From Monosiga brevicollis MX1 (Eukaryota > Opisthokonta > Choanoflagellata > Craspedida > Salpingoecidae): DNA of 64,000 nt. The stretch is taken from NCBI RefSeq assembly GCF_000002865.3, contig NW_001865042.1, forward strand, positions 705,419-769,418, written 5' to 3'. The notes under the pieces were generated by a model. That model saw nothing but the letters and a program-made list of their open reading frames with translations, made no database searches and was not told the DNA's origin. The position numbers and the translations under genes were made by a program. Positions 1 to 64,000 of the stretch are shown piece by piece; positions within the stretch are counted from its first letter, which is position 1; each line of letters starts with the position of its first letter.

Positions 1-477
1 GTCGTCTCTTCCCATCCCATCCCATCTGGCACGGGTCGCGTGGGGTGGTACGGCTTGCTTGCCACCATTGACCGGCTTTTAGGCGTGGAAGAGGGTGGAT
101 AGTTTATATCGAAATGGGATAAAGCGCAATTTGGAGGCGCTGCCTGTATCGCGCTCAGATGATGTCCAATACGGTCTGTGCACTTCTGCATATAGCTTGT
201 TGGTACCGTATGGGCCAGCACTTATCAGGTGCAAAGCCTGGTCAAGAGCGTTCTTGTTCTAACCGGTCTCGATCTGCGGCGTTTGCATCAAGCAGGTCCC
301 AATCGGCTATGGTATCTCGCGGCCGGAGAGCCATGCAGGTGGGTCTAGGAGAGTATATCGGGGTCTCTGGCCGCATGTCGTTTGGCATCGGCTCAAGGCT
401 TGTAGCCTTTCTCGCGCAGGACGTGGATGAGGCGCTCACTTGTCTTGGCGAACTGTGGATGGTTGTCTTGATCATAG
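1..477. other. Upstream region, no gene resolved
   Basis: No conserved coding segment was recognised here. It probably holds 5' exons, an intron or the promoter of the kinase gene that follows, because the first recognisable kinase exon begins just after an AG at 476-477. Short overlapping frames on both strands carry no family motif. Confidence 0.4.
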
Positions 478-2014
478 GGGTGGGTTTGGGCAAGTGCATG
501 TTGCGTACATGGTGGCGGGGCGACGCAAGATTGCAGTCAAGTACTGCAAGCGATCAAGCAAAGAAAAGGTGTGCTTGCTTGTCTCAACTGTGCTGGCATG
601 TTGCATACTTATATTTGTGGTCAGCCAATTCATTATGCATGGAATCCTCCTTCTGCGCAGGAGGCACTGGGGCTTGAAAGTGAGCACAAGTTTCTTCAGC
701 GTTTGAATCATCCAGCAATCTGCCAGGTGTTTGCATTGGAACGGGCAGGGGATAAGCAGTACTTGGCCATGGAGTACTATGAGGGTGGCACGCTCAAAGA
801 ATTACTTTTCAATGCCGGCCAGCCGCGCTTTGAAGTCGAGCTGCAGTTTCAAGCTGCTTGCAAGTGCGAGAATCGTTTTCTGTGATCTGTGACGCTCACA
901 TCATTAGTACAGCTGCGATCTGCTGGTGTTGCCATCGCTCATTTTTTCTTTTTTGCTCGCCGCTTGCCTGTGCTGCTGCATCGATGGCTCGTGGGGAGCA
1001 GATACACGCGCCAGCTCATTGAAGGACTACACTACTTGCACACGGCGGGTGTGGCACACCTGGACATTAAGCCAGATGTACGTACCAAAGGAACGAGAAA
1101 AGGTGTTGCAATGCATCTGCCCGGCTGAGGGTGCTCATTGGTGATGCTGGGCTTTGGATGCTGGGCCGGCTTTTTGCACAGAATTTGATGCTGACAATCA
1201 ACCACGTGCAGCTGGTGGTGAGTTCCGCCGTTTGTGGTCGACGAAGCGTAACCGTGTCTGGATGGCGCGCTTTGTTTCACTTTAAATTTTGCATCATTGA
1301 CTAGATCATTGACTTTGGGTCAGCCCAAAGCCGTTCTGCGACTTCACAGCTCCCTGGCACGCATGGGTACGAGACTCAAGGACGCGTTTTCTCTTTTCTT
1401 TTATTTTTTTATTTTTTTTATTTTTTGGGGCCATCTTTGTCTCGCCAGTTGCGGGTAGCCCTTTTCGATCCGCGATGAAAGGGTGAAGTTTGGTCGGGAG
1501 TTGCGCGTCATGTGTTTCATTTTTCGACCGAGTCCATCTCATGAGACCGTTGTTGGGCATGCTCGGCAGTTATTCTGCACCAGAGCTATATGATCCAAGC
1601 TTGAGGACCGCGGGCGATTTGGCCACATGCGATGTCTGGAGTGCCTGCATGACGACCATCGCGATGTTGCTGGGCCGGAATCCAGACATTCCCGGAACGT
1701 CGTAAGGCTCGCCCGCTGAATCAGCGTTTTATTCACCCCCGCCTCTCAATTTGTAGACGTGCTCATCTCTTGTGGGCGGCTCACTCGTGCGCCTCCCTTG
1801 CTGGACGGATCATCTTAGAGAAGCAGCCCAGCAAGGACTGATGCAGCTTCGCCGTATTTATGGCAAACTTCCCGATTTCAACGAGTATGTCGAGCCATAC
1901 TTGACCTCTGCCCTGTGTCTCGATACGCGAGAGCGAGCCACAACTGAGGCTCTGCAAGAGCTAGCAATTTGTCTCGACCACAGCCTGTTGGACTCATTCC
2001 AACAAGAAGTGTGA
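478..2014 (+). CDS. Divergent protein kinase, 5' end unresolved
   Basis: Spliced Ser/Thr-kinase-like gene; the span starts at the first recognisable exon. Exon 478-568 encodes a glycine loop (GGFGQVHVA) and the VAIK-type lysine (KIAVKYCK). Exon 661 to about 862 follows in phase, with the helix-C glutamate (SEHKFLQRLNHP) and a hinge (LAMEYYEGGTLKELL). The next exon, near 1000-1075, gives the catalytic loop HLDIKPD, so the Arg of HRD is Leu but the catalytic Asp remains. The segment near 1130 reads LIGDAGLW, so DFG is DAG. The exon near 1550-1704 holds SYSAPELY and the helix-F region DVWSACM, and the last exon (about 1810-2014) gives the C-lobe. Known: HRD and DFG changes can lower activity but do not prove a pseudokinase. 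Substrate and family are unknown. Exon joins near 1076 and 1700 and the true start are uncertain. Confidence 0.65.
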
Positions 2015-2255
2015 TACCTTTTCGATAACTACCAAGTAAGATGCTACGTCCTGTCCTTCTCTTGTGCGTTGTGTGCGCGCCTCGAGAAAAATTGACACTG
2101 ATCCATGCATCTGTTCAATGGGTTGGCGTCGCCAGCGTGAGCTTGGGGAGCCAACGTTGTCATAAGACCAAACAATTTTTGCATGCATGCACCTTCAGTA
2201 TCCTTAAAAAAATAAAAACGAAACAAAGCTTGACAACCAACACTTGCTTTTGCGC

Positions 2256-2316
2256 ACATGTGTGTGTGTATGCGCGTGTATGTGTATGTGTATGTGTATG
2301 TGTGTGTGTGCTGTTG
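2256..2316. repeat. GT-rich microsatellite
   Basis: Interrupted (TG)n/(TATG)n tract between the kinase gene and the EF-hand gene. Confidence 0.85.
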
Positions 2317-2458
2317 TCAAGTAGCTGGTTGTCAGACGTTTAGGTTGCAGTCCTGAGTTTTGTTGGCAACAATGGATTTTTCATTTTTTGTTGGATGAGC
2401 TGTGGCTCGGATTTGAGCTGCAGTCACTCCTTGTGGCAAGAGCGAACGGAGCAAGAGC

Positions 2459-3435
2459 ATGGGTTCGGGAGCCAGCAAGGGGGCTGCGGCGCCCGTGGCG
2501 TCATCTGGGCAGGAAAGCAATGCCGCCCCGGTCGCCCCGGTGGCGCCGCGTGGAAGCCAGAAGCGACGCACCTTGCGGAAGCAGCCCAAAACGCCGGAGC
2601 CGGCACCTGCGCTAGCTGCAGCAGAGACGCGTCCTCCCGTCTCGAACGGTCTCGCCAATACCGGCGCCAAGGTGACGGAGGAAGATCAAGTCAAGGCCTT
2701 GCAAGATCGCAATAAGGAGCTAGAGGAACAGCTCCGACAATGCCAAGAGGTGAGCTTGATGAAACTTGCTTGAATTTGGGTGATCGCATCCTGGCTCCGG
2801 CTGACCCAAGGCATGTCCACGATGAAATACGTGCAACGATCACAGGCAAGCAAGAGCAAAACCCTCGAGACAGCTGCCAGCAATCGTTTGCCTCCGATCA
2901 AAAACGTTTGTGCCCGCCGTTGTCCAAACTTTGGACCTTGTCCTGCCAATCGTGTTGAGGCCCTGACTCACACCCTTTCAATCATAATTAGCGACGAGAT
3001 TCGTCCGTCAAGGCCGAGCTCAAGCAGACAAAGTCAGAGCTCGCCAACGCCCAAAAGCAACTCAAGCTGGCCGAGCAGCAGCTGGCCAAGTCGCGCCGAC
3101 AAGTATGTTAAACACCCTAACGACCCTTGCTGCATCCATCTGCTCCCGCTCACTCATTGTGACAAAATGTTGCTTGTCCCCCCGCACCCCCCCTCCAATC
3201 CTTGGCTTGTTCTCGGGTCAGAGCAATTCAAATCTGCCCACCACTGAAACTGGCCAAAACGACAAGCTTAAACTGCGACAAGCCCTGGCGCGCATCCGTG
3301 AGCTTGAAAGCAAGCTCGGCGTTGACAATCTCAATACGCCCACCATGCGCCGCCTCTCCACTGTCTCCCTGACTTCCCCGCTTGATGTGGATGGAGACGA
3401 GCTGCAAAACCCGGCTCCCGTGCGTTTGTCAACTC

Positions 3436-3478
<43 letters not shown>

Positions 3479-5505
3479 CGCACACATGTACATCATGTCA
3501 TGATCAGCATCCAATTTTGGCATGCCCATGACCTTGTGAATGGTTAGCCGGATTCAGCGTGGTGCTGTTTTTGGCAATGTAGACGAGTATCTTGGGCTGG
3601 GATGATGCTGTCACACCAGAGGGTTTGGAGCAGGCCTTTATGACCTTTTACACCTTTCGTAGCGTGGTGGAGCCCAGTCTTGAGCTTCGTACTGCGGAGC
3701 CGCCTAAACTACCTGAGAATTTGGGTAAGCTCCCTGACCGCCCGTTCCATCCCTTTGTCAAGTCCTGGCAATGATATCTGTTTGTGGCGCGAATCGATCC
3801 TTCTCCAGATAAAGCAGCCATTGCTAAGAAGCTGCTTGGCAGTCGAGAGAAGACATTTGAAGATTTGATCTCCTATGACCGTCTCCAGGTACTGCTGCCT
3901 CTTTCAGGCCATGTAAAACCGTCTGATGCCGCTTCCCTTCTCACCACTGCATGGACTGTAATGTCGATGCTGCTCACTCAACTTGACTGGTCGTATGGGA
4001 CGTTGTCGCGATTCCTTGCGTGTCTGCCCCATCTCTTGCTAGGAGGCTTGGGGCCAAGTGAATCTGCGGAGTACGTGTTTGCACGAGCTGCCTCGCACTC
4101 GCTCGCTCACACTGTCGCCTTGGCTTCTCGACTTTGCTGTACAAATAGCCATTCATTTAGTGCCTCATCCATTTGTCGCCTGGCACTGCTGCAGATCTTG
4201 GTGGTGCATCCGTGCGCAGCATCCATCAATTGCTCAAGAAAAAGTTTCCCGACTGGCAATTGACGAAGCGTGGCTTCCGTCGGGCCTACTGCCGCGTTTT
4301 GTCTCAGGATGGCGATTACATTTGCTGGATTCGACAGCACGAGTTTGCTTGGTTGCTGCATGGCGCATTTTGGTACGAGCTCTGTTGGCCGTTTCTTCCA
4401 GCAGAGGACGTTGATGCCAACCAATGGGTCACGCAAGAGCAATTTGTCAACATTGTCAAGCAGCTCGGTGCCGGCCTGAGCCAAGAGGATATTGAAGCGC
4501 AATGGGCGTCCCTTGACAGTTTTGGCAACAGTGCCACTACGCTGGAGGCCTTGATTCTCTTTCTCATCCGTCTCAGTGGTCTGGAAGCGTCGATGCAAAC
4601 CATTCAGCTCACGTGGGCGGAAAAGATGCGTCAAAAGCGCCGTCTGTACTCACAAAGTAGGTGGCTGCTATTTTATTGCCGTCTTGCGCGGGTTGCGACA
4701 GTTCGTGCCTTACTTTACTCTCGCTGATTCCGGCCGGCCCATGCAGGTGAGCGTGCGCTATCGAGCCGCTTGCAAGTTTCAGAGGCGCTGCAAGATCGAA
4801 TGATGGACTTGACCACCGATGAGTCTCTCGAGGTATGGGCACAAATAAGAAAGAAGGAGAGGACGCATGAACACCCCTCCCCTCGCATCCACGCAGCCTC
4901 ATGCTGGTCTATGGGTGCAACCTTCCACTGTTAATCTCAACCCTTGCTTGCCTGCCCCGAATATCGTTCATCATCTTGCAGCAACTATGGCATTCCATCG
5001 ACTCCAATCGTACGTTTACGCTGTTATCATGCACAAACTGCGCGCTCCAGGTGGCACATTGATACGTTGTTATGTATCCGTAGGCTCAGGCAGTGCATCG
5101 GTGAACGAGCTGTCTACCATGTTGCGAACGGTCAAGCTGACAATCAAACCTCCTGTTATTATGGAGGCACTTCACTGGACGGACCTTGACGAGGTGCCTA
5201 GTGGCCCTCCGTCCATCCCCGAGAGCCAATTGGCCGGTTTTGTGAAGCATTGTCTGATTTTCCAGCAAATCTTTGAGGTGTTTGAGAAGTTGGACATTGA
5301 CCACGATCGACGAATTGAGCGTGCCGAGTTTGGCAAGGCCATGGCCGACATGGGTTTCAAACTCAAGGACAAAGAGCTCGACCGCGAGTTTAAGCTTTTG
5401 GATCTCGACAACAGTGGTCGAGTCACGTTTAAGGAATTGTGCGAATATCTCGTGGATGTTTACAGTCACTCGGGCTTCACTTCAGACGGTCGGTGGCAGG
5501 CGTGA
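2459..5505 (+). CDS. N-myristoylated coiled-coil EF-hand protein
   Basis: The multi-exon gene opens with MGSGASK, a strong N-myristoylation signal (Gly2, Ser6, Lys7), so the product probably sits at a membrane. Exon 1 (2459-2749) has a Pro/Ala-rich stretch and then a coiled coil (KALQDRNKELEEQLRQ). Exon 2 (2992-3102) and exon 3 (3222-3419) continue the coiled coil in phase. Later exons start near 3582, 3824 and 4196. The large exon to about 4656 is a helical segment with degenerate EF-hand character. The last exon (about 5083-5505) holds two good EF-hand loops, DIDHDRRIERAEF and DLDNSGRVTFKEL, so calcium binding is likely. It precedes another gene whose product also begins with MG. I do not recognise an ortholog. 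The joins near 3890-4196 and 4750-5080 are less certain than the two ends. Confidence 0.7.
3441..3471. repeat. (CA)n microsatellite in an intron
   Basis: About 15 CA units just after the donor that ends exon 3 of the EF-hand gene. Confidence 0.95.
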
Positions 5506-5821
5506 TCAAATGCCCTCCTCTTCTCTTTTGCTCCCAACCCTATTTTGCATGTCGAGGTGTCATGGTTGAGTCTGCGCTTGAGTTATATTCTTTTGGGATT
5601 TGCAGTTAGGCCCTCACAATGCACCATCTTCACTGCACATGCTTGCCACTTCTCGTAGGCACCATCAGCGTCGATTTGTGCGTCAATACCATGGCAGCCG
5701 GTAAGCATGGTACTCCAACAAGCACCAATCACCCAATCAAATGTCTGCTGTTTTTCTTGCTCGTTGATGCCCTTGTGCCTACCACCCACGGCTACTGACA
5801 GCACCCTCGGAGGCTTTGAAA
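5506..5821. other. Intergenic spacer
   Basis: 316-base gap between the EF-hand gene's stop and the next ATG. A short reverse-strand frame at 5583-5804 has no recognisable motif. The segment probably contains the 3' UTR of one gene and the promoter of the next. Confidence 0.5.
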
Positions 5822-8800
5822 ATGGGCAACCAATTTGGACACGTGGTCAACACGTTTTCCAGCTTTTTGGCGGATAACTTTGCCGTGGAAAAAACCAAAG
5901 TAAGGTTTCAAACGCAGCTCTCATGCCCAAGTCAACTTGCAATTCTCTTCCTTTTTCTCTGGATAAAAACATCAAGACGCTCATTCCAATAAACGCGTGG
6001 ACAGGTGCGCTTCGCCGTGGATGGTGAATTCAGCGATGCGGCGACGCGCGAGGAAGCAGCCGTGTTCACCTCGGACCCTGCCAAGGCGCAGGAGCTATTG
6101 GCCAAAGCCGAGGCTCCTGCTTCAGCCCAAACGGATTTGTCGCGCGCAGTGACAGCAAGTGCTGCTCGTCGATTTCGTGCCCCTGCTCGGGTTGCCTTGA
6201 TTGCACCTAGCGAGGAAGCCACTTACTGCTATTCAGTGGCCCTCACACAAGCGGCCTCCCTCTGTACCCGCCATCACATGACGCCAGTGTTTGTCCTCTC
6301 CCAAGCCAACCTGGAGAACAAGACAGTGCAACAATTTGCGAGTTTGTATGGCAGCCCGGTGCGGCCAGCCAGCGTTTTTCTGGCCATGGACGATCTGCAT
6401 GTTATCTCTTGCATCGACGAGTCGCTTGACATTGTACCCTACTGGACCGACATTGTTCGCGTGCACAACACTTGGATCCAAGCGCGGCAAACCGACCCGC
6501 TGGCCACGCGTGACGTTGTTTCCGTGTTGCCCGCTGAGGGTCTTCACGTGCCCATGACACGGCGTTCCGTCTTTGGTGCCGGTCGCTTTTTGCCCGTCTG
6601 CCGCCGCGGGGATCAAGGCATCTCGCGTGCACTCAGTCAGGCAGTTGCGCTAGCGCATGACGACTGCGAAACCAAGAGCAAGGTTCCTGCGATCATTGTT
6701 TAGTAAGTTTGCGAGCCTGGTGTTTGTGGCGGCTGTTCACGATGACCGCGCTTGCGTCCCACCTCATGTCTGGCTTACATTTGTACCTGATTGACAGTGC
6801 CTTCAAAGGACAGGCCGTGCACTTGGACGAGGCGACGATGGCCAAGCTTCAAAGCCTGCCACGCTTGGCTGTTTTGGTCGTGAATGTGGACGGTACCAAG
6901 AGTTCCGAGGAAAATCATGAATCATTGAAGCAGCTGATCAATTGTCAAGTTTCCTTTGTCAATCTGGATTCCCCAGATGCGGTCGGCAATGAACTTCTCA
7001 AGCTGCGTTCGGAGGCACTCGCTTCGTCGTCAGCCATGAGCTGGGTGGGACACCTGGCTCAAGCCGTGGGCTCGGCAGCGCAAATTGCGCCGTTGGGCAA
7101 GACGGGAGCCTTGCCCAGCACGCTCACCTGGCCAGCTCGTGCCGCAGAGCAGACGAATGGCAACCAGCAGCTGCAGGTAACTTATGAGGACGAGGATGGC
7201 ACGGCCGCGCAGAACGTGGGCATGGACATCCGCACCTATTTTGATGCGTTTGCTGCCTTGGCGCGGCGTGACCTTGGTGCTTTGACGCTTCGGGCTATGA
7301 ATGAAGGCAATGAGGCAATCACGGGGCTTCAACACCTGACCGAAGCAGTGCAAATGTTGGCTGCCGCTGCCAAGGAGGATGTGGCGCGAGCCGAGGGGGA
7401 GCGTGATCGAGCTGCGTCATTGGCCTCAATTCCTAACAAGGAGGACGTTACACTAGCTTATGCGGGTTTGATCCAGGCGCGTCGTGACGTGACGCATCAG
7501 GTGCAACGCATGGTCGATAATGCGGCTCTTGAGTACAAGCGCTTGTCCGAGCAGGTCGTTCAGGTCCAGGCTGAGCTCAAGCCGTATCAAGAGTTGTCGG
7601 CCGACCTCTTTGCTTCCGCGGCAAATCACGACTGGACTCAATGCTCCCAAGCTTGGTCATCGCTGGCTGGCTTTATCGAGCAACACAGTGCGGCACTGGA
7701 CGATGTCTTGCGTCAACTCAAGGCGACCATCGAAGCAGAGCTGCCCGTTTTGCTTGGCAAGGTGGAGCTGCTGTGCAATCAGTTGCCATCTGATTTGGTG
7801 CCGCCAACTCATTAAATTTTTGTTCTGGACGTGAGCGGCTCTGTTCGTGGCTTTGGTGCAAGCCAGTCCGTCACGGACGTGCTCCAAAGCCTTTATTCTC
7901 AGTATTATGCTGACGACGTGGTGCGTCGATCTGTCGACTCAGTGTGCATTGTTCCAGTGCCTGGCCCTAGCCAGGCTTTTGCGGAGCGCCCAGAAGCTCT
8001 CGCACAGTTTCAGATCAGCGAGAATGTGGTGGACTACTTTGTGTCCGCTGAGCAGGTGTGGGACCTTGTGAGCAAGGCTGCTGGGTTTGCTGCCTCGCGC
8101 AAAGTGGTTGTCAATATCATGTAGGTCATGCACGCGTGGAAGTGATTTTGTCGTCCCCGCAAGTCTTTTGGTCTTTTCAACCCCCCATCTTGTTCATTGC
8201 CCTTGTTCATGCTCGCTCTTGATCGGGGGGGGGTTCCCATTGTGAATTCACTCCTCCTTCCTCCCCATCCTCGCTCTCGCTACGTGCTACTTCTTGACTT
8301 CTCACGGAACGCGCGGCCGTGCTTTGAGTAGCTCGGATGGCATGTTGGATAGCTTGATACCGCAGTTGCTGGGCAAGCACGATTTTGCCGCTGGCTGGAC
8401 CATCAATACGATGGTCGTGGGCCCACATGTCGACTCGATGGCAGCACGCTGCTTGGCCGCAGCTGGTGAAGGGTCCTTCTGCCAGACCACAACTCATTTG
8501 GCACACGCACTCAGCGACATGCCCTACCCCTTGGATTTCGCACTTCTTGATGCATTGCCAAAGTGCGCAGAAGTGGCCAAAGTAGCCTTCGTCCCGAGTA
8601 TTGTGCAGCCGTCTCGGCTTGCACAATCGGCAACCAACAGCGACCGCGTGCGGGTAAGTCGAGCCATGCATCCGGTAAGGTTGACACAGCTTCTCTTGTG
8701 GCTTCTGTCCTCACAAGCTCGGTGGCGTCGCTTGTGCCGCACAGATGATGCTTTTGGCTTGGGTTAACGCAGCGTTGGGGCGCGAGTCAGTGGCTACATT

Positions 8801-11428
8801 TGATTCTCTGGATGAGTTTCAGCAGGACGAGGGGGCTGTCATTCAGCTGATTGACAAGCTCTGTGGCGCAGCTTCGGCCAGTCCAGACATGGCGGTAAGT
8901 TCAACACAGCCACACGCTCTGGCAAACATTATCGGTGGCCGACTGATGCATGGGGATTTATGGGCGTTTTATTTGTTTTTACCATCCAGCGAGCACTCGA
9001 GCTCTTCCACCGCACTTTCTCCGGCAAGCAGCTGGATTCCAAGTTTATTACAGGTTGGTCTGAACTGAGCGATCCAAACAGAGCCAACCGTTTTTGACTT
9101 GGGGGGAGAAAGGAAAGCTGTTGGCACGCTGTCCTTCTTGTTGGTCTGCTGCGCTTGCTCGAACCGCATATCTATTTTGACCCGCGTTGCTGTTTATCGT
9201 CAAAAGGAGCTGGCCACACTTTTGCCAAAACATTGTACATCATGTACCGGCTGGTGGCAACCTCGAAAGAGACGGCAGATGTGAAAGACTTTGTACGTGA
9301 GGAAAACGGTGCTCGAGCGTCAAAGTTGAAGGTCCTGATGGGACTGGACAGGAGGCGGCTTTGTGCGGGCGTTTTTAACACTGTGGTGCTTATTTTATCA
9401 GGTCGCAATGGAACTTCAAGGCTTGGGGCTGGAGGTACCCGATTTTTCCCAGGTGCGCACCCGTGATAGCTAGCCCAAGCACGCTTGGCACTGCCACAAT
9501 TTTGCGTCATGATTTGAGGCTGATGTTTGCAACGTATGTCACAATGCCTAGGCGTGGACCTCGGGCAAGTTATTCCTCCATGTGTTGGAGCGAATGGTGC
9601 CAGGCTCGACGCAGGGTAAGTTCGGCCGTGTCTTGAACAAGCACAAGGTTTTGGTGTTGTTTTGGTGTTGTGTTTTCTTGGCAGCCTGTTCCTTTTTCCT
9701 TTTTTAACTTTTCGCCCTTTCTGACAACGTGGTTCCTGTGTGTGTGCGGTTGGTTTCAAAATTACAGCGGCTTTGACGCTGCCAGCAGATAAAATGTTGG
9801 CCGAGTTTTTCAAGGTGGCTCAGAAGGAGCTCAACACCCAGTTTACTACCCAACCCTCTGATTTCCACTCGGGCCATTCAGAGCGACCCGTTATACAGAC
9901 GCTGGCAGCGCTCATGCAAAGCTTCGTTGAGCATGCCTCGAGCAAGGCGATTGCGGAGGGCTTCAAAGCGTCAGCATCACTCAAGGCGCTGGAGGACAAG
10001 CTCGCGGATGCCGTGTCTTGGGCAACGGAGGTGCACGAAGCTGGTCAAGAAGACGCGACGCGAGCCGCTGAGGTAGCCGAGGGGTTGATTTCAGCCCTTG
10101 AAGGGCTGCCCGAGGATGTCCAGGCCCGACTCAAGCAGCAATGCCGAGAATACCAGTTGGCAATTCAGGTATGACCTGGCTTTTTTTTTTTTTTTTTTTT
10201 TGAATGCATGGTGGATTATTTTGAGAATGAGTGAGCCAGTGCTCATTTGTTGGTGGGTCGAATGGTCAATGCTTTTGTTTTCTAGGATACGGTGGCAGAC
10301 TTGAACGAGCTGCCCGACTTTATCAAATGGAGTCAGGAGGTCGGCAAAGAAGTTGTGGCCCTGCGGGCGACAGCAGACAAAGCGACAGGGGAGATCAAGA
10401 CGCGACAATCTACAATCACTTGGCAACGGGATTTGTTGGTGGTGCGGGACCGCGCGCTTGCTCTGGAAAAAGTACAAGAACGTGTGGCTGTTCTGGAACC
10501 CATGGTTGAGGAGCGCTTGAACCAAGCGGAGCGCAAAGCCTTTGGGGCCGTGGACAAGTTGACAAAGGACTATGAGGCAGGCAAAATTCGCACGCCAGGC
10601 CTGTTTCACTTTTGTAAGTTTCAAGCATGCACGCGGGTCAAGTCGGCCGCGGACGTAGCTGTGGGTCAAGGCAGTTGTACGTATTTTCATGGGCTTTTTG
10701 TGCTATGAATAGTGTTTGGTCTGGACGAGAGCGGATCGATGGGCGGCGACAACTGGGATGCATTGCTCAACTCTTACAGCAGCTTTATGCAGTCACGTGT
10801 GCACGATGAACTCAACCTGGCGGATCGAGTGACGGTGGTACAATACAGCGACCGGGCGCGCACGACGCTGGCGAAAGCGAGTATGCGTGAAGCAGCGGCA
10901 TTTGTGCCGCAGATGAACGGAGGAGGCACCGACTTTAACGTGGCCATTCAGGAGTTGCGAGGGCAAGGCAAGACCATGTCGAACATTTTCCGTCCCGTTC
11001 TCATCTTCATGTAAGCAATATCAACGATGGTGGCATGGGGGAAGCTCGAGGGAGTGTGATCTGAGCGCGTTGTTGTGCGTGACGGCGAACAAACTGAGTG
11101 AATGCGGGTGAATTTCTGTGTGAGCGTGCTGCGCATGTGGCTCATTCTGTCGTGGCATGGCATTGATAGGTCGGATGGCCAGGCCTATGATCCACGAACT
11201 GAGCTGGAGCGCATGAAGGCTGAGTTGCCGCACATGTCTTCCTTTATGGTGGCGTTGGGGCCCAATGCGCAGGTGGCCGTGTTGCAAGGCATGGCTGAGT
11301 TGGTAGGCGGTCGATTCCAGCATGCATTGGATGTATCAGACCTACAACGCTCCTTTACCGAGGCTTCAAAGCAATCCGAGGCTCGCCCCAAGCTCACCAA
11401 GATCCGCCGCCGAGCTCGCGGCATGTAA
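5822..11428 (+). CDS. Tandem VWA-domain protein with an in-frame stop
   Basis: Large spliced gene, not recognised as any named family. Exon 1 (5822-5899) starts MGNQFG, a possible myristoylation site. Exons 2 (6005-6702) and 3 (6798 to about 8120) join in phase. A novel N-terminal region and a helical segment lead to a first VWA domain with the MIDAS motif DVSGS near 7831. Fifteen bases before that ORF begins, TAA at 7813-7815 interrupts the same frame, yet the frame on both sides looks coding. More exons encode helical regions (about 8331-10600). A second VWA domain then has a full MIDAS: DESGSM near 10724, GGGTDF near 10922 and TDG after the intron ending near 11169. The C-terminus is basic. 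Known: VWA domains bind ligands through a metal ion. Alternatives are two genes, a pseudogene or a sequence error at 7813. Confidence 0.6.
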
Positions 11429-11755
11429 ATGAAGTTGAGGAGAAGAAGAAGAAGAAGAAGATGAGACTGTTGTTGTTGTTCGTCAAAGAGGCATGGCCAT
11501 TCTATAATATGTATTTTGACAGACCCATGTCATTGACCTCCTCGGTGACCCGAGAACAGGCGGGAGTGAGGGAGGGAGTGAGCGAGCCGGAGATGCTCAA
11601 GCTCTTGAGTTTTGGCGATGGCCATCCCATACCCTCTCTAAGGATCTACCTGCCTTTGGAAATTGATCCAAAAAGTTTCCCATACATGAAAAACGAACCT
11701 CCTTTTTTTTTTTCCTCCCTGGTTGATCGTCACCCTTTTTCCAGCAGCCCAGCAG

Positions 11756-11758
11756 TTG

Positions 11759-11801
<43 letters not shown>

Positions 11802-11802
11802 G
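11756..11802. repeat. (GTT)n trinucleotide repeat
   Basis: About 15 tandem GTT units, intergenic. The reverse strand would read poly-Gln, but the surrounding frame has no coding character. Confidence 0.95.
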
Positions 11803-12218
11803 CACAACAGCAATAACTAGGCCCACGGGTACGTGTTTGGCCCAGTCGCACTGGTTCAGGCAACAAAAGGGGGAATCGCATCATCATCATCACACAATGG
11901 GTGGAAGGTAGCGAAGGGTATGGATCTGACTTTGAGCCTGTTCCTCGTGCCCTTGCCCGTTCCCATTTCGCTACCCAAGTATGGTAGTAGAAGTCCATAG
12001 TCTGAATCTTCGCCACCGCATCGACCAAGGCGCGTGCCTGAAGGGAGAGAGGGCAAAGCCACAGCACCCAGTCACGGCCTGCCACGTAGATTCGCTCAGA
12101 ATGTTCTGTCAAACCCTTTTGCACACTTCAATAGTGGGACGCCCCCCGCCTTTGCCTCTTAACCTTTGACCTTAACTGGTGCTTGCTGCTTTTGTTCCTC
12201 CCTCTGTTTGGTCTCGTG

Positions 12219-12282
12219 CGTGTGTGTGTGTGTGTGTGTGGAAGATCAGTTTGCTTCTTCGTGGTACGCAGCCCATCCTTCT

Positions 12283-12330
<48 letters not shown>
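12219..12330. repeat. Paired (GT)n microsatellites
   Basis: Two (GT)n tracts, 12219-12240 and 12284-12330, separated by about 43 bases of unique sequence upstream of the RTK gene. Confidence 0.95.
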
Positions 12331-12335
<5 letters not shown>

Positions 12336-13144
12336 GGAGCTGGAAATGGCAGAGGGGTTGTGCGCGGTATCTGGTTTGGTGTGTGGACCCGAGGGTGATG
12401 ATCCGACCGCATAGCTGGTGCCAACACAGCAGCACATTGCCATCGCATCACATTACCCTCAGCCAACCAACAGATCCCCCCCCCACACACACCAATCAAC
12501 CAACCAGTCCAACACACCAAAGCCCGAGGAGGCCGGGGGCGGGAAGAAGGAGGGAGGCGAAGGGTGGTCCTGGCGGTTTTAATGGAGTGTACTCCTTGCG
12601 CGCGCGCTCTCCGCTCCCACAAACACACCTGCCTGCCTCGCTAGCTGAAGCTCGTGCGGCGAGTCCAAACAGTGGATTACCATCAGACGTACACGCGCCT
12701 GTCTGTCTGTCTGTTTGTCTGTTTGTCTGAACCGCCTTGATTCAAGAGAGAGGGTTGGTATCCATCCAACCAACACACGCCTTGCTGTTCCCTTGGTGGG
12801 CGGTGCCTCGACGTGTGGTGCTTGCTGCAGTGCACACAGGCACACAGGCATATATACACAGTTCAAACACGCACCACTTGGCCCGTCTCTTCTCTGACTT
12901 GCATGAACGGCCCCGTTTCGCGTACACCGCGCTGCCTATCTCACCTTCCGGCCCCGATCACTTGCATCCGGTTCAGTATTCTCAGAGTGCCGCTGGTTCG
13001 GCCCTCGCTCTTCGGGTGCCGGATAGCTTCTTGAACCGGCGCCTCGCCCTTCACACCTGGCCGGCGACGCCCCTCAATCGCTTGACCCTGCGAGTCGAGG
13101 AGGGCGAAGACAGAATTTGTTGTTCTTCCACCAGAATCAACAGC

Positions 13145-16100
13145 ATGACTCGAGCCCTGCTGCTGGCTCCGGCTGGCTTACTTGTGCTCTGCCTCTTCTC
13201 TGCTGTCGTGCCTTCAAGTGCGTTTGATTTACCTGGATCAATCGCGCTCGCTCTTTCGATGCCTTTGGCTGTCTTCCTATCCTTTGGTTGATTGCAAAGC
13301 GTGATGCGTCTCGCCTTTGTACGACTTTTGTATACTCACCTTTTTCTCCCGGCTCTGTCGAACCGTACCTCCAGCTGAAGCTCGTGTTTACTGTACATAC
13401 GGTCAATACGTCAACAACACCGACGAAACATGTCGCCCTTGCCCACAAGGCTTTTACAAGAGCTGGTCTAGGCACGATGACATCACTTGCATTGTCTGCC
13501 CGCCAAGTACGGCCGCCACACTCCCACCCGCACCCCTCTTTGACCCCCCGGCGGTTTTCTGCTCACAGTTTCTCCTACCGTATAGACCAGTATGCTCCCA
13601 ACGAAGGGCAGCGCATCTGCTTCAATTGCCCTGCCGGCAAAATCTCCTTGGAAAATCGCACCGGTTGTGTGGACTGTCCCGCCGGCTATTATGCAAACCA
13701 AGGTATGGGATTGCCATTCCCCCAGGCGGCCTTTCCTTGTTTCCTTTGCCAAGCTCACTGACCCTATCATTGGATGCATTGTTGGATGTATCCAGGCTAC
13801 ACCTCCTGCTATCCATGCCCCGTCGCGCGGTATCAACCCATGTCTGGCCAAAGAACCTGTGTACGTTCACTTTGATCCTTTTGACTCATATCCTGGCCAC
13901 GGCACAGCATAGCCATCTCTTGACGTAGCCGCGTCAACTGCCCCGCGCCGTAAAAAGACACGGTGACAAGAGAGAACCCGAGTCAGAGGGACGAGAAGGG
14001 TGGATACAAACATGGAGATATGGGCGCCGATACAGCCTCGGGGACGTTGAACCCAGACACAGCCACACAAAAGAAAAATGCTTACGACCGGTCTTGACAT
14101 GATTCTATCGCCTGGTCCCTGGCCTTGGTTGTAGCTCTACTGCGAGCCCGGCAAGTACCAGGATGAACGTGGTCAAAGCTCGTGCAAGCTTTGCCCCAAA
14201 GGGTTCTTCAACCCGTACACAGGGCGCATCAATTGCGACTATTGCAGCGCTGGCCGCTTTAGTGATCGCGAAGGTGCCACGACCTGCCCAACCTGCAGAC
14301 CAGGCGAGTACCAGGACAAGAGCCAAAGCTCCAGCTGTAAAGTGTGCCCACCCGGCACCTACTCCAACTGGATTGGCCGCACGAGTTGTACCAACTGCAG
14401 CGCCGGGTGGTATGCTCCCAACAACCGAACGAATCAGTGCAATGCCACCATCGATGGCTGGATGACAAGCTACGAAGGTGCCACCGAGCCCGAGACCTGC
14501 CCACCCGGGCAGATCACTCAAGGGGTGGCCAGCAGGTCCTGTCGTAACTTCACCAACGGCGAAGGCGGCATCGATGAGGGCTACCCCGTCGTCTTCCTTG
14601 ACTATCCCTGCCCCGCTGGTCAAATCGTCAACGCGTCCCACCCCCAGCGCAAGTGTATGAAGTGCCCGCCCGGTACATATCAGCCGTATACGGGTCGCAC
14701 CGAGTGCTACGAGTGTCCAGACGGCCGATTTTCCGATCACTATGGCATGCGTACCTGTGCCAGCTACAACCGCATCCCCAGCGGCTATTATCTGGACCCT
14801 AATATCACGCTCAACAAGACAAGCGATTACCCCCATACACCCTGCCCTGCCAACACGTATCGTCGTTGGGACTTTAGCCTCAGCAACTGTGTAGATTGTC
14901 CGGCCGGCTCGTCATCACCGCCCGGGTCCGGGTTGTGCATCTCAGATGTGCCTCGTGGATGCGTGCCGGGCGAGTACTGGACAGGCTCGAGCTGCAGTGC
15001 CTGCCCCCATGGATACTTCACCGATCAGGCTGACGCCGTGGTCTACAACCGTGTATGGCAGTGTGTTCCGGGCCAGCACCAAAATGTTAGCTATACCACT
15101 TCCTCAGATCGCATCTGCACCGCATGTGAGCCGGGAAAGTATCAAGACCAATCGGGCTCCACAGCCTGCAAGTCCGTCAGTGTGTCCAGCTACGACTACA
15201 CGGATTATTACGGTGCTTACTATCCAAGCAAGGCACAGTATTGCTTGCCTGGTACCTACGCCCATGAATGGGTGGCGGAAAAGCCGGCCGATTGTCGCGC
15301 CTGTCCCGAGGGCAAGTACCAGGACCAATGGCATCAGCCCTCCTGCAAAAATACCACCATCTGTCTTCCCGGCCAGTATCAGGTCACAACTCCATCCGTT
15401 CGACGGGATCGCCGCTGCTACGACTGCCCAGAAGACCGCCTTACCCCGTTTGAAAATGAACTTCGCTGTGACTACCCTGAGCTATGTCCATCCGGGTGGG
15501 GTGTGGTGAGTCTTGTGTTGTGACTGAGGCTTCTGCTTCCTCCGTTCTCGTGCTCATGCCATTGGGCCTTGCCTTTGCTCGTTTCGCTATCCATGCAAAA
15601 CGGTTGACGGTTGACGAGCAGACACAAGAGTTTACGACATCTTCCGAGCGTGTTTGTGCACCTTGCGTTTTGGGTGTGACCTACAACGACGATCCTGACG
15701 GTGGCGTTTGCAAGGTATGGTATGGGCTGCAAGACGAGACATGACAAATGTGCATGTTGCTGAACCGCGGCGCCATCTCGTCAAGCTGATGTATCTCAGT
15801 ATCTCAACATGTCTCATGATTCGTGTGCTCCTCGTCTCGTTTATGGTCTGGAGTAGCCCGTCAACGCGAGTTGCCCTCCTGGCACAGGGTATCTGGCCGA
15901 GCCCACACTGTACAACGACCGGTCCGTTTCGACTCTTTCATGCGCAGGCATCCTCGCACATCTCGTATGGTGCCACCCTAATCCTTTCCTTGCATCTCAA
16001 TTGTCGCTGTTATCCCGCTTGCGCTATCGTAGAGCGTGTTACGAGTGCCCCTCCAATGCTTTCAAACCCCACTGGGGCGATGAGAACTGCACGCACGCAA

Positions 16101-19100
16101 CCATTTGCGATGTGCGCGAGCGCGAGACAACGCCCATCACCCCCACCAGCGATCGGGTTTGGTACGTTGTGCCTACCAATGAATGTCAACCTCCCCCAAC
16201 TCGGTGTCAGCACGGTGATAACCTGATCTTGGGTGGCTTCAGCACGTCTCGCTACTACTGTCAGAATACGGTGGATGACTTTGGCCTGGACTGTGAATGT
16301 CGCTCTGGCTGCCGAGACTGCTACAAATCTCCTTCCGGTGATGATTATCTTCTCGTACGTCCCCGCGCAGACAACTTCTGCTGGGACAGGAGCACAAGCC
16401 TCAGGATGCCTGCTTGCCTAAGTGTGTCCAACCTTGATCTCATTGCGATCATCACCATCATCATCTCTAGCTGCGCACCAATGGTGCCCCTTCTTCAGAG
16501 GCCACCACCAAGCATCCCATATGCTTCAAGGCCGACAATTACACGTCCGATTTCACCGAGCAAGACATTGTGAACAGCTGCAGCATCGCGTGCCGACAAG
16601 ATGCTGAATGCAACGGCTTTCAAGTTTATCCACGCACAGCAGACGCCACCCTGCGTGGCAGTTGCTGCCTCAAAGCCTCGTACGCCAAGCCTCTATCTAC
16701 TGTTGCGTGCCGTTCTACCCCTCTGTTGCCTCAATCAGTGCTCATGACTAATGACTATTGGTGTTTGCTTGGTGATTATTGATTGGCTTTGAAACCATGC
16801 CAGCTTTGATCCAAACGCCATCTCGGACGAAGATGGGGCTGACTTTTACGAAATGGAAGGCTGCATCAGATGTCATGACGAGCATTATCTTGACGGCCAA
16901 GTTTGCCAGCCCATGTCCCAGTTGCCGGGGCTCGGGTACAACGTACGTTGGGTGAAAACCCGGGCTTTATCGTGGTTGTGAAGCAAATATGTTGCAGCCG
17001 ATCTTTTGGCCCTTTTGACAATGGTGTCGTCCAATGTGGAGTGGTTTGAACGCAAACCATGTCTTCATCGCTTCTTACGCTTGCAATCACCCCCTTGGGT
17101 TGTGCTTACTATTATATCGTGGTTTCAGGAGCTGACCTTTGCTGTCCCCATCAACTTCCCGGGCAATCAAACTTTGACACACGTGAACATCACGCGTCGG
17201 GAGGGGTATTCATACACATTTGCCATAACCGAGGTGCAATCAGCCATTTTGGCGCCCGAAGACCTCATTATTGATCCCAACACGGGAGCGATTACGTGTA
17301 CATCAGATTTGGCCACCATTGGGCAGGTCGTTTTTACCGTGCAGATTCAGGACAATCAGTCTGTCTGCTTCCTTCTTGATGAAGACGGCTCGCCCACCAA
17401 GCTGCTGAGCGGCTGCACCCTCGACATTGAGTTTGATATGACGGTGGTGGGTTTCCTCTCGTGCCCCGATGACATCATCTTTTACATTCCTCTAGCCGAT
17501 ACCGAGGCCTTGATTCAGTGGCAAGAGCCACTCATTCCAGCGACCGCCACCAGCGTCAACGTCACCCTGAACAACAACCAGACGGTCTTTGAAGCTGGTA
17601 CTTATGAGGTGCGACCTGCTACGACCCATACTTATTTTTTTTTTTATCTTTTATCTTTTTTCTCTTTTCTCTTTTCTCTTTTCTTTGTAAGCCTGGTATT
17701 GCGTCAAGCTTGCGCTCACGTGTGCCACTCCTGTGCTTGCCTTTCGAGCAGATTATCTATCAAACGACACCTCTCTACAACAACGATGTTCTCAACTGCA
17801 CATTTTCCGTGCTGGCCATCAACGGGTTCCGTCGCAACGTGTCATATGTGCGGCACGAGTCCACGGCAAACATTGCTGTGGATCACGTCCTGGAGGGCAC
17901 CGCCTATGACCGCCGCGTAAGTACATATATTATGCCATGAGGCAGCAAGCCTCAAGCAGCTCAGTCTGCGCTGGCGTCCATTGGCTTGTATTGTGTTTTC
18001 TGGATTGAGTTGTAATCTGATACTTTTTTTTTTTTGTAGGTCCTGCTGCCCGAAGCCTTTTACGGTGATTTGAACCGAGCCAGCTTTGCCTACGGCGTGT
18101 ATAGTCCCAATGAGAAGCCTTTCACGGTCTTTCAAGCTGATGGGGTAGAGGCACGCGTTCACATTCGGCTGGCTTGGTGTGCCAGTGGCACCATGTTTGA
18201 TGCGAGTCAACTGGTGGCTACAGAGCCGCAGATTCAGTTTGCAGGCTCGGATATCGAATTTGAAGATCTTGGCTCAGGCGTGGCAAGTGACTCAAGCTGT
18301 TTGCTAATTTGGGCCCGCTCGGCTCCAATTGTTGACGCCGTCTCTTTCCCACGCATTGATATTATTCTTCCGCTGTCTGAGGTGTTCAACTCCAACGAAA
18401 CGCGCGCCCGCCGCTCCACCGGTGAAGTGGCCCTTTATGCACCAGTGGCTCCTAGCGCCATTTTCCTGCAGCAGACGCCCATCAATAATCAGGATATGAG
18501 CAGAGCTAGTTCATTGCTCGTGTTGGATGATATTGTGGCGCCTTCATGGGTGGGGTGCCCCGTCGCCCCCATCGAGGTCAACATGCCGGCAGGTAGGTTT
18601 GCCCGTCCTCGCCAACACCTCTGCTGGCCTACCCAACTAACACACTCTTTGCCATATTGGGTAGGCTTGGATCAGGTGCAAGCCATCTGGATTGAACCAC
18701 AGGCCAAAGACAACGTTGGTATCTCGAGGATCGATGCGACCTTTCGACCCGGAGACAACTTCTCGTGGATAGGCAATCCCTACCAAATTGTGTACACTGC
18801 CTACGATTTGTCAGAGCAGAGCGCCGAATGCCGGTTTGATCTTCAAATTAACTACAATGTCAACGCGTACGAGGTTGTGAGCCCCATGCCCGCCATGTTC
18901 AGTCGCTCGGTGACTGGCCTGATTGGGCTGCCCTTTGCTGACGATGAGCAGCAGCTTCTTGATGTGGCTGCTGATAGCCTTGCCTTTGTGAGTAACCTCA
19001 ATGGCAGCAACGCGCTAGAGCTACACCTGAACGCCGGTTCAGATGATCTCATTGAGGTTCGCAAGCGTGCAGACACCCAGTTTGCCCAGGTGCGTCGCGC

Positions 19101-22100
19101 GGTTTATGTGATGGTCCCAACAAATGTCGCTTTCATCCTGATTCATTTGAAGGAAGGGGAAGTATTTTTTTCCCCCTTTTTCGTGTCTGTTGGCTGTGCC
19201 CTTGTCGCCGATCCAACGATTGATGTTTGCTCACGACTTTTGTGTGCACAATGACACATTATTGCAGTTTGTCGTCAACCTTGATTGGACGATCGAGTCG
19301 ACTGAGGTGGTCACGTTGCCGCATCAGCTGACGCTAGCTGCCGAGCTTGAGTTTGAACAGTATCGACTGCCCTCAGGCGTCGTCGCGGGAAGTGACACGC
19401 TGCGCAGCGTGGAGCTCCTCTACGATGCCACGTGCCACATTGACATTTTGGCAGGACGCATTCAACTCACCGCCCTGTCAAGTGCTTTCACCCATGGGTT
19501 TTTCTTCCGGAATTTGATTGTGCGCATCAAGTACCCGCTGGGCCTGGAAAACTACGACAACATCACTGATATTCTCAACGGAACCGTGCGCTCGTGGTCT
19601 CTATCTCCGGATAGCATTGTGGCGCTCCGTCATCGAGTGGATGCCGAGTTTGTCGAGTCATATGATGCAGAGGTGAACGAGCCCTTTGTTTTGGTTTATG
19701 ACAACCAAAAGCCCACTTTCTTGAGTTGCCCCTCGAGTGCCGCCACCCGTGCACCGATTAATGTGTCGTTTGCAACCTTCAATTGGACCGAACCCGCCAT
19801 CACGGATAATCGCCCCCTCGGGTTGCGCCTGAGTTACACTGCATTCTATGATGACGGACCCTTTGAGGGCAATATCAGCAACCCCATGCAGGTACCCATT
19901 CGCGATCCCGATTCCCCACCACTCACGGTACAGTATCGAGCCCGTGATGAGTATGGCAATTTTGCCCTGTGCAATTTCACGTTGCGCGCACAAGACGGCC
20001 AACCGCCCAACGCCGTTTGTCCGCAAGATCTGGAGTATACCCTCCTGCCTGGCCGTGCCGAGTACGATGTTCCCTACAGTGCTTGGCGGCCCACCACCAC
20101 CGATAATGCCGACTTGGCTGTCGTGGTCCTTCAACCCGAGGCTGGTGCCTCCATGCCCCTCCCCACAGGCGCTCACGAGTTTGTTGTGGTAGTTCAAGAT
20201 GCTTGGGGCAACAATGGCTCGTGCACTGGTACCGTCACCATCATTGACGAGGAAGCGCCCAACGTCATCTGCCCCTCTAACGTCGTGGCCTTTGTAACAG
20301 CCAACGACGAGGGTAATGCAACCTGGGATGCCCCCGTTGTGGTGGATAATGCTGGTGCCGAGGGCCTCACTTGGACCTCGGAAGTAGCCAACGGAAGCTC
20401 CTTTGGCCTCGGCAGCCATCTCGTGCGCATCGATGCATATGATGCGAGTGGAAACAAGGCATCTTGCCAGTTTGCCGTCACCATGCAGCGCCCTGCTGCA
20501 TCGACTGGTGCAGATCCCGCTGCCGTGCGCGGTGCGGCAGCAGGTGGCGGCGTTCTCATTGTCGTGGTAATTATTTTAATGGTGGTGGTACGGCGCCAGT
20601 ACCTGAAGAGCCGCCGTCCAGCCGATTGGAAGGACATCTTCTCAATGATCGACCAGCTGAACAGTGGTGCCGTGGGTGAGGATGGTCCTCGCGTACCCCG
20701 CGAATTGGGACGCAGTCATGTCAAGTTACTGGATGAGCTTGGGCGCGGTGCATTTGGTATCGTTTACAAAGCACTGCTGGAAGAGCCTGGCATGCCGGGC
20801 TATATCGTGGCTTGCAAGTCGCTCCATGAGGCCAACCAAGGCGGTGCCATGCGCGAGCTTTTGGAGGAAGCGGCCGTGACCGCGCAGTTTGTACATCCCA
20901 ACGTCGTGCACCTTATTGGCGTCGTGTCTGTGGGCAAGCCACTGCTTGTGGTACTGGGCTTTTGCGAGCGTGGCAGTTTAAAATCATATCTGGAGGAGAA
21001 CGGGCCCATGGTATCCGATGAACAGCGCGCATACTTTGCCTTTCAGTGTGCCTCGGGTATGGAGCATGTGGCATCCTTTGGCTTTATCCATCGCGACATC
21101 GCGGCGCGTAACATCTTGTTGGCCAGTGATCTGAGCTGTAAAGTCTCTGATTTTGGTCTAGCCCGCGAGTCGCCCAACACAGATGACTCGCACGCCGCCT
21201 ACTACCGCTCGCGCTCCGGTAACTTGCCCGTGCGTTGGTCGGCTCCTGAGGCGCTCGAGGATCAAAAGTTCTCACATGCCTCGGACTCATGGGGCTTCGG
21301 TATCCTCATGTATGAGATTTACACCGATGCAGAGATGCCGTACAAGGGGTGGAGCAACCAACGCGTCTGGGTCGAGGTGTCCGCCGGCTTTCGGCTGCCG
21401 CGACCTGAGACTTGCCATGAGAGCGTTTATGAGATCATGATGGATTGTTGGATGCATACGCCAGCAGATCGCCCCACCTTCTCGGACATCGTTTTTGAGT
21501 TGCGCGGTGTGTTGGAGGGTGTGTTCAACTTTGATGTTGATGACAGTGCCAAGAGCAGTGGATACTTGGACGTCAATGATGCCGAGAGTGGCTACGAAAA
21601 TCGCACCCTTCTCAAGTCCTTGGTCAGCCACTTCACCCTGGGCAAGCGGGGCAAGGGCGACAAAAAGGGGGCTACGGGCAACAAACGGTTTAGCCTGCAC
21701 CGCAAGTCTACTCTGAACGACGAGAGTGACATGCAGTTGCACAATTTGTCAGAGGAGGCTGGCGACGAGCCAGAGGAGGTTCGGCGTGTCACCGCTGTCA
21801 ACGACCCCGATGCGCTGTATGACATGGGTGCTGGCTCAGACTTTGGTGAGGACGACGAGGAGTCGGTATCTTATGCTTATGCTACAGCAGGAGCTGGCAA
21901 AGAGAAGGTGTCCTACGAGCTCGCAAGCGGCGTGCATAATGACCCAGAGGCCATCTACGATGCTGGTCAGGCATTGGAAGAGCCCGATACGATGGGCTTC
22001 CATGCCAATGCTTTGCTCAATGACGACATTTATTCCAACGAAGGGCGACCCAGCGGGCCGGCGATGGTAGCCCCAGTGGGTCGTGCCGCAACCGAGTACC

Positions 22101-22480
22101 AAGTTGGCCGTCGCGTTCGCGTGCAGGGCTATGCCTGCCAGGGTACCTTGCGATACTATGGACCCCACCAAAGCAAGCCTGGCAAGCGCTGTGGCGTTGA
22201 GCTCGACGAACCTTTGGGTCTGAACAATGGCACTGTCGCGGTACGTCACAAGTCAAACACGCAGTGCAGGCGGGTGGTATGCTCGGAAAGAGAGAGGAGG
22301 GAGAGGGAGAGGGATGGCGGCTTTCGGCTTTTGGCTGGCAAATTTTTTTATTTTTTTTTGAACTCACATTCACATGTAAATTTTTTATGTTGGATAACGC
22401 TGCAGGGCCACAAATATTTTGAATGCGCTCCTTCGCACGGTGTGCTGGTCGTGCCGTTGCGAGTAGAATTTTTGGACTAG
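13145..22480 (+). CDS. Receptor tyrosine kinase with C-terminal CAP-Gly domain
   Basis: Sixteen exons join with matching phases to 2,419 residues: 13145-13217, 13375-13506, 13586-13702, 13796-13860, 14135-15505, 15622-15714, 15857-15921, 16033-16354, 16471-16679, 16804-16942, 17129-17608, 17752-17916, 18040-18595, 18665-19089, 19268-22240, 22406-22480. Order: signal peptide; many cysteine-rich repeats of the ephrin-receptor/GCC2-GCC3 type (CPPGTYS, CPAGYYAN); a cysteine-rich segment resembling PAN/Apple (near 16510-16680); several HYR domains; one membrane helix near residue 1832 followed by basic residues; a tyrosine kinase at about 1890-2160 with LGRGAFG, VACKSL, HRDIAARN, DFG, twin activation-loop Tyr and PVRWSAPE; a tyrosine-rich acidic tail; and a CAP-Gly domain at about 2347-2419. 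The kinase motifs are complete, so activity is expected. The ligand is unknown. The CAP-Gly implies a tail that contacts microtubules or their end-binding partners. Confidence 0.93.
22098..22480 (+). other. CAP-Gly domain coding segment of the RTK
   Basis: Residues about 2347-2419 of the RTK, split by the last intron (22241-22405). The sequence follows the CAP-Gly pattern: GRRVRVQGYACQGTLRYYG, then GVELDEPLGLNNGTVA, and after the splice GHKYFECAPSHGVLVVP. The usual GKNDG core reads GLNNG, while the conserved GVELDEP and YF-C-HG positions are present. Phase 0 at both splice sites joins the two halves exactly. Confidence 0.9.
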
Positions 22481-23859
22481 GTGCGCAACTACCACTTGAA
22501 TTTTACCCGAGTTGTGGGTGTGTGCCACATGGCCCCGCAAACACCTTGTTTGCAAATTGGATACTAGGCATTTTGTGCCTGGTGTTTTTTTGTTCTTGTC
22601 TCTGCTGTTGTTGATGTGACTCTTCCTTTAGGTTCGTTTGTATAATTGTGTATATGAGGTTCACCTCACCTATCAATCCCTTTTTGATGGCTCGCTCCCA
22701 TCCTGGTTGTTTTTGTGTTGGGTGTTTGATTGCTTTTTGGTTTGTATGTCATTCATTTCACTCCGTCGTGCCTCCGATTCATTTGTTCATGCCCTTGCCT
22801 CTTCGTGCCTCTGTTCGTTTATCTCTCTGCGTGGCGTTCGCCCGCAGCTTTCCTATTTTTTTCTTCTTCTTCTTTTTTTTTTTTTTTCTCTGCATGTTGC
22901 GCTGCTCGTTTTGAGTGGCAATTTTGAACATAGACTTTGCGGGTGAGCTGCTGCTGGAGCAATGTGGTATTTGATGCTGCGGGTTGGTTGGTGTTGATCA
23001 TCTACACACCCAGCGCACCCCATATTGCTTTGCTGCAAATCTGCCTGTGTGTTGTTTCCGCTGAATTTTCTTTGCTCGATTGATGATTTGTTCTGGAGGC
23101 TTTTTTTCTCTCTCCCTCTCTCTCTTGACGACAAAAGACTTGGGCTGGTCCGAGTCTCCGTGCTGTAGCGTTTGCAGGCTAGCCGCGTCCTTGTCGTGGC
23201 TGACATGTAAATTGGATTTTACCACTTCTCCCTTTCCCCGCATCAAAACAAGAAAGAGGCAAAAGGCACAAGCAGAGACACGCATGCTGCGCCAAACAAG
23301 CCACTAGCATTTTGCCACAGACACCTTGCGCATCAATCACTCGCTCACCCTCACCCTCCCTCCCTATCTATCGATCAACATGACTTGTTTCTACCTTTGG
23401 CCGAATCTGAATCTGTTGTGTTATGCAACAGTACCATCAGCACATCAAATAGTAGCACATTAATGTCAGACACTCGGTGTGTGTGTGCGTGTGTGTGTGT
23501 GTGTGGCATTTGGTTTGGACTGTCGTCGGGATTAGGTCATCCTGGCGCTGAAGCAGTGTGCACTGGGGGGTAGCCGCAGCAGCGGATACCTGTGGTTGAA
23601 TTGGTTCCTGCAAACGAGTCAACGCCAAGTTTTCAACAGGACTGGGTGGACGCGGCTGCGGCATCGCTCGTCCAGGAAAATGCCTAGTTTTGTGAGCCTC
23701 AACACTGCGCGCGGGCGCGAAACGCTCGCTCACGCTACCGTGAGTGGTAGGTCTAGCGCTTTGGGCGGATTCGGGGCTGCGGCCGGTGACTGACCGGCCA
23801 AACCGACTTCTTGTCGCAACCTTATCAATTGGGACTGACCCTATGACATGGCACAACAG
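22481..23859. other. Intergenic spacer and possible first exon of the next gene
   Basis: 1.4 kb with T-rich stretches (about 22852-22890) and a (GT)n tract near 23479-23504. A short ATG frame at about 23680-23740 ends at a GTGAGT donor and might be exon 1 of the Vms1/ANKZF1 gene, but its phase does not match the next acceptor, so I did not join it. Confidence 0.5.
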
Positions 23860-26800
23860 GGCTAGAGGTGGAGGCGGCTGATGATAGCCAGGCAGGCCAT
23901 CCTTTTTTGCCGCGGCTCGAAGACCAGATGGCATTGCTGCAGCGTCAAATGCTTCGACTTGCAGCTGAGTCGGATGGTGCATCTGCCACTGGTGGGGTGG
24001 CGGCAACGAATCGGGCGGACGAAGATGCGTGAGTTGTTGGCTTTCAACTTGCATCTCCCAGCACTCTTTGGGCCTCTTCACACACCGAATGGATCACGTC
24101 GGAACGTTGAGTGCATCACCTCACTTCTCTTTCAAATCGACCTGAACAGAGAGCCTAGCAGCAACGATGAAGAGGCCTGGTCTGATAGCGATGGTGGCTC
24201 CGAGCAGGGGTCAGAGGTGCATGCAACCCGATCAGAGGCTGGGGCTACACCCGACCAGCGGGGAAACAAACTTTACTTCGAGGCGCAGTAAGTGCACGAG
24301 GGAGGTCGAAGTTTGCCTTGGCTGCAGTCTCTGTCAGGCAACTCACAGCATTTTACGTGGCTGGGCCTTGACGTTGAAGAGGGCAATGGTATACTGCGTA
24401 CAAGGATATCCTGCTCTCCCGCGCAGAGCGCGGAAACGATGTGGCAACGAGTGAACTGCGCGCACTTGCTGCTGCGCCACATCGGCCTTGGGCTTTTTTC
24501 CTCCTTTCCGGTGGGCACTTTGCCGGCGGTATTGTGCGTGATAATCAAGGTAAGCTGAGGCCATGGCCTGGCACTTGTATGAGATCCAGAAGAGAAGAAA
24601 GAGCGGGGACGACTTGCTTCCTCGTGCATAACAGTGTGGGCCTGCAAGTATCAACACTGTTGTTTGCTTCACAGTGACGCTGCACAAGTGCATTCATCGC
24701 TACGTGGTGCGTGCCAAGCGCGGCACGGTGCAATCCGTGCGAGACGCCAAATCTGGAACCAGCGCCCCAAAGTCTGCTGGCTCAAACTTGCGCCGATACA
24801 ACGTACGCCATCGATATGCACCCTACCCGACCCCAAGACCGCCTGATCTCCAAGCGGGCACTCACAGGAGCCCGTGCCTGTCTTGACAGGAGGCTCAGCT
24901 GCGACAAGACATTTTAAATTTGTTGCAGCGCTGGGCCACAGATATAGCCGAGTGTGAGGTAGGCTGCCCAAGCTCTCCGATTGAAGTAGCAGAGGGCATC
25001 GAGTTCCTGTGTCCCGCCAGCAGAAGCAGGCTGCACATGTGTGCTCGTTTTCGTTTTCTCTTTTTTCGGAGGCAACTTGGGGCTGCATTCATTTGCCTCT
25101 TGCCTGGGCTGGACTACACACATAGTTGATTTTTCACCACACGTCCGTGCACAACCGCAACTTTATATTTGCGAGCAAAACGGCACAGCGCCAGCAAGCT
25201 CATGCGCCGGGTAAGTGCTTTGAGAGCCAGACACCTGTGTTGGTGATCGGGATCAACCAGCCGAGTCCGTAGTCGCTTATGCCTTGCCGTTTAGGTTTGA
25301 TTCCCATTGATGATCCGCGAGTACGCAGTCTACCCTTTGTGAGCAATCGACCTACGCTGAAGGAGATTTTGCGCTGCTACACGGTCTTGACCCGCGTGGA
25401 GGAATTAGCGCAGCCGCCTCGCGCATACACGGAGCAGGACAAGGGCACCGAGGCCGATATGGCCGGGGACAATGGCTCGGCAAATGAGGTGACGGGAGGC
25501 GCCCTGCCCAAGAGCCAATTGGGTGCTGCGGTCGAGGCCGCGCATGCCGCTGCCCAAGACGCGGTTGGCGAGGCTGCTGGCTCGGCACCGCCCGCCACAA
25601 GCAATGACTCAGCCCCTCTGGGCCTATTGGGTCTGGTGGAGAAAGGTGACTGGGTTGGATTTCTGCGTCTTTTGGGCTTTGCACCCTCGGACTTTCCGAT
25701 TCACTACAAAGGCCAAGAGGAGGAGCTGACGTTACAAGAACTTCACCTCTTTGAGATCCGTCAACCTCGCACTGGTGTCGATATTGAAGAGACAGATGCG
25801 GATGGCGCTTCGGCGTTGCATGTCGCAGCGAGCAAGGTCAGGGCTAGAATTCATTGTGCTGGCCAACTCGGGCACCGGCCCCAGGCCTTTAGCATCAGGC
25901 TCACAATCACTTGCACTTGATGGATTTTGCTTGCAGGGGTACACGGACATGGTACGGCTGCTTCTAGAGCTGGGCGCGAACTTGAGCCAGCTCAACGCGC
26001 GGGGGCATACCCCTTACGACGTGGCAGCCAACAAGGAGGTCAGCTTTGCTTTTTTTTTTTTTTTTTTTTTTTGTGATTAATAATAATTATAATTTACCCA
26101 GCTGAAGGCTGGGCAGCGCGTTGCTTGACAATCCGGTCTCCCTCACGTTTGGCAGATTCGCAATTTGATTCGTCGTTACCTGGCATTTGCACCACAACAA
26201 CACGAGCTATCCGCCTGCCACGTCCCCTCGGTTTTGGCTTTTGAAGTACGTGTGCATGTTGGTCTAGTTGCTTGGAAGGGTTCAGATCAGATTGCTGGCC
26301 CACGTGCGAACAGGGCGACCCTACTGTACTTTATGGACTACGCTGCTGCTCGCTTATTGAAATGTTGGCCTCTGCAGACTGAAGAGAGGCAACGCGCAAC
26401 TCGCAAGACCAAGGCAGCCTCGGTGAGTGGCCGGAACGCGAGTGTGATTTAGCGTCGTGGAACATTCTTCCATCGCATGCCCCGTGTTCATGTGTGCGCG
26501 TGCCTGCGTGTACGTCTGACCCCTGCTTGGGCTGCGCAGACGCGTCAAAAGCTCAAGGAGCGGGCTGCAGAGCGCAAGAAGGTGAGTCGGCCACCTGCCA
26601 TGGCAATATCTGCTTGCAAGGTTAAGATCATGATTCACGAAATGACTGGCCGACGCTCTACGTCAGGTGGTTGCAGAGGCGGCAGCGACGCCTAAACCAA
26701 TGTCGGCGCTTGATCGCGCTAGTTCGGCTGCCTTGGCTCGAGAGCGACGCGCGGCTGCGGCTTTGGCGCGGTTACGTGGAACGGGGGCCACCACTGATGT

Positions 26801-26921
26801 AAGCTCCCGCTGAGGTTGTGAGACCCCCAAACGATGAATGACTTCCCAAAGGGAGACAGGTTGGAAATCAAAAGCCAAAGCATTCACCATTTCTCATGTC
26901 GGCTGCTCGTCGGGTATTTGT

Positions 26922-26958
<37 letters not shown>

Positions 26959-27109
26959 TTCGGCTGAGAGCGATGGCCAAGGCCACTGTGCGTTGTGTGG
27001 CAAGCCTTTGGTTCGGGGCCAGAAAGACAGCCCGGTGTTTGAGCGATTGGAATTTTGCTACTGTAGCATGGAGTGCCTGCGTCGGCATCGAGCCCTCCTA
27101 TCCAAGTAG
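23860..27109 (+). CDS. ANKZF1: Vms1/ANKZF1 peptidyl-tRNA hydrolase, start unresolved
   Basis: Ortholog of ANKZF1 (yeast Vms1), which cleaves the peptidyl-tRNA on stalled 60S subunits in ribosome quality control. Exons joined in phase: 23860-24028, 24150-24287, 24380-24549, 24676-24802, 24890-24958, 25126-25210, 25295-25836, 25937-26038, 26156-26245, 26378-26422, 26540-26581, 26667-26798, 26957-27109. The VLRF1 catalytic domain is clear: [33 protein letters not shown] with the catalytic-type Gln, and [15 protein letters not shown]. After it come an ankyrin pair ([12 protein letters not shown] and [20 protein letters not shown]), a basic coiled coil corresponding to the VCP-interacting region, and a C-terminal CALCGKPL...CYCSMEC zinc motif. 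The N-terminal C2H2 finger of animal ANKZF1 was not found. The initiator Met is not settled. Confidence 0.9.
26050..26072. repeat. Poly-T run in an intron
   Basis: 23 consecutive T just after the donor following the ankyrin exon of the Vms1/ANKZF1 gene. Confidence 0.95.
26924..26955. repeat. Poly-A run abutting a 3' splice site
   Basis: 32 consecutive A directly before the AG that opens the last Vms1/ANKZF1 exon at 26957. It occupies the place where a polypyrimidine tract is expected. Confidence 0.9.
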
Positions 27110-28379
27110 CTTCCGCGCATCGCGACTGCACATGAGCGTGCACGTGGCAGCAACATCCGTTATCCCAAGCATGCGTGCCGGCTTGTGATGGCACGAAATT
27201 ATTGTTTCTTTGCTTCGTGCTGAGGTGGATTGACTCTCCCATCAAGGGTGTTGGAGACTGCACGGAAGGCGCCCTCCATGTCCATCGATCCTTAACCTCT
27301 TTTACGAATTGACCACCAGATCCAATCATTCGCCAATCGACAGTCAGCTGACATGGTCAGTCGAAAATTCTCAGCACAGCAGGGCTTGATGCCATTTTGG
27401 CTCTGATACCAGACCCCTCTCCCCAACTGGTCTCTAGATACATTGGATAGTAAGCCAAAGGAAGAGGAAGAGGGTTGTTTGTGGTCTCGCTGGTTGCTGG
27501 CTCGTTTGCTTGCTTGCTTGCACGCTCACCACAGTCATGCATGCTGGCATGAGCTTGGACAACTCCCAAGGGTGCCAAACAGCAGAACGACGAGATGAGT
27601 CTCGCGCTGTGCCGCGCCATCTTGGTCAGTGGAGAGTATCCGCCCGTGCGCACATGACAAGACTGACCGACCGGTGGGCCTCCAACCGTCGCAGACGCTT
27701 GTCCAAGCTCCGCTCAGATGGTCCGCTTCTTTAAACACCGCACAGTATGGACAGTACTCGTGGTGCCTACCGTTATGTGGCGGTTAGGAAAAGTGGCCGC
27801 TTGGGTGTCCGCTGACACGCCAACGGGCATCATGCAAGACCGTTGCACTGACATGCTGAAAGAACGGTCAGGATCCAAACAAAATACGAGCTGGTCGTCG
27901 TCCGGTCTTTTGACCCCAAGCCCAAGCTCACAACGGAATGCGACAACCGAATGTGACAATGGTATCCGGCCCAACGACCAAAGGCGACCAAGGCATTCGC
28001 GTGACTGACCAACAACCCACCATCTCATCCCATCCCATGTTGCTGGTTCAGGCTAACCGCGAGCCGTTCCCCCACCCATTCCCCACTCGTTCCCCACCCA
28101 CCCTCACTGACAAAATCAGCCCCCTCGAGGTTGTCAACCGCCATTGCGTATTCCGCCAAGGCTGGCACTGCGGCCCAAGCCTGCCTTGCCAAGGCCCCGT
28201 ATCCTCCTCCTTTTCCTGAGCGTGGCGTGCATTTTCATCTCCCGCCAGCTCCTTGATACCTCTGGTCATCCCCTTGCTCAACTACAGACGCCCAATCCAG
28301 AGACGGCTCGAGCTCCTCCCAGCTCCTGGGTCTCAGACTGCACTTTGTTGCATTTGCTTGCTCCTGACCGACCGACGCC
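27110..28379. other. Intergenic spacer
   Basis: 1.27 kb downstream of Vms1/ANKZF1. Short frames occur on both strands, but no family motif, splice-consistent model or long repeat was seen. The pyrimidine-rich end before 28380 may be the promoter of the next gene. Confidence 0.5.
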
Positions 28380-28931
28380 ATGCTTCCAATGACTGGCTGT
28401 GCATTGCCCGAGCCCAGCGTGGTGCGCCCGCGCTCGTTGGGAGAGCCAAGTCGTCCGCATGTGCCCAGCGTCTTTGGCTACCGCTCGCTTGGACGCCGCC
28501 ACTTGGACAGCGCCAGCTCCATTTGCTCCTCGACTTCCTCCCTCAACTCCTCCGGCAGCGAAGATGATCTCACTTTTGCGGCCTGGGACACCTCCCTTCG
28601 TGAGAAAGACGATGTCTTCCAGCTCCCCAACCTGCGCCTCAACACCATGGCCCCCGACTTTCACCCTACTGCTGTGGCCCAAGGCTCAACCACCCTGATC
28701 CGTCCCAACCCGGTCGTCGCCTCGGCACCGATCGCGGTTGGCCTTTTGGAACACTTGCCTGCCGATGCCGAGCTCACCTCGAGCGAGATCAAGCATGCGC
28801 TTCCATCCTGGATGTGCGTCGAGGTCTGCGACATCAAGTTTAAGAAGACCCGACGCGGCTGCCGCGGCCACCGCAAGAACCGCCGCCGCCACCAGCCGGG
28901 CGAGGACAATGACGAGACCCTTGACCTCTAA
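28380..28931 (+). CDS. Hypothetical single-exon protein, basic C-terminus
   Basis: 183-residue uninterrupted frame with an ATG start and TAA stop, not recognised. The N-terminal half is Ser-rich and has an acidic end (SSICSSTSSLNSSGSEDD). The middle is Pro-rich. Near the end is a compact segment (SSEIKHALPSWMCVEVCDIK) followed by a basic cluster (KKTRRGCRGHRKNRRRHQ) that could be a nuclear or nucleic-acid-binding signal. Codon third positions are mostly G or C, as in neighbouring genes, which supports real coding. It is one of only two intron-free genes in the window. The function is unknown, and a retained short gene or a species-specific ORF are both possible. Confidence 0.5.
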   Translation: MLPMTGCALPEPSVVRPRSLGEPSRPHVPSVFGYRSLGRRHLDSASSICSSTSSLNSSGSEDDLTFAAWDTSLREKDDVFQLPNLRLNTMAPDFHPTAVAQGSTTLIRPNPVVASAPIAVGLLEHLPADAELTSSEIKHALPSWMCVEVCDIKFKKTRRGCRGHRKNRRRHQPGEDNDETLDL

Positions 28932-29542
28932 ATGGAAGTGAGGTCTTGGACACCTCCAGCAACTTGCCCAAGCTGCTTCTGCTTCTTTTTCTTCTTTTTC
29001 TTCTTCTGCTTCTTTTTTGGTTTCTTCCCCTTTTTTTTTCCTTTTGATGTTTTGATGCATTGGTGTTTTTGTTTTTCTCTTGGTTTTCCCCGCGCGTGCG
29101 CCCTGTTTCACGCTCCCCACACGCACACACCCCTCTTTTAAAAGTCCCAATTGTTGGTCCTAAGCGCCTGTCGTGGCTACGTGCCATGGCCCCCCTTTTC
29201 GGTTGAGGCTGGAAAGGACTTGAGAGCCGATATTTGTTTCTGGGTCATGCCGCCCTCCTCGCATCATTCGTGAGGAGTTGGGCGCATCCCAAAAGCGCAC
29301 GCTTACTATTCATAACGAGACAGATAGTCCCGCGTCATGTCTTGCCCGTAGCTGAAGAAGCCGCCCATTTGGTTGATACACCACTTTGCTTCTCTAGTCA
29401 ATTAAACGACTCATAATGCTAATCTGTGTCAATCTCATTGTGCAGAACACTTGGTTTTGCTCACCTTGGCCCGACGCGCACGCCATACTGTCGGCTACAA
29501 CCGTCAAACAAATTGGTCATGACCAAGCTGTGCAACAGTGTG
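28932..29542. other. Convergent intergenic spacer
   Basis: 611 bases between the stop of the hypothetical gene and the stop of DAW1 on the other strand. It begins with a T/C-rich tract (about 28977-29045) and has no credible gene. Confidence 0.6.
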
Positions 29543-32184
29543 TCACCGAAACACGCGAATGCTGTTGTTCTTGCAAGCTAGTAAATACAGCACGAGGAGC
29601 AGAATCCGCTGTGTTAGCAAAACTGTTGATGATGATCAGTGAGGGCTGGCATCGAAGCAATCTGGTTGCTACAACTGGCATACCTGTTACAAAGCAGTCC
29701 GCATGGTAGTCAAATTTGATGGCAATGAGCTCGTCTGGGTGTGGGAAGACCTAACAAACATGATGACCACACCGTGACTTGTGCGGTGCTGCTGGAGTCA
29801 AAACGGCGAGCGTCGCACTCACCTTGACGCAGGTACCAGTGCTGGTACACCACAGGCGCACGGTGTGATCACTGCAGATGGAGGCTAGCCGCGTGCCCGT
29901 CGCGTTGAACATCACCTGTCAAAACATCTTGATCAGCTTCTCGCAAGCCTGGACAGCTACTGTGTACACACATTCTGACAAGCTCTTCTCACCTTGGAAA
30001 CCTCTCCGCGATGCTCGGCGAGTTCGTGACGAAACGTAAAGGGCTCGGTGGTGTACAGGCGAATCACGCCCGTCGCCGTAGCCATGGCGCACTGCCGGCC
30101 CGAGGGGGAGAAAGCAACAGACATCACCTCCGAAGGCATCCTATTCCAGCGAAAAAAAAAAAAAGTATGAGCTGCGGCACAATCTCGTCTGCAAACCTGC
30201 TTGTCGTATTCTTTCTGAATTTTTCAAGCCTCTGGACATACTTGCAGGTGCCCGTGGGTTCACCGGTATCTGTATTCCACAAAATGGCAGTTCGATCCAC
30301 AGAGCCGGAGAGGATCCAGGCACCATCAAAGCTAAGTTCGGCGCGGGAAATGGCTTCACGGTGCATCAGCAGTGTTTTAACCGGCCGACCCGTGGCCACG
30401 TTCCAGAGAATGACTGTGTGATCAAAGGAGCCGCTCAGAAGCCGCACACCGTCGGCACTGAATTGCACGCACACCACCTCGGCGGTATGACCCTGGGGAC
30501 ACCGGATATGGCGGCATTGACGTTGTAATGGCAGGTCATTGGCAAGCGTGAAGGCATGCACACAGACAGGCCTTCAAGGTGGTGCTGACTCAATGTGAAC
30601 GTACAGCCAGCGTGTGAAGCTCATCGCCCGTGGCAAAGTCCCACAAGCGCACGGTGTGATCCAAGCTGCCGGTCGCCACCAAGTCGCCTTGTTGATCCGA
30701 GGCAACACAAAGCTAGAAGCGCAGTGTCAAAAGCACAACAATGAGACAATAAGAAGAAGATCAGAAGCACAGCGGGACTAGGGTGTAACCATTGTGATTG
30801 TGAAGGCGAGGTCAGATACAACGAGCCGGCGACTTGTATGACCAAACGCACAATTTCGCCTCGATGGCCTTTGAGCACAGCCCGACACTCTCCAGTCGCA
30901 ACGCTGTGAATCTATTCGAATGACGGAAGGAGGCTATCATGAGGACTGGCGTGTGCTGGACGGAGAATTCTGGGTCCGACGTTGCGGAGCAGGCGTGGCG
31001 CAGGCCTACCCGAGCCGTGCGGTCAAAGCTAGCGCTAATGATGTGATCACTGTGAAGGAATAAAAAAAAAGCGTGGCGCAAACAAGATGAGGGGGCGCCG
31101 GTCACCAGCTGGCACACTGATTGTTGGGCGATTTGCAACGTGATTACAAAGCGTTACCAGCGCGGAAAGTTGAAAATCACGGCCTGTACGACATTTTTGT
31201 GGCCTTCAAAGACTTGAAGTTCCTCGCCGGTGGTCGTGTCCCAAAGCTACAGCAAAGTTGGCAAGAAAGTGTGCGTGAGTCTGAATCTGATGGGAGTGAG
31301 AACGTGGCACAATGCCTATTGGGGCGTGCTCACAATGCAAGTTCGGTCGTAGCTGGCGGAGACGCATCTGCGCATTGAAAAGCCACGATATTGCTCAGCC
31401 GTTGTCCAGGAGAGACAAATGCAATACCCCGTTATTTTCTAATAAGGACGGGAGCAGCCGGCCCGTACCTTCGACCATCTTTGGACACGTCAATGTTCGT
31501 CAGGGGAAGCGGGTGGGCTTTGATCACCTAGGGTAGAGAACGTGAACGAAACATTGCATATCACCGGGTCAATAAGGATGCAAGGCCTTGGCGCGCGCGC
31601 CTTTGAGGCAGTTGTACACTGCACGGAGATTCGAGTACGGACGTGTTCCTCGTGGTAGTCATCATCATGAACGGCGCTCACGCGGGCCCGCAATTCTGTG
31701 AGGGCAAGGGGTGAAATGGTGAGTGGTAAGAATTTTGGTCGCTGTGGCGGCATGGCGATAAGGAGGGGGATACATGCGCACTTTGCAAGAGTTGAAGGAC
31801 TTGAGCTTTGCGTTTTTCGGTGATGAGGGGCTCGTATCGAGCTATGTCGGCCACCACGGCGTTTAAATCCGTACTGGCCATGGGGAAGCCGATAACATGG
31901 TATGAGAGAGAGAGAGGGCGGGGATACAACGACAGGGCAGAGACTACTCGGCGTTTTATGCGGTGATAAATGCTTGGGCAGCATGACTTACTCTTCATTC
32001 AGGTCCAGCAGGTCCAGAATGCGGCACTCGACAGCATCGCCGCGCCGAAATTCGAGAATTATCCCTACGCGACATGCAGCGGCAGCCTGTGAGGTGATGG
32101 CCCGTGTGAAATCCTCTGGGGAGTCGCGCAGCCACAAGGCAAACCTGGAGGATGATAGCGGAGGAGAAAGCGGAGCAGTCGCAT
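29543..32184 (-). CDS. DAW1: DAW1/ODA16 outer-dynein-arm assembly WD-repeat protein
   Basis: Reverse-strand gene with the start codon at 32184 and the stop at 29543. DAW1/ODA16 is the adaptor that lets intraflagellar transport carry outer dynein arms into the flagellum. The N-terminus [14 protein letters not shown] joins in phase to [20 protein letters not shown] and then to [20 protein letters not shown], which is the family's diagnostic head. WD40 blades follow: [52 protein letters not shown], and a late blade with [13 protein letters not shown]. The last exon (29543-29577) adds [11 protein letters not shown] before the stop and matches the conserved family end. At least ten exons with short introns. 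It diverges from the IP3 receptor gene. The exact middle exon limits are approximate. Confidence 0.92.
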
Positions 32185-32963
32185 GATGGCACCGTGTCTC
32201 CAACGACCTCGGAGGCTGGCGGGATCAACACCTGCACACTCTTTTTGCGTGCGTGCGTGTGTGCGTGTGTGCGTGCTTTGGAAGGAGCGACGGGCGGCTG
32301 GAGAAAGGAGCAGATGTGCAACCACCTCGCGCCCCCCTTCCCCCATGTACCCCAACTTGCTCTGCAACGGGAGCTGATGGCGCGCAGTGTGAGCAGCGCG
32401 CTCCACGACGACACAACTTGCTGCTCGTTTCCAAATTTTTGAATCAAAATACACTGGCCGATTTATGTTTTCAAATTCACTAATAACGTCGCTTTCGACA
32501 TGTATGCGTGCCAAGTTTTTGCAGCAAATAGAGAGGAAGATGTAGATATTCAGTGGCTTAGAGGCCTTGGCGACGCTTTTCTCTCCCGCTGCATTGTCAG
32601 ACCAAGATAAGAATACATTAGAGGGTGTCAATTAACTTTACTGCTCCAGTGTCCCCGAACCGAGGCGCGCGAGCCCCTCTGCTAAATATAGCTCACCAAC
32701 TCCCAAAAACGGAAGCATCGACTATTCTTAGAAAGCACGCGTGACAGATTTTGATGGTGATACAAAGTTTCAGGTTGTTGTGCTCAACCCACGTTGAGTT
32801 AACCACCTTTAAAGCTAACCTGGACTCTTTCTCTCTCTCTCTCTGTTTTGTCTTTTTCGTTTTTTCTGTTTGTTCCAACAGGTTGTTGTTGTTGTTGCTA
32901 CCCCTCCTGTACGAAAAAGGGGGTGGGAATTTCCTGATCTCTCTCTCTCTCTCTCTCTCTGAA

Positions 32964-33056
<93 letters not shown>

Positions 33057-33530
33057 ACACACACACTCACTGTCAAATTTATTTTTCTGCCATCCAGGTA
33101 CAAGTCGACCTCCTCGACCGCTTCTTGCCGTGCCGCTGTCGTTCAACCCCGGACGTCTACACACACGCGCACACACACACACATTCACGCATTGGCAGAG
33201 TGCTGGGGATTTGGCGCAATCTGTTCCTGTGGCTCTGGGTCAATGAGATGGTTGGCCGCTTGACAATCTCTGCATTTCCTTGAGCACTGCCGCACCCCCG
33301 CCCCCTTTGTGTGCTCTTGCTTTTTCTTGCCTCTCACCCGGATCTTTCTTGCATGTGCCCCCCGTGTACAGCACGAGAAACAACCTCACCTCGATCTGCC
33401 GCCCCTCTTCTTCCCCTTCCACCGCCCGCGCGCTGCGCGCTGGATCATTAGGCTGAAAGCACGTGGCTTACCTTTTTCTTTCCTTTGTGCGTCGGGACGC
33501 CGCGCCAACGCGTGGCAAACCCTGCACCAT
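32185..33530. promoter_or_regulatory. Divergent intergenic region between DAW1 and the IP3 receptor
   Basis: 1.35 kb between two start codons facing away from each other, so it should contain both promoters. It carries a long (CT)n tract and a second short CA tract near 33166-33182. Function is inferred from position only. Confidence 0.5.
32938..33053. repeat. (CT)n microsatellite
   Basis: About 115 bases of CT repeat with one short interruption near 32961-32968, lying 480-590 bases upstream of the IP3-receptor ATG. Confidence 0.97.
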
Positions 33531-36500
33531 GGAGGGACCTGCCCATCTCGAACCCATCGATGTGGAAGCCAGCACTGAGCAATCCACTTCCGATCAGATC
33601 CTTCGCTTTGGCGATTGCTTCTCCCTCTTCACGGCCGATGAGCCCGGCTATCTTCATGCCCCTGTGTTTGGGTATGCTTGCTTGTTTTGTTTTTTATTCT
33701 GCCCCACACTGGTACCACCTCCAAACCGCAGCTCTTCAGCCCACCCGCCGCTTCCCCTCACCTCACCCCCCCCATAGCGGAGAATTCACCCCCGTTCTCG
33801 TCAACACGGCGGCCGGCCAAAGCGATCACAAACTGGATTCCTTTTCTGTGCGTCAACCCATATCATCGTCCCATGCCCATGGTCATGTGCCAAGCTACCT
33901 GGTTCTTCATTCGCCGATCGCTCCCTTTGTTGTGCTCTCTGCCTCGACAGCTGGCCGTGTTTCAACTTCACGCACAATGCAAGTACAAGGCTGCCAAGCG
34001 TTTGCGCGCCGAGTTTGATGCCTATCAGAAACGCTACTTTGAGAAGAATCCTGACGAGGAAGATGAACTCACCCTCGAGACCGCTTTGCTGGAGCCTGAT
34101 AGCGGCAAATTGGCCCAGCTCAAGCAGCTAGCTGATGATGAGCAAGAAGGTGATTTTTCGCTCCCCCGGCTGCACCGGCAATTCCCCCTGCCTCCCCCCT
34201 CCCCTTCTTCTTCATCTTGATCACATGCACTCGTGTGCTCATTCACATCTGATGCATAAAATGAATTGCAGACAATGCTTTGGAACAAGAGCGTCGCGCT
34301 CGCGACCCGGTCATGTACGGTCAGGTGGTCCAAGTATTCCACCGTGACTTGGAACGCTACCTCACCGTCTCGTCCACCGTCACCACGGAGGTTGAGAAAA
34401 AGTTTGTGACCTTGTTCACCCCACCCCCTCCCCCGCTACACCTCGTGAGCCTTGGCTACGGCATGCCTAACGTTGAGTTGACACGCATCACACTTATCCG
34501 GCTTGCCCCTCCTTCACCGTGCTTAGCAACATGCGGATTGAGGTCGACCCCTACACCTCACGTCACGCCTGGTTTAAGATTATGCCTCGCTTCAAGGTCC
34601 GCTCTGAAGGCGAGCCCGTCCGCATGGGCGATCAAATCATGCTCGAGTCCATCAAGACCACGGGCCAATTTGTGCACGTGACTTCCCAGAGCCTGCCCGA
34701 CACGTCCATGACCCCTGGCTCTCGCGAAGTCAACGTGTCCGTCACCCCAACCTCCTTTACCCTGCTTCCCCACCATCGCCCCCTCCGCGCCTCGGATGTG
34801 TCTGCCGAGTCGGATGGCACCGTGCACCTTCCTCTTCGCTCTGGTGACCTGATCCAACTCTTCCACAAGGAAGTGTCCGCCTACCTGGCTGCGGAAGGCT
34901 ACTTTTATACAGACCAGCTAGTCCTCGACGCCCATCTCCGCGTCCGCGAGCCCGACGCTCGCCGCCCCCATCGCCTCGAGCCACCAACCAGTGCCGTCTC
35001 GGTACGCTGTCACACTTGCTCATGACTGTGTGGTTATTCAACCCCTTTCTAACTCCCAACTTTCGCCCCCGTTGTCGCTGCCCCCGTTGTCGCTGTCTTC
35101 TCATCTTCTGCCCCCCTCCCCGCTGTTCAGTTTTGGATGGTCGAGCATGCCACCACCCCAACCATGGGCAATATCATCGAGTGGGACGATGTCGTCCGTT
35201 TCAAGCATAGTGTCTCCGGTCGCTATTTGACAATGAACGCCGATGGCTCCGTGTCCCTCTCCAATGTTTCCGGTGAATTTGGATTTGACGGCGATGAGCG
35301 CAACTTTGTCATGACCACGGTCATTCCCGAGCGTCGCGAGATTACCCTCAACTCTTATACCCGTATCAAGAACGTTGTGCACAGTAAGTCTGCTTCTTCG
35401 GCCCACTTTTTCTTGTCACAGTACCGTGGGGCACCCGTACCCAACTCCGACCCGCCGCTGCGCCCTCATTTTTGGCTTTACTCATATCGTGATGTGATCA
35501 TTAGATCATTGGCTGCATGCCAACAAGGACGTCTACTTGGATCGTCCCACTCAGGCCATCTACGCCGACGACTCGCTTCGCACGCCCTTGTCCGAGCGCA
35601 TGAACAGCATCAAGTGGGACAATGCTCCACTCATGCAACTGGCGGGCTTGCCCCAGCGCCGCTTTGATGACGCTTTTATCATTCAGGGCGTATCCCGCGA
35701 CGTGTGCTCCTTTGTCGCCCACGTCAAAGCCATGATTCCCATCTTTCGCTTTGCCACGGCCCAGATCCAGGGCGGCCGCCCCACCCTGCTCTTCTACCAG
35801 CGCCTGACGCTGGCCCTTGAGGAGTTTGTGGCTTTCCTCAGGCCCAATGGCATCCACGATCGTCGCCGCCAAAAGCTCCTCCGCAACTTTGGCATCGTCG
35901 AACTTTGCGTCGAGTTGCTTCAGGCCCCGATCGCACCCTTCCATCGTGGCCCCAACGGCCGCAGCATGAAGCAGGTCAAGCAGGATGCTGCCCTCATCCG
36001 TGTTATGGAGGAGTGCTACGAGCTGCTGGAGAGCTACGCCACTGGCAACTCTCGCAAAAACGAGCTGTACCTCGTGCGCCACCTCAGCTTCTTCCACCAG
36101 CAAATGGGTTACAACTGCGGTTCGGAGAAGATGATTACCGAACTCATTCGCGACAACGCCAAGATTGTCGAGAACATCTCCGAAACTGAGGTCGATTTTT
36201 ACATCTCCCTCCTAGCCTCCAACGGTGATAAGGACTACTTTGATGTCTTTGGCGTGCTTTGCAATGTTGAGGGCGCGGCCGACGGCGGCAACCAGAGCCT
36301 CATCGTTCAGAAGCTGCTTATCGATCGGGCCGACCTGCTTTATACCACTCGACTCGATAAGCAGGCCAATGATATGGTCATCATGGTTCCGAACCGGGGT
36401 TCCTACACATTCACCCAAGCCTGGAAGCAGCGACACTCCAACGAAGCCATGGGCGAGATCATGGAGTTTTTGGAGAAGCAACTGGACATGTTCTCTGAGC

Positions 36501-39500
36501 TCTGCTATCAGCGCTGTGCCAAGGCCATCGACTGCATCTCCCAAAATTACCTGGACTGGGAGCAGATCTTCTGGTGCGTGCAGAACATCAAGGACCCGGA
36601 TTTGCGCCGCATGTACGTCGACCTCATGCGTGTCCTCTACGTTGACATCAACCCCAACGTCGACGTGCTTGATGGCGTCGCCCTCCTTTTCCCCTACAAG
36701 CGGCTGACAGCCGACCCTTTCGTGGATGCAACCTCCGACAACACGCGCTCCATCACGGGCACCACCATGTCTTACTTTCCCGAGCTCAGCCGCTGGATCA
36801 TCAACATCCTCTCAAAGGACAAAGGCGCCATCTCAGCTGCGGATGACGAAGAGAACGAGTTTACCGAAGCCGTCCTGGAGCTTACCCGCTACCTCGTCGA
36901 ATTTGGGTATTTCATCTCCGATGACGACATTGAGAGCCTCATGACGCCCTTGCGCCGCATCCTTCAGGGCTCGAATGACGTCCCCTCGCGCCCCGAGGGC
37001 CAGCGCTCACAGACAATGGCTCCCGGCAAGAAGCGATTCCGCACGCAGTCTCGCGTCCCCGTACTACCGGACAGCTACGAACTCAAGTGCCAGCAATTTC
37101 GCGCTGAAGGCCGCTTCGAGCTCAACCCGAAGAACAAAGTGGTGATTCGCGTCAAGCTCAAAGCCCTCGAGATCGTGGACACGCTTGTCAATCTCTGCCT
37201 CAACATGCGTCTTCACCAGTTTCTTTTCGACTTCCGCCAGTTGAACGAGGTGAACGAGCCCAACCGCCGCAATACGCGCCAAACCCGATCGGGCAAACCC
37301 CTTCTGGCTCGTGAGATGCGCAGCGGTCCCACCATGACCTTGGAGCAAATGCAGGCCCTCAAGGCCCTCATGGACGGTGATATCGATCCCACGCAGCTCA
37401 CTTCCGTCGTGCGTGCCTATATTGATGAGGTTATTGACCGCAGTAATTACATCGCGCCCGGCTGGCGTCCCCAGCAGTCACGCGATCGCCAGGGCTCGAA
37501 TGACTCGGACTTTGCCGAGATTCTCCTGGACCTTGCCAAGTATCCCTCCAGCAAGCTCGCTTGCAAGGCTCTGCAGCTGATGAACCGCGTCTTCTCGGCT
37601 GCCGATGACCTCTTCAACAAGGCTGTCGATGCCCAATTGCTTTTGGATGAAGGCTCCATTGCTTTTGAGAAGGAGCTTCGCGAGCGCATCATGCCTGACC
37701 TGCGTCGAGTTGGTGGTGCTCAAATCGAAGAGGGCGAGGAGGCCGCCGATTTTTGCGAGCTTTTGGACAAGCTTGTGCGTGCTTGCGACCTGGACGCACG
37801 CTTCCCCCACAGCATCAACCAGCAAATCATCGTCAACAACGATGTGCTCCCCGTCATCTTTGACACGCTCAACGCCGAGGATCAACCTTCGGAAGTGGTG
37901 GCCGGCTGCTTCCGGCTGCTCCGGGCCCTGAGTCGCAACAACCCCTTCGTGCAAAGCGAGTTTTTTGACCGTCTGGATCAGCTCCTCACCATTGAGAATG
38001 AGGGTGACACGTGGCAAGACGACATGGCCGTGGCCGTGTACGAGATCTTTGCAGACAACGAGAAGCTGAGCTTGGCTCTGCGTCCGCGTCAGATTGAAAA
38101 GTTGATGAGCTACATTCACACTCTCAACTTTAAGGCCCCACAGTTGCTCGTGACCACGCGCTCCATCGTCAAGTGCGAGGAGCTGGACGTGCCCCTTGAT
38201 CGCAATCAGAACCTTGTGATGAAGTTTCTCATGAAGAACTACGACTCGGTCATTGCCCCTGCCAACATCTCCGTTCAGGCCGACCCCAGCGTAGTGGAAG
38301 CGCGCATGCAATTGCTGCGTTCCAAGGACCCGGCCAAACTTGGCGAAAAGCAGTTCCACGCCTACTTGGTGGGCTTGATTGCCCACTGCGCTGAGGGATA
38401 CAACCGCTTCATCGAGTCCACCTGCATGACACTGCTGTCTTTTGAGGACATTCTCGCTGTGGTGGCCGATCCCCACATTCCCTTTTGGATCAAGTCTGAG
38501 TATGTACTCTTCTTCTACTTTGTATACTTGGAGACGGCTGCGCAGGAAATCGAGACTGGCATGGGCAACATTGCATCTAATATTCGTCTTTGGACAGCCC
38601 TCCTTGACCTGGCCAAGTCGGTGCTCAACTCAGCCTTCAACAGCCCCGAACCTTACCTGGCGCCCGAGGTGGAGCGCTGCGTTTTCGACGCCTTCCTGCC
38701 GACTTTGACGCACATGGTCAAGCACCATACAAGCAAGATGGATGAACGCATCCAGGCGCCCCTGCGCCAGATGCATGGCATCATTCAGCAGCTAGCCACC
38801 CGCGCTGCCGACCGCTTGTATACCAAGGAAATGGCCTTTGAGCTGTCCTCATGCTTGGTGGCCTTTGACATGTCCAGCCTTGGGCTGGCTACCAGCAGTG
38901 ACCTGCTGAATCGCCTTGATCGCCGCATGCAGGTGCTGCAAGGCGACGTGGCCATGAGCACAGCGTATCAGCAGTACGAGGATCGCTTCCGTGCCCAACT
39001 GCACTTGAATGAAGCACTCAATAAATTCGTCAAGCGCGTGCGTGAGGCGTTTGGCGGCGCCAACTTGGTGGCCGTGCAAATTCCCCATCACACCACGGAC
39101 AGCGAGATTCTGGCCCGTGACTACTGTGAGGGCGAGGAAGACGACGAGTACTTGCCCCTCGGCCCCGAATTCCAAATCTTTGTGGACATGTTTGCTCGGT
39201 ATCAAGTGGTATCGGGCGTGAAGCAGCTCGTGGGCATTCGCGAGGATGACGTCCGCTCCTTGGTGCGCTCGCTGATGGCCTCGCAGCGCTACTCGGCGGG
39301 CATGGATGCGAAGGATGCTGATAGCCAAGAGGTCCTAGACATCCGCTCCCTGCAGCTCCTGCGCGCCCTGATCCATAACCAGATCAAGGTGGACGCCGAA
39401 GTTGTGGATATTCAAAATGACATCGCTGGCGCCGGTGCCGTGCTGCCCGTAGCCTCACTGCTCTCCCACAGCAACGACGAGGTGGTGCGTGAGTCCCTCG

Positions 39501-42500
39501 CCCTGCTTGTGGCACTCCTTGATGGCGGCAACAAGGCTGCCCAACAAAGCTTCTTGCAGCACTTCCTCGCCACGCGTGAAGAGACTTTCTTCTACGATGT
39601 CCGGACATTGTTGAGCTCTCCGTGTTGTCTCATCAAGATTCAGCGCTTCAGATGTTGACCGTCATTGAGAACCGAGATGAACCTATTTTGCAGGACCAAG
39701 GCAACATCGAGCTCGTGCTGCGGGTGCTGCAGTTTATGTGTGAGGGCCACTTCCGCCCCATCCAGGACTACCTGCGTTTGCAGCCGGACAACGCACGAAA
39801 GATCAACCTTGTTGCCGCGACGGTCGAGTTTTTGCACGTACTCTCAGAGGACTTGGAGGCCGACGACCGCCTGGACCTGGTCGTCCAGACTGTCGAGACT
39901 TGCGTCGAGTTTTGTCAGGGTTGCATTGGCAACCAAAAGGCTGTCTTTGATGCTCGCGTGGTTGATGACATCAACTTTATCCTGCGCTCGCCTGAACTGC
40001 ACAACGTGGCCTCGGACCCTGATGTACCGGATGCCGAGCGACCCATCATGGAGGAGAAGGTGGCTCATTTGTATTTGGCCACGGCCAACCTTGTGTTGTC
40101 CATGCTGGAAAACTCGGATGACGAGACGGCCGAACTGGCCCTGGAAATTCACGACACGCTCGATCACAAGCGTATCCTTGAAACCATGTTCCGCTACTAT
40201 GCCCTCATGGACGCGCGTGGGGACAAGAACTGGCAGACGGAAGACGATGACGACCCCGTGACGGCTTCACAGGTGGCCTACGCCATGTTTGCCGTCATCA
40301 TTCGCCTGCAGGACTTTACTAAGAAGGACTACATGGAGCTGACGAGTGGCACTAGCTCGTTTAAGCGCTTGGTCGCTGACCCAGCTGCCTGCTTTGAGAC
40401 AATGCGCTCTCAGGTGGTGTCCATTGAAATCCTTCGCGATAATCAACTCCATCGCGTTCACTTTTTCAACCGATGGAAGAGCGATATCCGCCCAGAAATC
40501 AAGGAGCATTTGCAGCAAAATGTCGACCGTAGCTCGCCTTCGGACAAGCTCCAGGACTTTGTCGCGCGCTGCAAGGACATCATCGCAGATATTTGTGAGT
40601 TTGTACTAGGCAGCACGCCTGCGTTTCGCATGGACGATGTTTTTGTTTGTTTTGTTTTGTTTTTTCGTTTGCCAGTGTTTTGATTGTCCATAACCTACTT
40701 TTGTCTTTTTGCTTTTCTGTTTTCCTGTTTTTCTGGTCTTCTGTCTTCCCCTTCTTCCCCTCGGTCCTTTCTTGTTGCTTGATTTCCTTATTTCTTTCCT
40801 TCATCTGACACAGTCTCACTTCACTTTCCATTTGGCTTGTTTTTCTTATTTCGCCTTCAGCCTATCAAAAGCGAATGCAGGAGTTTAGCTTTATCACCTG
40901 GTTTATCAGCCATTACAGTCGCTGGTGGGCTCATCTGATGCTGCTGTTGACCCTGGTTCTCAACGTGATCATTCTTGCTGTATGGCGGGCCCCCGTCAGC
41001 TGGGATGACCCTGTTCCAGAGTACAGTGTCGGGTGCGTTGACTTGAATCTCTCAACCGCCGCTATTCGTCCACTGGTTCATTTTATTGCTCTGTGGCTTT
41101 CGTCATCTCGAAGCACCGGCTTGCCTAACGACCGTTCCTTTCGTTGCCCTTCTTCTCAGTTGGTATACGGACGTTTTGGGTGTCCTGGGCGCCTTCCACA
41201 TCATCTTTTCCAGCTTGGTTGCCATTGCCTTCTTCCTGCTGCACCCACCGTCCCTGTCCGCCTTGGTGACTGAGTGAGTCAACAGCGGGAACCGTGGTTT
41301 GGATCGCGTTGTTTGAGCGTGCATGGCACTTTGGTTTGCTCATGGATTTGTGTTCCTTGTAGCACTTTTGGTGATGTGGAGACGATTGAGGATTATCCTT
41401 CCTGGATTGCCGAGCCTCTGAAAAAGCTGGTGTCCGACGAACCGGGCTCGCGAAACTCGCCCATTAGCCTCTCTTCGCTGTACCATATTGGCTTGGTCTT
41501 GTTCTCCATCCTGGGCTTGGCCTACCACGGCTATTTCTACTGTTATGCCTTCTTCCACATTGTGGTGGGCAATGACATTCTGCTCCGCGTGATTCAGGCT
41601 GTGACCAAGAACAGCAAGTCCTTGCTTTGGGTAGGTGATGACGCATGGCCAGCCACCTTGAATCCCTCTCGTTCATGCCCATGCCCGAGACCGCTCTGAT
41701 TATTCATTTGATTTTGCTATTTTCGGCTGTGCCCACAACTCATGCGATGAACCGTCAACTTGCGGTTTTGCCTGTCATGATGGATAGCTGGCGGCCTTGA
41801 TGGTCATCGTGATCTACATCTACAGCCTGGTGTCGTTTGCCTTCTTGCGTAAGGCCTTTGATGAATCAGAGGGTGCCTTTTGCCAGACGGCTTTCCAGGT
41901 GCGTTCTTTGGCGGTGTGATAAGTAGATCTGTCGCACGTGAAGGCAACTTTTGGCTCGAGATTATGAGCTTGACCTTGCTAGCTGGGCTTGGCCTGTTCG
42001 TCATCTCACGCCACGCTGTTCTCCCTTGCAATGACGTTTGCAGTGCTTTATCACCAGCCTGCGCCTTGGCCTGATGTCGGGTGGCGGTTTGGGTGAAGCC
42101 CTACCTGGCGAGACGTTCAGCTTTATCGAACCTGGCGTGCGTACGCTGTTTGACCTTAGCTTTTTCATCATCGTGACGATTATCGGCTTGAACGTACGTC
42201 CTCGTATCCCCATGCTCGTTCTTTGTGCCCTTGGTTACGTGTCGGCATGATCGTGTCGCATCCTCACGACACACTATTCGGTGCCCCCACACCATCCTTG
42301 CTTTGGTGATACGCAGCTTGTCTTCGGTGTTATCGTTGATACGTTCAGCGAGGTATGTGACTGGCTCCTGTGGTTTTGGGTCTTGACCGAATATCCTTGC
42401 TCATTCAACTGCCTTTTATCTGCTGGTGTCCCTTAGCTCCGCGACGAGGCTCATGAGATTGCCGAGGCTCGCAAAACTGAGTGCTTCATTTCTGGCCTCA

Positions 42501-43133
42501 AGGCCGATGAGTTTGAGCGCTATGGCAATGGGTTCAAGCACCACATTAACCACGAACAAAACATGTGGCACTACCTAGCCTTCTTCCTGCATCTGGCGGA
42601 CAAGCCCCGCACCGAGTACACGAGCCACGAGCAGTATGTCGCGGACCACTTTGAAGCAGATGAGATCACTTTCTTCCCCCAGAATCGTGCCATGTGTGTG
42701 ACACGTGATGATGAGGCTGGGGTAAGCACATTCCGCTCCGTTTAATGGCGTTTCTCTCAAGGGGGTTTGGGTGACTGAGTAAGAAGGCAAGAAGAGAAAC
42801 GAGAGGGGGATGCAAAAGTGATGCCTGGTTATCAAGTCGCTCACATTTTGTCTCTCGATGGCTTGCTTCTTCCAGGTGGAAGATCGCCTGGGGTCGCTCG
42901 AGGCCAAATTGGCACAGATCATGGACTTGCTTGAGCGCGAAACCGAGGAGCGGGCTGCCTCTCGCAAGCGAGTACGTGCTACCAGCATCTCGCCTGCTTT
43001 TTGATTTGTTTGCGCCTCTGCCGTGACCCCACTCATGATGACGTGGCTTTTTTCTTCTTCTTTTTTTTTCTTTTTTTTTTTTTTCCTTTTTTTGCAGGGT
43101 CTGCAACGCTCCGTGACCTCGGCTGATGAGTAG
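33531..43133 (+). CDS. ITPR: Inositol 1,4,5-trisphosphate receptor, frameshifted
   Basis: Large calcium-release channel of the IP3R/RyR superfamily. Early exons (33531-33671, 33778-33847, 33951-34149, 34272 on, about 34523-35000, 35131-35383) give the suppressor and MIR beta-trefoils (GDCFSLFTADEPGYLHA, FKHSVSGRYL). The long exon from 35505 covers the IP3-binding armadillo region, with RRRQKLLRNFG matching the ligand-contact helix, then the RIH domains. Near 39580-39658 the frame shifts by one missing base, after which RIH-associated sequence continues to 40594. Exons from 40861 encode membrane helices. The pore exon (42044 to about 42193) has GGGLGE and a long S6 helix, followed by VFGVIVDTFSELRDE, the cytosolic C-terminal domain (NMWHYLAFFLHL) and a final coiled coil. 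Regulation by IP3 is inferred from the family. Confidence 0.93.
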
Positions 43134-43772
43134 GCCCAGATCACGCGACACAGCATGGTGCTATGAGCAGCCCTCATACTTTATGTTTCTCTTCGGTTTC
43201 CTTTTTTCGGTTGCGAGTTGTTTCCCTCTTGCTGTTTTTGTTTTTTGCACGCGCTTGTCGGCTGCTGCTTTTGTTTCTTGGCGTGGCTTTTCGCGCATTC
43301 GTCGAGGCCACAGCGTCTCCGCGCCGTTCACCCGACTCGAATGCCTTCAGCCCAGGCGCACACCCAATTCAAGCAACGTCTTAAAATATCTGACATCTTG
43401 CATCTGACACGCGATCGCCGTGAAACAACTTCTTGTTCTGGTTCGTCTGAGGTCCGAGGGCAGTCGCAGCACGCCGTATGGCATTCGCTCGAGCCGTGTC
43501 AGACTCCCCGATCCGCACTCAGGCACCGGCACGGGCAGACTCATCAGAAGCGTCTCACAAGGCCAAGCCAAGATTCATTAACACGGTCGCCTTTCTCCCG
43601 AACCTTTTCTGCCTGACACCCTCAATGCAACAGTTCGTCACGTGGGAGTTTTGTGTTTTGTTTTTTCCATTTTCACGATCCTCTTCCGTTTCAGCGTTCA
43701 GAGAGCTGCCCTGCAACTTGAGCCGCGTGCCGGGACTCTATCGGGGTGTTTGTGGCTGGTGTATTGCACACG
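43134..43772. other. Intergenic spacer
   Basis: 639 bases from the IP3-receptor stop to the next start codon. No coding motif was recognised. It likely holds a 3' UTR and a short promoter. Confidence 0.5.
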
Positions 43773-44985
43773 ATGGCTGTGACCTCGTGGACGCGTCATG
43801 CGCCGATCAGTCGAGGCCTTGTGGCTTCGCTGGCGACCGCTCTTGCACGACGCACGACCTTGTCATCACAGATTTGCCGCCATGCACCGACGATGACGAG
43901 CTCCTCCTTCTCTGGTTGTGCTTCTCCCACGGGACCGAGCCAAGTGTCGCCTGCTCCGTTCTCGCTGTCCCTCGGCGTCTGCCCTTTGTCTGATGCACCT
44001 CAGGCTGGTTTTGTATTCGGCACTTCGCTCGGCTTGCCAACGTCAACGAGTGCCTCGCCGAGGCCCTTGGCTTGTGAGAAAGCGGAGCACTGTCGGCAGA
44101 GCTCTTGGTTGCCACTACGATGGCTTTGGCCCACCGCACCCCCGCCTACGGCGGTTCGCGCGCCCCGGCGTAATTGGACGCGTCGTCGAGCAAAGCCTCA
44201 GCAGTCAGGTGGTCTAGGCATGGCAGTGCCGGCCTTTCCAGGCCCAACGCTACGAGCACGCTCAGGCCGTCCACCCTCGCACCAAAAAGGCGGCAATCAT
44301 GATCGTCCGGAATCGGGCCCGGGAGGACCAGATGACTTTCAACATAAACCCCGACTGGTGATGCGTTGGCTGCGCGAGACTTGGCCGCGTTTGGTCGCCC
44401 CAGATGCCATGCCCGACTACAGTCTCTACGCGCCCAATGTGGAGTTGATCGATAACATTCATGGCCTCAAGCTCAGCTCCCTTTCAGCCCTCAAGGTATG
44501 CGTCCTGATTGATCCTCGTTGGCCTGACTGAGATTGTGTTATGCCGGCCGTCTTGCGTTTTGTGTACAGCATCATGACGTTTTGCCTTTTTGTTGGCGAC
44601 CCCGCGTGGTAGTTGGCCTACGGTGCTTTTCGCCGCTGCGCCCAGCTTCTTCTGCTTGACCCTCAAATGCAGTTGCTCAGCGTGGAGCTATGGCCCGACA
44701 ATACCATCCACTGTCGCTGGCGCGTTGTTGGCTTGAGCCGTGCCACAACTTTGGGCGAGGTCTGTCGTCTTCAACGTCTTTGCAGCGCGTGTGGTTTTAA
44801 CCTCTTACTGACCCCGCCTCGGTATTGGTGATCGCCTGTGTTCTTGTTAGACTTGGTTGGATGCCTACTCTGTGTTTCACATTGACCCGCAGGGTTTGAT
44901 TGTCCGACACGAGATTAGTCGCCAGCGGCCCACGCATCATGACGAGGAGGAAACCGATGCTGCTCGATCTGCGTTTTGTTTATAG
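43773..44985 (+). CDS. C6orf136/DUF2358-type protein, probably mitochondrial
   Basis: Three exons in phase: 43773-44495, 44613-44759, 44851-44985. The N-terminus after ATG is Arg/Ser/Thr-rich with no acidic residues in the first 30 or so (MAVTSWTRHAPISRGLVASL), as in a mitochondrial presequence. A long low-complexity linker follows. The C-terminal domain fits the NTF2-like DUF2358 family: YAPNVELIDNIHGLKLSSL, then LAYGAFRRCAQLLL, LWPDNTIHCRWRVVGLSR and SVFHIDPQGLIVRHEIS, ending in an acidic tail. Members such as human C6orf136 have no settled biochemical role, so only the fold and location can be suggested. The start is the first ATG in a long open frame. An upstream non-ATG extension exists but looks less convincing. 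Confidence 0.7.
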
Positions 44986-45679
44986 ATGGCATTTGTATTT
45001 GTAGATGACATGTCAGTCTCTGGTTGTAAGATGGCATCTGTTCTCGATATGCCTTTTGCTTTTCCTCCTTCTTTCTTCCTCCCTCCCTCCCTCCCTCTCT
45101 CGCCCTGGCTCAATGTCAGTGTGCGCGACGACCGGTCCGCCTGTCTATGGGCTATAGACACCGTGTTTGTTTGGTGCTGAATTTTTCCCCATTTTCGACG
45201 AGTTTTTGTGTCGTTTTCTTCTTTGTCTTTCTTTCTTTCTTGCTTTTCTTCCTCCGCGCTGTTTTCTTCTCCTTTGGACGGACTGCCGTGTGATGGCATC
45301 CCAGGTGGGGTGACGTGTTTGGAAAACTCCGGTCTATCCAGTCGCTTTCACCGTCAATCGAATATAAAGAATAGACCATAAAAGGGGTGCATTGAGCAAT
45401 GATAAGCGACCGATCGATGGATATCACACCGCATCAAAAGGGTTAAGTTCAACTTGATTTATACTGGCACACACTGTCTCAAAAAGAATCAGAAGGACGG
45501 AGACGGGGTTGTCGGCGAGATTTGTATCCATAGCCGGGACAAACAGCCCGACCCATAACCGAGGTTCTTCAGTGTACGCCACCCAGGCAGAATCATCCCA
45601 CAGCTCCAAGCCCAGCATGGCTGCATGTCGAGGTAGATTATCGACAACGCAACAAAAAAGAGCGGCAAACGAGGGCAGC
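44986..45679. other. Convergent intergenic spacer
   Basis: 694 bases between two convergent stop codons. It has pyrimidine-rich CT/CTT stretches (about 45060-45110 and 45215-45250) and no credible gene. Confidence 0.6.
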
Positions 45680-47392
45680 TCAATCCTCCATGCGCTCCGG
45701 GCGTTTGCGCTGCCGCCGGCGAGCCAAAGCTCGAGCCCGAGCTTCATCCACCTGATCCTCGGAAGTCTGGCGAGCATACTTGGCCTTCTACGCGGTTGGG
45801 TCACGCCAGATTGCGACCATCAAGTCACTACACCCAAAAAGCAAAAGCGCAGCATGACCAAGTGACTCAGCGTGAAACGTACCAACTCTTCACTCATGGC
45901 AGCCTCCTCCTCGCGTTGTGTCTGGTCTCGCTTGGCTGTCTCGGCCCGCATTTGCTCCGTTTGTCGTTGAATGCGCTCGCGGCGCGATTTGAGCTGGTCA
46001 CGCTGGGCACGGCGTTGTTCATATGCTTCAGCCTGCTCAGCAGTCTGAGCTTGAGCTGCCTTATCTGCAGCGTCGCGATCAGCACGAGCGCTCGCGTCAA
46101 GCTTATCTGAAGCAGCTTTGCTCACGGCCGACGTTGTAGCATCGTTTTGTGCCAAGACGGTGCGATAAAAACTGTTTAGGTCGCCCTTCTTCGTAACGGC
46201 ATTTCGAGCTGCCGGCGCGATGGAGGGGTTGGGGGTTGGTGAGCATAACACCAGGGGCAGACAGCGGTCAAGCACTGAAAATGAAGCCATGCTGCGCGAA
46301 CGAACCCTCAGCTTCTTCTTCGGCTTTCTCGCGTGCCTCAAACTCGCGCAGTTCCAAGAGCTTCTTCTTAAAGGCCTCGGTAACAAACTCCTCCTTGTCT
46401 GCAAATTCGCCATCCTCCTGGTCGCGTTCCTTCTGTGCTACTCGCTCTCGCCGCAACTCATCCACCATCTTGCGCTCAGCAGCACTCTTCATGAGTGCAT
46501 TGATGTACTTGGCCTGTCGACAACGGTTGCGCGCAGCGAGCGTCAAAAATCAAACCCCTTTGTCAGTTGCTGCAGGCAGAGGGCGAGCAGTTTGTACCTT
46601 GGGCTTTTCCTTCTTCTCTTTGAAGCGTTCAAAACTGTTGGCGCAAGGAGGGATGGCGTGTGAGGTCAGTGACTCAAGCACCAGGCATGGGTCAAGAGGA
46701 GTTGAAATTGAAGGACGAGGGTAAGTCAGGGCAGAAAGGAGGATGCTGCAAGGGCAGATGAATACAAGGCAAGGGGACGTACCGCGGATCATTGCGCATG
46801 CGTTCCTGATTCATCGAGTCGTAGACCTGATTCGCGACGACCACGCCCCAGAGGGTGAGATGAGCACGAGATCACACAGCCACAGCAGCTCTAGTGTGTC
46901 ACCCGGCGTTGGGACGTGGCAAAGGCAAAGCACACCTCATCGTAGTCAAAGATAGTGTCATCCTCCTCAAGAGCCTTTTCCACGTCGCGCTGGGCCTATC
47001 GAAGTGGAGGTGTGTCAGGGCGTCGCGGCGAACCAGCGGTCGATCAGCGGAGGCTCATGCCAACCTTTCTCTGCGTCCGCATGGACATTGAAGCTTGTTT
47101 CAGGTGTTTATTGACGCGCGAGCGCTCCAGGGCCTAGATGGCACAACATCCAGGGTCAAGTCAGCACGATGCGGAAGTACCCCTGAACGTCCCAAACCAA
47201 ACCCAGGAGAATGGACGGAGCGAAGCTGTGCCACACCTCTTGATCCTGCTGCTCATCGTCACTGTCATCATGGCCAAAGACGCTGGCCACTTCGTTGGAT
47301 CGCAAGCTATTAAACTTTTCCGCGCGCTGTGCTGCCGTCAGCGGTTTGCGCTTGGCAAAGGTCAGGCCAAAGCCGGCCGGTGCGTTGCTCAT
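45680..47392 (-). CDS. NSRP1: Nuclear speckle splicing regulatory protein 1-like
   Basis: Eight-exon reverse-strand gene, start codon at 47392 and stop at 45680. Exon 1 (47237-47392) encodes MSNAPAGFGLTFAKRKPLTA and the acidic SVFGHDDSDDEQQ, which matches the N-terminal pattern of NSRP1/CCDC55. Later exons give AQRDVEKALEEDDTIFDYDE (46937-47001), VYDSMNQERMRNDPR, a Lys-rich piece (FERFKEKKEKPK), AKYINALMKSAAERKMVDEL with EFADKEEFVTEAFKKKL, and ARNAVTKKGDLNSFYRTVL. All occur in the same order as in the animal protein. The C-terminus is a long charged coiled coil ending in an Arg-rich segment. NSRP1 regulates alternative splicing in nuclear speckles. It diverges from RPAP3 over 453 bases. Confidence 0.88.
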
Positions 47393-47845
47393 GGTGGCAG
47401 GTCTGAAGCGCCAGTCCCCTCAAACAGTCGCAGACCACAACTCTCGCTGCAGAAACGGGCAACGAGACGAGGGCTCGTCTCCACAGCTCCTCCCGCAAAT
47501 CTGGTGTCAATGCTCTTTCAACAACACCACAAGACCACAAGACCATACCCCAGACCAACCCCCTCCGGTACCCAGTCCCTCGATGGCCTCTCCTGACTGG
47601 CCCTGAGATAGAGAAAGAGAGAGTTTGAGAGAGAGTTTGAGAGAGAGTTTGAGAGAGAGAGAGAGAGAGTTTGAGAGAGAGAGAGAGAGAGAGAGAGTTT
47701 GAGAGAGAGAGAGAGAGAGTTAGAGAAACAGAGAGAGTTTGAGAGAGAAACAGAGAGAGTTTGAGAGAGAAACAGAGAGAGTTTGAGAGAGAGAGAGAAA
47801 ACGTGACAACACGATTTTGTGTATTTTTCGAGTCTACCGGAAGAG
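47393..47845. promoter_or_regulatory. Divergent promoter region between NSRP1 and RPAP3
   Basis: 453 bases between opposite start codons. Almost half is a GA-rich repeat. Promoter function is inferred from the head-to-head layout. Confidence 0.55.
47603..47803. repeat. (GA)n repeat with regular GTTT interruptions
   Basis: About 200 bases of GAGAGA broken at variable intervals by TTT or AAAC, giving a higher-order array such as GAGAGAGTTTGAGAGA. It ends some 40 bases before the RPAP3 ATG. Confidence 0.95.
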
Positions 47846-50800
47846 ATGGCGGCGACCGAGAAGATGATGGAGATTCAGACGTCCATGCGGGCCAAGGCTG
47901 CGCATACGCAAGACTTTATGCGGTAAGGTGATGGTGTGTTTGATGCAGGGGGTGGGCTCTGTTAAGTCGTCGGCCTGATGGAGGTTGTGGGACACAGGGA
48001 GTTGTCTTCGTTCCAGGCGGATATCTCACGACGTGACGAGCAGCTCAAGGCCCAAAAGGCTGTGCAGAAGAAGGTTGGTTGGTGGACACACGAGAAGCAC
48101 GCGTGATTCTAGTTGAACTCACGCCGCCTACTCTCGACAGCTCCCGCCCATTCGCGGAAGCAGCGACCAACCAGATACCTCGGGCCCCCAGCCCACCCCC
48201 GCTGCTGGGAATGATCAAGCACACCCCACTCAAGCGCGGCAGGCTCGCCTCAAATCAGGAGACTACCGTGCCTGGGATCGATTCGACGTGGTAGGGTCGC
48301 TCCCATTTTGAAGACAACGAGAAATCAGAATGGGACCAGAAGGGAAAAGACATGGGAGAGAAGTGGGGAGGGGGGAGGGGAGAGAGAGGGAGGCGGAGCG
48401 CACGCAGCCCAGACATACGATATCGAACTTGCAACGTGTCTCACAACACTCAACTGCGTCGTTTTGTGCACTGGTGTCTGAGACTAGGACGCTGAGCTTC
48501 AGCGACTAGCAGAGGAGGAAGCCCAGATGGAAACGCAACAAGCACAACGCGCAGCAGCCACACTCGATCGTTCGTAACCAGGCTTGCTCATCTCCACGAC
48601 AGGGGCGCATCACAGTCATTGCGCACAGCTTACCTCGGCTCTGCACCTGCGTGCGCAGGCGCTACAAGCGGATCCAATGGATCACGGGATGGCGAAGAAC
48701 AGCCCATGAGCATTAATGACCTCCAGACGCACATGGCCAACGTGGAAAAAGACAACGTAAATCTCTACGGCCTCGTTCGATCGATGCTGGCTTTGCGCTT
48801 CCCTCGCGCGACTGGCTGACCGCTGACCGCTTTTCTCTTTATCATTCGTTGCTTTCCTAGGGTAATGCACAATTCAAGCAGGGCAAGTTTGCAGCAGCCA
48901 TCACCTGTTATACCCGGGGACTCGAAGCCAATCCCTACTCGGCAACCTTGCTTTCAAACCGCAGCATGGCACACCTCAAACTTAAGCAGTGCGTGGGTTG
49001 TCCAAGCATCTCATGTTGCGGTTATTCTCGTGAGGGTTACAACCTTCCTGTGCCGCGTCTGTGCAAGAAATAACGTGTCGCATTCCCTTTGGCGCAGGTA
49101 CACAGAAGCCGAAGCTGATGCCACGGAGGCACTTGCCCTGGATCCTCACTATCTAAAGGTTAGTGGCGGTGCAAGACGATCTGTTTGCAGCCGGCTGAGC
49201 GAGGTCTATGGCTTGGTCTTAATTGCCTTCAATGTGCCAAGGCATGCTTCATCACACGAACGCGCTAATCACCTTCACAGGCTTGGTCGCGGCGTGCTAC
49301 AGCGCGAGGCGAGCTGAAGCACTATGCCGAGGCCATCGCAGGTAAAAGCTGCCAATGAGCACGCACGCCCTGCGCGCGCGCCTAGTTGACAGCATCATCG
49401 CGACTTCATGCGTCAAATAGACTGGCAAAAGGTGTTGGAGCTCGACAGCAAAAATGGGGTGGCCAAGAAGGAGATTGCACGTCTTCGCGATGTAAGCCTG
49501 CTCCTGTTTGGGCATCATGTTGGTGCAGGTCGAGTCCCAGGGGCTTGGCTTCAGCACTCCCCTTGGATGTGATCTGCCCGTGTTGGCAGTGGACGGCTGC
49601 TGCAACCCTTAGTTTTGAATGGGTGGACGTATAGGTCAAGGCCAAGTTTGATGAGCTGCAGCACGCGACCTTCAACCCTCTCAAGGCTGCTCTTTCGATG
49701 CAAGCACAGGTCTGGTTTTTTGCCGTGTCATGTGTTGTGTTGGTGTGTATGCGTTGGTGTGGACGGCAATTCAAACAGGCCATCTCATGTGTCATGGCTG
49801 GGGTTCGGGTTTTTTGATTCTGAATTCAGCCTGGTTCTCCAGCCACGAAAAAGACCGCGCCCCAGCAGTGGGTGCGCGTGGCCATTGAAGATATTGGTGA
49901 GGCCCCTGTTTCAAGCACAGTTAGCGAAAAGCCGGTGCAAGCATCAGCCCCTCCAGGTGCAAGCACCGACGGCAGGGTTGTGGAGGCAGGCGCAAGCGAG
50001 CCTCCTGCTAAAACGACAGCATCCGCCAACGACACGCAGAGTCGCAAGGTACAGATTGTTGAGGTGGACGATGATGTGGCCTTGGCGCCGACGGAGACGG
50101 CGGCTCAGCCCGTTCAGCCCCAAGCAGCGCCCCTTCCGTCCTCGCCTGCACCCGAGCCCACGGCTGCGCCCGAGCCTACGCCTGCGGCTACGGCGATGCC
50201 AGTGTCCACACCTGCACCTGCAACGACACCGGTCTCTGTGCCCACGCCCTCACCCGTGGTCAGGGAAGCATCGGCTGTCACTACTGGCCTGCCTATGTTA
50301 CCCACGACCAGCCTTGAATTTCATCGGTCGTGGCATCAGAACACCGAGCCAAGTAAACGGGCTGCACTTCTTCAGGTAGAACTCGCATTCTTGTTGAAGC
50401 TCGCACCAGGGGTTGACCGCGGGCCAAGATTGGCATGCATCGTCACATTCACGCTGGCTGTCCCATGTGCCTATGAATGTGCCTATGCGTGTGTGCCTCT
50501 CTGTGTCTGCACAGCGGATCGATGCCAACGAGCTGCCGGGCCTATTGGGAGCTACCTTTGAGCCGGATGATTTGATTAGCATTCTCCGAGTATTATACAC
50601 AGAGTACTTGCCCCAGCGCCAGCCGATCTTCCCGGTTTTGCGCAAACTGACCAAAGCCGACCGCTTTGACATGATGATCATGTTTCTTGAGTCAGAGGTT
50701 CGTTGCTTGCGCCCCAGTCCGTGCAGAACGGGTGACACGACCACGCAATGATGGTCTGCTGACTTCTGACGGCGCCTTACCACGCCACTATCTCATTGGC

Positions 50801-50916
50801 AGGAGCGGGCATGGATCACCGAGCTGATTGAAGCCGTGGCCGCCAATACATGCGGGGACCGCCCGTCGGATAAGCTGGTGTCGGCCCTCCGAGCCAAATT
50901 TCAATGCACTGTCTAA
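47846..50916 (+). CDS. RPAP3: RPAP3, TPR co-chaperone of the R2TP complex
   Basis: RPAP3 links HSP90 to the RUVBL1/2 AAA ATPases in R2TP, which assembles RNA polymerases, PIKKs, snoRNPs and, in animals, dynein arms. Exons 47846-47922, 47998-48073 and 48141-48290 join in phase and carry the N-terminal signature: AHTQDFMRELSSFQADISRRD, LPPIRGSS and SGDYRAWDRFDVDAELQRL. A three-repeat TPR block follows (about 48861-49660: GNAQFKQGKFAAAITCYTRG, LSNRSMAHLKLKQYTEAEAD, AWSRRATARGELKHYAEAI). Then come a long Pro/Ala/Thr linker and the RPAP3_C domain (TTSLEFHRSWH, LPGLLGATFEPDDLISIL, KADRFDMMIMFLE), ending at 50916. Only one TPR block is present, where human RPAP3 has two. The join after 48560 is uncertain. 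Confidence 0.9.
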
Positions 50917-51651
50917 CAGTGGCGAAGCATCACCGACAATTCCTCTTTTGCTTCACACATCATCGCATCTGTTGACCTCCGCTTTTTTTGTTTTTTTTTT
51001 GTTTTTCGATTCTTTAACAAACTTGCAGCCAGCAATGCTGCCACAGACAACCCTTCGGCATCATCATCCCGCCGCCGAGGTCCAGCCCGAACTGGACGCC
51101 CGCCATCTGTTTGCTCCCAACGTGTTTGGTGTACGTTCACTTGTCAGACACAATTGTCAGACAAAGTTGTGTGTTGTGGAGTTGGTTGATAAGGGAAAAG
51201 GCAAAGAGCTTGTTGTTGTAAGCAAGCAACGAAAAAAGGGGGGGGGGAGATGTGTTGGAAAGTTAGAGATAGCTACCGTCGGAGATAATTCCACTGTATA
51301 AAACATCAGCTTGAGCAGAGATGCGTTCGAGTTGTGAGAAAATCAAACGACGAGAGAGATATTTTTTTTCAGCGCGACTTGTCGTTGATGTGTCGTGGGC
51401 GGGTTCCGGCTTCTCGGGCGTTTGGTCGATGGTGTGCAAGTTGGCTGCTGCTTGGGCGTTGGCACTGGGAGTACCTTGGGCTTGTGCGGCTGATTTGAAT
51501 GATTGGGCTGTTTTTACCTTCTCATCTTGCCGCATCTAACGGGCCATCAACGCGACACCACGGGCTCTGCACATCCGATTGGTTGCTGCACATCCCATTT
51601 TTCTATCCAGCCTACTGTCGCGTGTGACACGTCTATGCCAGCCATCCCCTT
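50917..51651. other. Intergenic spacer
   Basis: 735 bases downstream of RPAP3. A short ATG frame near 51034-51130, preceded by a TTGCAG and followed by a GT, might be a 3' UTR exon or a spurious ORF. Nothing else was recognised. Confidence 0.5.
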
Positions 51652-51766
51652 TCTTGTTCTTGACCCGAGGCCAGGCTTGTTCTTGACCGAGTCCAGGCTT
51701 GTTCTTGACCCGAGTCCAGGCTTGTTCTTGACCCGAGTCCAGGCTTGTTCTTGACCTGAGTCCAGG
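51652..51766. repeat. 22-23 bp minisatellite, five copies
   Basis: Five tandem copies of a unit resembling GCTTGTTCTTGACCCGAGTC plus CAG, differing at one to three bases (CGAGGC, CCGAGT, CTGAGT variants). It lies about 165 bases before the ATG of the membrane-protein gene. Confidence 0.95.
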
Positions 51767-51929
51767 CTTGCACCTGCCTGGGCTGCTGCGTTGTTGCATC
51801 CTCCACGCGAGGACAGATAGACCATGCGGACATTGTGCCTGCAGAAACACACGCCTTGATCCTCGGTGGATCTTCGCTTTACACGACCATTGTCGGCTCG
51901 ACCCCATATTGCTCTCTGTGACGCAGTCC

Positions 51930-52904
51930 ATGAGGTTGGGGTCTAGACGGCCAGCTGGCCCTTCGATGGCCATGCAAAAACCGGGCCAGGGCGTTTCATC
52001 AGCCGCCTCGGCTCTTTTTGCTGGCGCCGGCCCCCTTCTAGTCGCAGCGCTAGCCACCAGTGCTGCGCCCATCACCTCCGCCACTACTACCCCTGCCGCC
52101 TCCGCTGGTACCGGTGCACTGACGACCACCATGACCACAACCAGGCTTGAGTCGACCACCCGCGCCTCAACTCCTGACTGGGTCGCCCACCGACCCGAGA
52201 TACCAGCCACCACAGTCGTCCTCATTGTCATCTTTGGCGCCTTTTCCCTCTTCATTTTGCTGCGCTTGCTCTACAAGCGGCGGGAGGTGATGCAGTATTG
52301 CAGTCTGATGTGCTTTCACTGCAAACACGGCAAGGTGGCTCCGGCACAGGATGTGGAAATTGCGCAGACTCGCTTGCAATCACCGCCACGAGCTGGGCAT
52401 CGCATGAACACAGCTTGGCGACCGCCGTCAGCGCAAGCCTCTGAGCCAGACTCTACACTGGCTCACATTCAACAAAAACTCGAGGCAAGGGCCGAGGCTG
52501 CGGTGGCGCGTCGGTCCAGTGCCACCACACCCATCGTGCCCTTGACAGCCGTGTCTACAAGTCAAGCTGGTGAGGATATCCGACCAACACATTCTGGCCA
52601 TGAGAGGTTACCCCCGATCGTATCTAGTCGAGCCGCTAGTGAGCGTAGTCTGCCCCCAATCGTGGCTGCAACACCCACCACGTCCCAGCGGTTGGCTCCC
52701 TTGGGTTTGAGTGGGCCGAGCTCAGCCACAGGGGCGTCAACCGTGGCTAACCACGAGCAGTCTTTGGAGGCTCTACGAGCCACCACCTTGCCGCGCCTTC
52801 TGCCTCGGCTTTCACCGATCGAGCCTGGTCGAGCCTTAAGCTTGGACGGCTCAAATGTTTCCCCACGCGCGCCCCTATTACCAGCAGATGAGAGTTCTGC
52901 ATGA
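51930..52904 (+). CDS. Mucin-like single-pass membrane protein
   Basis: 324-residue single-exon frame from the first ATG, not recognised. Residues about 30-80 are Ala/Thr/Ser-rich (TSATTTPAASAGTGALTTTM), as in a short O-glycosylated ectodomain. One clear membrane helix follows (TTVVLIVIFGAFSLFILLRL), with a juxtamembrane basic YKRRE and two or three Cys (YCSLMCFHCKHG) that could be palmitoylated or bind metal. The cytoplasmic part is long, Pro/Ser-rich and low in structure, with a repeated short motif (RLPPIVSS, SLPPIVAA, RLAPLGLS, LPRLLPRLSP). The N-terminal hydrophobic stretch (AASALFAGAGPLLVAALATS) may be a signal peptide. The frame is open upstream without an ATG, so an upstream exon is possible. 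Adhesion or scaffold roles are only guesses. Confidence 0.55.
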   Translation: MRLGSRRPAGPSMAMQKPGQGVSSAASALFAGAGPLLVAALATSAAPITSATTTPAASAGTGALTTTMTTTRLESTTRASTPDWVAHRPEIPATTVVLIVIFGAFSLFILLRLLYKRREVMQYCSLMCFHCKHGKVAPAQDVEIAQTRLQSPPRAGHRMNTAWRPPSAQASEPDSTLAHIQQKLEARAEAAVARRSSATTPIVPLTAVSTSQAGEDIRPTHSGHERLPPIVSSRAASERSLPPIVAATPTTSQRLAPLGLSGPSSATGASTVANHEQSLEALRATTLPRLLPRLSPIEPGRALSLDGSNVSPRAPLLPADESSA

Positions 52905-53458
52905 GGATTGGCCGTACTTTTTTTCTTGATCCGATGTAACCTATACCCATTTGAGCCTGTCTGGTGACAGCGTTGGGATTGCTTGTTGTTCATATCTTTT
53001 AGCCCAATTCTTTTAGCTCAGTAACGGCTCGTACACCTTGTCTCACGATGTGATGCCGGTGATCCTCTGAGCAAGACCTGAAGCGAGGTCACACGGCCCA
53101 TGCAGCCCCAGCTACTTTTTTTTTTTCTTTTGGTTCTTTGTCATGTTTGCTTTGATTATTTTTTCGGCCGTCGTTGTCGCCATCACTCGCATCAGGTGAC
53201 GCGCTGTGCGCTCATCCCACGGTGGCTTGACAGGCCGGTTTAGGAGTACTTGAAATTGACTTTCAACTCAGCAGATTGCGCTTGGCTCGAGCGTAGTGGC
53301 GATTAACCAGAATCAGGTGGATAGGCGATAGCAAGGTTTGCTTTCAACGTCAAGCACAAAGGCATGTAGGTCAAAGCACACAGCAAGGGAAAAAGAAAAT
53401 CAAAGGGCTGGGATCAAAACAACAAAATTATCAAAAACAGTCAGCGACGCGAATGTCA
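52905..53458. other. Convergent intergenic spacer
   Basis: 554 bases between the stop codons of the membrane-protein gene and HDAC3. AT-richer than its surroundings, with short T runs. No gene seen. Confidence 0.6.
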
Positions 53459-53739
53459 TCAGAGACTCGTGCCGTTGATGGTGATGGGCGGCTTCTTGCC
53501 AAACTCCTCATCGGGGTCATTAAACTCGTTGCTGGCCGCTCGGCGGCCGTCCGTTTGCCTACCAGGCGAGTTGAGGCAATTTGACTGAGCGGGGACATGG
53601 AAAGGAATGGCCATCCCACTAGATTTGCTGTTGAAAGTTTAGCCCCCAAGCCATGCATACCGTTCGGGGTTGCGCTCATCAGGGTCATCATTTTCATCAT
53701 CTGGTGGCGCGACGACCAACAAGTCTGGTGGGGTCTGTA

Positions 53740-53775
<36 letters not shown>

Positions 53776-54470
53776 ACGCGCAGAGCGAGAAATGCCAGTC
53801 ATGAGCTGCCGAGTTTTCTGCTCATGCGCCTGCCAAGACATTCATCGAGCGCACACACCTCTTGCATCATGACGGATGGCGCACCATCGAGTTGCCCCAG
53901 CTGCTCAAAGACGTGCTCCCGCAGCTGCAGTAGACAGGAGGGGGGCACGAAGCGTGAGGCCGCCTGCCTTTTGGTCGATCCATGGAGCATTGAATGAGAA
54001 CTGCCAGCATGACGGCTGGCTGACCTTGTCGAGATACTCTTTGCTATTTTGATTTTCCACCGAAGTGGCCACGTTTGGATGTAACTTGAAGTCTGGGCCG
54101 AAATACTGAAAGTAATCTGAGGTTTCCGATCCCAGATGTTCGGTCGGTGAAGTTAACCAGGACACAGGTTTCAAGTGCACGCCAGGCAAACAACAAACCG
54201 TTGTAGGGGAGATCTTCAGACAGATGTTCATCCAGCAGAATGCCGGTTTCATGGGTCCTGTGTTAGGCACAGAGGGGGATCCACGGCCAACAGATCAGCC
54301 AGGACAGGGTAACGCAGCACAGTGCTGTGCTTCTGTGGCACTGACCAGCAACGCGCCACATTGCGAATCGTGTAGCCACCGCCACCAAGAACCAGGAGCG
54401 GCAAGTTGAACGACTTGATAAACTCGACGCAATTGCTAGGGTAACATACAGGAAAGCAGGGAAAGCGAGG

Positions 54471-54507
<37 letters not shown>

Positions 54508-56609
54508 TGAGTGTCAGCGGTTGGATCAGAAGAGCTTGGCCGCTGAGAAGGTGCCAACAACTCATCGCATTGAGGATGGGACAACGCCCTGGTTCTTGGC
54601 TCTTACCCATGCCCAGCAATGCTGAGGTTGAAGCAGCCAAGACGGTCACAGCCTAGTGAATCGGCGCCACACTACGAGCATGATGGGTCACACGTGAGTG
54701 CAGAGCAGAACACAGAAACAGACTTTGCAAGACGCACGAAACCAAAGCGTTCAAAAGCGCGCGTGTGTGTGTGTGTTTGTGGATGTGTGAATATGTGTGA
54801 ACGCGACATCGATGTTGGGTCTGGTCGCACGCCTGCGGTGATTGACAACCTGCAGGACAATGGCCGAGGGCTGAAACTTGCTGATGACTTCGCGCATGAC
54901 GGGTTTGAAGAGCTCGTTGTAGCCTGCAGCAAATCAAGCGGAGGAGAGGGTAGCTTGCATGAGCATGATCGATGCTGCGCGTCAGCGACTTGTTTCGCGA
55001 GTATGCGTGCTCAACAACGGTTCTGGTCATTTGCGCTGCAGCTCTAAGCAGACGCGCGCACCCATGTCATCGATGCCATCCTTGAGCGGCACGTTGAGGG
55101 CGTAGTAGCGTCCACGGCCAGCGCCAAGCTCGTACATGCTTCCTGAGAAGCCAGGCGCGAGCAACGAATGAGCCCCAACGAATAGAACTTGTAACTCAGC
55201 GGACGAGCCAGGTGCACGTGTACAAAACAGGTACGGGCAGAAAACACGGTAGCTCGTCGGAGGTAGAAGTAGAATACACACCGGTGCCGGGGAAAAAGTG
55301 TCCACCGTACTTGTGGAAAGATACGGTCATGACGCGATCGGTGGTGTAAAATGCCTATGCGCCACCAACGCGACCGCCAAGTCAGCAAGCGAGTTCGACA
55401 ACACGCCCAAATAATCAATAGAGTTGCTTTTGTGCGAATAGCGGAGTGGGACAGCGTCGTTCACAGGGAGGCGATCAAACGCACCTCCTCAACACCATCG
55501 CCGTGGTGGATATCAATGTCGATGTAGAGGACACGAGGGTGTTGCCTGCCATGCATGAAACCAGGTGGAGTATGAGAAGGTTGCAGCCAAGCCGAATACC
55601 GGACCAAAGAGCCAGCGAGTGAGCTGGCTCAATCCTGGGCCCATACTTGAGTAGCTCGAGAATGGCGAGCACGATATCGTTCACGTAGCAAAAGCCAGAC
55701 GCTTCAAACTTTTTGGCATGATGCAGGCCGCCTGACCAGTTGATGGCAACATCGCATTGCTGTGCAAGATATGGGTGAGAGTCAAGGGGGCGGTTGTAGG
55801 TGATGTTCAGCAAGGTATCTACGGGAACTGAAACAGACCTTGTTGTTCAGTTTGACGGCCCCCTCGATGGAGGCACCAGCGTAGATGGAGCAGAAGTCAA
55901 AGATGCCATCAAATACGGGACTACAGGGCGACCAAGGTTGGATGCCCTTAAGTGATGCGTCAAAGTAGTATCGAAGCCCGTGTGTGCGTTATTGAGTCCG
56001 AGTGTGCACATGCATACCAGTCATCGCCGACGTTGAAGCGTTGCAGGTACGATCCGAACGTTCGATAATTGTCGGGTGTCACGCTGTGTACCGGCCCCAC
56101 ATGGGAGTATTAGAGCACATACTGGTGATAGACAACGTTGCAAGAGTGTACCACCTTGTAGATCATTCACATGGGCACTGGAGCAAAATCGAAAAAGAGA
56201 AGGGCACTGACCGCTGTAAAAAATTGATGTAATCTGTCGCGTGGAAGCGCCCCATGTCCTCGGGTGAAGCCCGGTAGGGGCGGAAGATCTAAAAGTGCAT
56301 TTAAGGCAACATGGGTTTGAGCAGGACGGTGGTGTAATACAGATCATGGCCAGCTGTGCGTCCCACCTCCATCTTGCTCCATAGCCCATACTCCAAGACA
56401 AGGCTGTGCGTGAGGGCCAAACGGTGCGGTTTCATGGGATGACCAGGGCCTAGGGTGGGCGGGGGTTCGTTGGACGGCACAATGGTGAGCAAGGCCTAGC
56501 TGGCCGTCAGTTTACAAGCATCCTGAAGCGGATCGAGAAGCCTGAACAGACCATAATGAAAGTTGCCAACATCGGCATCGAAGAAGTAGGCCACACGTGG
56601 CCGGGACAT
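53459..56609 (-). CDS. HDAC3: Class I histone deacetylase, HDAC3 type
   Basis: Reverse-strand gene, start codon at 56609 and stop at 53459. Zinc-dependent class I deacetylase that removes acetyl groups from histone tails; HDAC3 acts in the NCoR/SMRT corepressor. The N-terminus [18 protein letters not shown] joins in phase to [19 protein letters not shown]. Catalytic landmarks are intact: [67 protein letters not shown] and [18 protein letters not shown] with the active-site Tyr. The tail matches HDAC3 rather than HDAC1/2: [34 protein letters not shown], an acidic [13 protein letters not shown], then [10 protein letters not shown]. Roughly 14 exons. Diverges from CEP44 over about 460 bases. Confidence 0.94.
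53742..53774. repeat. Poly-T run in an HDAC3 intron
   Basis: 33 consecutive T on the plus strand. In the sense of the gene this is poly-A ending seven bases before an exon, directly followed by CTTACAG. Confidence 0.95.
54476..54502. repeat. (GA)n microsatellite in an HDAC3 intron
   Basis: About 13 GA units on the plus strand within an intron next to the exon carrying [17 protein letters not shown]. Confidence 0.9.
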
Positions 56610-57071
56610 GGTGGGGGGTGACCCTCGGCAGATGCTGGCTGCTCCGAGTTACCGTTTCTCGTCTACTCTTGGATGGGTGGAGTGCCATGCCAGGCCTGAG
56701 AAGAGACGATTCACTGTACACGGCTGCCACTTTGAAAAAAAAATACATGAGCACGTAGCAACCTCGTACCTCGAATTGGCGCCGTGCGCCCAACAGCCTT
56801 GTAGACCAGCTGCCGGTGTGTGGCCTCCTTCACCGCCGAACGTTCAAATGCGTGTGTGTGCATCAGCAGGGGGACAGTAATTGTTTTCAACTACTGTTGT
56901 GACAAGCATCCATCGTCAGACTTTTTTTGAATTTTTTTTTTTGAACGAATTTTTTCAAAAAAAGAAAAAGGGTTGGTCGCTTGAGCAGGGGCATCATCGT
57001 GTCGAGTTGTTGGGCCTTCTGGGGTGCCGTGGCGGTCAAGGTTGAAGGGTTCAAGCCTGGCACAGGATATC
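56610..57071. promoter_or_regulatory. Divergent promoter region between HDAC3 and CEP44
   Basis: 462 bases separate two head-to-head start codons. The centre has T- and A-rich runs (about 56923-56968). Promoter role inferred from position. Confidence 0.5.
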
Positions 57072-59418
57072 ATGTCAACGGGTGACTTGCTGAATAATCT
57101 TGGACGTCTGCAGCGCGCTCTACGCGTGGTGCGCTACGCGGGGCATTTTGACACGACCAGGTCGGTATGCGCACAAACGACTTGGCGCGATCTCGATTTT
57201 GTGGTCGACTCAGCACTTGAACCCTCTGCTTTTTGACGTGTTGGTATCCGGCAGAGCCAAGCTGGGGGACCCTGCTGCCTTCTTGCCTCTGATACATTAC
57301 ACGCTACTGGCCTACTCCCACCGGGTGTCTGCGGAGCTAGCCGAGCATGGTTATGAGCTGTACGGGAAAAGCGATCTGCGTTTCGTGGAGGCGGTGTTTC
57401 GGGTAAGTTTAGATTTTGCGAGCACTTTGCAATAATCAGCTATCCTCATGCTTGGGCGCGGATCGCATACACAGTTGTTGCGCAATGAATTCGGATACAG
57501 CCCGCGGCTTTCCACCGAGCAATTCTTTGCTCGGGGCTTTGCCGAGCTCAAGATGATCTTGGTAGTTGACATCACGGATATATGTATAAAGCGCCATCGC
57601 GAGCTTGCGCGGCAAGCCAAGGTTCGTGTTTGAAACTTGCAATGTGTTCCGCATAGCCTCGCTTCTTTCCTAGCCGCCACACTGTTTGTTGTACTCATGG
57701 TGATCCTGATCGGTACCCAGCAGCGTCGTGGGTCTGGGCGGCCTGCCACCTCACGCTCGCAACATTCAGGCGCCTCCCGCACACCAGCGGAAGCAGACAT
57801 GACAACGGAAGAGCTCACAGCACAACATATTCTACGAGCGTCTCACCGTGGCGAGGGAGGAGATGGCCGGGATCACGCCCAACAAACTCCTGCTCTCAGC
57901 GACCGGTGGCAAGCATCGCAGGCAGAACTTGGCCCACGGGGCTCTACACGCGTGGAAAACGTGTACGGACCGCTTGTGACGGACAATGTGAGCCCAAATA
58001 CCAGCATGCTGTATGGGGCACGTCGCCAGTATGATTCACAGCTCTACCAAACGACAACGAACCATCCCCTGGATCGTGGTAAGCCCCATCGCCACTCTTA
58101 GGATCTTGTGTAGTCCTTGATTGGACGATTCCCCGTTTTGATGGCAGACTTTTGAAGACTTTGCCCAGGTCAAAGTTGTAGTTTGCCGATTGTGTTTCCT
58201 GCCAGATGCAGAAAATGGTTCTGGTTCATGATGTGGGTGGTCGATCAAGACCTCTATGCGCGCTCATCGAGCTTGGCGAAACCTTTTGTAGATGATGTGG
58301 ACTCGATTCACGCAGCGCTTTTTGATGTGGATGACAGCGATATTCAGCCCCGCTCACCGTTACAAAGCGGTTTGCCCGAGCAGCTCGAGCAGACACAGCC
58401 AACCCAAAATTCCATGCCAGCCTCGGTCCAAGCTGCCGCAACCGCAGAACACTCTTCAGCTACCCACCAAGCCGCGACGGCCGCCATGCAGGGCGTGGAT
58501 GCTCTGGCGCGCCGTGTGCAAGCGCTCACGGCGCGTATGTCCAACCTCGATGGCAAGCAGGCGCAACTCATGCATCTTGCGAGTACGTTCCAGCTGCTTC
58601 TTGATTCTTGACACGACAGCTGTGCGAGCCGAGGGTGCGAGCTAGCAGGACTGAAGTTCAGGCTCTGGATAGGGAGTAGTTGAATGCGGGATCTCCAAAT
58701 GGGGTCTCAATTCTGCCGGTGTCGCTTGGTGCTTTTTGGAATACACAGGTAGCCATCGTAGCCAAGGCGAAGCCAATGAAAGTACCAATTCGGCTCCGCC
58801 ACGGCCACGGCCAGCATCACCTCATCCTACGCCCGAGACCAATGCAGCGTGGAGCAGTGAGCTGGCCAGCATGCGACAGGTGTGGCTGCGTGTGCGCTTG
58901 CATGCTTTGTGTGTTGCTCGCCAACCCGGCCCGTGCCGGATGTTTCCGTGCCTGATGTTTGACTTGACAAATGCCATGCGTAGGCCATGGAAGCACTGAG
59001 TCGTCAGGTTGAGTCTTTGGCAGCGGGCATGCGGCGAATGGAGACGGATGTGGGCACGCGTTTGGTGCTGCTCGAGGCCCAAGTGGCGAGTGGGCCCAAC
59101 TCGCAGCAGCCCGTGAATGACCGTCGGGGTGCCGACGCTGCGGGACCAATCAGTCCACCACCTGCCACACTGGCTGGTACCTCGCTAGCGACTGGCAGCC
59201 GTCTGCACACGGGAGCAGCTCCAATGGCATCCAGTAGGGCTCCTGCAGCAGCTTCACGGTCGCCGGTCACAGGTACGACTACGGCGACAACGGTGAGGGC
59301 GGAAGAGCGTGCTGCACAGGCAGCAGAGCCACCAACGACCTTGCGGGCCACTATCAGCGAACGTCAGCACTTGACACCCTTTGCTTTTCTCGCACGGGGT
59401 GGCCCTCTGTCTGAGTAG
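57072..59418 (+). CDS. CEP44: Centrosomal protein CEP44
   Basis: CEP44 binds microtubules and sits at the proximal centriole, where in human cells it acts in centriole-to-centrosome conversion. Exons 57072-57160, 57255-57402 and 57475-57621 join in phase and form the conserved N-terminal domain: MSTGDLLNNLGRLQRALRVV, AKLGDPAAFLPLIHYTLLAY, GYELYGKSDLRFVEAVFRLL, RNEFGYSPRLSTEQFFARGF and IKRHRELARQAK. The animal protein has the same blocks in the same order. Downstream exons (from about 57721) are Ser/Thr/Ala-rich and low in conservation. Two helical segments, near 58262-58580 (VDALARRVQALTARMSNLDG) and 58984-59418 (MEALSRQVESLAAGMRRMET), look like coiled coils. Splice joins after 58079 are uncertain because one simple join runs into a stop. 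Confidence 0.85.
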
Positions 59419-61815
59419 AGAGATTGGGCTTTGTATGTATCGTATTTCTGTATTACGCTGGTGCCGAGCTGATACCACGGCTCGTGCACGGCACATCACG
59501 AAACAGCTTCTGATGTGTTTTAATTTACATCCATGACATTGTTAATCTTTTTACTCTTCCAATGATTGGCATCTGGGGAAAACTTGACTCGTTCTGACCC
59601 AAGCTATGAAGCGAGCTCAGTGCTTCCTGAACATCAGTCATGATGAAACGCAATCGGTTTTCAGCGGGGAGGGGGGGTGGAAGGAGGGCTTGGTGTGCCA
59701 AAAGAGGAATGGAAAGTAAGATGGACGTTTTCCAGGAAGTACGCTGCCAAGTGTCGGAGCTCATGGTGGCATGAAGGCAAAGTGACTGCATGTATCAGCG
59801 GAATGTTACATGATGATGGTGTAGCTCACGCGGTTTGGTTGCATCAGATCAATTATTATCTGAAAACGTTTGTGGATTTGAGCCAACACCCCTCGGAGCG
59901 AACGCCTTGTCGCCTGACATTCTCCAAGTCCTGTTTTAACCGTTTTTACAGAACCGCGGTGTGGTGTACTGATTGATGATTTATGGGGAAGTGTTGGAGG
60001 TTTTTGAGGCGGACCGTGCTCGTCACTTCCGTCACCCTTCCTTGGTTGTTGACCAACCGGAACCGTTGCGCCAGGGTGAGTGGTCAGTCTGGCGTTAGCG
60101 AGCTTGGTCCTTAATGTACAGGGTGACAGTGTGGCTCAAGCTTTCTGCAGCCAGCATGCGATGGCACGGCGTTGGCAAGAGGAATAAGTTGCCGTTGGAT
60201 ACTCACGATCAAGGTCGGCACACTCGTGCCAGATGTGCATGTGCGCTCTGCATGTGTATATCGTGGCTCTTGACAAGACTGAGTCCAAGGCGAGCCGAGT
60301 CAAAGGCGAGCCGAGCCGCGGACACGTATTCGTGAGGCAGAATTGTCCTGCTTCTGCCGGAAGGGGTGTGTGGAGTGGGGACAGCGATGACATTGCATTC
60401 GTAGGCGTTCTTGACTGTTTGCACATCTGCACATCTTTCAAGCTTCCATGTTAACGAGTGGTTCCATCTTCGCCAGAACTTCACCGAACATGACACAGAG
60501 TTGGCATTCTCCTCTGATTCCTGATTGGCCAGGTGGCGCTAGGGGACTACCCACTAATTCAAGTCGAGCAGATGGGGTGCTAGTGCATGGCTGAAACGTT
60601 GTACAAGAAGGGCCAACAAAGCACCCCAAGCACTGTTGTATCCTTTCTTGCATCAATTTGATGGTTGATGCGGAAAAAGGACTTGACGCAGAGAGAGGGA
60701 GAGAGAGAGAGAGAGAGAGAGAGATGAAATGGTCAGAGAAAGAGAGGGGTGATGGTTTAAAAATGGGATACTAATTCTGGGTAGTGGGGGGACATTCGGG
60801 CCCTGCTGGAGATTACAACAAAAATAATTACTGAATGTCTGTCGATGGTTTCTGCTGAATCTCGAGCCCCACCACCTCTTCTTCTCCCTTTTGTTTCTTC
60901 GCGATTTTTTTTTTGGCAGGCTCACGCCGAAAGGTCACACAGAACGTTCTCGTTTGTTCATGCTCATGTGCATCAAGCCGTGGTGCTGTCCCGAAACAGC
61001 TTTCAATTCCTCTGCCTTCATTTCAAACATCAGAAAGGAAAAGTGCTGGTGCTTCTTTCTCCCGACAACTTCCCAATAATTGTCGCCTGGGCTGGGATGC
61101 AAGCCATCAAGGATTGGGGGGCGAGGGAAGCAAAAAGGCAGGTTTCGCATTCCTCGTCTTTCTTTCATAATATTATGTGAACCAGATGTTCCGAGAAACT
61201 CATCCATCGTATCGTATCCCACCACTCCGCTTCTGGTGCATCGACCGCTCACAGCTCTTCCGCAGAACCCCACCAGGCAATTATCCGTGAGTGTGGGGCT
61301 TGACCACAGATTAGCCCTTGCCCGCCTTAACATGTGTGTGGTGGCTATGGGCTCGCCTTCCGTCATGATGACAATGGTTTCCGCTTACTCTCGACAACAA
61401 CCCACAATAAATGGAAGGTACCCACGTTTGAGTTGGCACTTCGCCCTGATCCCCTCAGACCCTTCCTTTCTCCCTTTGCGCCTTCACCTGGCGCCGAGAC
61501 GTATGAGGGGGGAGTGGCGTCTTTGACGCGCGTGTCCCCTTGGGGCATTTTTCTTCTTTTCCTTGCCGCACGAAACATTGCTTGGTTTGCTTACCACCGT
61601 GTTTCCAGTTGCCACTTGTCACCTGGCCTCGCTTCCATCTCCCCTCTCGTCCTCGACTGCCATCGCGTTTTCTTCCCTCGTTCGCCTTGCCCTCCAACTT
61701 GGGAACGTCTGATTTGCCCGGCCTGGTGGAGGTTTCTTTTTTTTTTTTTTTCGGAATCGCTTGACGGTTTGGCTTTGACGCCGCGCCAAGTTGACAAGGC
61801 AATCTCAAGCTCAAA
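59419..61815. other. Intergenic spacer
   Basis: 2.4 kb with no convincing gene. It holds a (GA)n tract near 60692-60723, a duplicated 15-base GC-rich unit near 60288-60318, and pyrimidine-rich sequence from about 61600 to the next ATG. Short frames on both strands lack motifs or supported splicing. Confidence 0.55.
60692..60723. repeat. (GA)n microsatellite
   Basis: About 14-16 GA units in the large spacer before the last gene. Confidence 0.95.
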
Positions 61816-63358
61816 ATGGCTGTCAAGGCCGAGGAGCGGATCTTGCTGGAGGCACCTTTGCAAGTTCACACAGCTGGTGGACTCCTCAACTCGGAAACAT
61901 CACAGAACCTTGTCGTGAAATTCACCACAGCAGACAACTTCACCATCAAGGTACTGTCATTCCTCGAGTGACCCACCCTTGCCCTCACGCGTCGCCGATC
62001 TATCTGCCAAATCTCTCTATTCCTTGCTCGTTGCCTCATTTTGTCTTTGACCTTGGACTCAGGTTAATAAGAAGAAGTACAACAAACTCAAAGGCCGAGC
62101 TCTGGTCGTGAGCCCCGTGCACCCTCAACACTTTTTTACCGCCGGCTCTCGCGTCATCACCCAAGGGTATGTATCTCCTTTGTCTCAAGTGTCTCAGGCA
62201 GCGCGCCCACGAAGAGTCAGCCCATCCCCTTCAACGCTCACCCGGTCCTGCTAAAACGCATCATACCGTTTAGGGTCCGAGTTGGCACCATTGAAGGTTA
62301 TGGCCGTCACATGAATGAGGTGAAGATTCGCCTCAGCGCGGACGATGCACACAGCGTTCACGTGCCATACAAAGATGTCGATGCCGTCGACGCTGCAGCA
62401 GCGGTGCGTCTCATTTTTTTCTCCGCCTCATCCTGCCCTTTTGGCCGCTACCCGCAAACAATTGCCATCGCTCACTTGTCTGCCTTCCTTGAACACGATT
62501 GTGTTGTTTCCAGGTTGGACCTTTTGCTTTTTTCCTGTCCTTTCTCAATGGAAGTCACGTTGTGACCCTGACATTTCAGGCCCCTACTTTTGCAATCATG
62601 CTGCAATGGGTCTTTGTGCTCAGCCGGTGTCTGCTCCATGCCCTACCACGCCCCCTTTCTGGGTTTGAGGAGGCCATCCCCGAGGATGTGCCCAGTACGA
62701 GCAGTATTGGCAGCAACGACGATGCCGACAGCCACCACAGCAACACCAACAGCGACAGCCGAGTTAGCCCACCCGACTCGCAGGGTGCCTTGCGTTTACG
62801 CCGCGATTCGGGAGGCGACATCAGTCTTGCCTCCATGCCCACCTTGGACGCTACCGACCTACTTCAACTTGACAAGCAACATCGCGCCGACATTGATTCA
62901 CAAATGTCCCTCTACCGCTCATTTGTACACGAACAAAACAGTCCTGTCGACATGGCGGCGCACCTCGCCCAACATGGCGCTCAAGTCTCAGCCACCATGC
63001 TATGGGTCCAACGCCGCCGCTTGGTTCTCTCCCGGATGGCTTCGTCCCAATTTGCCTCTCATGTAGCCTGGGATAGCAAAAAGGTTGATGGCATGTCTTT
63101 GGATGGCCAGCTCCGTCTTTTAGCGACTCACATGTGCGATCGCACCTGGGCCACCAAGCACGGCTGCCTTCCCTTGGTTAAACTCAATCCTGGTAGGTTT
63201 TGCTTGAATCTAGGCCTTTCCATATGTTTTTGAGTTTGTGAGCTCCACTTGCCATGCCAGCCAAGCCCCTCTGATTTGATTTTTGCTCCTTGCTTTCGTC
63301 ATGGCTAGATGGATCCATTACGACCAGTCACCCCAATCCATTGGGCACCTTTGTCTGA
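61816..63358 (+). CDS. Hypothetical protein, two-part, five or more exons
   Basis: Not recognised. Exons 61816-61950, 62063-62166 and 62274-62403 join in phase to a compact beta-rich N-terminal domain with repeated Val/Gly turns (LLEAPLQVHTAGGLLNS, YNKLKGRALVVSPVHPQHFF, GVRVGTIEGYGRHMNEVKIR, HVPYKDVDAVDAAAA). It could be an SH3- or Tudor-like barrel, but that is a guess. A later exon ending near 63191 encodes a Ser/Asp/His-rich acidic linker (STSSIGSNDDADSHHS) and a helical domain (DLLQLDKQHRADIDSQMSLY, HVAWDSKKVDGMSLDGQLRL, HMCDRTWATKHG). The last exon (63309-63358) ends with a TGA. The start of the fourth exon is ambiguous: 62513, 62581 and 62669 are all in phase. Confidence 0.6.
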
Positions 63359-64000
63359 GCCACGACTGTCTTGAGCGCGCTGCAAGTGCAAGACGTTGAT
63401 CCTTATTCCTACCGCAGCTGGCGTCCATGGACTCCCCATATTTTCTATACTTCGCTTACCTATTCTACTGAACCTTCATAAATTGTCTTTAACATGTACC
63501 ATGGCCGACCTTCCTCTTGCTAAGCAAGATGGGGGTCACTCGAATCCCTCAAGAGTTTTTGTGGAGACGAGGTTGAGTGTTATCTGCTTGTTGTTCTTCT
63601 GATGACTAGATCTAGCTAGTCTTTGAGCCGTCACATTCTTAGTTTTTTTTGTTCTGTTCCCGATGACCGATTTCGATTCTTAAAGCGCCGAAGGCATGGC
63701 GTAGGCGTGTCTCTGATTGACTTGCATGTGCTTCGCTTCATTTTTGGGCTGAGCCCAACGTTATTCCATGTATTGTTCCTCCTTGGCTTCGTGACCGGCT
63801 TGCAAAAGCCGGTGATCTTGAATTCATGGCCTGACAAACACCAATGCTGCTGTTGGCCCTACCGCCTTTTACATCTCTCATGAGCTTCTCTCATGCGCCG
63901 AGCACCTTTCCTCTCCCAACACCCAAGCAAGTGTGTCTGTTGTCTGTTGTTGTTGGAAAACAATCATAGACAAATGAAGTGTGTGTGTGTGTGTGTGTAT
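63359..64000. other. Downstream flank
   Basis: 642 bases after the last gene, with short frames but no recognisable motif. It ends in a (GT)n tract at about 63979-63998. Confidence 0.5.

Follow-up and report, generated by a model that had tools for sequence, protein, structure and literature searches.

The window, as we call the 64,000-nt stretch of DNA analyzed here, contains a multi-exon gene predicted to encode a receptor tyrosine kinase (RTK) with a C-terminal CAP-Gly domain (Table 1). Coordinates without a label are window positions, and all features are on the + strand. Labels such as C21, C33 and C52 denote contigs of the same Monosiga brevicollis genome and also serve as names for the genes found on them.

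Table 1. Features of the CAP-Gly receptor tyrosine kinase gene in the window.
Feature	Position	Strand	Basis or remark
Probable start codon and signal peptide (MTRALLLAPAGLLVLCLFSAVVPSSAF)	13145..13225	+	Met at 13145, ORF 12731-13291; signal peptide by eye
Extracellular Cys-rich repeats (Pfam Ephrin_rec_like, TNFR_c6), at least two exons	13401..15520 (from C53:718819)	+	Pfam
Extracellular HYR domain	18664..18849	+	Pfam, E 2.4e-8 in ORF 18040-19251
Membrane-nearest HYR domain, best of two stretches in the exon	20246..20482	+	Pfam, E 1.7e-31
Transmembrane helix (GAAAGGGVLIVVVIILMVVVR)	20531..20593	+	Kyte-Doolittle mean 2.46; most hydrophobic 21-residue stretch of the exon
Tyrosine kinase domain, catalytic motifs intact	20723..21499	+	PF07714, E 5.1e-80
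Cytoplasmic tail, acidic, Tyr-rich	21500..22102	+	Sequence reading
LYDMG tail motif (in VNDPDALYDMGAGSD)	21815..21829	+	Resembles the RTKC8 tail substrate that performed best in vitro
Second tail motif, IYDAG (in HNDPEAIYDAGQALE)	21953..21967	+	Sequence reading
CAP-Gly domain, first part	22103..22240	+	Arg codon 22187-22189 (dynactin W57 place); GLNNG Leu codon 22220-22222
Phase-0 GT..AG intron	22241..22405	+	Position common to five RTK paralogues
CAP-Gly domain, second part (GHKYFECAPSHGVLVVPLRVEFLD), and stop codon	22406..22480	+	Ends EFLD-stop

The Ephrin_rec_like repeats were detected by Pfam in seven stretches at 14135-15520 (E 6.3e-32) and again at 13305-13925 (E 5.7e-8). Farther downstream, a single exon (19151-22240, 1030 aa) encodes HYR sequence (two stretches, E 1.7e-31), the transmembrane helix, the tyrosine kinase and most of the CAP-Gly domain. 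The PK_Tyr_Ser-Thr profile (PF07714) matched residues 525–783 of this exon with an E value of 5.1e-80. By eye, the GRGAFG, VACK, HRDIAARN, DFG and APE motifs are all kept, corresponding to the G-loop, Lys, HRD, DFG and APE elements of a catalytically active tyrosine kinase, which the window kinase is predicted to be. This agrees with the initial annotation, which had described the kinase as intact.

The unspliced exon matched CAP_GLY over profile positions 1–44 of 65 (E 1.9e-10). With 22240 joined to 22406 (phase 0, GT..AG), the reading frame continues and the domain becomes complete, scoring 78.9 bits against Pfam CAP_GLY (PF01302; E 2.8e-22, profile positions 1–64 of 65), well above the curated cut-off of 26.5 bits. 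The open frame also continues past the splice site to 22480, and kinase and CAP-Gly lie in one 1109-residue open frame. The proposal of the initial annotation that an RTK and a CAP-Gly domain share one continuous coding frame was thus borne out, and the HMM search that it had named as a possible refutation recognized the domain instead. Elsewhere in the window, at 35498-39658, a long open frame carries an RIH domain (RYDR_ITPR, E 2.1e-30) and is predicted to be part of an IP3- or ryanodine-receptor-like gene.

A profile search of the M. brevicollis genome for CAP_GLY gave 31 matches, all of them exon pieces. In five long kinase-bearing frames (window, C33, C51, C49 and C34), the match stopped at profile position 45. 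A sixth match, in C52, extended to position 61 and thereby into intron sequence, as reading the DNA showed. In all six split RTK genes compared, that of the window among them, a GT..AG intron falls at the identical CAP-Gly codon. Because six genes share this position, the exon joint in the window is not a chance reading. A match at C35:642223 likewise stops at position 45, and the genome kinase search gave no kinase match near it. When the ORFs of five paralogues were scanned with Pfam, HYR and kinase were found together in all five and CAP_GLY in the same ORF in four; in C52, CAP_GLY is located in a later exon than the kinase. Since the gene model was inferred from DNA alone, kinase and CAP-Gly could in principle be separate genes or the intron misread, but we consider this extremely improbable and reject it on the basis of the shared open frame, the intron position common to six genes, the same layout in four of the five paralogue ORFs, and the identical layout given for RTKC8 in passages of PMC10263333.

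When compared with the PDB, the window kinase matched best to 8e4t, the kinase domain of RTKC8 (E 1.1e-88), followed by the EGFR entry 9p9u (7.3e-86, a whole-chain score in which no single stretch passed the limit). Eph receptors made up the main group of matches after RTKC8, from E 2.1e-64. The genome kinase search yielded 32 matches at E 1e-15 or better, ten of which belong to eight genes with a downstream CAP-Gly match, assigned by same-strand nearness for two C21 genes and C52. The remaining 22 had no CAP-Gly match within 10 kb when the two lists were compared by eye. A kinase tree was calculated from 14 rows, consisting of 13 loci from the 32 matches and RTKC8 from the PDB, leaving out C21b and weaker or fragmentary matches. 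In this tree, the window kinase grouped with C34 and C33 (100/99), and seven of the eight CAP-Gly RTKs formed one 100/100 branch together with a long-branch kinase, C30, whose placement is unsure. Because of C30, only 44% of 200 bootstrap trees kept the CAP-Gly RTKs together as a group of their own. The three published tail peptides of RTKC8 all occur on contig C21 (L008, L019). About 10 kb away on the same strand is another CAP-Gly RTK, which makes a tandem pair with RTKC8 (C21:292900-304900).

With a kinase nearest to that of RTKC8, a Cys-rich and HYR ectodomain, one transmembrane helix and a CAP-Gly tail, the window gene is predicted to be a member of the RTKC family of receptor tyrosine kinases in M. 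brevicollis. According to passages of PMC10263333, this family has ten members, most of which combine Cys-rich and HYR domains, a transmembrane segment, a kinase and a CAP-Gly tail, an arrangement from which the authors, with reference to the 2008 kinome paper, suggest that the receptors interact with the cytoskeleton. Passages of PMC8662651 describe RTKC as choanoflagellate-specific and place RTKC and Eph in one clade. Since the RTKC architecture is given in PMC10263333, the claim of the initial annotation that the fusion is novel fails, and we rejected it. For animals, no report of an RTK with a CAP-Gly domain was found in a literature search that had most subscription papers outside its reach.

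We then compared the binding groove between CAP-Gly domains. Passages of PMC3583065 identify F52, W57, K68, N69 and R90 of dynactin as key residues for EEY/F binding. The alignment comprised 11 CAP-Gly domains of the kind found in the window, here called RTKC-type (nine from eight RTK genes, with two in C49, one from C31 and one from C32), ten other CAP-Gly domains of the genome, dynactin and CLIP-170; 23 of the 31 CAP-Gly pieces make up these 11 and ten domains. In the window domain, the five contacts read Ser, Arg, Leu, Asn and Val, leaving N69 as the sole contact kept from the canonical EEY/F-binding set (1/5).

The same pattern was observed throughout the class. The W57 place is occupied by Arg in all 11 RTKC-type domains, compared to Trp in eight and Arg in none of the ten others. 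His at the T50 place and Leu at the F88 place are likewise found in 11/11 RTKC-type domains and in 0/10 others, eight of which have Phe at the latter position. F52 is kept in none of the 11 versus seven of the ten others, R90 in none versus three, and K68 in two versus six, whereas N69 is kept in all 11 versus five of ten. The Gly frame is also kept in the RTKC-type domains. Counting contacts, nine RTKC-type domains keep one and two keep two, while the ten others keep 5, 4, 4, 4, 1, 0, 0, 5, 4 and 2. Divergent grooves thus exist outside the RTKC-type class as well, in the four others that keep two contacts or fewer (L005, L006, L053 and L056, two of which keep none), yet not with the His50/Arg57/Leu88 pattern.

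The initial annotation had pointed to a change of the GKNDG core to GLNNG and suspected an altered choice of ligand. The change itself is real, encoded by the Leu codon listed in Table 1. As a peculiarity of the window gene, however, GLNNG was rejected, since place 68 is variable (L, R, R, K, N, N, R, N, N, L and K across the 11 RTKC-type domains) and GLNNG recurs in the C31 domain. Loss of K68 was similarly rejected as the key sign, since four of the ten other CAP-Gly domains are also without Lys. Neither the K68 nor the R90 loss is special, with only 6/10 and 3/10 of the other domains keeping Lys and Arg, respectively. Rather, GLNNG is seen from the alignment to be part of a wider groove rewrite common to RTKC-type CAP-Gly domains. 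The suspicion of altered ligand choice is strengthened in this way and would extend to all 11 aligned domains.

The RTKC-type domains formed a single clade (100/97 branch, 100% of 200 bootstrap trees), with a mean identity of 55.8% among themselves, as against 35.8% with the genome's other CAP-Gly domains and 38.3% with dynactin and CLIP-170. Twenty of 73 columns are invariant over the 11 domains, the new His and Arg among them. The Arg at the W57 place is written by three codons (CGC, CGG and CGT), so the amino acid stays fixed while the DNA drifts.

The eight pieces left out of the alignment correspond to seven partial or intron-split domains, which were read by eye. The W57 place is Trp in three of these (L051, L055 and the second C11 domain), Leu in the first of L050, Phe in L017, Tyr in C35:642223 and probably Arg in C35:643167. 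The last of these (C35:643167-643256, L013) is a partial CAP-Gly domain with GRNNG, an unclear exon border and no kinase match nearby, and may be a twelfth, diverged member of the class. Arg at the W57 place may thus not be fully confined to the RTKC-type domains aligned. A report of the rewritten RTKC-type groove was not found in the literature search, which covered PMC10263333 by its mentions of CAP-Gly and had subscription papers mostly outside it. What was known is the RTK and CAP-Gly architecture with its suggested cytoskeletal link; what is added here is the class-wide groove rewrite.

Two of the 11 domains are found outside the CAP-Gly RTKs. On C31, a 2963-residue open frame contains TNFR_c6 repeats, a transmembrane-like stretch (by eye) and a tail with a CAP-Gly domain of the same class, including GLNNG. 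The genome kinase search gave no kinase match on this contig, and Pfam covered 816 residues upstream of the CAP-Gly domain. This receptor-like protein is located at C31:400850-403800 (L052, L065). In C32 (L016:4020-5699), a same-class CAP-Gly domain lies near the end of a protein that had no Pfam match in the pieces scanned, is presumably PHACTR-like and is not known as a receptor. Among the RTKs, the tail of the C49 paralogue (L011, C49:788000-796500) contains two CAP-Gly domains separated by an LYDMG site. The ectodomain scan covered the window gene, five paralogues and C31, while the ectodomain of RTKC8 was taken from passages of PMC10263333 and C21b was judged from its kinase alone; on this basis, nine of the ten class-bearing genes look like receptors. 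Most likely, the RTKC-type CAP-Gly domain is mainly a receptor-tail module, present in eight RTKs and one kinase-less receptor-like protein.

The tails of these receptors also share tyrosine motifs. Six of the eight RTK genes (window, C33, C51, C49, C52 and RTKC8) contain LYDMG-like motifs, and none was found in C34 or in the stretch of C21b examined. As a DNA pattern, LYDMG had 16 matches in the genome, nine of them in five RTKC genes, and the reversed pattern had one. In passages of PMC10263333, the LYDMG peptide Y1990 showed the highest rate among three RTKC8 tail peptides, and a Y1897 peptide was also assayed as a substrate. Based on our alignment and the same passages of PMC10263333, Y1897 is the Tyr of a YFxC motif inside the CAP-Gly domain, so the kinase could mark its own CAP-Gly domain.

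Outside the class, two of the ten domains compared retain every one of the five contacts, for example at C52:980069. There is one EB1 C-terminal match in the genome, at C44:68114-68233 (L063), which ends in DPEEAY (EEAY, not EEY). One tubulin of the genome ends in EEGAEEY, and we take it to be alpha-tubulin. With an EEY-ending alpha-tubulin, EB1 and canonical domains in the genome, the standard system is present, and the receptor class departs from it.

We consider it fairly probable that the window gene encodes an RTKC receptor whose CAP-Gly tail belongs to a rewritten-groove subclass, with a ligand other than the classic alpha-tubulin or EB C-terminus. Engagement of the ectodomain would lead to clustering of the receptor, the clustered kinase would phosphorylate tail tyrosines, and SH2/PTB proteins would dock on the phosphorylated tail. 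The CAP-Gly domain would serve as a conserved peptide-binding module of the tail, its canonical EEY/F groove rewritten by His, Arg and Leu in place of T50, W57 and F88, with F52 and R90 gone and N69 kept.

The initial annotation had suggested that the fusion ties the receptor directly to microtubule ends. In this model, the CAP-Gly tail would recognize the EEY/F terminus of alpha-tubulin or EB1 in the way that dynactin and CLIP-170 do. The clear CAP_GLY match, with CLIP and dynactin as the best PDB relatives, is consistent with such a tether, as are the presence of the EEGAEEY alpha-tubulin and the DPEEAY-ending EB1 match in the genome and the retention of N69 and the Gly frame. Since N69 and this frame are kept and place 68 is Lys in 2/11 and Arg in 3/11 domains, EEY/F ends may still be bound weakly. 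For CYLD, passages of PMC5135002 say that its CAP-Gly domains mediate association with microtubules as well as with NEMO, so microtubule binding is compatible with a divergent groove. However, four of the five key residues named in the passages of PMC3583065 (F52, W57, K68 and R90) are replaced in the window domain, and F52, W57 and R90 are replaced in all 11 aligned RTKC-type domains. The direct tie to microtubule ends is weakened by the survival of N69 alone among the five EEY/F contacts, and we regard it as doubtful. We infer from the groove residues that tethering to microtubules is possible, but less likely than a different ligand.

A bolder proposal, and in our opinion an unlikely one, is that this distinct M. 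brevicollis CAP-Gly subclass left tubulin and became a reader of receptor tails, in which a basic pocket formed by His50, Arg57 and Asn69 would accommodate tyrosine tails that are acidic or phosphorylated, the receptors' own conserved LYDMG sites possibly among them. If so, the RTKC kinase would write the ligand for the CAP-Gly domain of its own tail. We consider it quite improbable that the CAP-Gly domain is a relic, that is, a cap at the end of the tail that folds but has no ligand and is weakly constrained. Most of the canonical groove residues are indeed lost, as a relic would predict, but the invariant columns with their new His and Arg, the synonymous codon change at that Arg, and the receptor with two CAP-Gly copies (C49) all argue against it.

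The pairing of RTK and CAP-Gly is a choanoflagellate one and is cited, in passages of PMC10263333, as a possible link between receptor and cytoskeleton. Because the RTKC CAP-Gly domains share a rewritten binding groove, the microtubule link is doubtful. A receptor–cytoskeleton link should not be assumed when 11/11 aligned domains are without most of the residues that hold EEY/F, and the occurrence of the same class on one kinase-less receptor-like protein also speaks against assuming it. At issue is whether CAP-Gly took on a new role in signalling near the origin of animals.

Among known systems, RTKC8 (PDB 8E4T; passages of PMC10263333) resembles the window gene in its Cys-rich/HYR ectodomain, transmembrane segment, kinase, LYDMG-bearing Tyr-rich tail and CAP-Gly domain. 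It differs in having five LYDMG sites after the CAP-Gly domain, where the window protein ends directly, and in having GNNNG in place of GLNNG. The Eph receptors, the group that follows RTKC8 among the kinase matches in the PDB, share with the window ectodomain the Pfam Ephrin_rec_like repeats, counted here as a likeness. Unlike Eph, the window gene had no ephrin-binding domain by Pfam in the exon pieces scanned, and it has a C-terminal CAP-Gly domain. Because Ephrin_rec_like has at least 89 matches in the genome, many of them on contigs without a kinase match, such as C54 and C28, these repeats were not used as evidence of shared ancestry with Eph. The likeness to dynactin p150Glued and CLIP-170 is one of fold and sequence family (E 3.6e-14 between the window domain and restin) and includes N69, G59 and G71 of dynactin, while F52, W57, K68 and R90 are Ser, Arg, Leu and Val in the window domain, T50 is His and F88 is Leu.
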